Positions 1-64,000 of a stretch of 64,000 nucleotides of DNA are shown piece by piece; positions within the stretch are counted from its first letter, which is position 1; every line of letters begins with the position of its first letter. The DNA lies in assembly GCA_947447525.1 (NCBI GenBank), contig CANFJL010000001.1:186001-250000 (forward strand). Direction: 5' to 3'. This DNA comes from Flavobacteriales bacterium (lineage in GTDB: Bacteria > Bacteroidota > Bacteroidia > Flavobacteriales_D > Crocinitomicaceae). The notes below the pieces were generated by a model. That model was given only the letters and a program-made list of their open reading frames with translations, was not told the DNA's origin and did no database searches. Made by a program: the position numbers and the translations under genes.

Positions 1-54
1 TTATGGTAAGTGAATCTTTTGTTAAATTATCGAGAGATTTCATTTTTATCAATT

Positions 55-2373
55 ATGCGTCTAAATTTGTACAAAAGAACAAAATTGAAATCGTTTCTAA
101 GCTCCTTTTTCTTAGTATTTTTATTTATCTCGGTAAATTGTACTGCACAACAAAAAATCGGATTGGTTTTAAGTGGGGGAGGAGCAACAGGTTTAGCCCA
201 TATTGGTGTATTAAAAGCTTTAGAAGAAAAGGGTATTCCAATTGATTATATCACCGGCACATCTGCTGGCGCATTAGTGGGAAGCATGTACGCATGCGGT
301 TACTCTCCGCAAGAAATCGAAAATTATGTTTTAAGTGAATCATTTCAATTAATGACGAATGGTAAACTTGAAGCTGATAAAAGATTTTTATTTCAAGAAA
401 GAGATAACGATGCCTCTATTTTTAATTTTTCATTCTCCAAGGATAGTATTTTAAGAAAATCGATTCCGCTTAATTTAGTGACGCCATCTTATCTGGATTT
501 TGAAATGGCACGTTTACTAGGAACTGTTAGCGCAAGTCATTTCAATTCATTTGATAGTTTATTTGTTCCGTTTAGATGTGTTGCCTCTGATGTAGTAAAT
601 AAAAAAAGCACGTCGTTCTCTACCGGTCATCTTAATCAAGCTGTTCGGGCTTCAATGACTTATCCGTTTTATGTTAATCCAATTAGAATTGATGGAATTG
701 TTTATTTTGATGGAGGACTTTACAACAATTTTCCCGTCAACATTATGTATAATGATTTCCATCCTGATTTTATTATTGGCAGCAATGTTTCTGATAATGC
801 GAAGGCTCCAGATGAGCAAGACTTTATTGGAATGTTAGAAAACATGATGGCTACTCCTACCGATTACTCAATACCTTGTGCTGAAGGGATTATTATTAAT
901 CCCAAATCAAATGTCGGCCTCTTTGAATTTGATGAGGTAAAACAGGCCATTCAAGATGGTTATCTCGCTGCAAGTTTAATGCTTGATTCCATTTCGAAGT
1001 ACATTACAATTCATCAAGATTCTTCATCCCTGGCTCAAAAAAGAGCTGTGTTTAAATCACAAACAACCCCTTTAACTGTTTCTTCCATCACCAATAATTA
1101 TAGTAAAAAGAAGGATTTGAAGTTTGCGCGATCGACTATGATTAAAGGCAGAAAAGGGGAAGTGTTATCAAATGAATTGCTTGAAAAAAGATATTTCAGG
1201 TTATATGCTACACCGCATATTGACTTTGTGTATCCTACTTTTCAATTGAAAAAAGATTCTAGTTATAATCTTGATTTGAAACTCAGAAAGTCAAAGGATT
1301 TTAGAATTGATATTGGTGGACATGTTTGTTCTCGTGCCGTAAATACAGGTTATATTGGACTCACTTATCAAGGTTTAGGCAAGGTAGCCTATGGATTGCA
1401 TGCTGAATCTTATTTCGGTAAATTTTATGGCGCAGGAAAATTAGAAGCGTCACTTCAAATTCCTTCTGTTTTCCCAATCTCCGGCTCTATTTATTTAGTA
1501 TTAAATCGTTGGGATTATTTCAGAAGTTTTGCTACTTTCTTTGAAGACGTTCAACCTTCATTCTTGGTTCAAAACGAAGTGTATTATGGAGTGAAATTTA
1601 AACATCCAATATTTAATAATTCGAAAGGGACTTTAGATTTTCGAATGTTTAATTTGAGTGATGATTATTACCAAACCAAACAATTCACAAATAAGGACAC
1701 TACAGATGTGACGCTTCTTTCTGGTTCTACAATTAGTTATGAATTGGAACAAAACACGCTCAATCGCAAGCAGTTTGCTTCAAAAGGAAGCTTAATAGAT
1801 GTTAAAATGCGTTTCGTTACTGCTCAAGAAAATACAATTCCTGGATCAACTTCTCCACTAGATACGATTTCGTTCCGTCAGCATGATTGGTTCAATTTAA
1901 CTGCTGAATTCCAGCATTATTTTGAAGTGAATTCTAAAATTCATATTGGAATTCATTCTAAAGGAATGCTCAATTCTCAATCACTTTTTGCAAATTATAC
2001 TGCTAGTCTTTTATCACTACCTAGTTTTGCGATTCTTCCCGATATGGAAACTTATTTTCTTCCTGAATATAGATCTCCGCAACATTTAGGTGCAGGTTTA
2101 AACTTCGTTTATGGTATTGGAAAGAATTTCGAATACCGACTTGATGCGTATTATTATCAGCCCTTCATTCAATTAATTAAAAATCCAGACGGTTCAATTC
2201 AATATGCTAAACCTTATAAGGCAGCATCCTTCTTGGCATCATCTTCCTTAATTTATAATACAGTCTTAGGACCTATTAGAGCAACTTTAAATTATTTCCC
2301 AAAACAAGCCCGACCTTTAGCCTTTCAAATTAGTTACGGATATGTTTTGTTTAATGAACGCGCAGTTCGATAA
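55..2373 (+). CDS. Patatin-like phospholipase with C-terminal outer-membrane barrel
   Basis: Predicted lipid acyl hydrolase of the PlpD type. From the ATG at 55 (772 residues) the protein begins with a basic, then hydrophobic signal peptide ending near residue 32. The patatin domain follows: oxyanion-hole glycine loop at residues 40-46 (SGGGATG), nucleophile Ser70 in GTSAG, and catalytic Asp219 in DGG. Residues from about 400 to the end alternate polar and aromatic residues like a surface-antigen (BamA-type) beta-barrel, so the enzyme is probably tethered to or exported through the outer membrane. A GTG at 10 would add 15 residues ahead of the signal peptide and is less likely. The substrate is unknown. 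No operon partner is visible; the next gene has its own promoter box. Confidence 0.85.
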   Translation: MRLNLYKRTKLKSFLSSFFLVFLFISVNCTAQQKIGLVLSGGGATGLAHIGVLKALEEKGIPIDYITGTSAGALVGSMYACGYSPQEIENYVLSESFQLMTNGKLEADKRFLFQERDNDASIFNFSFSKDSILRKSIPLNLVTPSYLDFEMARLLGTVSASHFNSFDSLFVPFRCVASDVVNKKSTSFSTGHLNQAVRASMTYPFYVNPIRIDGIVYFDGGLYNNFPVNIMYNDFHPDFIIGSNVSDNAKAPDEQDFIGMLENMMATPTDYSIPCAEGIIINPKSNVGLFEFDEVKQAIQDGYLAASLMLDSISKYITIHQDSSSLAQKRAVFKSQTTPLTVSSITNNYSKKKDLKFARSTMIKGRKGEVLSNELLEKRYFRLYATPHIDFVYPTFQLKKDSSYNLDLKLRKSKDFRIDIGGHVCSRAVNTGYIGLTYQGLGKVAYGLHAESYFGKFYGAGKLEASLQIPSVFPISGSIYLVLNRWDYFRSFATFFEDVQPSFLVQNEVYYGVKFKHPIFNNSKGTLDFRMFNLSDDYYQTKQFTNKDTTDVTLLSGSTISYELEQNTLNRKQFASKGSLIDVKMRFVTAQENTIPGSTSPLDTISFRQHDWFNLTAEFQHYFEVNSKIHIGIHSKGMLNSQSLFANYTASLLSLPSFAILPDMETYFLPEYRSPQHLGAGLNFVYGIGKNFEYRLDAYYYQPFIQLIKNPDGSIQYAKPYKAASFLASSSLIYNTVLGPIRATLNYFPKQARPLAFQISYGYVLFNERAVR

Positions 2374-2384
2374 GGACCTTTAAT

Positions 2385-2392
2385 TATCTTTG
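2385..2392 (+). promoter_or_regulatory. Bacteroidota -7 box (TATCTTTG) for the VOC gene
   Basis: TATCTTTG matches the TAnnTTTG consensus and lies 13 bases before the ATG at 2406, which implies a leader of about 10 nucleotides. No TTTG lies at the usual -33 distance, so this is a partial promoter call. Confidence 0.45.
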
Positions 2393-2405
2393 TAAAAAAA
2401 ATAAA

Positions 2406-3470
2406 ATGGAGAAAATCATTTGTGGAATTCAACAAATGGGTATCGGTGTCCCTAATGTAAATGAAATTTGGGCTTGGTACAGATTGCAATTTGGTATGGA
2501 TGTAAAGATATTTGAAGAGGCGGCAGAAGCTCCTTTGATGATAGATTACACTGCCGATAAGGTGCAGTCCAGAACAGCCACTCTTGCATTGAGTATGAAT
2601 GGGGGGGGAGGTTTCGAAATTTGGCAATTTACTTCTCGGAATACTGAGAAAGCTTCTTTTGATATCCGTATGGGTGATTTTGGATTACTGGCATGTAAAA
2701 TAAAATCTAGAGATGTTCAAGCTTCTTATGAATTCTTAAAGAATAATAAGGTTACCATCCTAAATGAACCAAGAAAAGATCCAAATGGCGTGCTTTCTTT
2801 TTTTCTATTAGATCCAAATGGAAATATTTTTCAAGTGGTAGAATCCAATTCTTGGTTTGGTCAAACAGGTCATAAGTCACGATGTGGAGGTGTTGCGGGT
2901 TCAATTATTGGTGTTTCAAACATGGATAAATCTCTGGTATTGTATAGAGATATATTAAACTATGATCTTATTGATTATGATGTAACAGGTGTTTTTGAAG
3001 ATTTTAATGGATTGAATGGAGGCAATCGTACTTTTAGGCGTGTTCGTCTTTCCCATAGTGCAGATCGAAAAGGTCCTTTTGCACCTTTATTGGGCGCTTC
3101 TTCAATAGAATTGGTTCAAGTTTTAGAGGATAATACCAGTCGAAAAATATTTGAGAACCGTTTGTGGGGAGATTGGGGCTTTATTCATCTTTGTTTTGAT
3201 GTTCAAGGAATGGATGCCTTACAAAAGCAATGTGATACTTTAGGTTTCCCATTTACAGTTGATAGTGGTAGCACTTTTGACATGGGTGAAGCAGGGGGTC
3301 GTTTTTCCTACGTTGAGGATCCCGACGGAACGCTAATTGAATTTGTAGAAACCCATAAGGTTCCCGTTCTTAAAAAGATTGGGTGGTATATAAATCTGAA
3401 ACACAGAAAACCAGGAAAGTCGCTACCAAGATTTATCTTGAAAGCAATGGGATTGAATAGGGTAAAATAA
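2406..3470 (+). CDS. VOC (glyoxalase/dioxygenase) superfamily protein, two domains
   Basis: The 354 residues hold two vicinal-oxygen-chelate modules, about 5-150 and 165-320. Each has the beta-alpha-beta-beta-beta pattern and a glyoxalase-like end (LDPNGNIFQVVE and DPDGTLIEFVE). Candidate metal ligands in the second module are His261 (FIHLCFDV) and the Glu of IEFVE. There is no signal peptide, so it should be cytoplasmic. The family includes glyoxalase I, extradiol dioxygenases and antibiotic-binding proteins; the reaction here cannot be assigned. It ends directly against the convergent serine hydrolase gene. Confidence 0.75.
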   Translation: MEKIICGIQQMGIGVPNVNEIWAWYRLQFGMDVKIFEEAAEAPLMIDYTADKVQSRTATLALSMNGGGGFEIWQFTSRNTEKASFDIRMGDFGLLACKIKSRDVQASYEFLKNNKVTILNEPRKDPNGVLSFFLLDPNGNIFQVVESNSWFGQTGHKSRCGGVAGSIIGVSNMDKSLVLYRDILNYDLIDYDVTGVFEDFNGLNGGNRTFRRVRLSHSADRKGPFAPLLGASSIELVQVLEDNTSRKIFENRLWGDWGFIHLCFDVQGMDALQKQCDTLGFPFTVDSGSTFDMGEAGGRFSYVEDPDGTLIEFVETHKVPVLKKIGWYINLKHRKPGKSLPRFILKAMGLNRVK

Positions 3471-5366
3471 TTACTTTTTTCTACTGTTTACAGCTTCATA
3501 AACTACGTGTTGAAGTTGTGTTCGGATTCCTAAGTCACGTAATTTCCAGTTGTCTTGGTCTGGATGAACTCTGTTTGAAAGAAATATAAAAACTACTTCA
3601 TCCTTTGGGTCTGCCCATGCTAATGTTCCCGTAAAACCGGAATGTCCAAAACTTAAGGATGATGCCAATTCATCGCAAGTTCCACCTCCACTAGCGTTCG
3701 GTCTATCAAATCCTGCACCTCTTCTGTTTCCTGCAAATTGCGCTTTGGTATATTCTTGCATAATGGCTTCGTTGAAATAGGTCTGCCCACCATATTTCCC
3801 ATGATTTAATATGAGTTGCATGATACTTGCAAGATCTGTAGCATTGGAGAAGATTCCTGCATGTCCACCAACGCCTCCTAACATTGCTGCTCCGGGATCA
3901 TGCACATAACCATGGATTAATTGTTTTCTGAATGCTTGATCTCTTTCAGTAGGAACAATTTGTGTCAAAGGGAAAAAAGACCTAGGTAAATAGCGTAAAT
4001 ATCTTAATCCCATTGGAGCATAGATCATTTCTGTTAAATAGGTGTTTTGCTTCTTTCCAATTAATTTCTCGAAAATCTTTTGAGTAAAATAGTAGCATAA
4101 ATCAGAATATTCATATTTTTTTGCGCCCAAAGGTGTCGATAAAATTTGCTGGTACATACTGTCAACATAATCCGTACGCATAAAAATATTTCCCGCAACC
4201 TCTAATTCATATCCATTCCCCGCTTTCTTTGCATATATACTCGGATTTAACTGACCATTTTTCAGTGTTTTTTTATAAAACGCAATCCATGGTGTTAATC
4301 CAGATTGATGCGCCATCATTTCTCTTAATCCAATATTACTGTAGCTGGTTTCCTTTGTTAATTCTGGAATGTAATCTTTCAATTTTTTATCTAAACTGTA
4401 TAAACCTTTATATTGTAAATGCATTGCTAAAAGAGTAGATCCCGCTATTTTAGAGATAGAGGCAATATCGTAAACGGCTTCATTATTGATTTTTATACTT
4501 GAATCTGTATAGGTTTGTGAACCAAAACTTTTTCGATAAATAAATTGTCCCTTCACAGCAACTGCAATTTGACATCCAGGATAAGCACCGTCTTTAATTC
4601 CTTTTAAAGCAATTTCATCAATTCTTTTTAATTTATTTGGATCAATTCCAAGATCTTCAGGTGCTCCGAATTTAAGACGTCCATTGGGAACAGTTACTAA
4701 TCCATGGCCTGTTTTATAAAGATGTCCAAGATCATGATCTAAGGTTGCCTTGGTTCCAATCGCTCCAAAAAGTAGTTGCGCCGCTCTGTTTTGTGCCATC
4801 CAATGGTTTTCACGCCCCCAAAGTATAGCCTTACATTGTGAATGAAGATTGCTTTTAAAAATCTCTCCTTCTCCAAATATAATACTAATCTTTTCTAGGT
4901 TCTTTGGTAATTTTTCTAAAACAATATGCTGCTGTTTATTGATGGTAAGTGATTCTGTACTGTCAGCATGGAAGGAGATCAAACATAAATCAAATTGTCC
5001 AAGATGACTATATATAGAATCTGGGATTTGCTCCGCATTGTGAAAGGTGAAATTAGTAGTTTGTGCAAATAAAGATATCGTTTCTCTAAATTCGGAACTG
5101 TTCCCCCCAATACTTAAAAGCGCAATCTTTCTATCAAGCTTTGCCAATGGCAATACTTGCGCATCATTTTTTAGGAGTACTAACTCTTTTTCTATAGCCT
5201 TAAATTGTTCTGATGTCGAAAGGTTTTGTGACTTTTTTAATGGCTCACTTAACCAATTTTTAGGCACTGGTGGATAAGGAATATTTGAATTCTCTTTCCA
5301 TTGCTGCATGCAAAAAGAAAATAATACAATACTCAATATAAGATAGATAAAGGGTCTCTTTTTCAT
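3471..5366 (-). CDS. Secreted serine hydrolase (beta-lactamase fold) with N-terminal GH3 C-domain remnant
   Basis: After a hydrophobic export segment (residues 5-19), residues about 55-210 look like the C-terminal (alpha/beta sandwich) domain of family 3 glycoside hydrolases: LLKND..VLPL, the IALLSIGG strand, and AAQLLFGAIG near its end. Residues about 235-625 are a class C beta-lactamase/penicillin-binding fold with S303-x-x-K306, Y420-S-D422 and H575-S-G577 as the three active-site elements. Many Bacteroidota encode a roughly 1000-residue fusion of GH3 N-acetylglucosaminidase barrel, GH3 C-domain and this hydrolase. Here the catalytic barrel is absent although the signal peptide is intact. 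A role in peptidoglycan fragment turnover is inferred from that fusion. It is convergent with the VOC gene. Confidence 0.8.
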   Translation of the reverse strand: MKKRPFIYLILSIVLFSFCMQQWKENSNIPYPPVPKNWLSEPLKKSQNLSTSEQFKAIEKELVLLKNDAQVLPLAKLDRKIALLSIGGNSSEFRETISLFAQTTNFTFHNAEQIPDSIYSHLGQFDLCLISFHADSTESLTINKQQHIVLEKLPKNLEKISIIFGEGEIFKSNLHSQCKAILWGRENHWMAQNRAAQLLFGAIGTKATLDHDLGHLYKTGHGLVTVPNGRLKFGAPEDLGIDPNKLKRIDEIALKGIKDGAYPGCQIAVAVKGQFIYRKSFGSQTYTDSSIKINNEAVYDIASISKIAGSTLLAMHLQYKGLYSLDKKLKDYIPELTKETSYSNIGLREMMAHQSGLTPWIAFYKKTLKNGQLNPSIYAKKAGNGYELEVAGNIFMRTDYVDSMYQQILSTPLGAKKYEYSDLCYYFTQKIFEKLIGKKQNTYLTEMIYAPMGLRYLRYLPRSFFPLTQIVPTERDQAFRKQLIHGYVHDPGAAMLGGVGGHAGIFSNATDLASIMQLILNHGKYGGQTYFNEAIMQEYTKAQFAGNRRGAGFDRPNASGGGTCDELASSLSFGHSGFTGTLAWADPKDEVVFIFLSNRVHPDQDNWKLRDLGIRTQLQHVVYEAVNSRKK

Positions 5367-5384
5367 AGTTGAAATAATCTATAA

Positions 5385-5392
5385 CAAATCTA
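5385..5392 (-). promoter_or_regulatory. Possible -7 box (TAGATTTG) for the serine hydrolase gene
   Basis: Read on the minus strand this is TAGATTTG, a TAnnTTTG match ending 18 bases before the start codon. The rest of the 274-base gap to pckA is AT-rich, with no ORF or strong hairpin. Confidence 0.35.
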
Positions 5393-5596
5393 TATAAAAG
5401 TTATGGGCTATGTTATTTATTGAAGTTAAAAAACATATTGTTAATGATTTAATCCTAAAAATAAGATAGTGTCATTTATACACTAATATAAGGTAAGAAA
5501 AATCTTTCAAAAAAACTAAATTTTTTCTCAACAGACTATTTTCCTTTTGTTCGTAAATAGTTGAGTCAAAATAGTCATAAATCCCTAACATGCCCT

Positions 5597-5604
5597 TAAT
5601 TTTG
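5597..5604 (+). promoter_or_regulatory. Bacteroidota -7 box (TAATTTTG) for pckA
   Basis: TAATTTTG fits TAnnTTTG and lies 36 bases before the pckA ATG, implying a leader of about 33 nucleotides. No clear -33 TTTG is present at the right spacing. Confidence 0.4.
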
Positions 5605-5640
5605 CTCTAATATTATTGAAAATCTAAATTAGATAACATT

Positions 5641-7251
5641 ATGGATTTAGTCGGAAAATTTGGTGAAAACGCAGATTTATCTGCTACACTCGGAATGCAT
5701 AATTTAGGCAGTCAATATTGGAATCTTTCGCCTGCTGAATTGGTTGAAGACTGCATTCTTTGTGGTGAAGGAATGCTTACAGATACTGGCGCCCTTGCTA
5801 TTGAGACAGGTGAGTTTACAGGCCGTTCTCCTAAAGATCGATTCATCGTTAGAGATGAGATTACTGAAAATGCTGTTTGGTGGGGCAATGTAAATATTGG
5901 TTTTACACCCGCGCAATTTGACGCTCTTTACAATCGTATGTTAGCGTATTTGAATGGTAAGGATGTATATGTGAGAGATGCTCAAGCATGTGCTGATGTT
6001 GATTTCCAAATGAATATTCGAGTTGTTACTGAATTAGCTTGGTCTAGCTTATTTGCATATAATATGTTCTTGCGTCCTGATGATGAGACCATTGAAACTT
6101 TCTTGCCTGATTGGCACATAGTATGTATTCCTACTTTTTTAGCAGATCCAAAAATTGATGGAACCCGTCAAGCTAATTTTGCAATTCTGAATTTTACTAA
6201 AAAAATAATATTAATTGGTGGAACTGGATATACTGGTGAAATTAAAAAAGGAATTTTCTCTGCTTTAAATTTTATTTTACCTCATGAAAAAGGGGTGCTG
6301 TCCATGCATTGTTCAGCAAATATTGGAAAAGATGGTGATACTGCTATCTTTTTTGGTCTGTCAGGAACCGGTAAAACTACCCTTTCTTCAGATCCAAACC
6401 GTCAGTTGATTGGAGACGATGAGCATGGTTGGAGTGAAAACACTGTATTTAATTTTGAGGGTGGTTGTTATGCTAAAACAATTGACTTATCAGCTGAAAA
6501 AGAACCTCAGATTTATAATGCTATTAAATTTGGTGCTTTATTAGAAAATATTGGTTTTAAGGCAGAATCTTCTAGCCCTGATTATGCTGATGGTACCATA
6601 ACTGAAAATACAAGGGTGTCCTACCCAATTCATTTTATTGATAATGTTGTTGTTCCCTCTATTGGTGGAGCTCCAAAAAACATATTCTTTCTAACTGCAG
6701 ATGCTTTTGGTGTACTCCCTCCAATTTCTCTTCTAACTAAAGAACAAGCTATGTATCATTTTATGTCAGGTTATACAGCGAAGGTAGCAGGAACTGAAGT
6801 TGGAATTACAGAACCAACCACTACTTTTTCAGCTGGATTTGGCGCAGCTTTTTTACCACTGCATCCTGCAAAGTACGCTAAATTGTTAGGTGATAAATTA
6901 CACGGAACAGATATTAAAGTTTGGTTAATCAATACAGGTTGGTCCGGTGGTTCTTATGGAACTGGTTCTAGAATGAAATTATCTTATACAAGAGCAATGA
7001 TTACAGCTGCTTTAACAGGTAAGTTAAATGATGTTTCTTATGAATCTATGCCTTTCTTTGATTTGTCCTTCCCAACAGTTTGCGAAGGTGTTCCTAGTGA
7101 ATTATTGAATCCTCGAAATACTTGGTCAGACAAACAAGCTTATGACGAAACAGCACAGAATTTGGCGCAAAAATTTGTGGCTAATTTTGAAAAATTTGCT
7201 GCTGAAACAAGCGCTGAAATAGTTGCTGCAGCTCCTAAAGTTTTAGTTTAG
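5641..7251 (+). CDS. pckA: Phosphoenolpyruvate carboxykinase (ATP)
   Basis: Converts oxaloacetate plus ATP to phosphoenolpyruvate plus CO2, the entry step of gluconeogenesis, in the cytoplasm. At 536 residues it is full length for the ATP-dependent family. Visible signatures are the P-loop GLSGTGKTTLSSDP (about residues 239-252), the metal-binding IGDDEHGW just after it, and TGRSPKDR near residue 60, which binds the substrate carboxylate. The gene stands alone, with its own promoter box and a strong UUCG-loop terminator. It therefore appears to be transcribed as a single gene. Confidence 0.97.
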   Translation: MDLVGKFGENADLSATLGMHNLGSQYWNLSPAELVEDCILCGEGMLTDTGALAIETGEFTGRSPKDRFIVRDEITENAVWWGNVNIGFTPAQFDALYNRMLAYLNGKDVYVRDAQACADVDFQMNIRVVTELAWSSLFAYNMFLRPDDETIETFLPDWHIVCIPTFLADPKIDGTRQANFAILNFTKKIILIGGTGYTGEIKKGIFSALNFILPHEKGVLSMHCSANIGKDGDTAIFFGLSGTGKTTLSSDPNRQLIGDDEHGWSENTVFNFEGGCYAKTIDLSAEKEPQIYNAIKFGALLENIGFKAESSSPDYADGTITENTRVSYPIHFIDNVVVPSIGGAPKNIFFLTADAFGVLPPISLLTKEQAMYHFMSGYTAKVAGTEVGITEPTTTFSAGFGAAFLPLHPAKYAKLLGDKLHGTDIKVWLINTGWSGGSYGTGSRMKLSYTRAMITAALTGKLNDVSYESMPFFDLSFPTVCEGVPSELLNPRNTWSDKQAYDETAQNLAQKFVANFEKFAAETSAEIVAAAPKVLV

Positions 7252-7277
7252 TTCATCAATCAACACCCTAATAAATC

Positions 7278-7302
7278 AAGCTGCTTCGGCAGCTTTTTTT
7301 TT
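7278..7302 (+). terminator. Rho-independent terminator of pckA
   Basis: A perfect 7-bp stem AAGCTGC/GCAGCTT closes a TTCG tetraloop and is followed by a T run. Confidence 0.93.
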
Positions 7303-7335
7303 GATCAATGCTTTACTAAAAATCGCTATTTTTGA

Positions 7336-8235
7336 ATGATGGATTTTTTAGATCAATTAGAGGCAGAGGCCATTTATATTCTTAGAGAAACAGCTGCGCA
7401 GTTTCAAAATCCAGTGCTATTATTTAGCGGTGGAAAGGATAGTATTTGTTTGGTTCATCTTGCTAAAAAAGCATTTTATCCTCACAAAATACCTTTTTCT
7501 TTGCTTCATATTGACACGGGACATAATTTTCAGGAAGCATTGGATTTTAGAGATGTCTTGGTTCAGGATTTAAATCTAAAATTATTTATTCGCTATGTCG
7601 CTGAGGATATGACTGCCAATGGACTTGTGGATTTGGATCAAAAATTTCCGTCTAGAAATACCTTTCAAACCATTTCTTTATTAAAAGCGATTGAATTATA
7701 CGATTTTGATGCTTGTATTGGTGGAGCACGACGCGACGAAGAAAAAGCGCGCGCTAAAGAAAGAATTTTTTCTCATCGAAATCATCAAGGTAAATGGCTC
7801 CCTGAATCCCAAGGTCCTGAAGTATGGCGTATTTTGAATGGTTCGATTTTGAAAGGTGAAAACATGAGGGTTTTTCCCTTGTCGAATTGGACTGAAATTG
7901 ATGTTTGGCAATATATTTTGCGTGAAAACATATTGCTTCCTTCTTTGTATTTTTCACATTCGCGTCCCTGTTTTCAATTAGGAGATGGTTCCTTGATGTA
8001 TGTGAATCAATTCGTGAAAGTTGACGAAAATGATGTAATTGAAACGAGGAAGGTAAGATATCGGACCGTTGGCGACATGACTTGTACAGCTGCTATTGAA
8101 AGTGATGCGAGCACAGTATCTGAAGTAATTGAAGAACTGATTCATGCAAGAATTTCTGAAAGAGGTGCTACACGAATCGATGATAGAATAAGTGATGCCG
8201 GAATGGAAGACCGTAAAAAGGAGGGCTATTTTTAA
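7336..8235 (+). CDS. cysD: Sulfate adenylyltransferase subunit 2
   Basis: Small catalytic subunit of ATP sulfurylase; with CysN it makes adenosine 5'-phosphosulfate from ATP and sulfate. The 299 residues match the usual length. The PP-loop S31-G-G-K-D-S36 of the N-type ATP pyrophosphatase fold is clear, as are GGARRDEEKARAKER and the FPLSNWTEIDVWQYI segment typical of the family. Two adjacent ATGs (7336 and 7339) are possible starts. The stop codon overlaps the cysN ATG in TAATG, so the two subunits are probably translationally coupled. No cysH, cysC or sulfite reductase gene lies in the window, so the use of the APS is decided elsewhere. Confidence 0.95.
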   Translation: MMDFLDQLEAEAIYILRETAAQFQNPVLLFSGGKDSICLVHLAKKAFYPHKIPFSLLHIDTGHNFQEALDFRDVLVQDLNLKLFIRYVAEDMTANGLVDLDQKFPSRNTFQTISLLKAIELYDFDACIGGARRDEEKARAKERIFSHRNHQGKWLPESQGPEVWRILNGSILKGENMRVFPLSNWTEIDVWQYILRENILLPSLYFSHSRPCFQLGDGSLMYVNQFVKVDENDVIETRKVRYRTVGDMTCTAAIESDASTVSEVIEELIHARISERGATRIDDRISDAGMEDRKKEGYF

Positions 8236-9455
8236 TGGATATGGAAAATAAAAAATTGATTCGCCTCTTTACTGCCGGAAATGTTGATGATGGAAAAAGT
8301 ACCCTCATCGGGCGGCTTCTATTTGATTCTGGTGCCATTTCAACAGATATTCTATTGGGCTTAAGTGAACTGAAAAACAGTAGAACCTTACATGAAAACT
8401 TTGATCTTTCTTATCTAACGGATGGCCTTCGTGCCGAAAGGGAACAAGGAATTACCATAGATGTTGCCTATAAATATTTTTCTACCGATACCCATAAATA
8501 TATTATCTCGGATACTCCTGGTCATCTTGAATATACCCGAAATATGTTTACAGGAGCCTCATTATGTGATATTGCAATTATCTTAATTGATGTAAATACA
8601 GGTATCACCGAACAAACAAAACGCCACAGTAAGATTGCAGCATTACTCCAAGTTTCCAAAGTAATTGTCGCCGTAAATAAAATGGATCTTATTCATTATA
8701 ATCAAGATGTGTTTGATAAGATTTCTAGTGAATATTTAACCTTCGCTGCTGAAATAGGTCTTGTTGATGTGAGTTTGATCCCTCTCTCAGCCCTCAATGG
8801 TGAACAAGTAACCTTCGTAACGGGAAAAATGCCATGGTATCATGGCGGAACACTCTTTGAACAAATCAGCAATTTCTCTCCAATAGAAAAAGTCATTGAA
8901 TCTTCTAGTTTTCGTTTACAAGTACAACATGTGTTGCCAAGTAATGACTCTGATTTTTATTTAGGCGAGGTTGTCTCTGGCAGCGTTGCTGTTGGACAAA
9001 AAATTCAAGTAGGTGTAGCGGGAAAATTTGTAACCGTGGATCAGATTATAAGCAACTTTAATGCTATTGATCAGGCCTCTGCTGGAATGCCTATTACATT
9101 AAAATTAAAAGAGAACTGTAATGTAAATAGAGGTTCTGTTTTTTTTAGCAAAGTCCTTCCGCCTAGTTGTTCTAATAAGATTAAAGCAACCTTATGTTGG
9201 ATGTCTAAAAATAGTGGTTTGGTTGATCAAGAGTATTTTCTTCAATTGGGCTCACTTAAAGTGAAAGCTTGCATTAAAAAAATAAATGAAGATCAGAAAA
9301 TAAATGAAATTCAACTCAATGAAATAGTAGCAGTAGAAATTCAGACTAAAGAAATTATAGCATTTGACAGCTATCTTTTTTCTAAAGAATTGGGGAGTTT
9401 TATTTTAATAGACCTATCAAATAATGCCACATTAGCGGCAGGAACTATTCAATAG
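8235..9455 (+). CDS. cysN: Sulfate adenylyltransferase subunit 1 (GTPase)
   Basis: GTPase subunit that drives sulfate activation by CysD. It is an EF-Tu-like protein with G1 GNVDDGKS (residues 15-22), G3 DTPGH (about 96-100) and G4 NKMD (about 150-153), followed by two beta-barrel domains. The 406 residues contain no fused APS kinase (CysC) domain, unlike some homologues. A second in-frame ATG at 8241 is an alternative start. It forms a two-gene operon with cysD and converges on rpmH across a hairpin. Confidence 0.95.
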   Translation: MDMENKKLIRLFTAGNVDDGKSTLIGRLLFDSGAISTDILLGLSELKNSRTLHENFDLSYLTDGLRAEREQGITIDVAYKYFSTDTHKYIISDTPGHLEYTRNMFTGASLCDIAIILIDVNTGITEQTKRHSKIAALLQVSKVIVAVNKMDLIHYNQDVFDKISSEYLTFAAEIGLVDVSLIPLSALNGEQVTFVTGKMPWYHGGTLFEQISNFSPIEKVIESSSFRLQVQHVLPSNDSDFYLGEVVSGSVAVGQKIQVGVAGKFVTVDQIISNFNAIDQASAGMPITLKLKENCNVNRGSVFFSKVLPPSCSNKIKATLCWMSKNSGLVDQEYFLQLGSLKVKACIKKINEDQKINEIQLNEIVAVEIQTKEIIAFDSYLFSKELGSFILIDLSNNATLAAGTIQ

Positions 9456-9457
9456 TC

Positions 9458-9484
9458 AAAAAAAAACCTCGGCTAACCGAGGTT
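9458..9484 (-). terminator. Terminator between convergent rpmH and cysN
   Basis: An 8-bp stem AACCTCGG/CCGAGGTT with a CTAA loop. Read on the minus strand it is followed by nine T, so it terminates rpmH well. On the plus strand the T run is poor. Confidence 0.85.
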
Positions 9485-9492
9485 AATATATC

Positions 9493-9651
9493 TTAACGCT
9501 TGTGTAGACCTTCGTCAGAAACCGAAAGTTTCTTTCTTCCTTTGCGACGTCTAGACGCCAAAACTCTACGGCCATTCTTGCTAGCCATTCTACTGCGGAA
9601 ACCGTGTTTGTTTCTTCTTTTTCTTACCGATGGTTGAAACGTTCTTTTCAT
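9493..9651 (-). CDS. rpmH: 50S ribosomal protein L34
   Basis: A 52-residue, extremely basic protein beginning MKRTFQPS with the L34 signature ([13 protein letters not shown]) and ending GLHKR. It is a component of the large ribosomal subunit. In many bacteria rpmH is followed by rnpA; here it is monocistronic, with its own promoter (9688-9717) and terminator. Confidence 0.98.
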
Positions 9652-9687
9652 CTTATATATCCTTAATGCTGTTCAAAATTAGGAATG

Positions 9688-9717
9688 CAAAGATAGGAAT
9701 TTTTTGCACAAATCAAA
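9688..9717 (-). promoter_or_regulatory. rpmH promoter (TTTG ... TATCTTTG)
   Basis: On the minus strand a TTTG (9714-9717) and TATCTTTG (9688-9695) are separated by 18 bases, the classic Bacteroidota sigma-A arrangement. The -7 box ends 36 bases before the rpmH ATG. Confidence 0.7.
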
Positions 9718-9766
9718 TTCTTTCTGTAAAAAAAAATAAAAAACTCAAATAAACCGATAGACAAGC

Positions 9767-9774
9767 TATTTTTG
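9767..9774 (+). promoter_or_regulatory. -7 box (TATTTTTG) for the ABC transporter/bshC run
   Basis: TATTTTTG fits TAnnTTTG and ends 15 bases before the ATG at 9790, implying a very short leader of about 12 nucleotides. No clear -33 TTTG was found. Confidence 0.45.
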
Positions 9775-9789
9775 TAACAAATATTTGAA

Positions 9790-11604
9790 ATGTTCGGATC
9801 GAAAAAAGAAAAAGAAAAGGCCCCAAAGATTAGTAAAAAAAGTATGGGTAGCGCCAAAGGTATTTTCAAATACCTCAAGCCTTATGGGATGATATATTTT
9901 ATTGGTTGGTTGTTTTTAGTATTGTCAACTACCGCTGGATTGATCTTTCCTTATTTGATGGGAAAACTCCTAGGTACTAGCGCTAATCCAACTGCGGTTA
10001 TGGATACCAAGAGCTTTTTATCGCTAAATAATGTTTCTGAGGTAGCATTTGCGCTCTTTATTCTCTTTGGTGTCCAAGCTTTATTTTCTTTTTTCAGAGT
10101 AGTTATCTTTAATAATGTAACGGAGAACTCTCTTAGAGATTTAAGAAATGATGCCTTCTCTAAATTGGTTTTTATGCCAATGGACTTCTTTAATCAACAT
10201 AAAGTTGGCGAGTTGACTAGTCGTGTATCCTCTGATATTACCCAAATTCAAGAAACACTGCGAACTACGATTACGGAGTTTTTTAGACAAGTTGTTATTA
10301 TTGTTGGTGGGATTGCATTCTTATTTTTTATTTCATGGAAATTAGCCTTAATCATGTTGGGTACTGTTCCTGTAATGGCTTTAATTGCTGTTTTCTTTGG
10401 GCGCTATATTCGTCGTCTAAGTAAAGAAGCTCAGAACTTTTCAGCAGATTCAAATGCGATTGTCGAAGAAGCCTTGACTGGTATTGCTAATGTAAAGGCC
10501 TTCACAAATGAACATTTTAATTTGAATCGCTTTCGCAAAAACACGCAAGAAATGCGCGATCTTAATGTGCGAAGTGGGGTGTGGCGCGGTTTGTTTGTTT
10601 CTTTTATTATCTTCTGTCTTTTCGGAGCTATAGTCTTTATTGTTTGGCAAGGGTTGTTGATGACCCAAGGTGCTCATCCAGAATTGAGCAAAGAAGGTTT
10701 CTATCAATTTGTGCTCTTTACAATTATGATGGGTGCGTCTGTTGGTTCTTTGCCGGATCTGTACGCTAGTATTCAAAAATCAATTGGAGCCACTGAAAAT
10801 TTAATGGAAATTATTCAAGGTAAAACAGAAGTGGAATTGCGTTCTGGGGTTTCGAAAACTCAAGTAAATGGTGAAATATCCTTTAAAAATGTTGAGTTCT
10901 CCTATCCACAACGAGCTGATTTAACCGTATTGAAATCAATAAATTTTAATGTTAAAAGAAATCAAACGCTTGCATTGGTTGGAGCTAGTGGTTCGGGAAA
11001 AACAACCATAACGAACCTTTTACTTGGTTTTTATCAAGTTGATAAAGGTGACATTGAAGTTGACGGAATAAATATTAACGATTATGATCTAAATTTCTTG
11101 AGAGAACAAATTGCGATTGTACCGCAAGAAGTATTATTGTTCTCTGGAACAATTCAAGAAAATATTCGCTTTGGAAAAATAAATGCAAGTGATGATGAGG
11201 TAGAAGCGGCCGCTAAAAAAGCGAATGCATGGGAATTTATCTCTACTTTTCCTGACACCATGCAAACTCAAGTAGGTGATCGTGGGATTCAATTGTCAGG
11301 TGGACAAAAACAACGCATCGCAATAGCTCGTGCTTTGTTAAAAAACCCTACGATTCTTATCCTTGATGAAGCAACATCTGCATTGGACTCTGAATCAGAA
11401 AAATTAGTGCAAGAGGCTCTGAGTACTTTAATGGAAGGAAGAACTTCTCTTGTAATTGCACATCGTCTTTCTACTATTCGTAAAGCGGATAAAATTTTAG
11501 TATTGCAACAAGGACAAATAGAAGAAGAAGGTACTCATCAAGTCTTGATGGATAAGAAAGGGGTATATGCTAATTTGGTTAGTTTGCAGTTATTGGATGT
11601 ATAA
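9790..11604 (+). CDS. ABC exporter, fused membrane and ATPase domains (MsbA-like)
   Basis: Half-transporter of 604 residues, expected to work as a homodimer in the inner membrane. After a lysine-rich start it has a six-helix type IV exporter domain (about residues 35-330) and an ATPase domain (about 355-600). The latter has Walker A GASGSGKTT (398-406), signature LSGGQKQR (502-509), Walker B ILILDEATSALD and the switch His in IAHRLS. The family includes lipid A flippase MsbA and many drug exporters, so the substrate is not settled. It lies 15 bases upstream of bshC and probably shares a transcript. Confidence 0.88.
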   Translation: MFGSKKEKEKAPKISKKSMGSAKGIFKYLKPYGMIYFIGWLFLVLSTTAGLIFPYLMGKLLGTSANPTAVMDTKSFLSLNNVSEVAFALFILFGVQALFSFFRVVIFNNVTENSLRDLRNDAFSKLVFMPMDFFNQHKVGELTSRVSSDITQIQETLRTTITEFFRQVVIIVGGIAFLFFISWKLALIMLGTVPVMALIAVFFGRYIRRLSKEAQNFSADSNAIVEEALTGIANVKAFTNEHFNLNRFRKNTQEMRDLNVRSGVWRGLFVSFIIFCLFGAIVFIVWQGLLMTQGAHPELSKEGFYQFVLFTIMMGASVGSLPDLYASIQKSIGATENLMEIIQGKTEVELRSGVSKTQVNGEISFKNVEFSYPQRADLTVLKSINFNVKRNQTLALVGASGSGKTTITNLLLGFYQVDKGDIEVDGININDYDLNFLREQIAIVPQEVLLFSGTIQENIRFGKINASDDEVEAAAKKANAWEFISTFPDTMQTQVGDRGIQLSGGQKQRIAIARALLKNPTILILDEATSALDSESEKLVQEALSTLMEGRTSLVIAHRLSTIRKADKILVLQQGQIEEEGTHQVLMDKKGVYANLVSLQLLDV

Positions 11605-11619
11605 AGTGTAAATTTGTAA

Positions 11620-13209
11620 ATGCAAATCGAAGAAATTTCTAGGACTGATTCTAATTGTTTTTCGGACATTGAAATTTCGTTGTCTGAGAATCAAAATAAA
11701 TTGGAGGGTTTTCTAAATAGAACATTTGATTTAGAAAATTTTGAAGCGCAAATTATTGAAAAATCGAACGCTTTCTCTCCTAAGCAAAGAAGCATTTTGT
11801 GCGATGGTTTGAAAATACAATATACCAACTGTTCATTAACTCCTTCGGTTCAAGATTCACTTAAAAAATTAGAATTACAGAATACCTTTACCGTTACTAC
11901 AGGACATCAATTAAGCTTGATGACAGGCCCCTTGTATTTCATTGTTAAAATATTGCATGTTATTAAACAAGCAGAAGCACTATCCATAAAATTTCCAGCG
12001 TATAATTTTGTCCCTGTCTATTGGATGGCCTCTGAAGATCATGATTTTGAGGAAATTCAATCGATTTCTTTGTTTAATCAATTGATTACTTGGGAGAGTG
12101 AAGCAAAAGGAGCAGTGGGTAGATTTCCACTTGGTGGTCTGTCAAAAGTGAAAGAACAAATTGCTTCTTTTTTCCAAAATCACCCCGATTCGGATGTTTT
12201 TAAAGCACTCGATTCATTGGATGCACCAACTTATGGAAAAGCTTTCTTTAATTTGATTCATTGGCTGTTTGGAGATAAAGGATTGGTAATTCTGGATGGA
12301 GATCAAAAGCTTTTTAAAGAATCTTTTAGACCTTTAATGCAACAGGAGATTGAAAGCTCTTTTTCTTTTCATGCTGTTCAAGAAATGACTCTAAAATTGG
12401 AAGAAATTGGGGTTAAACCTCAAGTATTTCCAAGAGAAATTAATTTATTTTATCTTCAGAATAATTCAAGAGAAAGAATTATCCCTGCACAAGATGGATT
12501 TAAATTGGGTAATAACTTGCTTTCAAAAGAGCAAATTTTGAAAATGTTGGAGGAAAATCCCGAATCTTTTTCTCCAAATGTAATTTTAAGACCATTATTT
12601 CAAGAGGTACTCCTTCCCAATCTTTGTTATGTTGGTGGGGTGGGTGAATTAAAATATTGGTTGCAACTTAAAAGAGTTTTCGAAGTGGAATCAATTCCTT
12701 TCCCAATGATTCAAACTCGATCTAGTGTTCTATTTATTGATGCGCCTAGCCATTCAAAAATGCAAAACTTAGGTCTAGAGAGCTCGGATTTTTTTAAGGA
12801 TAAAAAGAGCATTGTCGCTAAATACCTTCAAAAACATGAGACAGAATCGATTGATTATAGTGCTTTATATCTTGGTTTCGAGAATTTAAAAAATCAAATT
12901 ATTGAAAAGGCAATTGAGATAGATCCTCAACTTAAGTCTTCTTCTGCAGCAGAAATTGTTCGTATGGAGAAATCTTTTATTGCTGCTATTAACAATATGG
13001 ATCGTGCCGTTAAAACAAAGCATGATAAAGCACTGAAACAAATTGATCAGCTTAAAGAAAAACTATTTCCAAAAGGTAAATTACAAGAACGATCCTTAAA
13101 TTTGCTTCAAATATGTCCAGAAGGGGATCTTAAAAATAAGATTGGTATGATTTATCAAGCCATTAGTCCTTTTTCATCTACTATTAAAATAATAATTGAA
13201 ACCAAATGA
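11620..13209 (+). CDS. bshC: Bacillithiol biosynthesis cysteine-adding enzyme BshC
   Basis: Proposed last enzyme of bacillithiol synthesis, joining cysteine to glucosaminyl-malate. The 529 residues match the family length. Characteristic segments are TTGHQLSLMTGPLYF (about residues 91-105) and PVYWMASEDHDFEEI (about 131-145) in the Rossmann core, then a long coiled-coil region near residues 400-490 (ENLKNQI...KALKQIDQLKEKLFPKGKLQER). Its stop overlaps the aldolase start by four bases (ATGA). No bshA or bshB is in the window, as expected since they are usually unlinked. Confidence 0.94.
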   Translation: MQIEEISRTDSNCFSDIEISLSENQNKLEGFLNRTFDLENFEAQIIEKSNAFSPKQRSILCDGLKIQYTNCSLTPSVQDSLKKLELQNTFTVTTGHQLSLMTGPLYFIVKILHVIKQAEALSIKFPAYNFVPVYWMASEDHDFEEIQSISLFNQLITWESEAKGAVGRFPLGGLSKVKEQIASFFQNHPDSDVFKALDSLDAPTYGKAFFNLIHWLFGDKGLVILDGDQKLFKESFRPLMQQEIESSFSFHAVQEMTLKLEEIGVKPQVFPREINLFYLQNNSRERIIPAQDGFKLGNNLLSKEQILKMLEENPESFSPNVILRPLFQEVLLPNLCYVGGVGELKYWLQLKRVFEVESIPFPMIQTRSSVLFIDAPSHSKMQNLGLESSDFFKDKKSIVAKYLQKHETESIDYSALYLGFENLKNQIIEKAIEIDPQLKSSSAAEIVRMEKSFIAAINNMDRAVKTKHDKALKQIDQLKEKLFPKGKLQERSLNLLQICPEGDLKNKIGMIYQAISPFSSTIKIIIETK

Positions 13210-13769
13210 ATAAGCAAAACAACATCCGAGAAGTCCTATCAAATCATCAAGTGATTCCAGTAGTTACCTTTAATACTCTTGAGGAGGTTGGGCCAAAAAT
13301 TGAAATGCTGCTTTCAAGAAACGTTAATTGTATCGAAATTACACTTAGAACAGCGATTGCTTATGACGCTATTAAAAAAGTAATTGATTTATATGGTGAT
13401 CAAATGGATGTTGGAATGGGCACAGTTGTTTTAAAAGAACATATTGATGCTGCAGTTGATTTAGGGATTGATTTTATTGTTAGTCCTGGACTCAATATTG
13501 GCTTAGCAGATGATTTGGAAAAGAGTGGAATTGCTTTTATTCCTGGAGTTGCTACTCCTAGCGATATTATTTCTGGATTGCAGTTTGGATGGGATACTTT
13601 TAAATTTTTCCCAGCACATTTATTTGGAGGCGTGGAAGCTTTGAAAACTTATGGCCAGGTTTTTCCGAATCTAAAGTTTTGTCCGACAGGAGGAATTACT
13701 GAAGAAACACATAAAGATTATTTAGCATTAAATAATGTAATTTCTGTTGGAGGTTCTTGGATTAGATAA
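13206..13769 (+). CDS. eda: KDPG / 4-hydroxy-2-oxoglutarate aldolase, short C terminus
   Basis: Class I aldolase cleaving 2-keto-3-deoxy-6-phosphogluconate (Entner-Doudoroff) and/or 4-hydroxy-2-oxoglutarate. The Schiff-base Lys133 in FKFFPA and the proton-relay Glu44 in EITLRT align with Lys133 and Glu45 of the E. coli enzyme. The phosphate-binding CPTGGI and VGGSW are present. At 187 residues it stops right after GGSWIR, whereas family members usually run another 20-30 residues to a final helix. No remnant of that tail is readable before the convergent gene. No edd gene is nearby. Translation is probably coupled to bshC through the ATGA overlap. Confidence 0.9.
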   Translation: MNKQNNIREVLSNHQVIPVVTFNTLEEVGPKIEMLLSRNVNCIEITLRTAIAYDAIKKVIDLYGDQMDVGMGTVVLKEHIDAAVDLGIDFIVSPGLNIGLADDLEKSGIAFIPGVATPSDIISGLQFGWDTFKFFPAHLFGGVEALKTYGQVFPNLKFCPTGGITEETHKDYLALNNVISVGGSWIR

Positions 13770-13786
13770 TTTCTAAAAGCCAAAGA

Positions 13787-14629
13787 TTACTTTTTTCCTT
13801 GACCAATAGGAAATTGTCCACCGAATACTACATTATATTGTCCCCAGAAGAAATGTTGTGACGCCTTGTCCTCAATATGCATAGTCGTTCTTATGTCTGG
13901 CATATGAATAAATCCTCCTTTCAATTCACCTTGAATGAAAAAATATTTAAAAAAGCTCAAGTGTAAGGCACCTACAATTCCAAGGCCGTATCCTGCAAAA
14001 TGAAATTGATCGTAACGTGGATTGTTTAGTAATGTAGTATTCGTTCTAGGCAATAGGCCACCAATTCCAAATCCTTCGTTAACACTAACCTCAAAAAATT
14101 TCCTATGAAATAAAATATCTGAACGACGCAATTCTGTATTAATATAGTTGAGTCCATCTGTGTGCTCAAATAATAAAAAGTTGGGAGCTATAGTAAATGC
14201 TTGATTGGAGTAGATTCCATCATAGCTGGTTCCGCTGTTATTTATGTAACCATCAATATGAGAGGGTTGATTGACCACCATCACATATTTCATATGATCA
14301 ACACCAAGAGAAATTTGATAGTGCTCCTTGAAATAATATCCTAAACGAAAATTGTATTGCGGTATGGTTAATTTCACTGGACTAAAATAAATTTTAGGAT
14401 CAAAGGCCGATTGTCTATCAGTGGCTACTACTTTTGATAAAGTGAAATCATAATCAGTTCCTTGAAATCGAATATTTGACTTGGTATAGGCATCTCTGTT
14501 CCATCCCCAATAGAAATAAAACCCTCCCTTTTGATTGGGTGCTAAAAATTGGTTTGAATTTTGAGAGGTAACTTGACCAACCGCTGATAGGTAAGTAAGT
14601 GCTAGTAATGAAAAAAGAAATGCTTTCAT
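13787..14629 (-). CDS. Putative outer-membrane beta-barrel protein
   Basis: From the ATG at 14629 the 280-residue product starts with a clean signal peptide (MKAFLFSLLALTYLSAVGQ). The rest is rich in aromatic, alternating strands such as FYFYWGWNRDAYTKS and YYFKEHYQISLGVDHMKYV. I recall it only as a conserved Bacteroidota protein of unknown function with the WGWNR...YDFTL pattern. The 14698 start would put 23 polar residues before the signal peptide and is unlikely. It converges on eda and diverges from the CAP gene. Confidence 0.65.
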   Translation of the reverse strand: MKAFLFSLLALTYLSAVGQVTSQNSNQFLAPNQKGGFYFYWGWNRDAYTKSNIRFQGTDYDFTLSKVVATDRQSAFDPKIYFSPVKLTIPQYNFRLGYYFKEHYQISLGVDHMKYVMVVNQPSHIDGYINNSGTSYDGIYSNQAFTIAPNFLLFEHTDGLNYINTELRRSDILFHRKFFEVSVNEGFGIGGLLPRTNTTLLNNPRYDQFHFAGYGLGIVGALHLSFFKYFFIQGELKGGFIHMPDIRTTMHIEDKASQHFFWGQYNVVFGGQFPIGQGKK

Positions 14630-14745
14630 ATGCTGATTTGCAGGTTGACGCGAAATTAGTGATTTATGTTGAATAGTATTGTTAGGTAGATGTCTCAATT
14701 TCTTAAAAAATATCTTTATATTTAATGAAATTTAAATGAGTAGTT

Positions 14746-15255
14746 ATGTATGGTAAATTTATTTTTCTTGGCTGTTTCTTTATATCTTGGAGTATGTCGG
14801 CTCAATCAGTTGTTAATCTTGGTTCAACAGAGATAAAATCAATTCTTTCAGCACATAATAAAGAGCGCTCTCTTGTAGGGTCACCAAATTTAATTTGGAA
14901 TTCAGTATTAGCAGATCATGCTCAAGAATGGGCAGTTAAATTAGCAGAGGATGACAACGGATTAGTGCACCGCCCAAGTGGTGATGATTCCTATGGAGAG
15001 AATATCGCTTTTTTTTCCGGGCATACATTTGATGCAGCTTATCCAGTTGAACTTTGGAATGAAGAGAAATCTGATTATCGTTATTCACCAATTTCATATT
15101 CTAATTTTAGTTCCATTGGTCATTACACGCAAGTAATTTGGAAAAATACTACTCAAGTAGGTTGCGGTTGTGCGAAAAGTGAAAGAGGTGCTTATTTTTT
15201 TGTCTGTAATTATGATCCTGCAGGTAATTTTATCGGTCAATATCCATACAAATGA
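14746..15255 (+). CDS. Secreted CAP-domain (SCP/PR-1-like) protein
   Basis: The 169 residues comprise a signal peptide (cleavage near residue 19, SAQS) and a single CAP domain. Family marks are HNKERSLVGSPNLIWN with the first conserved His, GENIAF, ELWNEE, GHYTQVIWKNTTQVGCGCA with the second His, and the terminal FVCNYDPAGNFIGQYPY. CAP proteins are extracytoplasmic; bacterial members have no single agreed activity. Its stop overlaps the start of a 38-residue lipoprotein (ATGA), followed four bases later by an SPFH gene, so these three are probably one operon. Confidence 0.9.
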   Translation: MYGKFIFLGCFFISWSMSAQSVVNLGSTEIKSILSAHNKERSLVGSPNLIWNSVLADHAQEWAVKLAEDDNGLVHRPSGDDSYGENIAFFSGHTFDAAYPVELWNEEKSDYRYSPISYSNFSSIGHYTQVIWKNTTQVGCGCAKSERGAYFFVCNYDPAGNFIGQYPYK

Positions 15256-15368
15256 AAGCAAATTTAATTTTCCTAATATTAATCCTGATTTTATCTGCTT
15301 GTGGAAGTAGTAAAGGATGTGAATGTGCCCATAATAAGGTGAATCAAAATAGTAATTTAACAAAATAA
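15252..15368 (+). CDS. 38-residue cysteine-containing lipoprotein
   Basis: Short ORF starting in the ATGA overlap with the CAP gene. It has a lysine at residue 3, a run of Leu/Ile, and a textbook lipobox LSAC with the acylated cysteine at residue 17. The mature part is only 22 residues (CGSSKGCECAHNKVNQNSNL, then TK), with a Cys-x-Cys pair. The overlap, lipobox and position between two genes of a run make it a likely real gene. I recognise no family; a lipoprotein anchor or a partner of the CAP protein is only a guess. Confidence 0.7.
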   Translation: MKANLIFLILILILSACGSSKGCECAHNKVNQNSNLTK

Positions 15369-15372
15369 TGTT

Positions 15373-16293
15373 ATGAATAATATAATAATTTATCTTCCTT
15401 TTGTGCTCATCGCAATTGTAGTTTTTAGTTCTTTTCTTTCCGTTACACAAGGAAGTATCGCTGTGATTACTCTTTTTGGAAAGTATAGAAGGGTGTTGCA
15501 TCCAGGTCTCCGCATGAAGATTCCAATCTTTGAAAAAGTTTACAAGCATATTTCAGTTCAAAATCAAAGTATAGAAATGGAATTTCAAGCTGTGACTATT
15601 GACCAAGCTAATGTATATTTCAAAAGTATGTTGCTCTATAGTGTGATGGATGAGCAAGAAGAAACGATTAAAAAAGTGGCTTTTAAATTTATCAGTCAAA
15701 AGGATTTGATGCAAGCACTTATCAGAACTATTGAAGGATCGATCCGTGCTTATGTTGCAAGTCAAAAACAATCAGAAATTTTAGGATTGAGAAATGAGTT
15801 GGTGGATAGCGTAAAGAATCAAATTGACCATACGCTGGAAACATGGGGTTATCATCTTCTTGATTTGCAAATTAATGATATAACATTTGATCAAGCAATA
15901 ATAGAAAGTATGAGTAAGGTAGTTGCTTCTAACAATCTGAAGGCTGCTGCCGAGAATGAGGGACAAGCACTGTTGATTACCAAAACAAAAGCAGCAGAAG
16001 CAGATGGAAATGCAATTAAAATCGCTGCACTCGCTGAGAAGGAAGCTGCAATGCTTCGTGGACAAGGAGTTGCCTTGTTTAGACAAGAAGTTGCAAAAGG
16101 TATGTCTGAAGCTGCTGAACAAATGCAGCAAGCTAATCTAGATACCAATGTGATTCTTTTTTCTATGTGGACAGAAGCAATCAAAAACTTTGCAGAATAC
16201 GGTAAAGGAAATACGATTTTTCTCGATGGAAGTGCTGAAGGTATGCAAAGAACTATGAAGCAAATTCAATCTATGCTGACTAAAGAAAAGTAA
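15373..16293 (+). CDS. SPFH/band 7 (stomatin-prohibitin) membrane protein
   Basis: The 306-residue protein has an N-terminal transmembrane helix (about residues 3-24), a band 7 domain (LFGKYRRVLHPGLRMKIPI, QAVTIDQANVYFKSMLLYSV) and a long alanine/glutamate-rich helix (about 190-260) typical of oligomer-forming SPFH proteins. Homologues organise membrane microdomains and scaffold proteases or channels. The ATG at 15373 lies four bases after the lipoprotein stop. It is followed by a terminator. Confidence 0.88.
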   Translation: MNNIIIYLPFVLIAIVVFSSFLSVTQGSIAVITLFGKYRRVLHPGLRMKIPIFEKVYKHISVQNQSIEMEFQAVTIDQANVYFKSMLLYSVMDEQEETIKKVAFKFISQKDLMQALIRTIEGSIRAYVASQKQSEILGLRNELVDSVKNQIDHTLETWGYHLLDLQINDITFDQAIIESMSKVVASNNLKAAAENEGQALLITKTKAAEADGNAIKIAALAEKEAAMLRGQGVALFRQEVAKGMSEAAEQMQQANLDTNVILFSMWTEAIKNFAEYGKGNTIFLDGSAEGMQRTMKQIQSMLTKEK

Positions 16294-16324
16294 AATTGAT
16301 AACTGCTTAAGTAGTTTATCAAAG

Positions 16325-16355
16325 TTCCTATTCATTTTGGATAGGAATTTTTTTT
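16325..16355 (+). terminator. Terminator after the CAP-lipoprotein-SPFH run
   Basis: Nine-base stem TTCCTATTC/GGATAGGAA (one G-T pair) with a five-base loop, followed by eight T. Confidence 0.85.
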
Positions 16356-16393
16356 GACTTTTATTTTAAATAAATTAACTTTTATTTGCATGT

Positions 16394-16411
16394 TTTAAAC
16401 AAGTGTTTAAA
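16394..16411 (+). promoter_or_regulatory. Palindromic operator candidate for the TetR regulator
   Basis: TTTAAACA-AG-TGTTTAAA is a perfect 8-bp inverted repeat with a 2-bp centre. It ends 9 bases before the -7 box and about 35 bases before the tetR ATG. Size, symmetry and position over the -35 region suit a TetR dimer that represses its own efflux operon; binding is inferred. Confidence 0.65.
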
Positions 16412-16420
16412 TAAAGTAGC

Positions 16421-16428
16421 TATCTTTG
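16421..16428 (+). promoter_or_regulatory. -7 box (TATCTTTG) of the efflux operon
   Basis: Exact TAnnTTTG match 17 bases before the tetR ATG at 16446. The operator palindrome occupies the place of the -33 element. Confidence 0.6.
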
Positions 16429-16445
16429 CATTCGATTTCGAAAAA

Positions 16446-17066
16446 ATGATAAATTGTTCCTCTTCCGAAGATAAAATTAAAGATGCTGCCAAGCGGGTCT
16501 TTATCTTAAAAGGTTTCTCCGGTTGCACTTCTCGTGAAATTGCGCGTGAGTCCGGCATGAATGTAGCATTGGTGAATTATTATTTTCGTTCCAAAGACAA
16601 ATTATTTCAAATTATTTTCCAAGCAGTTCTAGAAGAATTTATGCTTTCAATGTTTTCTGTTTTTTCCTCAGAAGCTTCATTGAAGGACAAAATCAGGATC
16701 TTGATTGAAAGAGAATATGATTTCATTTCAAAAAATCCTGAAATTCCAGGCTTTATTATCAATGAATTGTCGAGAGAAAATAAGGAGTCTTCTGAAGTGG
16801 TAGAAATGCTGAACAAAATTTCAGCTTCTGGTGTTATGAAGCAAGCAGAAGAAGCTCAAATAAAAGGTGAAATGAGAAAAATTGATATTATAGGAATTTC
16901 ATTATTGGTTACTTCCAACTGTCAGTATCCTTTTATGGCGAAGTCGCTGCTTCAAAAAATGCATGGTTTATCAGATAAAGATTATTTCGATTATCTGGAA
17001 ACACACAAAAAAAATGTCACTGAAATGATTTTAACTTTTTTATTTCCACATCCAACTAAAAATTAA
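16446..17066 (+). CDS. TetR/AcrR family transcriptional regulator
   Basis: A 206-residue regulator with an N-terminal helix-turn-helix (AAKRVFILKGFSGCTSREIARESGMNVALVNYYFRSKDKLF, about residues 13-51, split in the TetR manner) and a helical ligand and dimer domain. The ATG at 16446 is chosen because the HTH then starts near residue 10 and because the -7 box at 16421-16428 lies downstream of the alternative TTG at 16386. It is the first gene of an operon with TolC, adaptor and RND pump, so it most likely represses that pump through the palindrome at 16394-16411. Confidence 0.92.
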   Translation: MINCSSSEDKIKDAAKRVFILKGFSGCTSREIARESGMNVALVNYYFRSKDKLFQIIFQAVLEEFMLSMFSVFSSEASLKDKIRILIEREYDFISKNPEIPGFIINELSRENKESSEVVEMLNKISASGVMKQAEEAQIKGEMRKIDIIGISLLVTSNCQYPFMAKSLLQKMHGLSDKDYFDYLETHKKNVTEMILTFLFPHPTKN

Positions 17067-17071
17067 TTACC

Positions 17072-18370
17072 ATGAAAATATATTTATTTTTTATTTCCTC
17101 AATTCTTAGTATTACAGCTATTCAAGCGCAAACTTTGGATTTAGAGACCTGTTTTAAAATGGCAGATTCTGCCAATATCACGCTTAGGAATTCACGCCTA
17201 GATATTCAAATCAATCAAAAACAGAAAAATGCTTATTTAGCATCTCGTTATCCTAAAATTACCGCAACTGGTGATTATAAGTATAATGCAATTATTCCAG
17301 GGCAAGTAGTTCCAGGAGCTTTTTTTGGTGGTGCTCCGGGTACTTATACCACAGTTCAATTTGGTGTTCCTTACAATTTAAGCAATACGGTTCAATTGAC
17401 CCAAATTCTATACAATCCACTGGTTAATTATGGCTTATCAGCTTTAGATATTAATCAAAAAATCGTTGAAATTCAAAATCAATTAACTACTCAAGAAGTA
17501 CGTCAACAGGTTGCTAGCACCTTCTTTAATTTGCAAGCAGTTGGTCGACAAATTTTATTTGTTGAAGGAAATATTAAGAATATGGATAAATTAATTGCTA
17601 ATCTAGAAAAGACGTATGAGCAAGGTTTGGTAATTGGAACAGATGTAGATAAATTAAAAATAAGTCGTTTAAGTCTATTGAACAATCAGCAATCCTTAAA
17701 CGCTACAAAATTTCAATTGGAAAGTCTTTTGCGCATTTTAATTGGTTTGAAAAATGATGCTCCTATTTCTTTGCTTTCTGATGAAATGATTGAAAAATCT
17801 ATTTTGATAGATAAAGCAACCATTTCTAGACCCGAATTATTATTAATTCAATCTCAACAAGAAATGAATATAGAGGAGAGAAAAGGTACCAGCATGTCTT
17901 ATCTTCCAAATTTGTCTTTTTATGGATCTTATAATTATACCTATAATATGAAGCCAGCTGATGATTTTCGAAAGGGAATTAATTCAGCATTTATTGGTTT
18001 GCGATTAGATTGGACTTTGTTTGATGGTTTTGAGAAATATAACAAACAAAAAATGAATTTAATGAATAAGGACAAGTTGAACAATCAACTTGATTTAACT
18101 ACACAACAGTTAAATCTTCAAACTGAAAATGCTAAAAATCAAATCGAAATTCAAACCAGTTCATTGAATATAGCTAAGGAACAATTAGTTCTAGCAACTC
18201 GGGTATACGATCAATCTACAGCGCAATATAACCTGGGAACTATTAGTACCAATGAGTTAATTCAAGCAGATAATGGTCTACAACAAGCACAAACAAATGT
18301 TGTTGCTGCCTATATACAATTGCGTCAAGCAGAATTGACATTTTTGAGATCAATTGGAAACATTAAATAA
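17072..18370 (+). CDS. TolC family outer-membrane efflux protein
   Basis: The 432 residues start with a signal peptide (cleavage about residue 19, IQA-QTL). Two repeats of strand/coiled-coil segments follow, with LDLETCFKMADSANITLRNSR at the front and YNLGTISTNELIQADNGLQQAQ near the end, both typical of TolC channels. It forms the outer-membrane duct for the adaptor and pump encoded next. Six bases separate it from tetR. Confidence 0.93.
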   Translation: MKIYLFFISSILSITAIQAQTLDLETCFKMADSANITLRNSRLDIQINQKQKNAYLASRYPKITATGDYKYNAIIPGQVVPGAFFGGAPGTYTTVQFGVPYNLSNTVQLTQILYNPLVNYGLSALDINQKIVEIQNQLTTQEVRQQVASTFFNLQAVGRQILFVEGNIKNMDKLIANLEKTYEQGLVIGTDVDKLKISRLSLLNNQQSLNATKFQLESLLRILIGLKNDAPISLLSDEMIEKSILIDKATISRPELLLIQSQQEMNIEERKGTSMSYLPNLSFYGSYNYTYNMKPADDFRKGINSAFIGLRLDWTLFDGFEKYNKQKMNLMNKDKLNNQLDLTTQQLNLQTENAKNQIEIQTSSLNIAKEQLVLATRVYDQSTAQYNLGTISTNELIQADNGLQQAQTNVVAAYIQLRQAELTFLRSIGNIK

Positions 18371-18387
18371 CAGTATAAAATAAAGTA

Positions 18388-19443
18388 ATGAATAAAAAAG
18401 TAATAGTAGTTGGCATAATCGCCATAGGTTTTGTGGGTTTAATTGTCGCAAAATTATTTTCAAATAAGGAGGAAGTCGCAAAAAAAATATTCATTAATGA
18501 TGTTAATGAGCCCATTTTAGTGGAGGCAATTCAACCTTCAATGCACACTTTTCAAAGTGAATTTTCTTATCTCGGTACTTTTGAACCCAATAGACAAAAT
18601 ACTATTGGTGCTGAAGGTCAGGGTCGCATTGTATCTTTAAATGTTCAAGAGGGTGACCGAATAGCACAAGGCGGTGTAATTGCCAAATTAGATGATGAGA
18701 TGCTTCAACTTCAATTAGATAATTTAGAAGTAAGTATTGAAGGTCAAAAAAGTGATGATAATCGTTATACTTCTCTTTCAAAAGATGCTGCTATCCCTGC
18801 AGTTCAAGCAGAGAAAACAAAATTGGGTTTGAAATCTTCTGAAATTCAGAAAAAACAATTGCAAAAACAATTACGCGGAACTGTTCTTAAAGCGCCTTTC
18901 TCAGGAGTGATTACTAAAAAATTAGTGGATTTAGGTTCCGTAATTGGTATGGGATCGCCGGTTGTTGAAATTACAGATGTTTCTTCACTAAAATTAACGG
19001 TAAATGTTCCTGAGCGTGACATCATGAAATTCAGCATGAATCAGTTGGTCAATGTATCCATTGATGTTTATCCAGGTGAAATGTTTCAAGGTAAGGTTAG
19101 TTTAATCGGTATTCAAGCTGATAAAACACACAATTTTAAAGTTCAAGTTTTGGTAAACAACGCTAAAGGAATTTTAAGGGCCGGCATGTATGGCACTTCA
19201 AGTTTGGTGAATTCAAGTAGTATTTCTGCGTTTTCAATCCCTAGAAAAGCATTGGTGGGTTCTACTAAACAACCAAAGGTTTATGTGATAAAAAATGGCA
19301 AAGCTGTATTGGTTTCCTTTAATGCAGGTACTGCAGATGGTGAATTTATCGAAGTGATTAGCGGTTTGTCTAAAAGCGATAAAATCGTAATAAAAGGACA
19401 AGTGAATTTAAGAAATGATGCTCCGGTAAAAACGAATAAATAA
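18388..19443 (+). CDS. RND efflux periplasmic adaptor (HlyD/MFP family)
   Basis: A 351-residue membrane-fusion protein with an N-terminal membrane anchor (about residues 4-24), a lipoyl-like half motif GRIVSLNVQEGDRIAQGGVIAKLDD (about 75-99), a short helical hairpin, the second lipoyl half GTVLKAPFSGVITKKLVDLGSVIGMG, and C-terminal beta-barrel and membrane-proximal domains. It bridges the TolC protein and the RND pump in the same operon. Confidence 0.93.
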   Translation: MNKKVIVVGIIAIGFVGLIVAKLFSNKEEVAKKIFINDVNEPILVEAIQPSMHTFQSEFSYLGTFEPNRQNTIGAEGQGRIVSLNVQEGDRIAQGGVIAKLDDEMLQLQLDNLEVSIEGQKSDDNRYTSLSKDAAIPAVQAEKTKLGLKSSEIQKKQLQKQLRGTVLKAPFSGVITKKLVDLGSVIGMGSPVVEITDVSSLKLTVNVPERDIMKFSMNQLVNVSIDVYPGEMFQGKVSLIGIQADKTHNFKVQVLVNNAKGILRAGMYGTSSLVNSSSISAFSIPRKALVGSTKQPKVYVIKNGKAVLVSFNAGTADGEFIEVISGLSKSDKIVIKGQVNLRNDAPVKTNK

Positions 19444-19454
19444 GAATAAAAATC

Positions 19455-22400
19455 ATGACATTAACAGAATTATCGATAAAAAGACCTTCGTTTATTATTG
19501 TTGTTTTTACAATTTTAATAGGTGGTGGAATGCTTTGCTATAATCAATTGAGCTACGAGTTATTACCTGATTTCTCTCCGCCATTAATTATGGTTACAAC
19601 TACCTATCCTGGAGCTTCTCCAGCTACAGTTGAAAGTCAAGTTGCCAAACCTTTAGAGGATGCCTTAAGTGGTTTGGAAAATATAAATGAGGTTACTGCT
19701 TTTTCTTTAGACAATGCTTGTATTGTTTTACTTGAATTTAAGCCTTCTGCCAACATGGATGAATCCGTTCAAGATGCTCAAAGAAAAATAAATAATATAC
19801 AAAACACATTGCCCGAAGGAGCACAAACTCCAATTCTTTCTAAAATTGAACCTAATGCTTCTCCAGTACTTCAAGTAAGTGCTGTGGCTAAAAATATGTC
19901 AGATCGTGACTTTATGGTACTCATGGAGGATCAGATTTTGCCGCAAATTAAGCAAACTAAAGGGGTTTCAGAAGTTCAAGTAATAGGTGGAGAAAAGCGT
20001 CAATTCAGGGTCAATGTCAACAAAGATAAATTAAAGGCTTGTGGCCTTTCCTTAGCCAATATTAATCAAGCAATCTCTGCTGCTAATGTTGAATTTCCTA
20101 CAGGGAAATTGAAGAATGATGCCAGTCAAATGACTGTGCGTTTATCGGGAAAATTGTCAAGTATTGAGGAGCTGGAAAATCTCATTATTGTCTCTAATGC
20201 TGCTTCAACTGTCAAATTGCGCGATGTTGCAGAAATTGTTGATGGTTCCAATGACCAAATCGCAATCAGTCGATTAAATGGTCAAAATGGTATCGGGCTT
20301 CGGATTAAAAAACAAAGTGATGCCAATGCTGTCGATATGTCGAATGTTACAAAAGAGCGTTTTAAAATAATTGAAGAAAAGTATAAAAAGGAAGGAATTC
20401 ATTTTACCGTTGCAACAGATACCTCGATTCCTACTATAGAATCTGTTGATGCTGTTTTACATGATTTAGAATTGGCCATTTTTTTAGTTGCACTGGTGAT
20501 GCTTTTATTCTTACATACCTTACGGAACGCAGTTATAGTATTAGTTGCAATTCCTGCATCCTTGATCTCTACTTTCATCGCCATGTATATGCTGGGTTAT
20601 ACACTCAACTTAATGACACTTCTTGCTATGTCGCTCGTAATTGGGATTTTGGTTGATGATTCGATTGTTGTCCTAGAAAATATATATCGCCATTTGCAAA
20701 TGGGTAAAAATAGAAGACAAGCAGCTTTAGATGGTCGAAATGAAATTGGTTTTACTGCATTAGCGATAACATTAGTCGATGTTGTTGTATTTTCTCCTGT
20801 TGTTTTTATTGAAGGTACAATTTCTGATATTCTAAGACAGTTTTCAATAGTTGTTGTTGTTTCAACCTTAATGTCTCTATTTGTTTGTTTCACCTTGACT
20901 CCTTGGCTGGCTTCTAGGTTAGCCAAAGAAGTGAAATTAAATCCCAAAAATTTGTTTCATGCATTTTTATTATGGTTCGAAAGACGCGTGTCTCTTTTTA
21001 CCTCTTCTTATGTTCAATTGGTTGCATGGTCTCTTAAACATAAATTAATAATGTTCTCCGCTATCGCTGTTATATTTATATCCAGTATGGCAACTATGGG
21101 CTTAGGAATCGTTGGACAAGAATTTGTAGCTCAAGGGGATCAAGGGAAATTTGTAATAAAATTAAAATTTGATAAGAGTACCACTTTTGAAGAGAATAAT
21201 GCCATCACACTTCAAATTGAAAAAATGATTCTTGCGCAAAAAGATCGTGTTGCAATTGTTTTTGCAAATGTTGGTGGACCTAGCTCTGGAATGGGCGCTG
21301 CTTCCTTTGGATCTGAAAATAAATCTGAATTAACGGTAAAATTAATCAAGGATAAACAAAAGGAAATCCCTACCATCCCTTACATGAATGCAATCCGCAA
21401 GAAAATTGAAGATAAATATCCTGGAATTGAGGTGAAGGCTATTAATATCGGTATGGTAGAATCTGAAGAAGCGCCAATTGAAATTTTCCTTTCTTCTGAT
21501 GATCATGAACTTCTAATGAAGGAAGCAAGACGCTTAAAGACTTTGCTTCTAGAAACTAAAGGAGCGAAAGACCCAACCATTTCTACAGATGATGTTACTC
21601 CAGAAGTACATATTGAATTGGATCGTGAGAAAATGGGTCAACTTGGACTTCCAATTGCTTTGGTGGGTATGCAACTTCAAAATGCCTTGACAGGTAATGA
21701 TGATGCTCAATATGATGAGAAAGGACAAGAATATGACATCAATGTGATGATGGATAAGTTTGATCGAAAAAATGTGGAGGATTTAGAGAAAATGACCTTC
21801 ACGAATAATGATGGAAAACAAGTGTCTCTAATTGAATTTGCAGATCTTTCTGTTGAAAATGGAGATGGGTCTTTGGAACGTAAAAATAGAATTTCAAATA
21901 CAACCATTAGATGTTATGTTCAAGGTACAGCCTCTGGGAATGTTTCTAAGGATATTGAAGCTTATTTGAAAAAAGCACCCTTAGATGAAAATGTAAGAAT
22001 GCTTTGGGGCGGTGAAGTTAAAAGACAAAAGGAATCAATGGGTGCTTTAGGAACTGCCATGGGTATTGGTTTGATTTTGGTGTATTTAATTATGGTAGTC
22101 TTGTATGATAGTTATGTTTACCCTTTCGTAGTGCTATTTTCCATTTTAGTTGCATTGGTAGGCGCAATTCTTGCATTGAATTTGACTTCTTCAAGTATGG
22201 GAATCTTCACGATGCTGGGTATGCTCATGCTGCTGGGACTAGTAGCGAAAAATGCCATTTTAATTGTCGATTTCACCAATCATCTGAAGAAGGAGGGTAT
22301 GTCTACTTATAGTGCCTTACTCGAGTCGGTTAGTGAACGAATGCGTCCTATTCTCATGACCACCATTTCTATGGTTATTGGAATGATTCCAATTGCAATT

Positions 22401-22577
22401 GCTACCGGTTCTGGAGCAGCATGGAAAAATGGTTTGGCTTGGGTACTTATTGGTGGATTGACAAGTTCTATGTTCTTAACAATCATCGTTGTTCCAATGA
22501 TGTATTATGTGGTAGATCGCATTAAAGATCGATTTGCAGCAAGAGCTGAAAAACTATTAGCAAAGCTAGAAGATTAA
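19455..22577 (+). CDS. RND family multidrug efflux permease (AcrB-like)
   Basis: Inner-membrane, proton-driven pump of 1040 residues, full length for the HAE1-type family, with twelve predicted helices and two large periplasmic loops. The proton-relay pair D401-D402 (ILVDDSIVVLENIYRH) matches AcrB Asp407/Asp408, and the relay lysine lies in AKNAILIVDF of helix 10. N-terminal SIKRPSFIIVVF and YPGASPATVESQVAKPLEDAL are family hallmarks. It is the last gene of the TetR-controlled operon; a strong hairpin follows. The drug spectrum cannot be read from sequence. Confidence 0.95.
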   Translation: MTLTELSIKRPSFIIVVFTILIGGGMLCYNQLSYELLPDFSPPLIMVTTTYPGASPATVESQVAKPLEDALSGLENINEVTAFSLDNACIVLLEFKPSANMDESVQDAQRKINNIQNTLPEGAQTPILSKIEPNASPVLQVSAVAKNMSDRDFMVLMEDQILPQIKQTKGVSEVQVIGGEKRQFRVNVNKDKLKACGLSLANINQAISAANVEFPTGKLKNDASQMTVRLSGKLSSIEELENLIIVSNAASTVKLRDVAEIVDGSNDQIAISRLNGQNGIGLRIKKQSDANAVDMSNVTKERFKIIEEKYKKEGIHFTVATDTSIPTIESVDAVLHDLELAIFLVALVMLLFLHTLRNAVIVLVAIPASLISTFIAMYMLGYTLNLMTLLAMSLVIGILVDDSIVVLENIYRHLQMGKNRRQAALDGRNEIGFTALAITLVDVVVFSPVVFIEGTISDILRQFSIVVVVSTLMSLFVCFTLTPWLASRLAKEVKLNPKNLFHAFLLWFERRVSLFTSSYVQLVAWSLKHKLIMFSAIAVIFISSMATMGLGIVGQEFVAQGDQGKFVIKLKFDKSTTFEENNAITLQIEKMILAQKDRVAIVFANVGGPSSGMGAASFGSENKSELTVKLIKDKQKEIPTIPYMNAIRKKIEDKYPGIEVKAINIGMVESEEAPIEIFLSSDDHELLMKEARRLKTLLLETKGAKDPTISTDDVTPEVHIELDREKMGQLGLPIALVGMQLQNALTGNDDAQYDEKGQEYDINVMMDKFDRKNVEDLEKMTFTNNDGKQVSLIEFADLSVENGDGSLERKNRISNTTIRCYVQGTASGNVSKDIEAYLKKAPLDENVRMLWGGEVKRQKESMGALGTAMGIGLILVYLIMVVLYDSYVYPFVVLFSILVALVGAILALNLTSSSMGIFTMLGMLMLLGLVAKNAILIVDFTNHLKKEGMSTYSALLESVSERMRPILMTTISMVIGMIPIAIATGSGAAWKNGLAWVLIGGLTSSMFLTIIVVPMMYYVVDRIKDRFAARAEKLLAKLED

Positions 22578-22610
22578 AATGTATAAGATTGGTACAAAAT
22601 AGACCAAAAA

Positions 22611-22637
22611 AAAGCCCGATAACATCGGGCTTTTTTT
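22611..22637. terminator. Bidirectional terminator between the RND operon and the T9SS gene
   Basis: Perfect 10-bp stem AAAGCCCGAT/ATCGGGCTTT with an AAC loop. A and T runs on either side serve both convergent genes. Confidence 0.92.
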
Positions 22638-22640
22638 ATA

Positions 22641-25289
22641 TTATAATTTTATAATTCGTTTACTCATTTGTTGAGATCCGTCTGAAATTTCTAGGTAGTA
22701 TATTCCTGCTGGTATCTTCTCTAATGAAATAGTATTAGCTTTTCCTATTTGAACTTCTAAAAAGTGTTCTAGGATGATGCGCTCTCCAAGGATATTGAAT
22801 AAACTTACATCCATTTTGGAAGTGCTAGAATTCAATTGAATCTGAATATCACTTCTGGTAGGGTTAGGGAAAATAGTAACTTCAAAATTGTTTGAAAGAT
22901 CATTAATACCATTTACCAAAGCTTGTATGATTTGGTTGCTTGTATCTGAACAACCCTGAGGCGAAGTTACAATTAACGTTACCGTGAAGGTTCCAGCAGT
23001 AGGATAACTGTGGGTAGGATTTTGTTGGGTACTTGTAGATCCATCTCCGAAATCCCATGAATAACTATTTCCTCCTGCACTACAAACAAAATTCACATCA
23101 TTATTAGGTGAAGTATTATAGGTGAAATTAGCAACTGGCGCAGGATAAATTGAAATCAATTGAGAAGATGAGCTAGTACATCCTGCTTGATCTGTTACCG
23201 ACACTGAATAAGTTGTGTTTTGTGTTGGTGCAACAACTATGGAATCATTGTTGATGGATACTTGATTAGGTAACCATGAAAAATTAGGATTTATTGCATC
23301 TGTATTGGCTACCAAATCAATAGAAACCAAAGCATTATTACACAAAGAAATTTGTGATGCTTGTAAATTTAATGTTGGGCTTATTAGTGTAGTGTCAACG
23401 GTTATTAAAATTGAATCTGCTCGAACACAACCATAAGGACTGGTTACATTAACATAGTAATATCCAGTCACAGTTGGACTTACAGTTATTGTTTGTAAAT
23501 TACCTGCACTTGGTGTCCACGCAACATTGTACAAAGACGATGATGTTCCTTGTGTGTTGGAAATATTTACATTCAAAACGGTACTTCCGTTAAGACATAC
23601 TGTTTGAGATATTGAACTTAAATTTAAATTAGGAACGGGTCTAACATAAATAACTGCAACTGCAGACGAATTACATCCGTTAGTTGGATCTGTTCCTGTT
23701 ACAATATAAGTTAAAGTTTGATTACCAACATTTACATTCAAAGTATCATTGGTAGAGGTAATTGGATTACCAAAAGTACTGGCCCAGCTATAAGTAATGT
23801 TTGGACTTGTTGAACTTGCAACCAATTGTGCCGTATTGCTTACCCCTTGACAGATCACTAAAGAATCTGGACTTACAGATAAGCTAGGACTTGTTAAGGA
23901 AGTATTTATAATTACATTGGTAGTATCTGTGCTAAAGCAGCCATATTGACCAATTACGGTCACTGTATAAAGAGTGTTGGTTGTAGGGGCGACTGTTGCT
24001 GTATTCGTTGTACTCACATTTGGGTTCCATTGATAACTCAATACAACTCCTCCCCCTGCACCTCCTGTCGTAGCCTGCACAAATAAAATGGAGTTCCCCC
24101 CCACACAGATGACAGGATTTGAATTATTAAATGCATTAATCGTAGGTCTTCTACCAACAACAATAGTTTGCGAAACACTTGTAGAGGCACATCCTAAGGT
24201 ATCATATCCTATCAAATTATAAGTTGTTGTATTCTGTGGAGCAACTAATAAGGAATCTAAAGTTCCTAAATTAGGCGTTCCAGTGGAGCTCCATTGGTAG
24301 GTAGCAGCTCCATTGGCATATAATGCTAAGGTGTCATTTCTACAAATGGTATCATTTGCCATTGTAATAGCAACTATAGGAGCTGGATTTGGATTGACAA
24401 TTACAGAAATGGTATCACTAGAACTTGTGATTCCAGAACCCGAACAAGTTACTGCAGCATAATAATATTGAGTACTTGTGATGGTTCCTGTAGTCGTAGT
24501 CAAGGCATTGACACCTATGCTAGTATATGGACCTGTTTGGTTAGGAGATACAAACCAATCATATGAAATTCCAGTTCCAACAGATGCTGAAGATAGGGTT
24601 AAATTTGCAGTTCCACTTCCTGAACATATTATTGGAGTGTTGGTTGCTAGTGTACCCCCATTAGGCGTACTATTACATACAGGTGGATATTCCGTCCAGT
24701 TAATATCATCTATATATATTCTTCTTGGTGTTGTACTGTATATGGAACCTTTGAAAATTACAAAATTACTAGCAGCGTTAAAATTACTTGGAATATTAAA
24801 AGTATATTGGTACCAACCGTTAATAGGCTTTGTATCTGGAACATTAATGGATCTATTTCTAGCGACTTTTCCTATCAGTGTAGCGCCTGTTAAAGAGGCA
24901 GTTGTGTTAACATACACTGAAATACTGTCGTTGTTTGCAAGCATTAAGGAGTCACGATGAATCCAAAAACTAACAGGTACAATATTGGTTCCTCTTCCAG
25001 TGAGATCAAATACAGGAGTGCTAATTGCTTCAGATATAACAGTTCCAGTGCCTCCCGTTGGGAAACGCATTCTTGCCATACCTGCTCCTGAATGAGGTGT
25101 ACCAGTTATTGGGGCAGTAAAGGTGGTTTGCCTTGTCCAGTCTGGGGCGGTTCCAACTGTAACCCAACCTGTAGGTAAAAAGGTTGTTGCATCAAAACTT
25201 TCGGTGTGTAATATTTGACTCGTTGCACAGAAGGAAACAAAAGTAGAAATAAGAGTAAGAAGAATTTTACTAGTAAATTTTTTAATCAT
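22641..25289 (-). CDS. T9SS cargo: adhesin-like protein with Ig-like repeats, PKD and type A sorting domain
   Basis: An 882-residue secreted protein. It has a signal peptide (cut near residue 25), a jelly-roll module (about 26-200, HTESFDATTFLPTGWVTVG...RRIYIDDINWTEY) as in cleaved adhesins, several Thr/Ser-rich Ig-like repeats of about 80-90 residues (about 205-715) each with paired cysteines, a PKD domain (about 718-795, SWDFGDGS, HSYPTAGTFTVTLIV), and a T9SS type A tail (about 803-882, IFPNPTRSDIQIQL, ISDGSQQMSKRIIKL). It is exported across the outer membrane and attached to the surface. Ligand unknown. Confidence 0.92.
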   Translation of the reverse strand: MIKKFTSKILLTLISTFVSFCATSQILHTESFDATTFLPTGWVTVGTAPDWTRQTTFTAPITGTPHSGAGMARMRFPTGGTGTVISEAISTPVFDLTGRGTNIVPVSFWIHRDSLMLANNDSISVYVNTTASLTGATLIGKVARNRSINVPDTKPINGWYQYTFNIPSNFNAASNFVIFKGSIYSTTPRRIYIDDINWTEYPPVCNSTPNGGTLATNTPIICSGSGTANLTLSSASVGTGISYDWFVSPNQTGPYTSIGVNALTTTTGTITSTQYYYAAVTCSGSGITSSSDTISVIVNPNPAPIVAITMANDTICRNDTLALYANGAATYQWSSTGTPNLGTLDSLLVAPQNTTTYNLIGYDTLGCASTSVSQTIVVGRRPTINAFNNSNPVICVGGNSILFVQATTGGAGGGVVLSYQWNPNVSTTNTATVAPTTNTLYTVTVIGQYGCFSTDTTNVIINTSLTSPSLSVSPDSLVICQGVSNTAQLVASSTSPNITYSWASTFGNPITSTNDTLNVNVGNQTLTYIVTGTDPTNGCNSSAVAVIYVRPVPNLNLSSISQTVCLNGSTVLNVNISNTQGTSSSLYNVAWTPSAGNLQTITVSPTVTGYYYVNVTSPYGCVRADSILITVDTTLISPTLNLQASQISLCNNALVSIDLVANTDAINPNFSWLPNQVSINNDSIVVAPTQNTTYSVSVTDQAGCTSSSSQLISIYPAPVANFTYNTSPNNDVNFVCSAGGNSYSWDFGDGSTSTQQNPTHSYPTAGTFTVTLIVTSPQGCSDTSNQIIQALVNGINDLSNNFEVTIFPNPTRSDIQIQLNSSTSKMDVSLFNILGERIILEHFLEVQIGKANTISLEKIPAGIYYLEISDGSQQMSKRIIKL

Positions 25290-25410
25290 GGTTTTAAGTT
25301 TTAGAGTATAATTAATTCTAGTTTAAATTATTATGTTGCTAAAATTAACTCAAAATTGCATATTAATTTAAAAACTATTATTTTTTTTAAATATTCAACA
25401 AGGTATTGGT

Positions 25411-25445
25411 TTTGGTAGCAACTTTGAATTAATCTATTATCTTTG
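25411..25445 (+). promoter_or_regulatory. Promoter (TTTG ... TATCTTTG) of the membrane protein gene
   Basis: TTTG at 25411-25414 and TATCTTTG at 25438-25445 are 23 bases apart, at the upper end of the Bacteroidota range. The -7 box ends 23 bases before the ATG at 25469. Confidence 0.5.
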
Positions 25446-25468
25446 GCAATCAAAAAAAAGGCGTTGTG

Positions 25469-26194
25469 ATGAGGATTGGATCTGATTTTGAAAAAATAAA
25501 GTTTGATTTTTATGGATTTCATTTATTGGAACCAAATGCTTTTATTGGTGACATGCTTTTGTTTTTTATTGCTATTTTCTTGGCAGTTAAAATTGGAAAA
25601 TATAAAATTAATTCTCCTTTTTCTTCACATTTTAGAAATTTTTTAATTCTTTATGGCCTTAGCTTTTTTATAGGTGGTCTAGGACATTTACTCTTTAATT
25701 ATTGGGCAATTCCAGGAAAATATGCGAGTTGGTTTGGAGCCTTTTTTGTTTCTTTCTTAGTCGAGAAGGCAATGATTTCTTTGCATCCTAATTTGAAGGT
25801 ACAAGTATTATTAAATAAGATTTCAATGTTTAAACTTCTTAGCATGATACTGTTGGAGATTCTATTGCTTATTTATGTTGATATATCTAACAATCCCTCT
25901 ATTGGACTTGTTTTCCCTGCAATGAATTCTACTATTGGATTAGGATTTTCTCTTGGTGTGCTCGGATTTTATTATCAGAAAAAAATTCATGAATCATTCA
26001 AATATTTATGGATAAGTACGCTAGTTGCTTTACCTTCTTTGCTTTTTCAAAGTTTAAAAATTAATATTCATCCTTGGTTTGATAGAAATGATTTTAGTCA
26101 TTTTCTCTTGGCAATTTCACTTTTATTTTATTGGAAATTTATAGATGAATATTATCGAAAAGCAATAAGCCCAGTCATTCCAGTCATCATCTAA
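25469..26194 (+). CDS. Seven-helix integral membrane protein of unknown function
   Basis: The 241 residues contain about seven hydrophobic helices. Conserved-looking polar spots inside or next to helices are GGLGHLLFNYW (His near residue 71) and HPWFDRNDFSHFLLA (about 210-224). These His/Asp positions are reminiscent of ceramidase-like CREST hydrolases and DUF6962-type proteins, but I cannot confirm the family. ATG 25469 is preferred over the adjacent GTG at 25466. Its stop overlaps that of the convergent metallo-hydrolase by four bases. Confidence 0.6.
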   Translation: MRIGSDFEKIKFDFYGFHLLEPNAFIGDMLLFFIAIFLAVKIGKYKINSPFSSHFRNFLILYGLSFFIGGLGHLLFNYWAIPGKYASWFGAFFVSFLVEKAMISLHPNLKVQVLLNKISMFKLLSMILLEILLLIYVDISNNPSIGLVFPAMNSTIGLGFSLGVLGFYYQKKIHESFKYLWISTLVALPSLLFQSLKINIHPWFDRNDFSHFLLAISLLFYWKFIDEYYRKAISPVIPVII

Positions 26195-27219
26195 TCCCAC
26201 CATGATTCTTGTTGGGGATCTTCTAAAAGGTTGTTGACAGCTCCTATTATTGGGACAATCGTTTTAAAACTTTTATCTTTTGCTGCTTCCAGAAAACGCA
26301 ATATAGGTTCATTCCAAGAATGGATTGATAAAGCAAATTTGCCCCAATGAACTGGTAAGGCATGAGTTGTTTTTAAATCAAGTGCTGCTTGAACGGTTTC
26401 CTCCGGAATCATATGAATTTGAGGCCAAAATCTTGAATATTGACCACATTCTAACCAAGCGAAATCAAAAGGCCCATACTGGTCGCCAATTTCTTTGAAA
26501 TGCCTATCATATCCTGAATCTGAACCAATAAATAATTTTAATCCATACCATTCTAATACGAAGGACGACCAAAGTGTTTTTGATCTTATGAGTCCTCTTC
26601 CAGAAAAATGTCTGGTTGGAGTAGCCGTTATGTTCAATTCCTTGTCGATTTGCTCCGTCTCCCACCAATTGAGTTCTATTATTTTTTCAGGTGAAATCCC
26701 CCAAAATTCCAAATGACTTCCCACACCAATAGAAGTAAGAATTTTTTTGACTTTCGGCGCAAGTAACTTAATGGTTTTATAATCCAAATGATCATAATGA
26801 TCATGGGTAATGATAAGTAAATCAATATGCTCAAATTGATCCGTATTTATTTCATTCGTCCCTTTAAAAGCTTTAGCAAAACCTTTTATGGGTGAGGCAA
26901 AACCACTAAAGACTGGATCAACCAATATGTTGTAGGAATGGTACTCTAGAAAATAAGAAGAATGTCCAAACCAAGCATAATTTAAGGCTTCGTTTTTTGA
27001 GTCTTCAACTGAAAATTTTACGGCAGGAATTGGTTTTAAAGGGACATTGTCTTTGGGTTTATTTAGGAGCGCTTTAAAGGTCTTGAATTTTGACCCCTGT
27101 TTCGGCATAACAACAGTTGGAGTAAGATTTTGGAAACGGCCGTTTGTAAAATTTCGGGTGTTTTCAAGATGTAAAAAAGTACTCTTTTTAGGGTTCTTAC
27201 CGAATATTTTTGGAAACAT
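26191..27219 (-). CDS. MBL-fold metallo-hydrolase (NAPE-PLD/UlaG-like)
   Basis: The 342-residue protein has a metallo-beta-lactamase fold with the zinc motif HDHYDHLD (THDHYDHLDYKTIK), a third ligand in ATPTRHFSGRG, an Asp ligand in LFIGSDSGYD and a last His in ALPVHWGKFAL. The N-terminal part (about 1-90, NGRFQNLTPTVVM, AWFGHSSYFLEYHSYNILVDPVF) resembles N-acylphosphatidylethanolamine phospholipase D-like and RomA proteins. The substrate, possibly a phospholipid, is not certain. No signal peptide is evident. Confidence 0.82.
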   Translation of the reverse strand: MFPKIFGKNPKKSTFLHLENTRNFTNGRFQNLTPTVVMPKQGSKFKTFKALLNKPKDNVPLKPIPAVKFSVEDSKNEALNYAWFGHSSYFLEYHSYNILVDPVFSGFASPIKGFAKAFKGTNEINTDQFEHIDLLIITHDHYDHLDYKTIKLLAPKVKKILTSIGVGSHLEFWGISPEKIIELNWWETEQIDKELNITATPTRHFSGRGLIRSKTLWSSFVLEWYGLKLFIGSDSGYDRHFKEIGDQYGPFDFAWLECGQYSRFWPQIHMIPEETVQAALDLKTTHALPVHWGKFALSIHSWNEPILRFLEAAKDKSFKTIVPIIGAVNNLLEDPQQESWWD

Positions 27220-27304
27220 GCCACAAAAGTAAAGTATTATCCGATGCTAGAAATACTTTGAGACTTTCTTTTGATTTTTTATCAAAGTTTAACTACTCAT
27301 GATG

Positions 27305-27922
27305 CTATTCAACTACAGTTAGGATTGCAGTTATGGGGTTTTGTTGCACACCATCTCGAGTATAAAAAACTTCTATTACTACCTTTTTTCCGGTCCTAAT
27401 TTCACTAATAACAGATGGGTCAATTGTATTTCCGGTATTTCTAACTTCATATTCATTATAAGTAATTCCAGAACCAGAAACTGAAATTTCAGCGCCAATA
27501 CATGGATTATATTCACCTAAACTTAGATCTATAGTCATTCCTTTAGTTTTGGATATTGTTGTGTTGGTAATTTTTGGTAATAGAAATGGCTTAACTTTGA
27601 ACATCTGACTTCCATAACTGACAGACCGACCATTTTTATCCTTTGCTGTAAGCGTAATAGAAACTGATTTTACACCTGAATCAACTGTGACATAGTATCC
27701 TGAATGATCTATACCATTTTTATCTTTCCAAGATGATTTTGTTGCGGTGCCACCTGAAACATTGATACTAGTTGATTTCATATCTTTACATCCCTCAACC
27801 TCTACCTTATTTTGATATCCAGTAAATAAAACTGCAAATTCACCACAACTTAACTTAAGGTTACATTGCGCATTTGCGAGTAAGTTGAAGCTTAAGAAAG
27901 CTGCGCACATTATATTTTTCAT
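27305..27922 (-). CDS. Small secreted protein resembling GldM C-terminal domains
   Basis: From the ATG at 27922 the product has 205 residues with a signal peptide (MKNIMCAAFLSFNLLANAQ). The mature part reads like the last two periplasmic domains of the gliding/T9SS motor protein GldM: GYQNKVEVEG..., a glycine-rich SINVSGGTA strand, SQMFKVKPFLLPKIT, and a final TGKKVVIEVFYTRDG..NPITAILTVV. There is no N-terminal membrane helix of a motor subunit. The similarity is by eye and weak. The 27961 start would place 13 extra residues before the signal peptide. It is divergent from the LysM gene across 173 bases with no further ORF. Confidence 0.55.
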   Translation of the reverse strand: MKNIMCAAFLSFNLLANAQCNLKLSCGEFAVLFTGYQNKVEVEGCKDMKSTSINVSGGTATKSSWKDKNGIDHSGYYVTVDSGVKSVSITLTAKDKNGRSVSYGSQMFKVKPFLLPKITNTTISKTKGMTIDLSLGEYNPCIGAEISVSGSGITYNEYEVRNTGNTIDPSVISEIRTGKKVVIEVFYTRDGVQQNPITAILTVVE

Positions 27923-28095
27923 AGGAAATATATTAAATGAAAATAATTGAAGGAATAACAAATATTTTATGCCCTTCCATATGTTTAATCCCTAACCTAA
28001 CATTTGGTTACTTTATTAATTTTATGCATTCCAATCAACCAAAATTAATACTTTGAAAAGTTGTAACTTTACTGCCTAAAATAGTTATTGAAGTT

Positions 28096-29013
28096 GTGAA
28101 ATTATTTCGTTTTTCTTTTAAAATAATTACTGTAATTGGATTGATTTTCCTTTTCAATAATTGCTTGTGCGCACAAACTGATGTTGAAATTGATCTTGAT
28201 GATTCATTGATGGTGGATACTGTCAGCATTCCCGTTAAAGTTTCAATTAATTTGCCTCCTTTTGTGTTGATTCATCCAGATACCATTCAATTGGGTGAGC
28301 ATGATCAATTGGTTTGTGATTCTTATTGCGCTTCTGGCATGCCAGCTATATACGATGCCTTGCATTCCTTTAATGCGCGTAGAATGGATAAGTTCGGCGG
28401 ATATATAAATTCAAAAATTAATAAAGGTCTAGAAGATATCCGCAAAAAAGGATTTAAATCGGATGTTAAAAAACTCTACATTCAAATAGACCCCATTACT
28501 TTAACGGTTCATTGGATTGCTGTTGTAGGTCCAAGTACAGATGGGAAATGTTATGTTCGTTTTGATAGTCGTGGTTCTGCAGGTGGGGGAGTGCCCGCTG
28601 TTGAGAAACAATTGAATACCATGCATAGCCTCTATCCAACACTGACGGCAACCAAATTGCTTGAATTTAATGAAAATGTGGTCAAATGTTACGATTGGAA
28701 TGGGACCCAACTCAATTCGTATTGTAGCTCTGTTAATATTCGTCAGCATTTTTATAAATATTATGATGCTCAAGTAGATGCAGTAATCTCATTGGAAGAA
28801 TATACTAAACGCTATCCTTGTAATACGGAAGGAGCTAGTTTGCCTGGTGTGAAAAAAGTATTTGTGGCTCCTCAACGCAAATACAAGGTAAAATATGGAG
28901 ATAGTTTAATTAAAATTGCAAACAAGTACCATACAACAGTCGCAAAAATTAAAAAAGCGAATGGCTTGCGTTCTGATATGATTAGAATTGGTCAAGTTTT
29001 GAAAATTCCTTAA
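28096..29013 (+). CDS. Secreted LysM-domain protein with uncharacterised N-terminal domain
   Basis: A GTG start gives 305 residues with a signal peptide (MKLFRFSFKIITVIGLIFLFNNCLCAQ). Residues about 60-235 form an unrecognised domain with several cysteines (VCDSYCASGMPA, VKCYDWNG, NSYCSS). Residues about 257-305 are a single LysM module (YKVKYGDSLIKIANKYHTTVAKIKKAN...IRIGQVLKIP) that should bind peptidoglycan or chitin-like sugars. It is probably periplasmic or cell-wall associated. No catalytic motif of NlpC/P60 or lytic transglycosylases was seen. Confidence 0.8.
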   Translation: MKLFRFSFKIITVIGLIFLFNNCLCAQTDVEIDLDDSLMVDTVSIPVKVSINLPPFVLIHPDTIQLGEHDQLVCDSYCASGMPAIYDALHSFNARRMDKFGGYINSKINKGLEDIRKKGFKSDVKKLYIQIDPITLTVHWIAVVGPSTDGKCYVRFDSRGSAGGGVPAVEKQLNTMHSLYPTLTATKLLEFNENVVKCYDWNGTQLNSYCSSVNIRQHFYKYYDAQVDAVISLEEYTKRYPCNTEGASLPGVKKVFVAPQRKYKVKYGDSLIKIANKYHTTVAKIKKANGLRSDMIRIGQVLKIP

Positions 29014-29081
29014 TGTTCTTGATCAAATAAACAAAAAGTGTCAATTCGTGTTTAATATCTGTAGTTTCAAATTACAGTTAA

Positions 29082-29351
29082 ATGGAACAAGCAGACATAG
29101 ATCGTATTATAGAAATGGCTTGGGAAGACAGAACCCCTTTTGAAGCGATATTGGTGCAATTCGGTCAAACAGAAACACAGGTTATTGCATTGATGCGAAA
29201 GGAATTAAAGCGCAGTAGTTTTATTCTCTGGCGCGATCGTGTGAATAGTGGTGTAAGTTTAAAACATGCTAAAAAACGAAATCCAGAAATTGACCGCTTT
29301 AAATGTTCTCGTCAAACGAATATTTCGATGAACAAAATCTCTAAACGATAA
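29082..29351 (+). CDS. TIGR03643/DUF2805 family protein
   Basis: An 89-residue basic protein with the family pattern IDRIIEMAWEDRTPFEAI, FGQTE..VIALMRKELK and FILWRDRVNSG. It looks like a small helical, HTH-like protein. The family is known from genomes where it lies beside photolyase/cryptochrome genes; its function is unknown. That neighbour is present here only as a truncated remnant starting on the very next base. Confidence 0.85.
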   Translation: MEQADIDRIIEMAWEDRTPFEAILVQFGQTETQVIALMRKELKRSSFILWRDRVNSGVSLKHAKKRNPEIDRFKCSRQTNISMNKISKR

Positions 29352-29555
29352 GTGAATTTTCCCACCAAATACATTGAGATTCTTGAGCGAATTCAGGAGA
29401 TAGATCCTGTAAAGTATGGTCAGACTCGAAATTACTTGAATGGAGCGGTTACCTACCTTTCTCCTTATATTTCAAGAGGTGTGATCAGCACCAAGTTGGT
29501 CTTAGATACCGTTCTTGCGAAAGGCTATCCATTAGAGGAAATTGAAAGGATTTGA
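29352..29555 (+). pseudogene. 5' remnant of a photolyase/cryptochrome-like FAD-binding gene
   Basis: A GTG abutting the DUF2805 stop opens 67 codons: MNFPTKYIEILERIQ, IDPVKYGQTRNYLNGAVTYL, SPYISRGVISTKLVL, GYPLEEIERI, then TGA. This is the start of the FAD-binding helical domain found in Bacteroidota photolyase-related proteins, which normally continue for several hundred residues (next segment usually ELAWRDY). Neither alternate frame downstream carries the family on for more than a few codons before the Fic gene. The conserved FAD and DNA-contacting C-terminal part is missing, so it cannot be an active photolyase. Confidence 0.7.
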
Positions 29556-29627
29556 AGCGGATTGCGTTGGAACTAGAAAAATGAATAATTTATACATGAG
29601 AACGTTGTCTTGTATAATTATATTTAA

Positions 29628-29635
29628 TATCTTTA
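29628..29635 (+). promoter_or_regulatory. Near-consensus -7 box (TATCTTTA) for the fic gene
   Basis: TATCTTTA differs from TAnnTTTG at one base. It lies immediately before the upstream ATG at 29637, so a transcript starting about four bases downstream would miss that ATG; this favours the ATG at 29682. Confidence 0.4.
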
Positions 29636-29674
29636 CATGACAATACTATCAGGCAAAAACTCTTTACATGACAA
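29630..29674 (+). repeat. 14-bp direct repeat at the 5' end of fic
   Basis: TCTTTACATGACAA occurs perfectly at 29630-29643 and 29661-29674, a 31-base period. The first copy overlaps the -7 box, and the second lies eight bases before the preferred fic start. Confidence 0.8.
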
Positions 29675-29681
29675 AAATGAG

Positions 29682-30779
29682 ATGAATAGAAAAGATAACG
29701 CTGATTTACCATTTAATGATCTGCCTTTATTACCTCCTGCCAAAGAACAGATTGAATCTGTTGTTATTTTGAAGCAATTGGTGAAATCCTCAGTTGCACT
29801 TGCTGAATTAAAAGGAATAATAAATATTTTGCCTAATCCAGAAATTTTACTCAATGCGGTTGTCCTGAAAGAAGCAAGAGCAAGTTCAGAAATAGAAAAT
29901 GTAATAACTACTCAAGATAAATTGTATCAAGCATTATCGGCAAAGGGCGATCAAATAGATACTTCCACTAAAGAAGTATTGAGATACAGAGAGGCAATGT
30001 TATTCGGATTCAGAACAATCCAGCAAAAATACATCCTTACCATCAATACGATTATTGAAATCCAGCAAATTCTTGAAGAAAATAATGCGGGTATTAGAAA
30101 ACTACCCGGAACTGCTTTGAGAAATTCAGTAACGAGAAAGGTTATTTATATCCCGCCTGATCAAACAGATGTGATCAATTCGCTGTTGAGCAATTTGGAA
30201 AAGTTTATCAATCTTGATGAAAACGAAATTCCTCATTTGATAAAAATGGCTATTCAACATTACCAATTTGAGAGTATACACCCATTTTATGATGGGAATG
30301 GCCGCACTGGACGAATTCTTAATATTCTCTATCTTATTATGACTGGTCTGCTCGAACAACCCATCTTGTTTCTTAGCAGTTACATCATTGAAAATAAGTC
30401 AGAATATTATCGATTACTCCAAGAGGTAAGAACGAATAACAAATGGGAAGACTGGATTCTTTATATCTTGAAAGGAGTTGAAATAACTGCTAAAGCCACT
30501 ATAAAACAAGTTACAGAAATTAATACGCTTTTTGAACTAACCAAGGAAAAGACAAAGAATGAGATTCCGAAAATATACAGTAAAGAATTGATTGAATTGC
30601 TATTCGAACATCCGTACAGTAAGAGTGAATATTTGGAAAATCGATTGTCTATCTCACGCATTACAGCTGCAAAATACCTCAAGGCACTGGAGAATATTGG
30701 AATTCTTCAGTCAAAAAAGGTTTGGAAGGAAACACTGTATATCAATACTGCACTTTTTGAACTATTAAAGAAGTACTGA
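29682..30779 (+). CDS. Fic family protein (self-inhibited AMP-transferase type)
   Basis: A 365-residue Fic protein, expected to transfer AMP (or another nucleotide) to a hydroxyl of a target protein. The N-terminal Fic/DOC helix region carries the inhibitory motif (S/T)xxxE(G/N) as S68-S-E-I-E72-N73, in front of the core: class II, controlled within one chain. The catalytic motif HPFYDGNGRTGR starts at His200 and is canonical. The C-terminal 75 residues form a winged-helix-like module (HPYSKSEYLENRLSISRITAAKYLKALENIGIL). Start 29682 (MNRKDNADLPF) is preferred on promoter position; 29637 would add 15 residues. No antitoxin gene accompanies it. It sits between a truncated gene and a tRNA 3' end, which suggests acquisition. 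Confidence 0.92.
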   Translation: MNRKDNADLPFNDLPLLPPAKEQIESVVILKQLVKSSVALAELKGIINILPNPEILLNAVVLKEARASSEIENVITTQDKLYQALSAKGDQIDTSTKEVLRYREAMLFGFRTIQQKYILTINTIIEIQQILEENNAGIRKLPGTALRNSVTRKVIYIPPDQTDVINSLLSNLEKFINLDENEIPHLIKMAIQHYQFESIHPFYDGNGRTGRILNILYLIMTGLLEQPILFLSSYIIENKSEYYRLLQEVRTNNKWEDWILYILKGVEITAKATIKQVTEINTLFELTKEKTKNEIPKIYSKELIELLFEHPYSKSEYLENRLSISRITAAKYLKALENIGILQSKKVWKETLYINTALFELLKKY

Positions 30780-30801
30780 AATTAATTAGATTTTCTAAAC
30801 G

Positions 30802-30830
30802 AAAAAGCCACTATTTTAGTGGCTTTTTTT
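30802..30830 (+). terminator. Terminator of fic
   Basis: Twelve-base stem AAAAAGCCACTA/TAGTGGCTTTTT with a TTT loop, then more T. Seven bases separate it from the tRNA 3' end. Confidence 0.92.
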
Positions 30831-30836
30831 GTTTTG

Positions 30837-30910
30837 TGGTCCCACTTGGAATCGAACCAAGCACCTACTGATTATGAGTCAGTTGCTCTAACCGAATGAG
30901 CTATAGGACC
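30837..30910 (-). tRNA. tRNA-Met (anticodon CAU)
   Basis: The minus strand folds into a full cloverleaf: acceptor GGTCCTA/TGGGACC (one G-U), D stem GCTC/GAGC, anticodon stem ACTGA/TCAGT with loop CTCATAA, five-base variable loop, T stem CTTGG/CCAAG with loop TTCGATT, and discriminator A. The anticodon CAT is at 30874-30876. CCA is not encoded. The body resembles elongator tRNA-Met rather than initiator; tRNA-Ile2 (lysidine-modified CAU) cannot be fully excluded. Confidence 0.93.
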
Positions 30911-31045
30911 AAATTATCCGAAGATAACATTCATATTCTTTAAAGTCTTATTACATAGTAATTAAGGAGTATCTTTTTACTTCCTTGGGATTGCAAAAAT
31001 AAGGCTTTATTTGAAATGAGCAATTTACTAGGGCAATAAAAAGAA

Positions 31046-32047
31046 TTATTTTTTTAATCTAAGTGCACCCATCCACAAAATACCAAAGAGTATACTTGCG
31101 AAGACTAAATGTGATGTTTGCACCAATCCTGGCATGTCTGCATAAGCCAATAGCACTCCTGAAATTAATTCAATAACTAATATTAGTAGTGCGAGACGTA
31201 TGAGTTTAATTTTCTCGCCTTTTTCGTTTTTCCATGTCAAATAGACCATGGCCACCAATACAAGCCAAGAAAAACTCCGGTGAATATAAAATGGCATTCC
31301 TAATTTATCCGTCCATTGGTCTCTTCCAATACCTTGCTTAGTGAGTTGATCTATTGCTTCTCGTACTTGTGTCCCCAGTATCATTTGGTAGAAAGTAATG
31401 ATAAACACGATCCAGATGATACTTCTAATGACGGAGGAGGCCTTTATTTCTTTGCTTTTTGGTTCGTTAATTTTATAGGTAATGTAGAGTTGTATTCCTA
31501 TTATTATCAATGCAATTAATAGGTGAATCGTAATGGTCCAGGGTACTAAATTGCTCGCTACAACGAGTGATCCAAACCATCCTTCAAATCCCATTAAGAT
31601 TAAATTTAATGCAAGCAACCAGATTAATTTCGATTTTCTGTATCTAAGTAACATCCATCCAAATCCAAAAAGCATTAAATTACCGGCTAAGAAACCAACT
31701 AATCTATTTAAATATTCCGTCCAAGTACGTTTTACATTAAAGGGTTCATCTTTATAAATAGATGGATCTTTTTTTATCCGTTCAGCTGTTTCCTCCATGC
31801 CTATGGCAACTAAGAACTTACTGTATTTCTCTACTTTTTTTGTTCTTTTCGCAAGATAAATCGCTTTGTAATCTTGAGGAAGTTGTCTTGCTTGGGTAGG
31901 AGGTACCCATGATCCAAAACACTTAGGCCAGTCTGGACAACCCATACCACTTCCTGTAATTCTTACAAAACTACCCGCAACAACTACTAGATAAAGGAGT
32001 ACTACTAAGACCCAATTGAAACGGACAAATGATTTTGAAAATTGCAT
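31046..32047 (-). CDS. ctaA: Heme A synthase (COX15/CtaA)
   Basis: An eight-helix inner-membrane enzyme that oxidises heme O to heme A for cytochrome oxidase. The 333 residues start at the ATG at 32047 (an in-frame TTG at 32053 is weaker). Family marks are GSFVRITGSGMGCPDWPKCFG after helix 1, EYLNRLVGFLAG at helix 2, and heme-ligand candidate histidines in TIHLLIAL, YIHRSFSW and TSHLVFAS. A charged loop of about 65 residues after the first helix is known in Bacteroidota homologues. No other cytochrome oxidase gene is nearby. Confidence 0.93.
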   Translation of the reverse strand: MQFSKSFVRFNWVLVVLLYLVVVAGSFVRITGSGMGCPDWPKCFGSWVPPTQARQLPQDYKAIYLAKRTKKVEKYSKFLVAIGMEETAERIKKDPSIYKDEPFNVKRTWTEYLNRLVGFLAGNLMLFGFGWMLLRYRKSKLIWLLALNLILMGFEGWFGSLVVASNLVPWTITIHLLIALIIIGIQLYITYKINEPKSKEIKASSVIRSIIWIVFIITFYQMILGTQVREAIDQLTKQGIGRDQWTDKLGMPFYIHRSFSWLVLVAMVYLTWKNEKGEKIKLIRLALLILVIELISGVLLAYADMPGLVQTSHLVFASILFGILWMGALRLKK

Positions 32048-32091
32048 GTTCAAAATTACTTATTTTGTGCTAATGGCCTATTATTTTAAAC

Positions 32092-32115
32092 AAAAAAAAG
32101 GGGCCTAAGCCCCTT
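32092..32115 (-). terminator. Terminator of the Omp28-like T9SS gene
   Basis: Seven-base stem AAGGGGC/GCCCCTT with a CTAA loop. On the minus strand it runs into a T tract. Confidence 0.85.
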
Positions 32116-32139
32116 AATATAATTAGTTTTTCATATCGT

Positions 32140-34155
32140 TTATTCAACTACTAATCTTTGAGTAGAAATCACACCGTCGATAGTAACTACAACAGCATAA
32201 ATCCCTGAATTAAGATTTTCTGTGTTCATTTCTATGGTTGACGTTCCATTTAAATTAGAGTAATTAGCAGCTCTTAAGATCTTACCGTTCATATCCATAA
32301 CTTGAATGGAAACATCACTAGATTTCTTAAGGTTGATAGAAATAATTGTTTTATCCGTTGCTGGATTTGGATACATGTTCACTTCAGCGTCTAATTGGTA
32401 GCTAAGACCTTCATAAAGACCTGCGTTAGCACCTGCCTCATATCCGTTTGCAACAGCCTCAGCAATGGTAGCAGTACCTGCATTATCAATTCTTCCGTTA
32501 GGACTTAAAATCATTCCTATAATGTGCATTTGAGTTTCATCCCAAGTTGCAGGCACTAAGAAACTGAAATTAATAATATGAGATTCTCCTGGATTCACAA
32601 CTGCTGGAAAACTATTGGCAAATCCTGTAAAACTAGGCGCTATAACTCTCGCAACATGGTTGTATACCATTTGTGCAGCAGGAACTGGATTTGGTAATGC
32701 TTCAAAACCACCCATCACACCATTTCCACCACCTGCATAAGCGTTGGATTGATTGTAGGTTGCTCCTGTTCCAGTAACCCCGTCTTCCGTTAAAACACAG
32801 GCTAATTTATAAGAACTAGTAGCAGCTAAAGCAAAGGTTGCTTTTACAGAAACATTTAATACTCTAGTTGCAGCGTCCCATGTTGCACCATTATTAATAA
32901 TCGCTACTGGAGGTGTTTGTAATCTTGCGAAAAAGTCTGTGGACATTCCTGAAGGATCTCCAGCTGTACCTCTATCTACAAGTGAACTTGGATATCCAGT
33001 AATCAATGCTCCAATTCCTGCATCATAATCAGTTACCGTCATTGGATCACCATTGTGAACGGCAATACCTGCCCAAAATCCATCATAATCCGTTGCAAAT
33101 TTATCCATGAATACAGCGCCTCTTGGACACCATTGACACCAAGTTCCAGTTCCTTCTTCACCAACAACCATTTTTCCAACTGCAGGAACAACCGGATTGA
33201 TGCTTTGTGTCATTGAATCATCACTTGGATCATTATCAACACCACCATTTACATTGTATACTGTTGCTACAACATTATTCATTCCTGGTGCTAAAGTTAA
33301 ACTTGGCATAGTTACCGTATAGGTAGCTAAACTTGCAAGGTTTACACCTGTAATATTTTGCGTGTAAATAGTTCCGTTGTAATTAAAATCAACATCAAAT
33401 GAAGTAATGGCAGTAGCGCCAGCATTTAACACTTTAACTGTTGGAGTAACAAGTTGACTAGCAATATTGCCACCAACATTGATACTCGATACCATTGCAT
33501 TTAAATTTTGAAGTGTATACGTTTGGTGATCAAAACTTACATCATCAATATAAAATTGAGCATTTTGAACTGGAAAGAAATCTGTTGATGCAACTGAATT
33601 AACTCCATTGGTCCATGTTCCAACCAAAACACCATCAATATAAGCTTTCCATACATGCAAGGTTAGGTTTGCAACAATTCTTAATTCAAACCAAGTAGCT
33701 TCAGGATAATTAGTTGAAACAAGATTAGCAGTAGCGCCATCGTCAATTGTTAAATTACCAGAAGCAAGATTTACATTCAATGCCCAAAGATTACCAATGG
33801 TTAAAGCTCCTTGGATGTTGTAATATCCTTTTTTTCCAGTGTTGACATAAAGTTTTTTCTGAAGCGTAAAAATTCCACTATTGTACAATTGACCGAATTT
33901 TAAAACGACATCTTGAGGACCACCATTTGCAGCTGTCGAAGCCAAATAAATGGAATTCGATGGACTGCTTGATTGTATGTTATTAATGATTGCATCTTCA
34001 GCAGCCCCTTCAGTTCCACTCCAAGTGGACCAAGTAAGTGATTGTGGTCCTAGGTACGAACCTACTGCATAAGAATCAAAATTGTCAGAGAATAACTGTG
34101 AAAATCCAGTTAAACTCATTCCAATCATGGAGGAAAGTAAAATTATTTTTTTCAT
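32140..34155 (-). CDS. T9SS cargo with Omp28-like thioredoxin-fold domain
   Basis: A 671-residue secreted protein. After the signal peptide (cut near residue 19, GFS-QLF) come a lectin/LamG-like module (about 20-210), a CARDB-like beta domain (about 215-320, VLNAGATAITSFDVDFNYNG), and an Omp28-family region (about 325-570) that opens with EEGTGTWCQWCPRG, a thioredoxin-like C-x-x-C. The type A sorting domain (about 595-671) has MYPNPATDKTIISI and GIYAVVVTIDG. Export through T9SS and surface attachment follow from the tail. Redox activity of the CxxC is inferred only. Confidence 0.9.
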   Translation of the reverse strand: MKKIILLSSMIGMSLTGFSQLFSDNFDSYAVGSYLGPQSLTWSTWSGTEGAAEDAIINNIQSSSPSNSIYLASTAANGGPQDVVLKFGQLYNSGIFTLQKKLYVNTGKKGYYNIQGALTIGNLWALNVNLASGNLTIDDGATANLVSTNYPEATWFELRIVANLTLHVWKAYIDGVLVGTWTNGVNSVASTDFFPVQNAQFYIDDVSFDHQTYTLQNLNAMVSSINVGGNIASQLVTPTVKVLNAGATAITSFDVDFNYNGTIYTQNITGVNLASLATYTVTMPSLTLAPGMNNVVATVYNVNGGVDNDPSDDSMTQSINPVVPAVGKMVVGEEGTGTWCQWCPRGAVFMDKFATDYDGFWAGIAVHNGDPMTVTDYDAGIGALITGYPSSLVDRGTAGDPSGMSTDFFARLQTPPVAIINNGATWDAATRVLNVSVKATFALAATSSYKLACVLTEDGVTGTGATYNQSNAYAGGGNGVMGGFEALPNPVPAAQMVYNHVARVIAPSFTGFANSFPAVVNPGESHIINFSFLVPATWDETQMHIIGMILSPNGRIDNAGTATIAEAVANGYEAGANAGLYEGLSYQLDAEVNMYPNPATDKTIISINLKKSSDVSIQVMDMNGKILRAANYSNLNGTSTIEMNTENLNSGIYAVVVTIDGVISTQRLVVE

Positions 34156-34240
34156 AATTGTTAATTTAATGTTTGTTTTAGAGTCCCTAAATTAATAAAA
34201 AGAAATTACTATTAAACTAAATTATAAAAATCAATGACCT

Positions 34241-34975
34241 TTAAGCCCCAACTTCCTCTTTCACCAAAAATCTTATCACTTCTGACGCTGCATACAATCC
34301 AAATAAAGCGGGCATATAACTAATCGTTCCATAAAATGATTTTTTAAAATTGGTTCCATCCGTAAGTTTGAGAGAAGATTTTATTTGAATTTCTTCTGAG
34401 AATACTGCTTTAATACTTCTAAAAGATATGGCTTTGCTCTTCATTCTTTTTTTAATATGATTTCCCAATTTGCAATTATTCACAGCTTCTAGGTTGGCAA
34501 CACGAACTTTTGAAGGATCTAATTTTCCGCCTGCGCCCAAGCAAGTAATGATTTTCAATTTTTTCCTTTTACAGGCAATGATCCACTCTAATTTTGGTGT
34601 AACGGAATCAATGCAATCCATAATATAGTCGGGTTGATAGGTTTCAATAATTTCCCAAACCCTTTCTCCAACTACAAATTCTGAGATAATATTTAATTTT
34701 ATTTGGGGATTAATATCCAATAATCGATTTGCTAGAACTTCAGTTTTAGGTTGATTGATGGTGGAGTCAAGCGCAGTCAATTGCCTGTTCTTGTTTGTTT
34801 CATCAAATTTATCACCATCGATCAAGGTCATTTGACCTACTCCCGAGCGTGCAATAAATTCAGCCGCATAGGATCCAATCCCTCCAAGTCCAACAATTAG
34901 TACATGGGATTTATTGAGTTGTTCCACTTGGCGCTTATTTAACAATAATTCAGTGCGTTCGAGCCATTTCGACAT
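34241..34975 (-). CDS. tcdA: tRNA threonylcarbamoyladenosine dehydratase (ThiF/E1-like)
   Basis: ATP-dependent enzyme that cyclises t6A37 of tRNAs to ct6A. The 244-residue form begins WLERTELLL and has the E1-like nucleotide-binding loop GLGGIGSYAAEFIARSGVG, the IDGD..DETNKNRQ motif (Asn and Arg contacts to ATP) and the DCIDSVTPKLEWI segment, followed by the GAGGKLDPSKVRVANL stretch typical of TcdA. Start 34975 (MSKWLERT) is preferred over 34996, which adds seven residues. It is divergent from the peptide transporters. Confidence 0.9.
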   Translation of the reverse strand: MSKWLERTELLLNKRQVEQLNKSHVLIVGLGGIGSYAAEFIARSGVGQMTLIDGDKFDETNKNRQLTALDSTINQPKTEVLANRLLDINPQIKLNIISEFVVGERVWEIIETYQPDYIMDCIDSVTPKLEWIIACKRKKLKIITCLGAGGKLDPSKVRVANLEAVNNCKLGNHIKKRMKSKAISFRSIKAVFSEEIQIKSSLKLTDGTNFKKSFYGTISYMPALFGLYAASEVIRFLVKEEVGA

Positions 34976-35121
34976 TTTATTGGAGTTGAGTAACATTAAT
35001 AATTTCTATTCACTGCTTGAAATATCAGTGATTTTGCAAAATTAAAAAAGACTTTCAAACCGCAATTGCTTATTTCTTTAACAATTTTTACTAAATTCGG
35101 CTCAAACTAAATTATTAAACA

Positions 35122-37185
35122 ATGGATATTAAGAAAGAAGAAACCGGTAAAATTGAAATGCTTTTTGGCCACCCTAAAGGATTATGGTTCATGTTTGGAA
35201 CAGAAATGTGGGAGCGTTTTGGGTATTATTTGATGTTAGGAATTTTCTCCTTATACATGATTGACGGCTGGAACAATGGCGGAATGGGTTTTGCTGCAGA
35301 TACAAAATCTGATATTTATGGCACTTATTTAGGTTTAGTTTATTTAACGCCATTTATTGGTGGATTAATAGCGGATAGAGTATTAGGATATCGAAAATCT
35401 ATTGTGATTGGTGGGTTGATGATGGCGGCTGGATATTTCATGATGTCAATGCATACCATAACTTCATTTTACATTGCCTTAATGTTAATTATTGTAGGTA
35501 ATGGATTTTTCAAACCAAATATTTCAACTTTAGTTGGTAGTTTATACAGTGAAGATTCACTTAAGGCTAAAAAAGATGCAGGTTTTAATATCTTTTACAT
35601 GGGAATTAATATCGGTGCCTTCATTTGTAATTTCGTTGCTGCCTATATGCGCATCAATTTTGGATGGGGATACGCTTTCGCAGCTGCTGGAGTTGGAATG
35701 TTAGTAGGGGTAATCATTTTTATTCTTGGAAATCGCCATATCAAATCTTATGATGTAGTTAAACCACTTCAAGAAGGTGATATGTCTACAGGAAAAATTT
35801 TAGGATTAACAGTTTTACCGATGTTTCTTTTTGGAACTTTAGGCTACATGCTACCAGGAAATTTCTTGGGATCTGACACAAATGATGCCTTTATTATTGG
35901 ATGTCTTCCAGTAATTGGATTCTTTATTTATTTGGCATTCAAATCAGAAGCTAAGGAAAGTAGAGCGATTAAAGCTTTGCTAGCAGTATTTACTTGTGTG
36001 ATTTTATTCTTCGCTATCTTCCATCAAAATGGTGATGCACTTACGATTTGGGCAGAAGATCATACCGATAGAGAAATGTCTGCAGGAGTTGCAGGTGTAG
36101 CAGATAAAGCTGCAATGGCTCAAAAAGTTGAAAATAGTCCTATCGTATCAAGTGATAGTGCTGAATATGCAGGATCGATTAATTTTTTAACAACATTTGA
36201 ATCTACATTACCTAAAGAAAGCAAAGAAGAATTAGCGATTAAAAAGAATTACGCAGAAAAATTAGAATTACTTGACAAATCTCGCAAGTATTTTAGTAAC
36301 ATGCCCACAGCAAAAATACCATCCGTGAGTTCATTATCATTAGATAATAGCATTGACAGCACCTTGAATGCTGAAATTAAAACTTCTGGAATCTCTGTAA
36401 ATAATCTCAACGCAGTTAAAGTGATTCTTTTAACTCCTACCAAGCAATTACCAGTTGCATTGCTGAATAAGAGTAATTATTCTCAATTTATTAAGGTTGC
36501 AAATTTACAATTGGATTCACTTCAAAAAGTTAAAGCAAAGGATAAGAAAGAACAAGAAATATTAAATCAATCGATTGAAAACTGGTCTCAAAACATAGGA
36601 CTTGCAACTTTATTATCCAAGCACATTAAGAAAGCAGGTGATAAAATAGAGGTGGCAAATCTTAAATTATATTCTACGGAGTTGTATCAATCAATCAATC
36701 CTTTTTGGGTAGTATTGTTAACTCCAATTATGGTTGGAGTATGGGGCTTCTTTAGAAGAAGAAAAAAAGAGCCAAGTACACCAGCTAAAATTTTCATTGG
36801 ATTGATCATTACTGCCTTGTCTGCTTTAGTAATGGTTGGAGCAGTATTTGCTACCAATGACATGACTGGAAAAGCAAGTTCATTGTGGTTGTTAGCTTCT
36901 TATGGTGTGATTACGATTGGTGAATTGTGTTTGTCGCCAATGGGACTTTCATTGGTTTCTAAATTAAGTCCACCACGAATTACTGCCTTGATGATGGGTG
37001 GGTTTTTCTTAGCCATTTCCGTTGGAAATAAACTTTCTGGAATGCTTTCAAGTTTATGGGAGACCACCAAGCAAAAAGAAAACTTCTTCTATCTTAACTT
37101 TGCTTTGGTAATGGCTGCAGCAATAATATTATTATTAATGTTGCGCTGGTTGAATCGTGTAATGAAAGAAAATAATGTACTATAA
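35122..37185 (+). CDS. Proton-dependent peptide transporter (POT/PTR2) with large extra loop
   Basis: Major-facilitator oligopeptide:H+ symporter. The ExxER proton-coupling motif is in GTEMWERFGYY (helix 1), GNGFFKPNIS marks helix 4, and the QSINPFWVVLL segment is helix 8. At 687 residues it is about 180 longer than the neighbouring paralogue. The excess lies between helix 7 (FHQNGDALTIWA) and helix 8, from about residue 315 to 525, is hydrophilic and Lys/Ser-rich, and should face the periplasm. Its TAA abuts the next ATG. Confidence 0.92.
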   Translation: MDIKKEETGKIEMLFGHPKGLWFMFGTEMWERFGYYLMLGIFSLYMIDGWNNGGMGFAADTKSDIYGTYLGLVYLTPFIGGLIADRVLGYRKSIVIGGLMMAAGYFMMSMHTITSFYIALMLIIVGNGFFKPNISTLVGSLYSEDSLKAKKDAGFNIFYMGINIGAFICNFVAAYMRINFGWGYAFAAAGVGMLVGVIIFILGNRHIKSYDVVKPLQEGDMSTGKILGLTVLPMFLFGTLGYMLPGNFLGSDTNDAFIIGCLPVIGFFIYLAFKSEAKESRAIKALLAVFTCVILFFAIFHQNGDALTIWAEDHTDREMSAGVAGVADKAAMAQKVENSPIVSSDSAEYAGSINFLTTFESTLPKESKEELAIKKNYAEKLELLDKSRKYFSNMPTAKIPSVSSLSLDNSIDSTLNAEIKTSGISVNNLNAVKVILLTPTKQLPVALLNKSNYSQFIKVANLQLDSLQKVKAKDKKEQEILNQSIENWSQNIGLATLLSKHIKKAGDKIEVANLKLYSTELYQSINPFWVVLLTPIMVGVWGFFRRRKKEPSTPAKIFIGLIITALSALVMVGAVFATNDMTGKASSLWLLASYGVITIGELCLSPMGLSLVSKLSPPRITALMMGGFFLAISVGNKLSGMLSSLWETTKQKENFFYLNFALVMAAAIILLLMLRWLNRVMKENNVL

Positions 37186-38670
37186 ATGGCAAGTCAATCA
37201 GAAATAACTTTATCAGAAATTCAAGATTTTAAAGGCAAATACCCCAAGCAATTGTGGTATTTGTTTTTTACTGAAATGTGGGAACGCTTTTGTTTCTATG
37301 GCAATAGAGGCATGTTAACTGTTTTTATGGTTGATGTTTTATTGTTGAGTGATAAAGAGTCAAGTTTAAAGTATGGAGCTATTCAAGCTTTTGTTTATGC
37401 ATTTACTTTTATTGGTGGCTTGTTTGCAGATAAAGTTCTGGGCTTTCAAAAATCATTGTTTTGGGGTGGAATTTTAATGATCATTGGAAGTGTAATCCTT
37501 GGGGTTTCTGCACATGATTATTTTTATTATGGAATCTGCTTACTTATTGTAGGAACTGGTTTCTTTAAACCGAATATTTCCACCATGGTGGGTGAATTGT
37601 ATAAGGAAGGAGATCCGCGTCGTGACGCTGGATTTGGTTTGTTTTATGCTGGGATTAATGTAGGCGCTCTTTTTGGCGGTGCGATTTGTGTATATGTTGG
37701 AAAAAGTTATTCTTGGGATTTAGCCTTCTTGCTTTCAGGCGGTTTTATGATTGTTGGTCTCATCACTTTCCTGATCTCTAGATCAAAATTAGGTCCCATT
37801 GGATTGGCTCCTGTGCACGAATTTCCCTTAAAAGCAAAGAGAAATACTTGGTTGGTTTATATCGGCACACTCGTGGCGCTTCCTCTTATTTATATCATGA
37901 TCACCAATACACATTATACAGACATGTTTATGTATATCATAGGCCCCGCGACTTTAGTCTACTTGGGTTCTGAAATGATAAAACTCAAATGGGAAGAGAA
38001 TAAAAAAATGTTTGCAGCTTTAGTATTCATATTACTTTCGATTCTTTTTTGGGCCTTTTTTGAACAGAGTGGAGGTTCACTTAGTTTGTTTGCAAAAGAT
38101 AATCTACACATGGATTTATTCTTTTTTAATATCGATCCAAATGTGGTAAACAATTCCTCTAATTCTTTATTTGTTGTGCTCTTCAGTCCATTAATTGGTT
38201 TGCTGTGGTTGTGGATGAAGAAGAAAAAGATAGAACCTAATTATTTTGTTAAGTTCGGGATGGCATTCTTATTTTTGGGAGGCGCCTTTTATGTGTTTTA
38301 TGCCAATCGATTTTTTGCTGATGCCAGCGGAAAAACCTCTCTGATTGTCTTCACTGGAGCATATTTTGTAATTACTATTGCCGAATTATTCTTATCCCCA
38401 ATTGGCTTGTCCTTAATGACTAAATTATCACCTAAAAAACTATGGGGTGTAATGATGGGCTTGTGGTTTTTGGCCAGTGCTTACGGACAATATGTAGCAG
38501 GAATTTTGGGTGCTGGTATGGCTTCTCCGGATCCGAAGGCAAGCGCAACTGTCAAATTAAATCTATTTACAGAAGGTTACCATCAATTGGCCATCTATGG
38601 AATCATCACGGGAATAGTTGTGATTCTTGTAGCCCCATTCCTCAAGAAATTAATGAAAGGGGTTGCGTAA
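37186..38670 (+). CDS. Proton-dependent peptide transporter (POT/PTR2)
   Basis: A second, standard-length (494-residue) POT symporter. It has ExxER in TEMWERFCFYG, GTGFFKPNIS in helix 4, and FFEQSGGSLSLFA in helix 7. Only a short loop separates helices 7 and 8, in contrast to the upstream paralogue. It begins on the base after the stop of that gene (TAAATG), so the pair is cotranscribed and probably arose by tandem duplication and divergence. Confidence 0.94.
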   Translation: MASQSEITLSEIQDFKGKYPKQLWYLFFTEMWERFCFYGNRGMLTVFMVDVLLLSDKESSLKYGAIQAFVYAFTFIGGLFADKVLGFQKSLFWGGILMIIGSVILGVSAHDYFYYGICLLIVGTGFFKPNISTMVGELYKEGDPRRDAGFGLFYAGINVGALFGGAICVYVGKSYSWDLAFLLSGGFMIVGLITFLISRSKLGPIGLAPVHEFPLKAKRNTWLVYIGTLVALPLIYIMITNTHYTDMFMYIIGPATLVYLGSEMIKLKWEENKKMFAALVFILLSILFWAFFEQSGGSLSLFAKDNLHMDLFFFNIDPNVVNNSSNSLFVVLFSPLIGLLWLWMKKKKIEPNYFVKFGMAFLFLGGAFYVFYANRFFADASGKTSLIVFTGAYFVITIAELFLSPIGLSLMTKLSPKKLWGVMMGLWFLASAYGQYVAGILGAGMASPDPKASATVKLNLFTEGYHQLAIYGIITGIVVILVAPFLKKLMKGVA

Positions 38671-38711
38671 TGATTCTAGTAAGTAGTTTAGATAAGCAAG
38701 AATTCTAGAAA

Positions 38712-39248
38712 TCAGATTCTATATTTCTTGAAGAAAGCATCCCAATTCCAAAGATAGTTCCCCATAATTTCATCCATTCTTTTTAAGAATAATGGATTAG
38801 GAACTTGCATTCTCTTGAAATATTCGTCTTGGAATTCATTTAAGTTATACTTGTAGAAGAATGCTTTTGACATCGCATAAATAACATTCTTTGAAGGCAT
38901 ATTCACACGATTCATAAAACTGCGGTATTCTTTTACAATACTGCGAATATCAAGTTCACTCATTTCGTAAACCTTAGCTAATTTTTCGTAGACTAATTTT
39001 TCAACCCGCTCTGCTTGATTGGATTCGAAGGTACTTTCTAGTATAGAAATATTCCCAGCAATTACAATTAAAGCGAATTCGCTATTGTTAGTTACTTCAA
39101 TATTAGGACTGGAAGTAAATGCAGGATCTTCATTAATCCATTGAGCAATCACACCAAATCCATTATCTACTGAATCAAATAGCGCATTTATAAAAATGTT
39201 GGCAACTTGATTGTCAGTTAGTTTTTTCTTTATGAGTGTTCCAAACAT
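38712..39248 (-). CDS. Conserved protein of unknown function
   Basis: A 178-residue soluble, mostly helical protein with no signal peptide. Recognisable stretches are NIFINALFDSVDNGFGVIAQWINEDP and NVIYAMSKAFFYKYNLNEFQDEYFK. I do not recognise the domain; the composition and full-length reading frame look like a genuine conserved gene. It converges on the peptide transporters and is divergent from the cyclophilin gene. Confidence 0.6.
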   Translation of the reverse strand: MFGTLIKKKLTDNQVANIFINALFDSVDNGFGVIAQWINEDPAFTSSPNIEVTNNSEFALIVIAGNISILESTFESNQAERVEKLVYEKLAKVYEMSELDIRSIVKEYRSFMNRVNMPSKNVIYAMSKAFFYKYNLNEFQDEYFKRMQVPNPLFLKRMDEIMGNYLWNWDAFFKKYRI

Positions 39249-39395
39249 CCGCGTTTATTTTCATTTTGCCTATTTACAAAGTTAACTTTCACATCAGGGG
39301 AATTCAACTTTGTTTTTGTGGGTTTTCAACCAAGTTTTCAACAGAATGACTTTTTTTGCTTTAATGTGCTTAAATTTGCATCAAAAATTGTTATT

Positions 39396-39851
39396 ATGAA
39401 AGGAATTATCAAAACAAATAAAGGTGAAATGCATATTTCATTTTACGAAAATGATGCACCAGGAACGGTTGCTAATTTTGTTAAATTGGCAAAAGATGGA
39501 TACTATGATGGTTTAAAATTTCACCGTGTGCTTTCTGACTTTGTAATTCAAGGTGGTTGCCCTAATTCTAGAGATGGTGCAAAGGGAATGCCAGGAACTG
39601 GTGGCCCAGGATATTCAATCAAGTGTGAATTGGATGGCGAAAATCAATTTCATGATAGAGGTGTATTATCCATGGCTCACGCCGGAAGAAATACAGGTGG
39701 ATCTCAATTTTTTGTTTGTCACTCAAGAAACAACACAGCACATTTAGATCGTGTTCATACTTGTTTTGGAAAAGTAACGGATGGACTAGATGTTATTGAT
39801 GAAATTCGTGAGAATGATACCATTAATTCAATTGAAATAATCGAAGAATAA
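39396..39851 (+). CDS. Peptidyl-prolyl cis-trans isomerase, cyclophilin type
   Basis: A 151-residue single-domain cyclophilin without a signal peptide, so cytoplasmic. It has KFHRVLSDFVIQGGCP with the catalytic Arg, GVLSMAHAGRNTGGSQFFVCH and HLDRVHTCFGKVTDG. It assists protein folding by proline isomerisation. Start 39396 gives the usual MKGIIKTNKGEM N terminus; the upstream TTG-type start at 39318 is rejected. A TAAATTTG -7 box at 39371-39378 precedes it. Confidence 0.95.
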   Translation: MKGIIKTNKGEMHISFYENDAPGTVANFVKLAKDGYYDGLKFHRVLSDFVIQGGCPNSRDGAKGMPGTGGPGYSIKCELDGENQFHDRGVLSMAHAGRNTGGSQFFVCHSRNNTAHLDRVHTCFGKVTDGLDVIDEIRENDTINSIEIIEE

Positions 39852-39858
39852 TTTTCAG

Positions 39859-39894
39859 ATAGCAAGGCTCGTTAAAAATTGCTTTGCTATTTTT
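39859..39894 (+). terminator. Possible terminator after the cyclophilin gene
   Basis: ATAGCAA/TTGCTAT stem with an 18-base loop, followed by TTTT. The loop is long, so confidence is moderate. Confidence 0.45.
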
Positions 39895-39938
39895 CTATTC
39901 AACTTTCAGTTTATAGATTAACTTGTTTGGTGTAAAGC

Positions 39939-40442
39939 TTACAGATATTGATAAGGTTCTTTATCAATGGTGATTTGCCTTACATTTTCCAATGCTTGTT
40001 TCATATATTTTCTCCAAAAGGTCTTGGTGAAAACCCAATTGATTGGATAAAGCAATACATTATTTGAATAAAGTGTATAGGAGTATTCAATTAAGATTTT
40101 ATCTTTTTCTATTTCGCTGGTCTGCCACTCCCCAACAAATTTGCTAAAACTTAACATCCAAGCTTGAAATTGGTTAATTTCTATTTTCCAATATTTGTCT
40201 TCAATGCGTTCAACTACATTGTCAACGGAACCGAAACCGCCTTTATGGGTCAATGATTTTTCAACAAATACTTTTTTACTAGATCCTATTTTTCCCCAAT
40301 TTTCATCTTCCGTACAATGGGTTACTCTAGGCATGATTCCATATCCAGTATGAACTTTCGTCACATCACATAGCATCGGAGATTTGAAAGCTCTTTCCAA
40401 AGAACAATTAAAAATAGTCGTTATTTTGATTTTCGTTTGCAT
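39939..40442 (-). CDS. SRPBCC (START-like) family protein
   Basis: The 167 residues form one helix-grip fold: an initial strand TKIKITTIFNCSLERAFKSPM, a curved sheet (NVVERIEDKYWKIEINQF, ILIEYSYTLYSN) and a long C-terminal helix (KTFWRKYMKQALENVRQI). Such proteins bind hydrophobic ligands in a central cavity; the ligand is unknown. It is the last gene of the minus-strand run that begins with serC, 52 bases after alkB. Confidence 0.75.
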   Translation of the reverse strand: MQTKIKITTIFNCSLERAFKSPMLCDVTKVHTGYGIMPRVTHCTEDENWGKIGSSKKVFVEKSLTHKGGFGSVDNVVERIEDKYWKIEINQFQAWMLSFSKFVGEWQTSEIEKDKILIEYSYTLYSNNVLLYPINWVFTKTFWRKYMKQALENVRQITIDKEPYQYL

Positions 40443-40494
40443 ATTTTCCTGCTGTCCTTTTAATTGTTAGTACTAACTTTTGGGCTTACCATTA

Positions 40495-41241
40495 TTATTG
40501 AATCGTCCTGAAGGTTAGATTTATTCTTGTATTATTTACTTTTTTCTCTTTTGGAACTGTATGTTGCCAGTAATGTTGTAGTTCACCCAACATGATTAAA
40601 ACGGTACCATGCGACATCGGAAAAGAGATCTTGATGGCATGATTGTCCTTCCTTCTTATTCTAAAAATTCTCGTAGCCCCAAAATTTACAGAACCAATAA
40701 TCGGGTTCTTACCCAGTTCTTTTTCGTCATCTGAATGCCAACCCATATGATCTGTTCCATCTCTGTACCAATTTAAAAGTACACTATTAAATGCTGTGTT
40801 GGCTGGAATTTCAGTTTTTTGTTTGATTTCCATGAGTACTGGATTCCATGGTTTGGGAATTAATGTAAGACCTGAGTAAGTATATTGTTTATCATGATCA
40901 CCGTGCCAGGCAGAATATCTAGGGATGAAAACTTCTTTGCCAAACATTTTTATTTTATCATGGTTCCAATCAACATTTAGAAAGTTAATGTCATTTAATT
41001 TTTCCTTTTCAAAGCTTCTCCAGTCCGTTATTATAGGGTCTAATCCATTGCTATTCGCGAGTAATTGTTTCAAATAGTAATCACTTGTTGCTTGATCAAA
41101 ATAATTTGGATGATATAATATTTTACCATTGGGCACATTGATTTCGAACATTTCAATAGCATCATTCCACTGATAATCATAAGCTTCTGCTAAGGGTAAT
41201 GGGATAGGTAAAAAATTAGTGTCCTTGCTGAATAAATCCAT
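40495..41241 (-). CDS. AlkB-like 2-oxoglutarate/Fe(II) dioxygenase (DNA alkylation repair)
   Basis: Oxidative demethylase of the AlkB family, closest in motif to ALKBH2/3-type enzymes. It has the substrate-side LNWYRDGTDHMGWHSDDE with iron ligands H169 and D171, the third ligand H227 in HYWQHTVPK, and R239/R245 (RINLTFR) for 2-oxoglutarate. Length is 248 residues. Expected to repair 1-methyladenine and 3-methylcytosine in DNA or RNA. It follows two unknown genes in the serC run; no ada gene is nearby. Confidence 0.9.
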   Translation of the reverse strand: MDLFSKDTNFLPIPLPLAEAYDYQWNDAIEMFEINVPNGKILYHPNYFDQATSDYYLKQLLANSNGLDPIITDWRSFEKEKLNDINFLNVDWNHDKIKMFGKEVFIPRYSAWHGDHDKQYTYSGLTLIPKPWNPVLMEIKQKTEIPANTAFNSVLLNWYRDGTDHMGWHSDDEKELGKNPIIGSVNFGATRIFRIRRKDNHAIKISFPMSHGTVLIMLGELQHYWQHTVPKEKKVNNTRINLTFRTIQ

Positions 41242-41279
41242 GTTTTAAGCTCATTTTAACTGTAATTCTATGGTTAATT

Positions 41280-41714
41280 TCAATAACATGAACCGTTGGG
41301 TACACAAAATAAATCAGGAAGCGATAGGTACTGTACGCTTATTTCCCCGAAGCATAATCCATTATTTTTTATTGAAGTAGGTAATCCTTCGGGTTCACTA
41401 AAATTATAGATTCTTACTGTTTTACCCTTTTCATCCATAAATATTAATCTGCTGTATCCGTGTCTTACTATTGCAGCTTGAAAAGATCCATATTGCGAAA
41501 GCACTTTGTAAGTGACAGATTTTGAATGAAAACTCCCTTCCTTCATCTCAACTTGTCCCAAATAAGTTGTGTGATTTGAGCTAGAATCTTGATCTATATC
41601 AAATTGTTCTTTACCTATTAATTGATCATTAATGTACTTTTTGAATTTAAAATTGTCTTGGCAAAATGATTGGGAGGAGATTGCGAAAAACAAAAGAAGC
41701 ATAAGAAATTTCAT
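41280..41714 (-). CDS. Small secreted protein of unknown function
   Basis: A 144-residue product with a clear signal peptide (MKFLMLLLFFAISSQSFC, cut before QDN). The mature part has no recognised domain. It starts one base after the stop of the upstream membrane-protein gene, so the two are coupled. It may lie at the end of the serC-serA transcript. Confidence 0.6.
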   Translation of the reverse strand: MKFLMLLLFFAISSQSFCQDNFKFKKYINDQLIGKEQFDIDQDSSSNHTTYLGQVEMKEGSFHSKSVTYKVLSQYGSFQAAIVRHGYSRLIFMDEKGKTVRIYNFSEPEGLPTSIKNNGLCFGEISVQYLSLPDLFCVPNGSCY

Positions 41715-41715
41715 A

Positions 41716-42000
41716 TTATTTATCGTTTTTTCTTGTTTTAATTAGATTAAATGTCAGGAAAATAACCAATAATATAGATAGTATTAGCATTCCTTTCATT
41801 CGAAAGTTGCGAATGACTAATAAGGTAATGAGGAAATTAATAAGGTAAACTAAAACCAAATAAAAGTTTTTCAGTTTATTTTGGCTGTTCACATAAAAAT
41901 TTGAGCTACGAACAAGTAACAAAATTACAAGTGGATAAACAATTAAGATGGTCAAGGCAAAGACTAAATAATAGAAAATACCTGCTCCAAGTCCTGTCAT
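41716..42000 (-). CDS. Small membrane protein, about three helices
   Basis: The 94 residues contain three hydrophobic segments (about 5-27, 43-61, 68-85) and a basic C terminus. Family unknown. It lies 21 bases after serA and one base before the secreted protein gene. Confidence 0.6.
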   Translation of the reverse strand: MTGLGAGIFYYLVFALTILIVYPLVILLLVRSSNFYVNSQNKLKNFYLVLVYLINFLITLLVIRNFRMKGMLILSILLVIFLTFNLIKTRKNDK

Positions 42001-42021
42001 TTTTTAGCTGTTTAAACTATT

Positions 42022-42975
42022 TTATTTCCCAAACTGCTCCATAATTAATTGAGCAAGTTCTTCTCCAATGCGATCTTGTGCTTCCACTGTTGCTGCCCCG
42101 ATATGAGGTGTGCAAGCGATTTTAGGATGATTTAATAAGGAAGGATTGGGATTCGGTTCGTTTTCAAAAACATCCAATGCTATTCCAGCAACATTTCCAT
42201 GGTCTAATGCTTCCAACAAATCAATTTCATTAACAACGCCTCCTCTTGCTGCATTCACAATTCGAACTCCTTTTTTCATTAGAGCAAATTCTTTGGCACT
42301 GATTACAGCGCTTCCATCATTTTGCTTGGGTACATGAATGGAAATAAAATCTAGACTTCCAAGCACATTATTTAAGGATGCTGTTGGTGTTATGGTATAG
42401 TTTACAGATTGATCTTTGCCAATAGGAATTTTTATTTCACATGGATTGGTTTTATTGTCTATCGCAATCACTTCCATTCCTGCTCCTAAGGCATAGGAAG
42501 CCAAAGCTTTTCCTATTCGACCAAATCCTATAATGCCCAATGTTTTTCCACGCAACTCAATTCCTTTTGCATAATTCTTTTTTAGGGTAGCAAAATCTCC
42601 ATGTTCCATGTTTTTGTAAGAATCATTTAGAAACCTACTCATAGAGAATAGATGTCCCATTACCAGTTCCGCAACCGACTGAGAGGAAGATGCTGGTGTA
42701 TTGATCACTGTTATTCCTTTTTCTCGTGCATAAGTGACATCAATATTATCCATTCCAACCCCACCTCTTCCAATAAGTTTTAACTGAGGACAAGCATCAA
42801 TCACTTCTTTTCTAACAGTGGTTGCACTGCGCACTAAAATCATTTCGATCCCTTGCGCATTGACTGTAGCTGCTAAATCTGCTTGATCTACCTTTTCTGT
42901 TATTACTGTAAATCCAGCGTTTTCTAAAAGTGTTTTTCCGACAGCTGAAATACCATCGTTGGCTAATATTTTCAT
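42022..42975 (-). CDS. serA: D-3-phosphoglycerate dehydrogenase
   Basis: First enzyme of serine synthesis, oxidising 3-phosphoglycerate with NAD. The 317-residue short form has the NAD-binding loop GKTLGIIGFGRIGKALASYA, catalytic-region motifs VRSATTVRKEVID, IGRGGVGMDNIDV, VNAARGGVVNE and the HIGAAT His near residue 290. It lacks the C-terminal ACT domain, so serine feedback through that domain is not expected. It directly follows serC (14 bases), which supports the specific role over other D-2-hydroxyacid dehydrogenases. Confidence 0.93.
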   Translation of the reverse strand: MKILANDGISAVGKTLLENAGFTVITEKVDQADLAATVNAQGIEMILVRSATTVRKEVIDACPQLKLIGRGGVGMDNIDVTYAREKGITVINTPASSSQSVAELVMGHLFSMSRFLNDSYKNMEHGDFATLKKNYAKGIELRGKTLGIIGFGRIGKALASYALGAGMEVIAIDNKTNPCEIKIPIGKDQSVNYTITPTASLNNVLGSLDFISIHVPKQNDGSAVISAKEFALMKKGVRIVNAARGGVVNEIDLLEALDHGNVAGIALDVFENEPNPNPSLLNHPKIACTPHIGAATVEAQDRIGEELAQLIMEQFGK

Positions 42976-42989
42976 TTTAATCTTTTGTT

Positions 42990-44051
42990 TTATGCGTTAG
43001 CAAATGACTTCATTACGTCTACTAATACTTCTACACTTTCAATAGGTAAAGCATTGTACAAGGAAGCGCGATATCCTCCAACAGATCTATGTCCTGGCAA
43101 CCCAACAATACCGGCAGCTTTCCATGCCGCGTCAAATGCTGGAGCATGCGCTTCGTCATGAAGCAAGAAGGTAACATTCATCAAGGAACGGTCTTCTGTA
43201 GCCACAGCACCTTTAAACAATGGGTTTCTGTCTATTTCATCGTAAAGTAATTTTGCCTTAGCGATGTTTCTTTGTTCCATTGCTTTTACACCTCCATTTG
43301 CGATTAAATCTCTTAGATTCAACATGGCAACATAGATAGAAAAAACAGGGGGGGTATTCAACATGGATTCTTTTTCGACCTGCTGTTTTAAATCCAAATA
43401 GGTAGGTAAAAAAGGAGAAGTTGATTTTCCGAGTATCGATTCTTTTATGATATATAAAGTAGCTCCTGCAGGTCCTAGGTTTTTTTGAGCTCCAGCATAG
43501 ATTAAGTCAAATTTTGAAATGTCTATTTCTTTAGAGAAAATATCAGACGACATATCACATACTAAAGGCAAGGTGGTCTCAGGAAATGAATGAAATTGTG
43601 TCCCGTAAATTGTATTATTGGAAGTGAAGTGAATGTAATCTACATCTTCGGGAATGGAATAATTTTTTGGGATATGGGTAAATTTTTCATTTTCAGAACT
43701 TGCAAATACATTTACATCAACGCCTACCTTTTTCGCTTCCTTGATGGCGCCAGTGGCCCAAGTTCCTGTATTGATATAGCCTGCTTTTTTATGTTCACGC
43801 ATCATGTTTAATGCTGCAATGGTAAAACCTAAGGTTGCACCCCCTTGCATGAACACTACAGCGTATCCTTCAGGAATATTCAAAGCTTTTTTTACTAAAG
43901 CAATGGTTTCATCCATTACGGCAACAAAATCTTTGTGTCGGTGAGAAACTTCTAGGATTGATAATCCATTAAAATCAAGAACTGCCTCAGCAGCTTGCTT
44001 AAATACATTTTGTGGTAAAATACAAGGTCCGGCTCCAAAATTATGTTTCAT
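42990..44051 (-). CDS. serC: Phosphoserine aminotransferase
   Basis: PLP enzyme making 3-phosphoserine from 3-phosphohydroxypyruvate and glutamate. The 353 residues open with the family signature HNFGAGPCILPQ. Other marks are FMQGGATLGF, CDMSSDIFSKEID and the Schiff-base lysine in YAGAQKNLGPAG (near residue 188), then GLPGHRSVGGYRASLYNA at the C terminus. It is the first gene of the serC-serA run; serB is not in the window. Confidence 0.96.
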   Translation of the reverse strand: MKHNFGAGPCILPQNVFKQAAEAVLDFNGLSILEVSHRHKDFVAVMDETIALVKKALNIPEGYAVVFMQGGATLGFTIAALNMMREHKKAGYINTGTWATGAIKEAKKVGVDVNVFASSENEKFTHIPKNYSIPEDVDYIHFTSNNTIYGTQFHSFPETTLPLVCDMSSDIFSKEIDISKFDLIYAGAQKNLGPAGATLYIIKESILGKSTSPFLPTYLDLKQQVEKESMLNTPPVFSIYVAMLNLRDLIANGGVKAMEQRNIAKAKLLYDEIDRNPLFKGAVATEDRSLMNVTFLLHDEAHAPAFDAAWKAAGIVGLPGHRSVGGYRASLYNALPIESVEVLVDVMKSFANA

Positions 44052-44103
44052 CTTTATTTATTTTTATTACTGTAATTTTTTATAATTTAATTTTACTAGG
44101 TAT

Positions 44104-44130
44104 AAAAAAAGCCGTCAATTTGACAGCTTT
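44104..44130 (-). terminator. Terminator of the THX gene
   Basis: On the minus strand, AAAGCTGTCA/TGACGGCTTT (one mismatch) with a short A/T loop, followed by seven T. Confidence 0.75.
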
Positions 44131-44143
44131 AAAAAATTAAATA

Positions 44144-44344
44144 TTATTCAGCTTTCGCTTTCTTTGGAGCGGCTTTTTTCGCCGCTGCAGGTGCCGCTTT
44201 TTTAACTACTGGAGCTTTCTTTTCTTTTTTAACCGCCTTAACAGCAGCTATTACTACCTTTTCGTCGCTTTTTCTTTTTCTAGTGTTCCCGTAAGAACCC
44301 ATTGATCTTTTGCCTTTTGCAGTTTTTTTATCTCCTTTTCCCAT
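44144..44344 (-). CDS. 30S ribosomal protein THX family, with Lys/Ala-rich tail
   Basis: A 66-residue, strongly basic protein. The first 30 residues (MGKGDKKTAKGKRSMGSYGN) match the THX ribosomal peptide that sits in the head of the small subunit in Thermus and Bacteroidota. The last 35 residues are a low-complexity Lys/Ala/Pro tail (KKAAPAAAKKAAPKKAKAE), like histone-H1-type tails, absent from the 26-residue Thermus protein. It has its own terminator. Confidence 0.85.
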   Translation of the reverse strand: MGKGDKKTAKGKRSMGSYGNTRKRKSDEKVVIAAVKAVKKEKKAPVVKKAAPAAAKKAAPKKAKAE

Positions 44345-44392
44345 GAACTAATTATTTGTGTTTTTTTATTTATTGTAATGATTATAACAAAG

Positions 44393-45082
44393 TTAAAATT
44401 CTTTTTTAATTATTCTCCTTCTAAATTCATTTTCCAATGCATCTCCACCATTCAATATTTTTCTACACCATTTAATTTTAAGCTCAATTTGTTCTTCTGG
44501 AGACAATTTCCAATCAAATTCACTCTGCATCAGTCTATTTCTAATTCCTTGAAGTAACAAAGCAACTGAAACAGAAATATTGAAACTTTCAGTGAAGCCA
44601 TACATAGGAATTGTAACGGTATAATCAGCTGCCTCCATTACTTCTTCTGATAATCCTTGTCTCTCCGTCCCAAAGAAAAAGGCACATGGAGCATCTAAAG
44701 GAAGGGTAGCAAGAGAGTAACTCGATTCATGAGGGGAAGTGGCAACTATTTTAAACCCTTTAGCTTTAAGTTTGGTTATGCAATCGCTTGTTGGATTTTC
44801 TCCTTTATTGAAATTGTACATATCCACCCAACGACCAGCCCCTAATGCAATATCGCGTTTTACTTCGTATTGGTTATTTTTCTCAATTACATTCAGTTCT
44901 TGTATTCCAAAGCAATCGCAAGTTCTTAATACTGCCGAGGCATTGTGCTCTTGATATATATTTTCTAAAGCAATGCTGATGTATTGGGTTCGTTGCGCTG
45001 CTATTCGATCAAACATCTCCACTTTATTCGGCGTGATGATTTCGTAAAACATAGCCAACACCTTATCATCAATATAATCCAT
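44393..45082 (-). CDS. trmH: tRNA (guanosine-2'-O-)-methyltransferase, SpoU/TrmH family
   Basis: Trefoil-knot methyltransferase that likely methylates G18 of tRNA with S-adenosylmethionine. Of 229 residues, motif 1 is NASAVLRTCDCFGI (Asn and catalytic Arg), motif 2 is FFFGTERQGLS and motif 3 is IPMYGFTESFNISVSVALLL. The C-terminal extension (SPEEQIELKIKWCRKIL) is that of TrmH. It lies eight bases after corA, so probably in one transcript. Confidence 0.9.
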   Translation of the reverse strand: MDYIDDKVLAMFYEIITPNKVEMFDRIAAQRTQYISIALENIYQEHNASAVLRTCDCFGIQELNVIEKNNQYEVKRDIALGAGRWVDMYNFNKGENPTSDCITKLKAKGFKIVATSPHESSYSLATLPLDAPCAFFFGTERQGLSEEVMEAADYTVTIPMYGFTESFNISVSVALLLQGIRNRLMQSEFDWKLSPEEQIELKIKWCRKILNGGDALENEFRRRIIKKEF

Positions 45083-45090
45083 CTACTGCT

Positions 45091-46122
45091 TTATTTTTCT
45101 TTAATATAATCTCTTCTCTTCAACCAACCGCGATATACAAAAAAGGAAAACAAGGAAATACCGATAGCAACCATCACTCCAATTACAGTATAATATCCAT
45201 TCTTGTATTTCAATTCGGGCATATTTTCAAAATTCATTCCATACACCCCTACAATAAAGGTAAGTGGAATAAAAATGGAACTCACGATGGTAAGAACTTT
45301 CATGATTTCATTCATTCTTTGTCCTTGAGAGGCATAATAGAAATTGGACATTCCATCAAGCACTTGTTTAAGAGCTTCTATTTCTTCAATTACATGCATA
45401 CAACTATGGTGTAGCCCATAGAAATATCTAATATTTGTTTTATCTATAAATACACTATCGCTAGATTGTAATTGAATGGTGATATCCCGCATCGGATTTG
45501 CAATTTTCCGAAGTTCAATGAGTTTTCTTTTTTCCCATTCAATTTTATTCAGAATCAACTTGTCTTCGCTTACATGTAATTCTTTTTCTAAAACACCAAC
45601 GGTTTGTGTAATTTCATCAATTACCTCAAAGTAATTATCGATAATGGCTTCTAAATTCCTAAACAATAAAAAATCTGCTTTTTTGGAACGAATTTTCCCC
45701 CTCCCTTTTTCAATTCTATCTCTTACATCATTAAAATGTTCTCCAGATCTTTTCTGCATGGAGAGTAAATAATCTGTAGATAGAAAGAAAGTTATTTGTT
45801 CTTGAAATAAAAGCTCCTCATTTTTCTTACTTGGTAATGCTGAGATGACACTGAAGAAAATATAATTTGAATATTCCTCCACTTTAGGGCGCCTAATTTC
45901 TTTATAAATATTTTCAATGCTGAGTCTATCAATACCCAATCTTAAACAAAGATGTTCTATTGATTCTTTATCTTGAATATCATGATAATTGAGCCACGAC
46001 ACAAAGTCATGGTCTAATTCTCCATCTAGAAATTCAGTAGCAAAATACGAGGCGCTTTCTTTTTTTACTAAATAAAAAGAAGGATTGTATTTATAAAGTT
46101 GACATGTAGTAGGAAGCTGCAT
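45091..46122 (-). CDS. corA: Magnesium/cobalt transporter CorA
   Basis: Pentameric divalent-cation channel. The 343 residues give a large cytoplasmic alpha/beta funnel domain, a long stalk helix (about 200-285), and two C-terminal membrane helices. The ion-selectivity motif Y-G-M-N-F follows the first helix (IPLTFIVGVYGMNFENMPEL). A TAAATTTG box on the minus strand (46202-46209) may be its promoter. It is followed closely by trmH. Confidence 0.93.
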   Translation of the reverse strand: MQLPTTCQLYKYNPSFYLVKKESASYFATEFLDGELDHDFVSWLNYHDIQDKESIEHLCLRLGIDRLSIENIYKEIRRPKVEEYSNYIFFSVISALPSKKNEELLFQEQITFFLSTDYLLSMQKRSGEHFNDVRDRIEKGRGKIRSKKADFLLFRNLEAIIDNYFEVIDEITQTVGVLEKELHVSEDKLILNKIEWEKRKLIELRKIANPMRDITIQLQSSDSVFIDKTNIRYFYGLHHSCMHVIEEIEALKQVLDGMSNFYYASQGQRMNEIMKVLTIVSSIFIPLTFIVGVYGMNFENMPELKYKNGYYTVIGVMVAIGISLFSFFVYRGWLKRRDYIKEK

Positions 46123-46279
46123 ACTTTTTTTAGTGAAGTTAAAAAAGATTAATTAAGTAATAACTGATTGGTAAAATTCATTGCAAAAAATCAGATACTG
46201 GCAAATTTACTTTTGTAGAATGAAAACAATATCTTCTCAGGAACGAGGCATAGCATTTTAAGGAGCTCAAAATGCATAT

Positions 46280-46426
46280 TTATTGTTGACTAATCTTTGT
46301 TTTAACAGTAGATAAAGAGCAATGGGAACAAGTCTCCTTTTTTGCGAAAAATTGTTTGTAGATCCGCTTAACAACAAAGTAGAGGGCTCCAATTACAAGA
46401 AGAAAGACTATAACATTTTGAACCAT
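46280..46426 (-). CDS. FeoB-associated Cys-rich membrane mini-protein
   Basis: A 48-residue ORF, 23 bases downstream of feoB on the same strand. It has one membrane helix (VIVFLLVIGALYFVVKRIY) followed by a basic stretch and a C-x-x-C motif (KKETCSHC). This matches the small single-helix cysteine proteins that end feo operons in many bacteria; they may assist FeoB as FeoC-like partners, but the role is not established. The following 157 bases up to corA hold no further gene. Confidence 0.8.
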   Translation of the reverse strand: MVQNVIVFLLVIGALYFVVKRIYKQFFAKKETCSHCSLSTVKTKISQQ

Positions 46427-46449
46427 AACCAAAAGTAATTAATTATTGC

Positions 46450-48405
46450 TTATTGCAAAATTTGAAAAACTAAAAAAGCACTCAAGTACGCCATTGTTCC
46501 CATAACAAACAATTGTATAAGGGGCCACTTCCAACTATTGGTTTCTCGTTTTACAACAGCTACGGTTGCCATACATTGCATAGCAAACACATAAAAAACC
46601 ATTAAGGAACAACCAGACGCAAGCGTATAAGCTGATTTTCCCTCACTATTCTTGGCTGCTTTAAGTCGGCTAATTAATCTTTGTTTTGATGCGCTATCAT
46701 CGTGAATGGCGTAAATGGTAGCCAATGATCCCACAAAAACTTCTCTTGCAGCAAAAGAACTTAGAAGTGAAACACCCATTTTCCAATCATATCCTATGGG
46801 TTTAATTATAGGTTCTATCAATTTGCCTAAATGTCCAATATAAGAACCTTCTAATTTAGCTGAAGCAATATAATTGGCTTGATCCATCTTATTTGATTCT
46901 TTGAATAGTGCACTGGCCTTCGCGTTTTTGATCTTCTGTTCCATACTTCCTTGTGGGCCATAACTGGCAAGTGCCCATAAAATTATAGAGATTGCTAAGA
47001 TTACTTTTCCAGCATCCCAAACAAAAATCTTCACTTTCTCAAGTACTGTCTTAAAAATAGTTCCCCATCTTGGATTTTTCAAATCAGGCAATTCCATAAT
47101 TAAGAAACCAGTTTTCTTTTGTTTTATGATCAATTTGAGTAAGATGGACAAGCCTAATGCTGCGACTAAGCCAAGTGCGTATAAACCAAACAGGACAATA
47201 CCCTGTAAACTTATAAATCCACCAATGTATGTTTTTGGAATAACAAGAGCAATCAATAAAGTGTAAACAGGAATGCGTGCGCTGCAACTCATCAATGGCG
47301 TTACGATAATGGTAATCAAGCGCTCCTTCCAATCCGCAATGGTTCTCGTGGCCATAATCCCAGGTATCGCACATGCAATTCCAGACATCAAAGGGACGAT
47401 ACTTTTTCCGTTAAGTCCAAAAGGACGCATTATTTTATCCATTATAAAGACAACGCGGGATAAATATCCACTTTCTTCAAGAATGGCAATAAAAAAGAAT
47501 AATAAGGCAATCTGAGGAATAAAAACAGTCACACCGCCAATACCAGGAATTAATCCTTGACTAAGGAGTTTATTCAATATCCCACTTGGTAATGCTGCGC
47601 TAGTCCATTCGCTTAATTTCATAAAGAACAATTCTATCCAGTCCATGGGATAGTTGGCCAATGAAAATATAAATTGAAAAATCACAAAGAGAACTCCAAT
47701 GAAGATTAGATATCCATAAACAGGATGGGTTAATATTCGATCTAGTTTACTTGAGGTATATTTTTCAATTTCCGGTTTTTGTTTTACAATTTTTTGAATT
47801 AAGCTATTAATTTTATGGTAGCGTTGATTGGCTTCTTCTTTTTGGCCCTCTTCATCCTCCATGCCTAGGGGGAATTGACCAGGCAAAAACATTTCGGAAC
47901 TTTTTTCAAATTTATGTTTTTGAATGGCATCAATTAATCGGTCCTTTCCTAGACCAATCCTAGCATTCATACTTACCAATTCAACAGAAGGGAAAGCAGA
48001 TTTTAATGCAGCTAAGTCTATTTCAATACCCTTTTTTGCAGCAATATCGCCCATATTTAAAACCAGAATCAAGGGTATTTTTAGGTCTTGAAGTTGGGTG
48101 AAGAGCAATAAATTTCGCTCTAAATTGGAGCTGTCAACCACCACGATGGCTAAATCTGGATAGTCTTTATTTTTAGGATTTGTAATTACTTTATATACTA
48201 CTTCTTCGTCTTTGGAATGCGGATAAATGCTATAAATCCCTGGAAAGTCTGTTACAGTATATTTATTATCTTCGATTTGAAACACACCTGACTTGCGTTC
48301 TACCGTAACGCCCGGAAAATTACCGACCTGTTGTCTTAAGCCTGTTAATAGGTTAAAGATGGAACTTTTACCCGTATTTGGGTTGCCAAATAATGCAATT
48401 TTCAT
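46450..48405 (-). CDS. feoB: Ferrous iron transporter B
   Basis: Inner-membrane Fe(II) importer with an N-terminal G domain: G1 GNPNTGKSS (residues 7-15), G3 DFPG, G4 NMGD. The membrane part carries two Gate domains with the conserved PLMSCSARIPVY segment (cysteine in the pore) and a second GCSLMVFYVFAMQCMATVAVV. At 651 residues it is a short but complete version. FeoA is encoded 30 bases upstream and the Cys-rich mini-protein downstream, a complete feo operon. Confidence 0.96.
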   Translation of the reverse strand: MKIALFGNPNTGKSSIFNLLTGLRQQVGNFPGVTVERKSGVFQIEDNKYTVTDFPGIYSIYPHSKDEEVVYKVITNPKNKDYPDLAIVVVDSSNLERNLLLFTQLQDLKIPLILVLNMGDIAAKKGIEIDLAALKSAFPSVELVSMNARIGLGKDRLIDAIQKHKFEKSSEMFLPGQFPLGMEDEEGQKEEANQRYHKINSLIQKIVKQKPEIEKYTSSKLDRILTHPVYGYLIFIGVLFVIFQFIFSLANYPMDWIELFFMKLSEWTSAALPSGILNKLLSQGLIPGIGGVTVFIPQIALLFFFIAILEESGYLSRVVFIMDKIMRPFGLNGKSIVPLMSGIACAIPGIMATRTIADWKERLITIIVTPLMSCSARIPVYTLLIALVIPKTYIGGFISLQGIVLFGLYALGLVAALGLSILLKLIIKQKKTGFLIMELPDLKNPRWGTIFKTVLEKVKIFVWDAGKVILAISIILWALASYGPQGSMEQKIKNAKASALFKESNKMDQANYIASAKLEGSYIGHLGKLIEPIIKPIGYDWKMGVSLLSSFAAREVFVGSLATIYAIHDDSASKQRLISRLKAAKNSEGKSAYTLASGCSLMVFYVFAMQCMATVAVVKRETNSWKWPLIQLFVMGTMAYLSAFLVFQILQ

Positions 48406-48435
48406 ATCTGAGCAAACTTACGAAAATGATAGTAA

Positions 48436-48663
48436 TTAAAGGGAATCAACATGAATATACTTTGCTTCATCCAAGCGTAAACAAACAGTAAAACCCTTTA
48501 CTCTTATTGCAATTGGATCACCTAGTGGTGCCTTATAAAGCAATTCTAATTCGGTACCGGACAACATGCCCATTTCTGTGAGTTTGCTCGATAAAAAAGG
48601 ATGGCAAATGGTCTCAATTACTACTTTCGAACCTGCGGACATCTCACTTAGCTTCATTGTCAT
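48436..48663 (-). CDS. feoA: Ferrous iron transport protein A
   Basis: A 75-residue SH3-like cytoplasmic protein (KLTEMGMLSGTELELLYKAPLGDPIAIRVKGFTVCLRLDEA) needed for FeoB function. The start may be M1 (48663) or M3 (48657). A minus-strand TAACTTTG box ends only five bases before M1, so the transcript would be almost leaderless. Confidence 0.94.
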   Translation of the reverse strand: MTMKLSEMSAGSKVVIETICHPFLSSKLTEMGMLSGTELELLYKAPLGDPIAIRVKGFTVCLRLDEAKYIHVDSL

Positions 48664-48667
48664 GATG

Positions 48668-48675
48668 CAAAGTTA
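48668..48675 (-). promoter_or_regulatory. -7 box (TAACTTTG) of the feo operon
   Basis: TAnnTTTG match on the minus strand, five bases from the feoA ATG. No -33 TTTG at the proper spacing, and no Fur-box-like palindrome that I could identify. Confidence 0.4.
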
Positions 48676-48715
48676 ACTTCGAATTATGAATTAAAATATA
48701 CCTCTTTTGTGGTAT

Positions 48716-49981
48716 TTATTGCAAAACAAGTCTAATCGTTTGTCTTGTTTTTTGAGTCAAAATAGACTCTTTATCTTTCGTTACTAATGCAATTGTCGCG
48801 TCATCGTAATGTCTAATAGTAACCAAAGAAAGATTGTCATTATACTTAACTATGTAATCATTTGCTAAATGGGATAAAAGTCTTGTCAATTGTTCTTGAT
48901 TTTCATCGACTAGAATTGAAAAACTTAATGCTGAATTTTGCATTAAATTGATCTTTATTTGCTCCAAGAATAAAATATTAAATAGGACAGCTAAATTCTC
49001 TTCGGCAATGAAGGAAAAGTCTTTTGGTGTAATTGAAATTAATAATTGTTTTTGTTTAATAATAAACGAAGGAATTAACTCATCTTTGTTCGTATTTGCT
49101 TGAATTTCAGTTCCTGAACCTGTAGGATCTAGAAAGGACTTGACATATAGAGGAATGTTTTTATTTTGAAGAGGCTTAATAGTCTTCGGGTGAATTACAC
49201 TTGCGCCATAATAGGACAATTCAATGGCCTCTTTAAAAGATATTTGCTCTAATTTTTTTGTGTCTTCAAAATATTTCGGGTCTGCATTCAACATGCCTGG
49301 CACATCTTTCCAAATGGTAACACTTTCTGCATTTCCACAATAGGCTAATATTCCAGCTGTATAATCAGATCCTTCTCTGCCTAAAGTTGTCGTGAAACCT
49401 TCTGAAGTATGACCAATAAATCCTTGAGTGATAACTAAATCTGAATTTATTAAAACTTCATCAAATGCTGTAGAGACAAGCTTGGAAGTAATTTCCCAAT
49501 CTACTTTTCCTTCTTGAAAGTTCGTGTCTGTTCTAATTAATTTTCGTGCATCCAGCCAAGTTGCTTTATAGGCTTGTTCAAGTAAATATTCTAACAAAAT
49601 ATGGGAAGAAAGTACTTCACCTAAGGATACTATTTGATCGTATTCGAAGCTGTAGTTGTCAGAAAAATTATCCTTAATCCGCAACTTCAATTTTTCAAAA
49701 ATGGAATCTATAATCTGAAATATTTTATAATGTCTTTCTTGAAAAAGCTCCCCAAGAATATACTGGTGGTATTCGTATAATTCATCCACTAGATTATTAA
49801 ATTGCTTTTCATTTTTCGCTTGTAATGCAGCAACAATTTCTTCTAATTTATTAGTGGTTTTTCCCATTGCTGAAACTACAATAACGATTTTTTCTCCTGG
49901 ATATAGGGAAAGAATAGCACCAACATTTTTAACGGCATCTGTATTTTTAACGGAGGCTCCTCCAAATTTGAAAACTTTCAT
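48716..49981 (-). CDS. Aspartate kinase
   Basis: Phosphorylates aspartate in the first step of lysine, threonine and methionine synthesis. From the ATG at 49981 it has 421 residues. Signatures are MKVFKFGGASVKN (substrate/ATP site), TTLGREGSDYTAGIL (about 210-224) and WKDVPGMLNADPK. The C-terminal third (about 300-421) is in the position of the regulatory ACT domains but is divergent. It is monofunctional, with no homoserine dehydrogenase fusion. The 49990 start is a TTG inside the gap after gpsA and is not favoured. lysC versus another isoform cannot be told. Confidence 0.9.
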   Translation of the reverse strand: MKVFKFGGASVKNTDAVKNVGAILSLYPGEKIVIVVSAMGKTTNKLEEIVAALQAKNEKQFNNLVDELYEYHQYILGELFQERHYKIFQIIDSIFEKLKLRIKDNFSDNYSFEYDQIVSLGEVLSSHILLEYLLEQAYKATWLDARKLIRTDTNFQEGKVDWEITSKLVSTAFDEVLINSDLVITQGFIGHTSEGFTTTLGREGSDYTAGILAYCGNAESVTIWKDVPGMLNADPKYFEDTKKLEQISFKEAIELSYYGASVIHPKTIKPLQNKNIPLYVKSFLDPTGSGTEIQANTNKDELIPSFIIKQKQLLISITPKDFSFIAEENLAVLFNILFLEQIKINLMQNSALSFSILVDENQEQLTRLLSHLANDYIVKYNDNLSLVTIRHYDDATIALVTKDKESILTQKTRQTIRLVLQ

Positions 49982-49990
49982 AGCGATCAA

Positions 49991-50992
49991 TTAACTTAGT
50001 TTTTCGGAAAGATTTTTGATTTCTTTGGAGGGTTTAGCACCTTCATAAAGAATATGATAGACAGCATTTAAAATAGGCATATCCACATTGAATTTGACAT
50101 TGATTTCTGAAACGCTTTTCGCAGCATAATATCCTTCTGCGATCATATTCATTTCTAGTTGGGCAGTTTTAACAGAATAGCCCTTGCCTATCATAAATCC
50201 AAAACTTCTATTCCGAGAAAATTTAGAATAAGCAGTTACCAATAAATCACCCAAATAGGCACTTGATTTGGTGTCTCTGTGTACAGGACTTACAACATCA
50301 ATAAATCGTTCAATCTCCTGAATGGCATTTGACACCAAAACGGCTTGAAAATTATCTCCGTATCCAAGTCCGGCACAAATACCCGAAGCTAGGGCATAAA
50401 TGTTTTTTAATACGGCAGATAATTCTGTACCAAAAAGATCATCAGAAGTGGTGGTTTTTATATATCTGCATCGTAGCAATGCAGAAACAGTTTCCGCAAT
50501 ACTAGGTGTGGAACATGCAATGGTGAGATAAGATAAGCGCTCTAGCGCTACCTCTTCAGCGTGACAAGGTCCACATATTATTCCAATATTTTCATAGGGC
50601 GTTCCAAAGGTCTTGTGAATAAATCGTGCAGGAATAGCATGAAATTCAGGCACAATTCCCTTTACAGCAGAAAATACAATTTTGTCTTTAAAATATTCTA
50701 TTGGGAAATCTTTAAAAGTTTCTGTCAGAAATGCTGCTGGAGTAGCAATTACTATAATGTCAGCCTGTTTAATTATGGATACTAAGTCTGAGCTAACGAT
50801 TAATTTCGCTAGATCAAATTCAACATCTTGTAAATAATGAGGGTTGTGCTTAAAACTATGGAGGTGTGTTATGGCTTCTTCATTGCGCATCCACCAAGCT
50901 ACTTTAGGTGAATTATTGCAAAAAAGTTTTACCAAAGCAGTGGCCCAACTTCCTCCGCCTATTATGGCTACTAGTGGTGTCTTATTTGTCAT
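49991..50992 (-). CDS. gpsA: Glycerol-3-phosphate dehydrogenase [NAD(P)+]
   Basis: Makes sn-glycerol-3-phosphate from dihydroxyacetone phosphate for phospholipid synthesis. The 333 residues begin with the dinucleotide loop AIIGGGSWATALVKLF. The catalytic Lys lies in ELSAVLKNIYALASGICAGLGYGDN, and SAVKGIVPEF is present. ATG 50992 is chosen; 51001 is a TTG. It is followed after nine bases by the aspartate kinase ATG and preceded by a small unknown gene. Confidence 0.94.
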   Translation of the reverse strand: MTNKTPLVAIIGGGSWATALVKLFCNNSPKVAWWMRNEEAITHLHSFKHNPHYLQDVEFDLAKLIVSSDLVSIIKQADIIVIATPAAFLTETFKDFPIEYFKDKIVFSAVKGIVPEFHAIPARFIHKTFGTPYENIGIICGPCHAEEVALERLSYLTIACSTPSIAETVSALLRCRYIKTTTSDDLFGTELSAVLKNIYALASGICAGLGYGDNFQAVLVSNAIQEIERFIDVVSPVHRDTKSSAYLGDLLVTAYSKFSRNRSFGFMIGKGYSVKTAQLEMNMIAEGYYAAKSVSEINVKFNVDMPILNAVYHILYEGAKPSKEIKNLSEKLS

Positions 50993-51051
50993 GTTGGACA
51001 AAGGTAAAAAAAATCCCCTCTTTTAATTTTAAAAGAAAGATTTATGCACCA

Positions 51052-51405
51052 TTAATTAAAGTTGATAATTTCTCCTGCTTGTAGGGCTTCAGCAAATGCA
51101 TCTCGCATTTTTTCTAATTTCAATTTAGCATGCGGACTTCCTTCTATTGCTTGATTCTTTAATTGATAATAAACATTTAATGATTGACCGAAAATATCTT
51201 GTTCTAATTTCTTCTTAATTTCCATGATTTTCGCATTAACTCCGATTAAATAATGCTCGATTTCCCCCAGTCTTTTTAATTCAGATGGGTCTAAATTTTC
51301 TTTATTTAATAGTTCATGATAGTGAGGCAATAACTCACTAAGTAAGGCTACAAAGCGCTCTAGTTCTGCGTCAAGGGCACTTTTGTCTGCTTTAAAATCT
51401 CCCAT
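51052..51405 (-). CDS. Small helical protein of unknown function
   Basis: A 117-residue acidic, almost entirely helical protein (LDAELERFVALLSELLPHYH, NAKIMEIKKKLEQDIFGQSLNVYYQLKNQA) with coiled-coil character and no signal peptide. I do not recognise the family. It precedes gpsA by 59 bases on the same strand. Confidence 0.6.
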   Translation of the reverse strand: MGDFKADKSALDAELERFVALLSELLPHYHELLNKENLDPSELKRLGEIEHYLIGVNAKIMEIKKKLEQDIFGQSLNVYYQLKNQAIEGSPHAKLKLEKMRDAFAEALQAGEIINFN

Positions 51406-51533
51406 TACTCATTAGATTATAAAGATAAATTTAACTTTTTTATTCACTAACAATACAAATAGAAAAAATTTAACAATTATTTTAAGTTAAACTTGAATAC
51501 ACTTGTTAATTTTAGATTCGTTAAAATATTATT

Positions 51534-52319
51534 ATGGAAAATCACAAGATAGACTACTTTATCCAAGGGGAAGAAATGCAATTGGTTGAAATAGAATTAG
51601 ATAACATGGAGACTGCCATCGCAGAGGCGGGGGCTTTTATGTACATGGATGCTCATGTGCAAATGGAAACGATTTTTGGAGATGGTTCTGCGCAGCAGAG
51701 TGGATTTATGGGAAAATTATTCGGTGCCGGTAAACGCTTACTTACTGGTGAGAGTTTATTCATGACTGCTTTTACCAATCAGGGTCAATCCAAAGCTCGA
51801 GTTGCCTTTGCATCTCCTTATCCTGGTAAAATTATCCCATTTGATCTTTCAGCCTATCAAGGTAAAATTATTTGTCAAAAAGATGCGTTTTTATGCGCTG
51901 CAAAAGGTGTCTCAATTGGTATTTCATTTCAAAAGAAATTAGGTGCAGGTCTTTTTGGGGGTGAAGGTTTTATTATGCAGAAATTGGAAGGTGATGGAAT
52001 GGCTTTCTGTCATGCTGGAGGACATATCATTAAAAGAACATTACTAGAAGGTGATTCATTAAAAATTGATACTGGTTGTATTGTTGCTTATACCAAGGAT
52101 ATTGATTTTGATATTCAGTTTGTGGGTGGAATTAAGAATACTTTCTTTGGTGGAGAAGGCATCTTTTTTGCCACGCTCCAAGGTCCTGGGGAAGTTTGGC
52201 TGCAATCGCTTCCTATCTCTCGTCTTGCATCACGAGTGCTGAGCTATGGACAAGGCACAAGAAAAGAGGAGGGGACGAGCTTATTGGGCGGTTTAGGTAA
52301 TTTAATCAATGGAGATTAA
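51534..52319 (+). CDS. TIGR00266/AIM24 family protein
   Basis: The 261 residues are a full-length AIM24-type beta-sandwich protein: DYFIQGEEMQLVEIELDNMETAIAEAGAFMYM at the start, GAGLFGGEGFIMQKLEGDGMAF in the middle, and GPGEVWLQSLP near the end, all diagnostic. Related to yeast mitochondrial AIM24; bacterial function unknown. Its stop overlaps the fmt stop by four bases (TTAA). Confidence 0.9.
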   Translation: MENHKIDYFIQGEEMQLVEIELDNMETAIAEAGAFMYMDAHVQMETIFGDGSAQQSGFMGKLFGAGKRLLTGESLFMTAFTNQGQSKARVAFASPYPGKIIPFDLSAYQGKIICQKDAFLCAAKGVSIGISFQKKLGAGLFGGEGFIMQKLEGDGMAFCHAGGHIIKRTLLEGDSLKIDTGCIVAYTKDIDFDIQFVGGIKNTFFGGEGIFFATLQGPGEVWLQSLPISRLASRVLSYGQGTRKEEGTSLLGGLGNLINGD

Positions 52320-53284
52320 TCAATAATTAATTCCCAATCTTCTAGTTTATTTCCAGCCAAAAAGGATTTGAAATCCATTCTTCTTTTGCCTTCCAATTGA
52401 ATAGATTTGATGGTAAGGTAATGATCTGAGCAAGGAAATAATATTCCATCTTTAGTCGCTACCATTTTTGTCTTTGATTCTAATGGAATTGCATCAATTA
52501 GGGTAGATTCAAAAAGCTTACATTGCAAATGAATGTCTTTTTCGATATTTCTAAAGATACACCAAGCAGCAGGGTAGGGTGATAATCCACGAATTTTATT
52601 ATGTATTTCTTGAGCTGATTTTCCCCAATCAATTTTCGTATCCTCTTTAAATATTTTTGGTGCTAATTTTTCTTTTGTTATCAGTATATCTTCTGATTTT
52701 TGAAGGCGAGTTTTGAAGGTCCCTAGTGCTAATTGGTCTAGTGTTTTAAGCGTCAATTGGGCACCCAATTGCATTAATGAATCATGCAAAGTCCCTGCAT
52801 CCATATCAGCATCAATCGTTATTTTTTCTTGATCGATAATGGCTCCTGCGTCAATTTCTTCATTGATAAAAAAGGTGCTCACGCCGGTTTCTTTTTCTCC
52901 ATTGATGATGGCCCAATTTATTGGAGCAGCACCTCTGTAATCGGGTAACAAAGAAGCATGCAAATTAAAGGTTCCCATTGGTGGAATAGTCCAAACTATT
53001 TTTGGAAGCATTCTGAAAGCTACCACTACAAATACATCTGCTTTTAAAGCGGTCAAATCTTCAATAAATTGCTCCTCTTTTAGCTTTTCGGGTTGCAAGG
53101 TCAAGATATTCAAAGATTTCGCATAGGTCTTTACTGCACTTTCTCTCAGCTGTTGTCCACGACCCGCAGGTTTGTCTGCAACGGTTACAACACCCACAAG
53201 TTCGTGTTTACTTGAAACAATCTCCTTGAGGATCGTCAAAGCGAATTCAGGCGTTCCCATAAAAACAATGCGCAGCGCTTTCAT
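52316..53284 (-). CDS. fmt: Methionyl-tRNA formyltransferase
   Basis: Formylates initiator Met-tRNA with 10-formyl-tetrahydrofolate. The 322 residues show IVFMGTPEFALTIL at the N terminus, the formyl-folate core FNLHASLLPDYRGAAPINWAIINGEKETGVSTFFI with the catalytic Asn/His and the later Asp (IDAGAII), and the C-terminal tRNA-binding domain (NKIRGLSPYPAAWCIF). It follows the MATE gene by one base on the minus strand. def, its common partner, is not adjacent. Confidence 0.96.
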   Translation of the reverse strand: MKALRIVFMGTPEFALTILKEIVSSKHELVGVVTVADKPAGRGQQLRESAVKTYAKSLNILTLQPEKLKEEQFIEDLTALKADVFVVVAFRMLPKIVWTIPPMGTFNLHASLLPDYRGAAPINWAIINGEKETGVSTFFINEEIDAGAIIDQEKITIDADMDAGTLHDSLMQLGAQLTLKTLDQLALGTFKTRLQKSEDILITKEKLAPKIFKEDTKIDWGKSAQEIHNKIRGLSPYPAAWCIFRNIEKDIHLQCKLFESTLIDAIPLESKTKMVATKDGILFPCSDHYLTIKSIQLEGKRRMDFKSFLAGNKLEDWELIID

Positions 53285-53285
53285 C

Positions 53286-54614
53286 TTATACTATTTTTTT
53301 CTTCCAATCAAATAATTTCAAATACAATAAGGATAATCCTCCAAGTGTTGTAAAGTAAATATACTCAACTGTCCATATCCAATAGACATCCCATTGAAAT
53401 ATTTTAATAAAACAATAAGCGCTACTGATATAAATTAATACCGCAAAAAATTCTATGGTCATCGATACCAGTGTATTCCCACTTCCAAGTATGGTTTGGA
53501 AATAAACTGAAATCATCCCGTATAAAAATATAGAACAAGAGATTAAACGCAATATTTCCGCACTCTTTTGTACATATTGTTCTTCTGGATTAATAAATCT
53601 TATCAATGCCTCTGGGTAAAAAAGTGCGCCATGAAAAGTAAATAATAGAAATCCAACGGTTAGCAATTGAATACGTCTCTGAATGATCGGAAGCATCTCA
53701 AATTTCTTATTGCCAAGGTATTGCGAAATGTATGTTTTAGTGGTGGCTGCAAATCCCCAAATAGGTACAAAAGCGAGGAAATAAATCGAACGAATGTTCT
53801 GTGAAACCGTCAAATCAAAGTTTCCTTTTTGTTCTAACCAGGTAAAAAAAAGGGTCCATGTCGCTAAGGCAAAAAAGCCTTGTATTAATAAAGGACTGCC
53901 AACTTTAAGCAATTCTATAAATGATTTCCATTGAAAAGAAAAATAGGAAAACAGTTTATATTCTTTTCTTTCATTTGAGAAAATCAGAAAAAGCACCAAG
54001 GTTGTCATTCCTAAGGCATCTGCAATGGTTGAAGCATAAGCCGCTCCTTCAAGGCCCAAGCGCTGGAAACCAAAGTTTCCAAAAATAAGGGTGTATCCTA
54101 ATAAAATATTACTTGAGGCGGTAACAACAGCTGCGATTAACACTACCCATGTTTTTCCTTTTCCAATCATTAAGGCTTGAATAGTTAAGGTAATCACGGC
54201 AAAAAACAAGGAGAATTCCCTTATCTTCAAAAAGTCACCTTGCATCAAAGCAATTTTTGTATTACGAGAATAAGATACAATCCAATCAGGCATTAAAAAA
54301 TACAGGAAAAGAAATAAGCCAATGGCAAGGAGTAATAGTGTAATAAAAGTTGTCCCAAAGATTCTTCCAATAGCATCAAACCTTTCTTCCCCAATTCTTC
54401 TTGCAATAATGATTTGTGATCCTTCACTCATTCCTGCAAGCATTATATAGAGTGTGATGTAGATTAATCCGGCGTTTCCTAAAGCATCAAATGCTTCTGT
54501 TGAATACCTACTTAAAAAGGAGGCGTCAGTAATTAATACAATGGATTGAATAAATCCAGATACCATCATGGGTAAAGCAACAGCAAGAATAGATTTATAA
54601 CTTATCGACAGCAT
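53286..54614 (-). CDS. MATE family efflux transporter
   Basis: A 442-residue inner-membrane cation-coupled antiporter with about twelve helices in two MatE halves. The N-terminal ALPMMVSGFIQSIVLITDASFLSRYSTEA segment and the repeated VGSPLLIQGFFALATWTLFF in the second half are typical. The substrate is unknown. Its ATG overlaps the stop of the upstream methyltransferase (TAATG), and fmt follows immediately, so three unrelated functions share a transcript. Confidence 0.9.
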   Translation of the reverse strand: MLSISYKSILAVALPMMVSGFIQSIVLITDASFLSRYSTEAFDALGNAGLIYITLYIMLAGMSEGSQIIIARRIGEERFDAIGRIFGTTFITLLLLAIGLFLFLYFLMPDWIVSYSRNTKIALMQGDFLKIREFSLFFAVITLTIQALMIGKGKTWVVLIAAVVTASSNILLGYTLIFGNFGFQRLGLEGAAYASTIADALGMTTLVLFLIFSNERKEYKLFSYFSFQWKSFIELLKVGSPLLIQGFFALATWTLFFTWLEQKGNFDLTVSQNIRSIYFLAFVPIWGFAATTKTYISQYLGNKKFEMLPIIQRRIQLLTVGFLLFTFHGALFYPEALIRFINPEEQYVQKSAEILRLISCSIFLYGMISVYFQTILGSGNTLVSMTIEFFAVLIYISSAYCFIKIFQWDVYWIWTVEYIYFTTLGGLSLLYLKLFDWKKKIV

Positions 54615-55789
54615 TAATCAATTTGTAAAATCAAGCCTTTGAGGTATTCTCCCTCCGGATGATAAGCGTTAATCGGATGATCTGCAGCTTGATGTAATTG
54701 TTCTAAAATTCTAACATTGCGTCCAGATTCTATGGCAGCAGCAATTATGGTATGGGTAAACATGGTTTTATCGACCACTTGAGAACAAGAAAAGGTAAAA
54801 ACAATGCCTCCAGGTTTTATTTGTCGAAAAGCATGGGCATTGAGTCTTTTATATCCTTGAATTGCTTGGTGTCTCTTATCCCTATGTTTTGCAAATGCTG
54901 GGGGGTCAATTACTATGATATCGTAATCTTCTTTTAAATCTTTCATGTATTCCATTGCATCTGCAACAATACTTTGGTGTTCCCCTTTGAAGGAATTTAA
55001 TTTCACATTTTCTTCTGTAGCTTCTATTGCTTTTTTAGAACTGTCTAATGAATGTGCAAGGGTTGCACCACCTAGTAATGCTTGTAAACTAAATCCACCA
55101 GAGTAACAGAAGGTATTCAGTACTTTTTTCCCTAAAGCATATCTGTTGAGTAAAGCACGATTTTCTCTTTGATCAATAAAAAAACCTGTTTTTTGTCCTA
55201 GCACCCAATCAATTTGATAATGTACCCCATTTTCTATTGCAGTATGTGGGGTAACACAAGATCCAAATAAATACGCGTCAACCACTCCATCTACTTTATT
55301 TAAAGTTTCGGATGATTTGGAATAAACAGCCTTTAATTTTTTCCCTAAACTTGCTTTCAATCCTGCGACAATCAAGTCTAAAGATTGATACATGCCAACT
55401 GAGTGACATTGAATAACCGCGACACCATTATAGAAATCAATTATTAAACCTGGCAATCCATCTCCCTCACCATGACAAAGTCTAAAAATAGAATTTTGCT
55501 TCGTTAGGAGATTTAATTTTAATCTTAAAGAAACAGCATTACTCAATTTTTGGGTAAAAAAATCTTCATCAATTGACTGTTCTTGAAAACTTAAAACGCG
55601 CACTGCTATGGTTGCATGTTGGTAATGACCAATCGCTAAAAACTGATTTCTACAGTCGTGCACAGCAACAAGATCACCATCTTTTAGAGTGTCAGTAGGA
55701 GTGTAGATGGCACCTGAAAAAACCCAAGGATGTTTTCTTTGTAAGGATTGATCTTTTGATTTTCGCAGTTGTAAAATAGGGTAATTCAT
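54614..55789 (-). CDS. Class I rRNA methyltransferase, RlmI-like (PUA plus SAM domain)
   Basis: From the ATG at 55789 it has 391 residues. An N-terminal PUA domain (LRKSKDQSLQRKHPWVFSGAI) is followed by a linker with GEGDGLPGLIIDFYNGVAVIQCHS and a Rossmann methyltransferase domain with motif I VLNTFCYSGGFSLQALLGGA, motif IV DPPAFAKH and FSCSQ. The family methylates cytosine C5 of 23S rRNA. The 55813 start would prepend eight hydrophobic residues and is less likely. Confidence 0.9.
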   Translation of the reverse strand: MNYPILQLRKSKDQSLQRKHPWVFSGAIYTPTDTLKDGDLVAVHDCRNQFLAIGHYQHATIAVRVLSFQEQSIDEDFFTQKLSNAVSLRLKLNLLTKQNSIFRLCHGEGDGLPGLIIDFYNGVAVIQCHSVGMYQSLDLIVAGLKASLGKKLKAVYSKSSETLNKVDGVVDAYLFGSCVTPHTAIENGVHYQIDWVLGQKTGFFIDQRENRALLNRYALGKKVLNTFCYSGGFSLQALLGGATLAHSLDSSKKAIEATEENVKLNSFKGEHQSIVADAMEYMKDLKEDYDIIVIDPPAFAKHRDKRHQAIQGYKRLNAHAFRQIKPGGIVFTFSCSQVVDKTMFTHTIIAAAIESGRNVRILEQLHQAADHPINAYHPEGEYLKGLILQID

Positions 55790-55888
55790 AGCTGCAAAAG
55801 TAAAGAAAAGCATGGGATTGCGTTCTGTTTTGGTCTTGATGTTTGCAATTAATTTTGTTCATTCGCTTAACTAACAAGTAGAACTGAC

Positions 55889-55896
55889 TATATTTG
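55889..55896 (+). promoter_or_regulatory. -7 box (TATATTTG) before the 86-residue gene
   Basis: Exact TAnnTTTG, 16 bases upstream of the ATG at 55913. No matching -33 box at normal spacing. Confidence 0.45.
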
Positions 55897-55912
55897 ATAA
55901 AAAATTAGAAAA

Positions 55913-56173
55913 ATGAGCAACAAAAGAATTTTGAAAAGAACATTGAATGAGATGATTTATGATGTAGTTGACGAATGTTTTTTCGTTCAAATTACGAAAG
56001 AAGATAAGTTAGAGGCATCTGAGAAATTAATCAATGAAGCAGCTGATTTTCAAGTAGGAATCTTGAGCAGCATCAATAAAGCAAAAGGTAAAGCTGAATT
56101 TAGAGCGATTTTTCTTGAAGTAGAAGGTAAGACTGGTTATTTCATCGATGCTTTAAATACGCTAAACAACTAA
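55913..56173 (+). CDS. Small conserved protein of unknown function
   Basis: An 86-residue soluble protein (ILKRTLNEMIYDVVDECFFVQ, EKLINEAADFQVGILSSINKAK, FIDALNTLN), mainly helical. It looks like a conserved Bacteroidota family, but I know no function. It lies eight bases before the DASS transporter gene and is probably cotranscribed. Confidence 0.65.
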   Translation: MSNKRILKRTLNEMIYDVVDECFFVQITKEDKLEASEKLINEAADFQVGILSSINKAKGKAEFRAIFLEVEGKTGYFIDALNTLNN

Positions 56174-56181
56174 TAATTAAC

Positions 56182-57558
56182 ATGTTAAAATTAGAATGGA
56201 AGACTTTGCTGACAGCCTTAGGGGTGTTTGCTTTCTTAATGATTCTATTTTTAACAGGCGGTCACTCTACCTATTGGAATGCTATTGCATTAGGTGGCTT
56301 GATGATCTTTTTGTGGGTGATAGAAGCCGTTTCAATTTATGTAACGGCGCTTCTCCCACTAATTCTAGCAATACCCCTTGGACTTCTTAACTCAGATGAT
56401 CTAGCCAATGCCTACGGGAATAGTAATGTATATCTATTTTTCGGCGGATTTGTTCTAGCGCTCGGACTTGAAAAATGGAAAGTTCATGAGCAAATTGCAT
56501 ATGCAATTCTGACTATTGTAGGTGATACCAAACCTAGAATTTTACTAGGTTTTTTGCTTACAACAGGGTTCCTCAGCATGTGGATTTCAAATACAGCAAC
56601 TGCATTAATGATGATGCCGCTTGCCATTGCGATTATTAAGGCAATGCCTATTGAACATCAGAAGTCAAAATTCTCCTTGTTTTTAATGTTATCAATTGCA
56701 TATGCTGCTAGTATTGGAGGAATGGGAACACTTGTTGGTACTCCTACGAATACTCAAATGGCAGCGATTTTACAACAGAACTATCATATTACCATAGGTT
56801 TTTTTGATTGGATGAAAATTGGGATGCCTTTGAGTATCTTGCTATTATTACTCACTTTTGTGTTCTTTTATTTTGCCCTTGGTAAAGAACGGTATGATAA
56901 ACATGACTTCGCTCTAGAAAAGAAACCTTGGACGCGTCCACAATATGTTTCGGTTTCAATCTTTGGACTTGTTGTATTGCTTTGGTCTTTTCGTGAATTG
57001 ATAAAAGCAAAAACTGGGTTTGATTATCATGACGAAAGTGCCGCTATTTTTGGAGCTATCTTAATGTTTTCGATTCCTGGTGATAAAACTCATAAGCAAT
57101 TATTAACATGGAAGGATACAGAAAAGCTCCCTTGGGGTATTCTTCTTCTTTTTGGTGGTGGACTTGCATTAGCGCGTTTCCTTGAGGTAAATGGTGTGAT
57201 TAATGAATTAACCAAAGTCCTTCAATCCTATAGTGGTTATTCTATTGGAGTAATTATACTGGTAATGGTGATTATTGGTGTTTTTGCATCTGAAATCTTA
57301 TCCAATTTAGCGCTCGTAGTCATTTTCGTACCCATAGTCGCAGCATTTGCAAAATCATCAGGTTTTGATATTGTACAAATGGCGATTCCTCTTACATTAG
57401 CCGCTAGTTGTGCCTTTATGATGCCCGTTGGAACGCCTCCAAATGCTATTGTTTTTGCCTCCGGTTATATTAAAATGAGTCAAATGGTAAAGGTTGGCTT
57501 TATTCTCAATATCATCAGCATCTTGCTGATCACTCTTTTTGCCATATTATTTCTTTGA
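56182..57558 (+). CDS. SLC13/DASS family anion:Na+ symporter
   Basis: A 458-residue inner-membrane carrier with about eleven helices and the two helix-hairpin substrate signatures SNTATALMMMPLAIAII (about residues 137-153) and MPVGTPPNAIVFASGYI (about 415-431). Both are typical of divalent-anion sodium symporters, which carry succinate, citrate or sulfate. Which anion is used cannot be told. A dicarboxylate would feed gluconeogenesis through PckA, but the genes are far apart. Confidence 0.9.
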   Translation: MLKLEWKTLLTALGVFAFLMILFLTGGHSTYWNAIALGGLMIFLWVIEAVSIYVTALLPLILAIPLGLLNSDDLANAYGNSNVYLFFGGFVLALGLEKWKVHEQIAYAILTIVGDTKPRILLGFLLTTGFLSMWISNTATALMMMPLAIAIIKAMPIEHQKSKFSLFLMLSIAYAASIGGMGTLVGTPTNTQMAAILQQNYHITIGFFDWMKIGMPLSILLLLLTFVFFYFALGKERYDKHDFALEKKPWTRPQYVSVSIFGLVVLLWSFRELIKAKTGFDYHDESAAIFGAILMFSIPGDKTHKQLLTWKDTEKLPWGILLLFGGGLALARFLEVNGVINELTKVLQSYSGYSIGVIILVMVIIGVFASEILSNLALVVIFVPIVAAFAKSSGFDIVQMAIPLTLAASCAFMMPVGTPPNAIVFASGYIKMSQMVKVGFILNIISILLITLFAILFL

Positions 57559-57593
57559 TATTTTTCAGTATATTCGTGTAAACGATTCTGCCA

Positions 57594-59360
57594 ATGATAT
57601 CAGCAAAAAGATTATTTGATGTTCCTTATTTTCAATTAGAACAGTATCCTAATCCAACCATGTTTGTTACTAAAAAACAAGGTGTTTGGGTTCCGGTTTC
57701 CACCAGTGAATTTTTAACAGAAGTGATGCAAGTTTCAAAAGGATTAATTGCTTTTGGAATTCAACCTGGAGATCGTGTTGCAGTATCTTCAAACAACCGT
57801 GTCGAATGGAATATCTTGGATATTGCTGTTCAACAAGTAGGAGCAGTTTTGGTCCCTCTATACCCTAACATTAGTGAAAGTGATTATAAGTATATATTAA
57901 ATAATGCTGAAGCAAAATTAATGATTGTTTCTAATCTAGATTTGGCAACTAAAATACAGCATGTACAAAAAGATACGCCAAGTTTAATTGATTTTTTCAC
58001 TTTTGATACCATAGAGAATTTTCAGAATTGGAAAATGCTACATGAAAAAGGTGCTTCTATAGATGAAAGTGAGGTAAAATTAAGAATGGACAAGGTTAAA
58101 TATGAAGACTTAGCGACCATTATTTACACTTCTGGTACAACAGGGAATCCAAAAGGTGTAATGCTTTCTCATCGGAATTTACTCTCCAATGTGTCGGCAT
58201 GTATGCGTCCAATTCCTGCAGACAATCATTCAAAGGTGCTGTCTTTTCTTCCTGTCTGCCATGTTTATGAGCGTATGTTGCATTATTTATATATGCAAAT
58301 CGGTTGCTCCATTTATTTCGCTGAATCAATGGATACAATTGGTGAAAATATCAAAGAAGTGAAACCAGATTTGTTCTCTGCTGTTCCTCGTTTAATTGAA
58401 AAGGTTTTTGATAAAATAATGGCTAAAGGGGAGGACTTAAAAGGAATTAAACGCATTTTGTTCTTTTGGGCTGTTCGTTTAGCGGAGCAATATGAATCGG
58501 TTGGTAAAAGCAGTTGGTATCATTTCAAATTAGCTATTGCGCGTAAATTGATTTTTTCTAAATGGCAAGAAGCTTTAGGAGGAAATGTCAGAGCAATTGC
58601 TTCGGGAAGTGCTGCCCTTCAACCGAGACTTATGCGCATGTTTATGGCCGCTGGAATTCCAATTTTGGAAGGCTATGGTTTGACGGAAACTTCTCCGGTG
58701 GTTTCTGTAAATTGTTTTACCAAAGGAATTCGAGTTGGTTGTGTTGGAGCTTTAATCGATGAGGTGGAAGTTAAAATTGCAGAGGATGGAGAAATACTCA
58801 TCAAAGGTCCAAATGTGATGATGGGTTATTATAAAAACCAGGAAGCTAATGAGGAGGTTTTTGATGCGGAGGGATGGTTTCATACAGGTGATATTGGAAC
58901 TTTCCAAGAAGGAATTTATTTGAAAATAACAGATAGAAAAAAAGAAATTTTTAAAACGTCAGGAGGTAAATATATCGTTCCTCAAGCCATGGAAAATAAG
59001 TTTAAAGAATCAAGATTCATTGAACAAATCATGGTCATTGGTGAAGGACAAAAGTTTCCAGCAGCTTTAATTGTTCCTAATTTCTCGTTCATCCGTGAAT
59101 GGATTCAGCGGCATGAACTCGATTTTGGAAAACTAGACAATGCAGATTTAATTCAACAGCAGGAATTGATTGATCGTATTCAAGAAGAAGTTTCCCTCTA
59201 TAATAAAGGTTTTGGAAATTGGGAGCAGATTAAAAAATTCAAATTATTACCCAAAGAATTTTCAATTGAAAATGAGGAGTTAACGCCTACGCTAAAATTG
59301 AGAAGAAAAAAGATCTTAGAGAAAAATGCGAGCGCATTTAATGAGATTTTTAGCGTGTAG
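57594..59360 (+). CDS. Long-chain fatty-acid-CoA ligase (AMP-forming)
   Basis: The 588-residue adenylate-forming enzyme activates fatty acids with ATP and CoA. Motifs are IIYTSGTTGNPKGVMLSH (about 176-193), GYGLTETSPVVSVN (about 361-374), GWFHTGDIG (about 426-434), and the hinge DRKKEIFKTSGGKYIVPQ with its lysine. Length and sequence fit the FadD15-like bacterial group. It is monocistronic or at the end of the transporter transcript, with a strong terminator. Confidence 0.93.
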   Translation: MISAKRLFDVPYFQLEQYPNPTMFVTKKQGVWVPVSTSEFLTEVMQVSKGLIAFGIQPGDRVAVSSNNRVEWNILDIAVQQVGAVLVPLYPNISESDYKYILNNAEAKLMIVSNLDLATKIQHVQKDTPSLIDFFTFDTIENFQNWKMLHEKGASIDESEVKLRMDKVKYEDLATIIYTSGTTGNPKGVMLSHRNLLSNVSACMRPIPADNHSKVLSFLPVCHVYERMLHYLYMQIGCSIYFAESMDTIGENIKEVKPDLFSAVPRLIEKVFDKIMAKGEDLKGIKRILFFWAVRLAEQYESVGKSSWYHFKLAIARKLIFSKWQEALGGNVRAIASGSAALQPRLMRMFMAAGIPILEGYGLTETSPVVSVNCFTKGIRVGCVGALIDEVEVKIAEDGEILIKGPNVMMGYYKNQEANEEVFDAEGWFHTGDIGTFQEGIYLKITDRKKEIFKTSGGKYIVPQAMENKFKESRFIEQIMVIGEGQKFPAALIVPNFSFIREWIQRHELDFGKLDNADLIQQQELIDRIQEEVSLYNKGFGNWEQIKKFKLLPKEFSIENEELTPTLKLRRKKILEKNASAFNEIFSV

Positions 59361-59368
59361 CATTTAAA

Positions 59369-59409
59369 GACATAAAAAAAGCCACAATTAATGTGGCTTT
59401 TTTTATGTC
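59369..59409. terminator. Bidirectional terminator between the acyl-CoA ligase and small secreted protein genes
   Basis: Perfect 18-bp inverted repeat GACATAAAAAAAGCCACA/TGTGGCTTTTTTTATGTC with an ATTAA loop. A and T runs flank the GC core on both strands. Confidence 0.93.
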
Positions 59410-59422
59410 AAAAAGAAAAATT

Positions 59423-59641
59423 TTAGTTTCCTGATTTCTTTGAACAACATGATTTTTGCTCAGTACTTGAACATGTTTTTCCAGTAGTTGTACTTGAACA
59501 ACATGCTTTTTTCTTTTTCTTATTTTTTTTCTTGTGATCATCTTTCAATTCCATTTTCACACCACTAACCGCAGCGTAACTTGTAGTTGCCATTGATACA
59601 ACAAATGTTGAAAGCGCTAAAACTAAAAATACCTTTTTCAT
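59423..59641 (-). CDS. Small secreted Lys/Cys-rich protein
   Basis: A 72-residue product with a signal peptide (MKKVFLVLALSTFVVSMATTSYA). The mature 49 residues have a charged stretch (KDDHKKKNKKKKK) and a cysteine-rich tail with ACCSS, KTCSS and KSCCSKK, six cysteines in all. No family recognised. A metal- or redox-related role is a guess from composition only. Confidence 0.65.
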   Translation of the reverse strand: MKKVFLVLALSTFVVSMATTSYAAVSGVKMELKDDHKKKNKKKKKACCSSTTTGKTCSSTEQKSCCSKKSGN

Positions 59642-59677
59642 AATTTCTATTTTTTTATAAAGTTAACTAATTATTAT

Positions 59678-60337
59678 TTAAATTTTGCCAATCAAAGTTA
59701 ATTTTGATTGCACCATATCTCCAATTTTAATATCTAGTGCTGTTCCAATCGGTAAAAATAAATCGACACGAGATCCAAATTTAATAAATCCAAATTCCTC
59801 GCCTTTCTCAGCTATGGAACCATCTTTTGCATAAAAACAAATTCTACGTGCTACTGCTCCCGCAATTTGTCGCACCATTATCTCTGTATCGTTTCCTGCT
59901 ATTACCATGGTCGTTCTTTCGTTCTCTGTACTGCTTTTTGGGTGCCATGCAACAAGAAATTTTCCAGGATGGTATTTTTGGTAAGTAACAGTTCCGCTGA
60001 TGGGGTAATAATTGGCGTGAACATTTAATGGTGACATAAAGATTGAAACTTGAAGTCTTTGGTCTTTAAAATACTCTGGCTCATAAGTTTCTTCTATTAC
60101 AACAACTTTCCCATCTGCTGGACAAACTATATCTGTTTCTGAATAAGCTCTATGTCTTTTTGGGATTCTAAAAAATTGAATGACTAAATACAAGAATACC
60201 AATAGCAATAATTCAATTGCAATTAACAAATAGATCCAATGGAGCTTTAAGAATAGATAGTAATTTCCAGCGCTGAGAATTCCAACAGCAATTAGCGTAT
60301 AAATAATGAGTAGTGTTCCTTCTCTGTGTAGTTTCAT
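59678..60337 (-). CDS. psd: Phosphatidylserine decarboxylase, short type
   Basis: Makes phosphatidylethanolamine from phosphatidylserine. The 219 residues include two N-terminal membrane helices (about 8-28 and 34-56), the VCPADGKV strand, SIFMSPLNVHANYYPISG with the catalytic His, and the self-cleavage site F-G188-S189-R, where Ser189 becomes the pyruvoyl group. This is the bacterial/archaeal short form that is cleaved near the C terminus. It follows cdsA by 23 bases; a pssA gene is not in the window. Confidence 0.93.
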   Translation of the reverse strand: MKLHREGTLLIIYTLIAVGILSAGNYYLFLKLHWIYLLIAIELLLLVFLYLVIQFFRIPKRHRAYSETDIVCPADGKVVVIEETYEPEYFKDQRLQVSIFMSPLNVHANYYPISGTVTYQKYHPGKFLVAWHPKSSTENERTTMVIAGNDTEIMVRQIAGAVARRICFYAKDGSIAEKGEEFGFIKFGSRVDLFLPIGTALDIKIGDMVQSKLTLIGKI

Positions 60338-60360
60338 GATGGAAAATTAGAAATTTTATT

Positions 60361-61185
60361 TCAGTTCCAATAATAATAGACCATATTCCAGCAATAAAAA
60401 AATGGTATTGAAAACAATGCTGCATCAAATCTATCTAAAATTCCACCGTGTCCTGGTAAGATTGTACCGGTGTCTTTAATATTTAAGCTTCTCTTAAATA
60501 AGGACTCTAATAGATCACCAAAAATAGAACCTGGAGCAATAATTACAGCTGAAATGACCCAAAAAAATGTATTTCCTTCATTGATGTATTTACCAATAAT
60601 AAAGCCTAATAACAAAGTAAAAATAATACCACCTATGGTTCCTTCCCAGGTTTTGTTGGGTGATATTCTTTCAAATAGTTTATGCTTTCCAAAGAGTCTT
60701 CCGCATACATATGCGAAGGTGTCATTGGCCCAAATCAACAAGAACATTCCAACAACAGTAGGGAGGTAAAAGGTGTTCCTTAAATTTAAATCTATGGTAA
60801 GATAAAAAGGAATCACCACATATAAAATTCCAAAAACCATGAGCGCAATATTGCTAATTGGATGCTCATGTTTTTTCCATAATTCAACCAATATTAAGGT
60901 GAATAAAAGTGGAACGATAAAGGTTATAGAGATTACAGGTAGTATTTTAAGACTGATGCCAACCAATAGGGTGAAGATAAAAAGACCTATAAAAATGCCA
61001 ATTTCCGAACTCACTTGAATATCTTTTTGACCTTTAAATAGCCGATAATACTCCATCAATCCTAGGACCATAAACACGGAGAATACTACGGTTTGCAAAT
61101 AAGGGTTCCACAGAATGGAACCAATAACCAAACTGGCAAATACTAAACCTGTGATCGAGCGTTGTAGGAGATTATTCACCTTCAT
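60361..61185 (-). CDS. cdsA: Phosphatidate cytidylyltransferase
   Basis: Inner-membrane enzyme making CDP-diacylglycerol from phosphatidate and CTP. It has 274 residues and about eight helices. The family signature near the C terminus is complete: SLFKRSLNIKDTGTILPGHGG followed by ILDRFDA, and NKTWEGTIGG lies upstream. Its first 14 bases overlap the end of the DUF2007 gene, which implies coupled translation. With psd it supplies two steps of phosphatidylethanolamine synthesis. Confidence 0.95.
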   Translation of the reverse strand: MKVNNLLQRSITGLVFASLVIGSILWNPYLQTVVFSVFMVLGLMEYYRLFKGQKDIQVSSEIGIFIGLFIFTLLVGISLKILPVISITFIVPLLFTLILVELWKKHEHPISNIALMVFGILYVVIPFYLTIDLNLRNTFYLPTVVGMFLLIWANDTFAYVCGRLFGKHKLFERISPNKTWEGTIGGIIFTLLLGFIIGKYINEGNTFFWVISAVIIAPGSIFGDLLESLFKRSLNIKDTGTILPGHGGILDRFDAALFSIPFFYCWNMVYYYWN

Positions 61186-61375
61186 TGTTTAGAAGTTGTC
61201 TCGCTTTTTCTTCATCTTCTTTAGTCACAAAAATCTGATAGGCGCCAAAATTCTGGTACATGGTATCCACTGAATTACGCTCTTGAAATTCAAGGTCATT
61301 ATTACTCAATAGTTGTTTTGAGATTTCAAACAAAAATCGGTCAGTAGTATCCAAAATACAAATAAAATTATGCAT
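61172..61375 (-). CDS. DUF2007-like small protein
   Basis: A 67-residue protein with a beta-alpha-beta layout (QLLSNNDLEFQERN, GAYQIFVTKEDEEKARQLL) like DUF2007, a small ferredoxin-like putative signalling domain. It overlaps ftsH upstream by 8 bases and cdsA downstream by 14, so its translation is locked to both. Function unknown. Confidence 0.7.
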   Translation of the reverse strand: MHNFICILDTTDRFLFEISKQLLSNNDLEFQERNSVDTMYQNFGAYQIFVTKEDEEKARQLLNNEGE

Positions 61376-63449
61376 CAGTTTTGGTTTCTTTATCTTCTGA
61401 ATCTAATTTTGGAGCTTCTGATAGTTCTATTGTCTCCACTGTAACGTCATGTTTTCCTGTTCCTTCTTCCGGAGCTGCAACAGCTTTTTTCTTCCTGGTT
61501 TTAACTACCTTTTCTTGTGGAATTTCAATACCCAGCATTTCTTCTGGCTCCCAAGTTCTTTTACCAAAGATTAATTCTAAATCTTCTTTAAAGATAACTT
61601 CTGTCTCTAATAATTTCTCCGCAAGTTGCGTTAATTTATCTTGATTGTTTCTTAAAGTTTCCAAAGCTCTTTGATATTGTGACTCAATCAATTTACTTAC
61701 TTCTTCATCGATTACCCTAGCGGTTACATCTGAATAAGGTTTGGTGAAAGAATCGCGGCCTTGAGAATCATAGTATGATATATTACCCACACGTTCATTT
61801 AAACCGTAGATAGAAACCATTGCATATGCTTGCTTGGTTACTTTTTCCAAATCGCTCAAGGCACCTGTGCTAATTTTTCCGAAGATTAATTGTTCAGCAG
61901 CTCTTCCTCCAAGCGCAGAACACATTTCATCTAAAATTTGTTCCGTGGTAGTGATACTTCTTTCTTCAGGTAAATACCAAGCAGCACCTAGAGATTGACC
62001 TCTTGGAACAATGGTTACTTTAATTAAAGGGTGCGCGTATTCTAGAAGCCAAGAGATGGTTGCATGTCCAGCCTCATGAAAAGCAATCGCTTTCTTTTCG
62101 CTTTTTGTAATGATTTTATTTTTCTTCTCTAGACCTCCAACAATTCGATCAACAGCATCTAAGAAATCCTGTTTCTCTACTTTCTTTTTGCCATGACGCG
62201 CTGCAATCAGTGCTGCTTCATTACACAAATTCGCGATGTCGGCACCAGAAAAACCAGGTGTTTGCTTTGCTAGAAAGTCAATATCTATATTATCAACTAA
62301 TTTAATTGGTTTTAAATGAACTTTGAAAATATCTTTCCTTTCATTTACATCTGGCATATCCACATAAATTTGACGATCAAATCGACCTGCTCTCATTAAT
62401 GCGCTGTCCAAAACATCAGCTCTGTTGGTTGCTGCTAAAATAATAACGCCTGAATTGGTGCCGAATCCATCCATTTCAGTCAATAATTGATTCAAAGTAT
62501 TCTCTCTTTCGTCATTAGAGTTGAAGCCATTGTTCTTCCCTCTTGCTCTACCAATTGCATCAATTTCATCGATAAAGATAATTGCGGGTGCTTTTTCTTT
62601 GGCTTGTTTAAATAGGTCTCTAACGCGTGACGCTCCGACTCCAACAAACATTTCAACAAAATCTGAACCTGAAAGTGAAAAGAATGGAACCTTAGCTTCT
62701 CCAGCAACTGCCTTAGCCAATAGCGTCTTTCCTGTTCCAGGAGGCCCTACCAGCAATGCTCCTTTAGGAATTTTCGCTCCAATTTCAGTGTACTTTTTTG
62801 GATTCTTTAAAAACTCAACAATCTCTACAATTTCTTCTTTTGCTCCCACTAATCCTGCAACATCTTCAAAAGTAGTATTGGTACTTTTACCTTTTTCGTA
62901 TACTTGAGCTCTTGATTTTCCAATGTTAAAAATTTGGCCTCCGCCACCTCCGCCACCTGCACCACCTGACATTCTTCGCATTACAAAAATCCAAATGAGG
63001 ATGATTATTCCGAAAGGTAAGATGTAACCTAGAATTTGAGCAAGATAATTCACCTTGTTCACTGGGATATAGTTAGAAAATTTAAGTTGGTCAAGGTCTT
63101 TTTCAAAATTTCCTGGATCACCAATGTTTTCTAATTCAAATACGATTTCTTTGTCTTTAATTGGACCTGATTTATCAAGTGCTTTTTTCATTTCTGTCCA
63201 TTCACCACCTTTCGTGTTTTTAACATATGAAATACCTTCGGTAGTTAAATAAAAGTCAGCTTTAGATTGATTTACAATTTCAATCTTGCGAACGCCATTG
63301 TTTTCAATTAAGGTGAATAGCGTTTTCTTTTTTAGTATTGTGTGGGTGGAGCTACCACTTTGATAAATTTGAAATGCAATTAATGCAACTCCTAAAATAG
63401 CGTAAATCCAATAAACTGAAAATCCGCCTTTTTTCTTTTCCTTTGCCAT
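61368..63449 (-). CDS. ftsH: ATP-dependent zinc metalloprotease FtsH
   Basis: Membrane-anchored AAA+ protease that degrades unneeded membrane and regulatory proteins. Of 693 residues, two membrane helices lie at about 12-29 and 137-157, with the periplasmic domain between. A glycine-rich linker ([12 protein letters not shown]) follows. Walker A is GPPGTGKT (235-242), Walker B IIFIDEID (290-297), second region of homology near 340-360, zinc site HEAGH (458-462). The C-terminal tail is Lys/Glu-rich. It is preceded by rsfS (seven-base gap). Confidence 0.97.
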
Positions 63450-63456
63450 ATTCTAA

Positions 63457-63834
63457 TTAAATAACATTTGGTATATCTGTTCGGATTGCATCCGCCCATA
63501 ACTCTTCAATTTCATAAAAACTTCTGGCATCTTTGTAAAATATATGTCCAACGACATTAATATAATCTAAAAGAATCCATTCACTGTTCGATTTGCCTTC
63601 AATGTGCCAAGGTTTTTCTTTTAATTCCTTTCTTGTATAGCGTGCAACCGTGTTTGCAATTCCATCTACTTGCGTAGATGATTCGCCTGAACAAACAACG
63701 AAGAAATCACATACAGCACTACTCAAAGCCCGTAAATCAAGTACAACAATGTCTTTCGCTTTATTTTCTTGCATCCCTTCAACAATTGCTTTGCAAAGTT
63801 GTTCTGAAGCTTCTGAGTCTTTTCGTTTTCGCAT
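63457..63834 (-). CDS. rsfS: Ribosome silencing factor RsfS
   Basis: A 125-residue protein of the RsfS/Iojap/C7orf30 family that binds uL14 and blocks subunit joining in starvation. Marks are AKDIVVLDLRALSSAVCDFFVVCSGESSTQV and PWHIEGKSNSEWILLDYINVVGHIF. It is the first gene of the run rsfS-ftsH-DUF2007-cdsA-psd and divergent from birA. Confidence 0.95.
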   Translation of the reverse strand: MRKRKDSEASEQLCKAIVEGMQENKAKDIVVLDLRALSSAVCDFFVVCSGESSTQVDGIANTVARYTRKELKEKPWHIEGKSNSEWILLDYINVVGHIFYKDARSFYEIEELWADAIRTDIPNVI

Positions 63835-63853
63835 CTATTTTTTTCTAGTGGTA

Positions 63854-63861
63854 CAAATCTA
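63854..63861 (-). promoter_or_regulatory. -7 box (TAGATTTG) of the rsfS-ftsH run
   Basis: TAnnTTTG match on the minus strand, 19 bases from the rsfS ATG, in the divergent gap with birA. Confidence 0.45.
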
Positions 63862-63879
63862 ATCCTTATATTTTAATTT

Positions 63880-63887
63880 TACCTTTG
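63880..63887 (+). promoter_or_regulatory. -7 box (TACCTTTG) of birA
   Basis: TAnnTTTG match 26 bases before the birA ATG. It is arranged back to back with the rsfS box within a 79-base gap. Confidence 0.45.
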
Positions 63888-63913
63888 ATTCGAATTCATT
63901 TAAGCACTAAAGC

Positions 63914-64000
63914 ATGTTTTTTGGTAACGAAATTTTCAGATTAGATCGCGTAGACTCAACTAACAATTTTGCTGCCAATTTGATTAGTAGTCAACTTTGT
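63914..64000 (+). CDS. birA: Biotin-[acetyl-CoA-carboxylase] ligase, 5' end only
   Basis: Twenty-nine codons run off the right edge: MFFGNEIFRLDRVDSTNNF then AANLISSQLC. The F-R-L-D-x-V-x-S-T-N-x-x-A pattern is the start of the BirA catalytic domain, without an N-terminal HTH, so a mono-functional ligase is expected. Divergence from rsfS is a common Bacteroidota arrangement. Confidence 0.85.
   Translation, partial: MFFGNEIFRLDRVDSTNNFAANLISSQLC

What the first reader, a model, noticed from the sequence alone, without database searches (positions are those of the whole stretch)
29082..30910. Photolyase-family gene cut off behind DUF2805 and replaced by a self-inhibited Fic gene next to a tRNA 3' end
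The sequence shows a 67-codon fragment that reads as the start of a photolyase/cryptochrome FAD domain (KYGQTRNYLNGAVTYLSPYI) abutting the DUF2805 stop. Its continuation is gone, and a Fic gene with its own near-consensus promoter and terminator fills the space up to tRNA-Met. DUF2805 commonly neighbours photolyases, so the ancestral pair was probably intact. This looks like a small acquisition or deletion scar that cost the cell the photolyase-related enzyme and left DUF2805 as an orphan.
Basis: partly seen in the sequence, partly recalled or inferred. Interest (0 to 1): 0.6.

Follow-up and report, generated by a model that had tools for sequence, protein, structure and literature searches.

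The report
Photolyase operon deleted into defence cassette
In this bacterium a deletion removed most of a light-repair gene cluster and fused its stump to a self-inhibited Fic toxin gene, and that Fic gene looks like one of many exchangeable toxin or defence gene cassettes that sit at the ends of tRNA genes behind a shared 52-base border sequence.

Summary
In detail: DUF2805, a 67-codon stump of a 367-residue FAD-domain (photolyase-family) gene, a class II Fic gene and tRNA-Met. The mechanism needs correcting. Relative G214 keeps the likely parent order: DUF2805, FAD gene, photolyase, DPRP photolyase, pntB, pntA, tRNA-Met. In the window everything from FAD codon 67 to pntA is missing, and the break (29548/29549) lies inside the left border of the Fic module. 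Sister MAG RH504 lost the same stretch with another break (codon ~184): two deletions. The 170 bases before the window's break are identical to G021 but differ from RH504 at 22, so a recent recombination tract abuts it. Fic did not replace the photolyase: it is a SoFic cassette of tRNA-Met. Its border, a 52-bp site, has 61 matches in 37 of 399 genomes of the order (control 1); 33 of 65 copies examined have a tRNA 3' end within 4.4 kb downstream, all antisense (upstream: 1). Of 51 units of 250 bases or more, 28 carry toxin-antitoxin or defence-type genes (upstream control 6 of 48). None of 40 genomes has an integron integrase over cut-off. The recombinase and actual mobility remain unproven.

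The parts
28096..29013 (+). LysM-domain gene, left flank shared with G021 and RH504
   Evidence: PF01476; aligned in L042 and L085
29082..29351 (+). DUF2805 / TIGR03643 gene, left without its partner operon
   Evidence: dN 0.014, dS 0.272 against G021
29352..29548 (+). 5' stump (about 66 codons) of the antenna-less FAD-domain photolyase-family gene; the ORF runs on to 29555 in foreign sequence
29379..29548 (.). recombination tract: 0 of 170 differences to G021, 22 of 170 to RH504, ending at the breakpoint
29548..29549 (.). deletion junction between the FAD-domain gene (codon 66/67) and the SoFic cassette border (core position about +28)
29549..29584 (+). remnant of the 52-bp cassette border (to about 29562) and its downstream tail; the GTGG...TCGAAC core is lost here
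29590..29674 (+). operator-like half-sites of the type TWTACATGA at about 29592, 29608 (inverted, degenerate), 29633 and 29664; function inferred
   Evidence: present in the SoFic cassettes aligned; repeats
29637..30779 (+). SoFic-type class II Fic adenylyltransferase gene (380 aa as listed; a start at 29682, MNRKD..., may fit better, because the start used in the relatives lies in the last half-site and is out of frame by one base here)
   Evidence: NF046030, below its cut-off; PADLOC SoFic
30801..30829 (+). terminator hairpin at the right end of the cassette
30836..30839 (.). cassette / tRNA 3'-end boundary (GTGG)
30836..30910 (-). tRNA-Met (CAT), anchor of the cassette locus
31046..32053 (-). 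COX15/CtaA gene, right flank shared with RH504

Best explanation
The parent locus was DUF2805 - FAD-domain gene - photolyase - DPRP photolyase - pntB - pntA - cassettes - tRNA-Met. The Fic gene is one interchangeable toxin/defence cassette docked at the 3' end of tRNA-Met behind a 52-bp border site. A deletion by illegitimate recombination joined FAD codon 66 to the inner part of that border and removed the rest of the FAD gene, two further photolyase-family genes, pntB/pntA and the border core. A sister lineage did the same with another break. Shown: both gene orders, both breakpoints, no trace of the deleted genes in G000 by DNA search, the recombination tract next to the break, the border site, its one-sided position relative to tRNA 3' ends and the swapping of cargo. 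Inferred: the parent order in the window's own lineage; that a recombinase moves the cassettes; that a recent exchange with a G021-like donor preceded or caused the deletion; that Fic is a toxin kept in check by its own inhibitory helix and by a winged-helix/operator loop; that losing the border core froze the cassette in place.
For: Window DNA matches G021 up to 29548 and the SoFic modules of other genomes from 29542-29559 on. G214 has the intact order ending at tRNA-Met; G021 has it to pntA, followed by what reads by eye as a decayed tRNA-Met end. Of G021 downstream of the break only short repeats are found in G000, and no further FAD-gene part; likewise only short repeats in RH504. RH504 keeps about 184 FAD codons but less of the Fic side, so neither junction derives from the other by further loss. 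Tract: 0/170 against 20/355 differences to G021 and 22/170 against 11/355 to RH504 (Fisher p 4e-4 and 3e-5); the next longest identical run in the aligned blocks is 74. Cassette edges: of 48 pairwise alignments that run through the border in register, 20 begin at GTGG (+/-1 base), 39 within 12 bases, 9 further left. The site is sharp in 23 aligned copies. tRNA downstream and antisense 33 of 65, downstream and sense 0, upstream 1. Different cargo at one tRNA-Met locus.
Against: No recombinase, circle or excision was seen. 31 of 65 border copies have no tRNA within 4.5 kb on either side, and 17 of these have at least 4.5 kb of sequence held downstream. In 9 of 48 alignments the homology goes past the border to the left. 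23 of 51 units of at least 250 bases have none of the 19 sample proteins, among them ordinary neighbours such as pntB in G214, so the site may also spread alone. The sample proteins came from these loci, so that tally is not blind. All genomes are assemblies, many MAGs; reads at the junction were not checked. RH504 is incomplete (75% if it is G394, as its contig lengths indicate), so absence there is weak. The parent order rests on G214 and G021.
Confidence: 0.75

Rival explanations
1. Fic was acquired by insertion into the photolyase gene and replaced its 3' part.
For: Fic is a defence-type gene and fills the gap.
Against: Fic genes 90-92% identical have no photolyase DNA in the left flanks held and have tRNA-Met downstream in 5 of 6. 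No photolyase 3' part is found in G000, which an insertion would leave. RH504 has the same gene pair joined at other points.
Confidence: 0.07
2. Homology-facilitated illegitimate recombination: one event in which incoming G021-like DNA paired over about 170 bp of the FAD gene and joined illegitimately to the Fic border, deleting what lay between.
For: The donor-like identical tract ends exactly at the break; the junction shows only a few bases of possible microhomology. One-ended events of this kind are described for three competent species and for E. coli conjugation (PMC3240628, start of abstract seen in the listing).
Against: A gene-conversion tract later cut by an ordinary deletion leaves the same picture. 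The RH504 deletion was not tested for such a tract.
Confidence: 0.35
3. The 52-bp site is not a recombination site but a repeat or terminator-linked element scattered near tRNAs; cargo is shuffled by ordinary homologous recombination between these repeats.
For: ORF-less units of about 150 bp and 104-bp tandem tRNA-end units exist; 31 of 65 copies have no tRNA near in the held sequence; 9 of 48 alignments run on to the left of the border.
Against: 39 of 48 alignments start within 12 bases of GTGG in differing contexts; one cassette type occurs upstream of tRNA-Met, -Val and -Ala; the tRNA is downstream and antisense in 33 of 33.
Confidence: 0.3
4. Assembly chimera at 29548.
For: Only assemblies were available; no reads.
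Against: No long shared sequence spans the junction, it lies inside a 565-kb contig, and another assembly has the same gene order with another break.
Confidence: 0.05

Closest known systems
SoFic / Sofic (class II Fic adenylyltransferase, anti-phage)
   Same: Domains, catalytic motif, N-terminal inhibitory motif and C-terminal domain; best solved relatives are SoFic-type entries 9vjc, 9tch, 3zcn, 3eqx; PADLOC SoFic 2.5e-113
   Different: Scores 416.9 bits against the NCBIfam equivalog cut-off of 550. The E. coli protein has a 47-residue antitoxin gene AS1 downstream (PMC12249575, part 1 of 4 of the text read); here only 56 nt, holding the terminator, lie between fic and tRNA.
Integron gene-cassette arrays (attC/IntI)
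   Same: Short cassettes in arrays, one border site per cassette, ORF-less units, exchange of order, toxin-antitoxin/defence cargo (integron side recalled)
   Different: No match over the TIGR02249 cut-off in 40 of 40 genomes (no positive control among the 14 named genomes); docking at tRNA 3' ends; border core does not fit RYYYAAC/GTTRRRY (boxes recalled, compared by eye)
tRNA-targeting integrative elements, satellites, tycheposons (recalled)
   Same: Insertion at the 3' end of tRNA genes with the tRNA left intact
   Different: Units mostly of 0.1-3 kb, no integrase noticed within them; tandem arrays; one border shared between tRNA-Met, Phe, His, Val and Ala sites
Photolyase / cryptochrome cluster with DUF2805 (FAD-domain gene, DNA photolyase, DPRP)
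   Same: G021, G036, G015 and G214 carry DUF2805 - FAD - PHR - DPRP in this order
   Different: In the window only DUF2805 and a 66-codon stump remain

Membership tests
Photolyase FAD_binding_7 family (the stump) | FAD-binding domain PF03441 | tested here: not met
   No Pfam hit for the 67-mer; in the full-length homologue the domain match begins at residue 67. It is a remnant of such a gene, not a member enzyme.
Photolyase FAD_binding_7 family (the stump) | homology to the N-terminus of full-length members | tested here: met
   95% over 66 aa to G021; matches in 32 of 60 genomes, own included; alignment A2
Class II Fic / SoFic | HPFx[DE]GNGRxxR catalytic motif | tested here: met
   HPFYDGNGRTGR at residue 215
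Class II Fic / SoFic | N-terminal inhibitory [ST]xxxE[GN] | tested here: met
   SSEIEN at residue 83; the short pattern also occurs at 248 and 330
Class II Fic / SoFic | NCBIfam equivalog cut-off NF046030 | tested here: not met
   416.9 of 550 bits; PADLOC SoFic profile matched over residues 31-378. Filed as SoFic-type, not as the equivalog.
Class II Fic / SoFic | AMPylation toxicity / phage protection | not testable with these tools
   needs expression
Integron | IntI integrase (TIGR02249 over cut-off) | tested here: not met
   0 of 40 genomes over cut-off; 40 of 40 and all 14 control genomes have weaker matches, as other tyrosine recombinases would give; matches were scored piecewise, and no control genome is a known positive
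Integron | attC site with R'/R'' boxes and hairpin | tested here: inconclusive
   Core compared by eye only; no attC model run
tRNA-site integrative element | position and orientation at tRNA 3' ends | tested here: met
   33 of 65 copies have a tRNA within 4.4 kb downstream, 33 of 33 antisense; 1 of 65 has one upstream, with similar lengths held on both sides (227 and 269 kb)
tRNA-site integrative element | own integrase | tested here: inconclusive
   One tyrosine integrase beside a tRNA-Met end (L086); no relative of that protein in the other array loci searched; other integrase types were not sought there
Insertion of fic into the photolyase gene | gene 3' part on the other side or elsewhere | tested here: not met
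   No further FAD-gene part in G000

The most novel reading that the evidence does not exclude
A so far undescribed class of mobile gene cassettes in Flavobacteriales: units of 0.1 to about 3 kb that begin with a 52-bp border imitating a tRNA 3' end (GTGG, then TCGAAC at 21 instead of 16 bases) and end in a terminator, docked and stacked at the 3' ends of tRNA genes, with a cargo rich in toxin-antitoxin and phage-defence genes that is swapped between genomes and between tRNAs: an integron-like defence bank that uses tRNA genes as its docking site and a recombinase supplied in trans. In the window such a cassette lost its border to a deletion and became fixed.
Probability: 0.5. Interest if true: 0.82.

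Novelty: new variant of a known kind. Interest (0 to 1): 0.62.

Why it matters
If the cassette reading holds, tRNA genes in a Flavobacteriales lineage (order inferred from record titles of the nearest relatives) serve as docking points for exchangeable defence genes, and the 52-bp border is a handle for finding new ones: whatever stands behind it is a candidate. For the given finding, the locus shows how such an array can take a neighbouring cluster with it (three photolyase-family genes and transhydrogenase) twice in sister lineages while the toxin gene stays.

Tried and rejected
Fic inserted into the photolyase gene: rejected, see the rivals. The tail in front of fic (DLKRIALELEK) as the C-terminus of a lost gene or antitoxin: first taken so (I also thought of the Sofic antitoxin), dropped when the same tail was found in front of unrelated cargo, with third codon positions of the core nearly invariant (22-23 of 23) and an in-frame stop before it in L087. 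tRNA-end copies in G004 as simple att duplications: partly dropped; G036 shows tandem 104-bp units. Border as an Rfam RNA: one copy scanned, no match near its gathering score. Border in viral contigs: 0 matches. SoFic module on plasmids: 178 records match, none covers 80% of it; phages: 21 records, best 46.6% identity over 90%. Repeats beside fic in L034 and L039 were at first printed from the wrong side, because loci of minus-strand matches are not turned; corrected, and a family-wide operator motif was not pursued. No AlphaFold job was run. DUF2805 literature: 2 papers hold the word; PMC3597751 was read by passages only: it places DUF2805 in a network spoke linked to translation and does not hold the word photolyase. 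Novelty searches of the paper library: (0 papers); nothing describing such arrays appeared in the listings, of which only titles and abstract starts were seen. Border matches listed but not fetched: G379:C144, G366:C248, G286:C41, G099:C125, G003:C1, G025:C6.
Full report
WHAT IS IN THE WINDOW. DUF2805 (29082-29351) is followed at once by a 67-codon ORF (29352-29555), then a Fic gene (29637-30779), a hairpin terminator (30801-30829), tRNA-Met on the other strand (30836-30910) and COX15 (31046-32053). The 67-mer has no domain hit of its own. It is the N-terminus of a FAD-domain protein family: 32 of 60 genomes searched match at E <= 0.001, own included, and the 367-aa gene of G021 is 95% identical over the first 66 residues, with FAD_binding_7 matched from residue 67. 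DUF2805 lies directly upstream in 8 of 29 relative loci, and a photolyase-type gene follows within the held 1.5 kb in 20 of 29.

THE BREAK. DNA of G021 matches the window up to base 29548; DNA of G004, whose Fic is 90% identical and near tRNA-Met, matches from 29548 on. In G021 the gene continues and is followed by a photolyase (493 aa), a DPRP-type photolyase (495 aa), pntB and pntA (the pnt names rest on recalled sequence). Of this only short repeats are found in G000 by DNA search, and no further part of the FAD gene by protein search. G000 keeps one other photolyase on contig C5. G214 shows the likely parent arrangement in one piece: DUF2805 - FAD - PHR - DPRP - pntB - pntA - tRNA-Met over about 9.2 kb, with two border copies of its own (L264). 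Behind pntA of G021 a stretch reads by eye as a decayed tRNA-Met end.

A SECOND, DIFFERENT BREAK. The closest genome found, MAG RH-23may17-504 (L085; 95% Fic identity), has LysM - DUF2805 - FAD stump - Fic - tRNA-Met - COX15 like the window. Its stump keeps about 184 codons, while its Fic side has lost more, up to half of the palindrome in front of the gene. Neither junction can come from the other by further loss. The downstream genes are also not found in that incomplete genome, short repeats apart.

A RECOMBINATION TRACT AT THE BREAK. Against G021 the window has dS 0.34 in the LysM gene, 0.27 in DUF2805 and 0.023 in the stump. Bases 29379-29548 are identical to G021 (0 of 170) but differ from RH504 at 22 of 170; bases 29024-29378 differ from G021 at 20 of 355 and from RH504 at 11 of 355 (Fisher p 4e-4 and 3e-5). 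The next longest identical run in the other aligned blocks is 74. So a G021-like tract ends at the break: either a recent exchange later cut by the deletion, or one event of homology-facilitated illegitimate recombination (start of the abstract of PMC3240628).

THE FIC GENE IS A CASSETTE. Of the seven loci with full-length Fic genes at least 90% identical (L085-L091), six have tRNA-Met downstream, directly or with other units between; L086 has only the first 15 bases of its end. An eighth copy, L159 of the RH504 bin, is cut by its contig end. Left flanks differ, but homology among them starts near one point, GTGG, ten bases before the core GGTCTGAANTATCGAAC. Over 24 loci, 48 alignments run through the border in register: 20 begin at GTGG (+/-1 base), 39 within 12 bases, 9 further left. 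In 23 copies aligned the site is sharp on the left (position -10) and conserved for about 52 bases; third codon positions of the core hardly vary, so it is conserved as DNA. Counts: 13 exact copies in 9 of 60 genomes, reversed-pattern control 0; 19 copies with up to 2 mismatches in 11 of 60, control 0; 61 matches with up to 1 mismatch in 37 of 399 genomes of the order, control 1. By my count of the printed table these are 23 genomes of the window's genus, 13 of other genera of its family and 1 outside the family. G000 has none at this threshold: the break removed the one that this cassette must have had.

tRNA ANCHORING. In 50 loci scanned (49 hold a copy), 65 copies with up to 2 mismatches were placed. 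33 have a tRNA gene within 4.4 kb downstream (24 Met, 3 Phe, 3 His, 2 Ala, 1 Val), all 33 antisense, so that the tRNA 3' end faces the cassette; none has a sense tRNA downstream; 1 of 65 has a tRNA upstream, although slightly more sequence is held upstream (269 kb) than downstream (227 kb). 31 have none within 4.5 kb on either side; of these 11 have under 1.5 kb of contig downstream, but 17 have at least 4.5 kb. The unit ends immediately before the tRNA end, which reads GTGG in the Met, Phe, Ala and Val cases printed; TCGAAC follows at 16 bases in those four tRNA ends and at 21 in the border. Units without a gene, about 130-190 bp, stand alone at Met, Phe and His genes.

EXCHANGE OF CARGO. At one tRNA-Met locus with 3.0-5.9 kb of common right flank (89-90%), G015 holds an AAA/DUF4143 gene, L089 the SoFic gene and G074 the mobile mystery A/B pair with HEPN-MNT; G015 and G002 contig 15 share 9.3 kb of left flank (91%) with different cargo. 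The winged-helix Fic cassette stands upstream of tRNA-Met in G022, tRNA-Val in G025 and tRNA-Ala in G379 (4.2 kb away), with the left edge at or within 6 bases of GTGG. Zeta and winged-helix Fic cassettes stand in opposite order in G020 and G022.

CARGO TYPES. By Pfam, NCBIfam or PADLOC: SoFic, other Fic, zeta toxin (partial profile match), AbiEi/AbiEii pairs, HEPN-MNT, mobile mystery A/B, CBASS cyclase with patatin, Hachiman HamB, SLATT, AAA/DUF4143 (PDC-S01). With 19 such proteins as queries, 28 of 51 units of at least 250 bases match, 14 units being shorter; of 48 stretches of at least 1 kb on the non-border side 6 match. The queries came from these loci, so the tally is not blind. No match over cut-off: the 738-, 142-, 269- and 266-aa products of G002 and G001, the 357-aa product of G020, the 580-aa product of G112; neighbours in G018, G109, G231, G327, G333 and others carry none of the 19.

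HOW IT MOST LIKELY WORKS. The Fic protein is a class II enzyme (HPFYDGNGRTGR; inhibitory SSEIEN) related to SoFic structures. Sofic of E. coli is described as an abortive-infection toxin with a small antitoxin gene downstream (PMC12249575, part 1 of 4 read); here only 56 nt separate fic from the tRNA. Half-sites TWTACATGA before the gene recur in the SoFic cassettes, and the C-terminal SoFic-like domain may bind them; this is inference. No integron integrase passes its cut-off in 40 genomes, where weaker tyrosine-recombinase matches are found in all 40 and in all 14 control genomes. One tyrosine integrase lies beside a tRNA-Met end in L086 but has no relative in the other array loci. The recombinase is therefore unknown.

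VERDICT. It is larger than proposed, it happened twice, and Fic is not the invader of the photolyase gene but the resident cassette of tRNA-Met.

Noticed in passing
window 29590-29674: Four TWTACATGA-type half-sites, two forming a palindrome, before fic; they recur in the other SoFic cassettes aligned, and the RH504 deletion cut the palindrome in half.
   Followed up: partly
window 29020-29024; L042:6501-7877; L085:4243-4884: The gap between the LysM gene and DUF2805 holds a CAP-domain gene in G021, a different 213-aa gene in RH504 and nothing in the window: a second variable spot beside the first.
   Followed up: no
L180 (G036:C33:1-330): Tandem 104-bp units, each a tRNA-Met 3' end fragment plus terminator, at a contig end.
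   Followed up: partly
L187:10391-13349 (G020): CBASS-like cassette (cyclase, patatin, 357-aa protein without a model over cut-off) behind the border site.
   Followed up: partly
L181:5909-8122 (G002): 738-aa protein behind the border site with no Pfam or PADLOC match; a candidate unknown defence gene.
   Followed up: no
L086:2650-3561: Tyrosine integrase gene (Arm-DNA-bind_5, Phage_int_SAM_5) after a 15-base tRNA-Met end remnant behind the SoFic cassette.
   Followed up: partly
G000:C1:297537-298625: A second SoFic-like Fic gene (44% identical) in the window's genome, outside the window.
   Followed up: no
L264:6946-7000 (G214): A border site without full GTGG stands between DPRP and pntB, where G021 has none.
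   Followed up: partly
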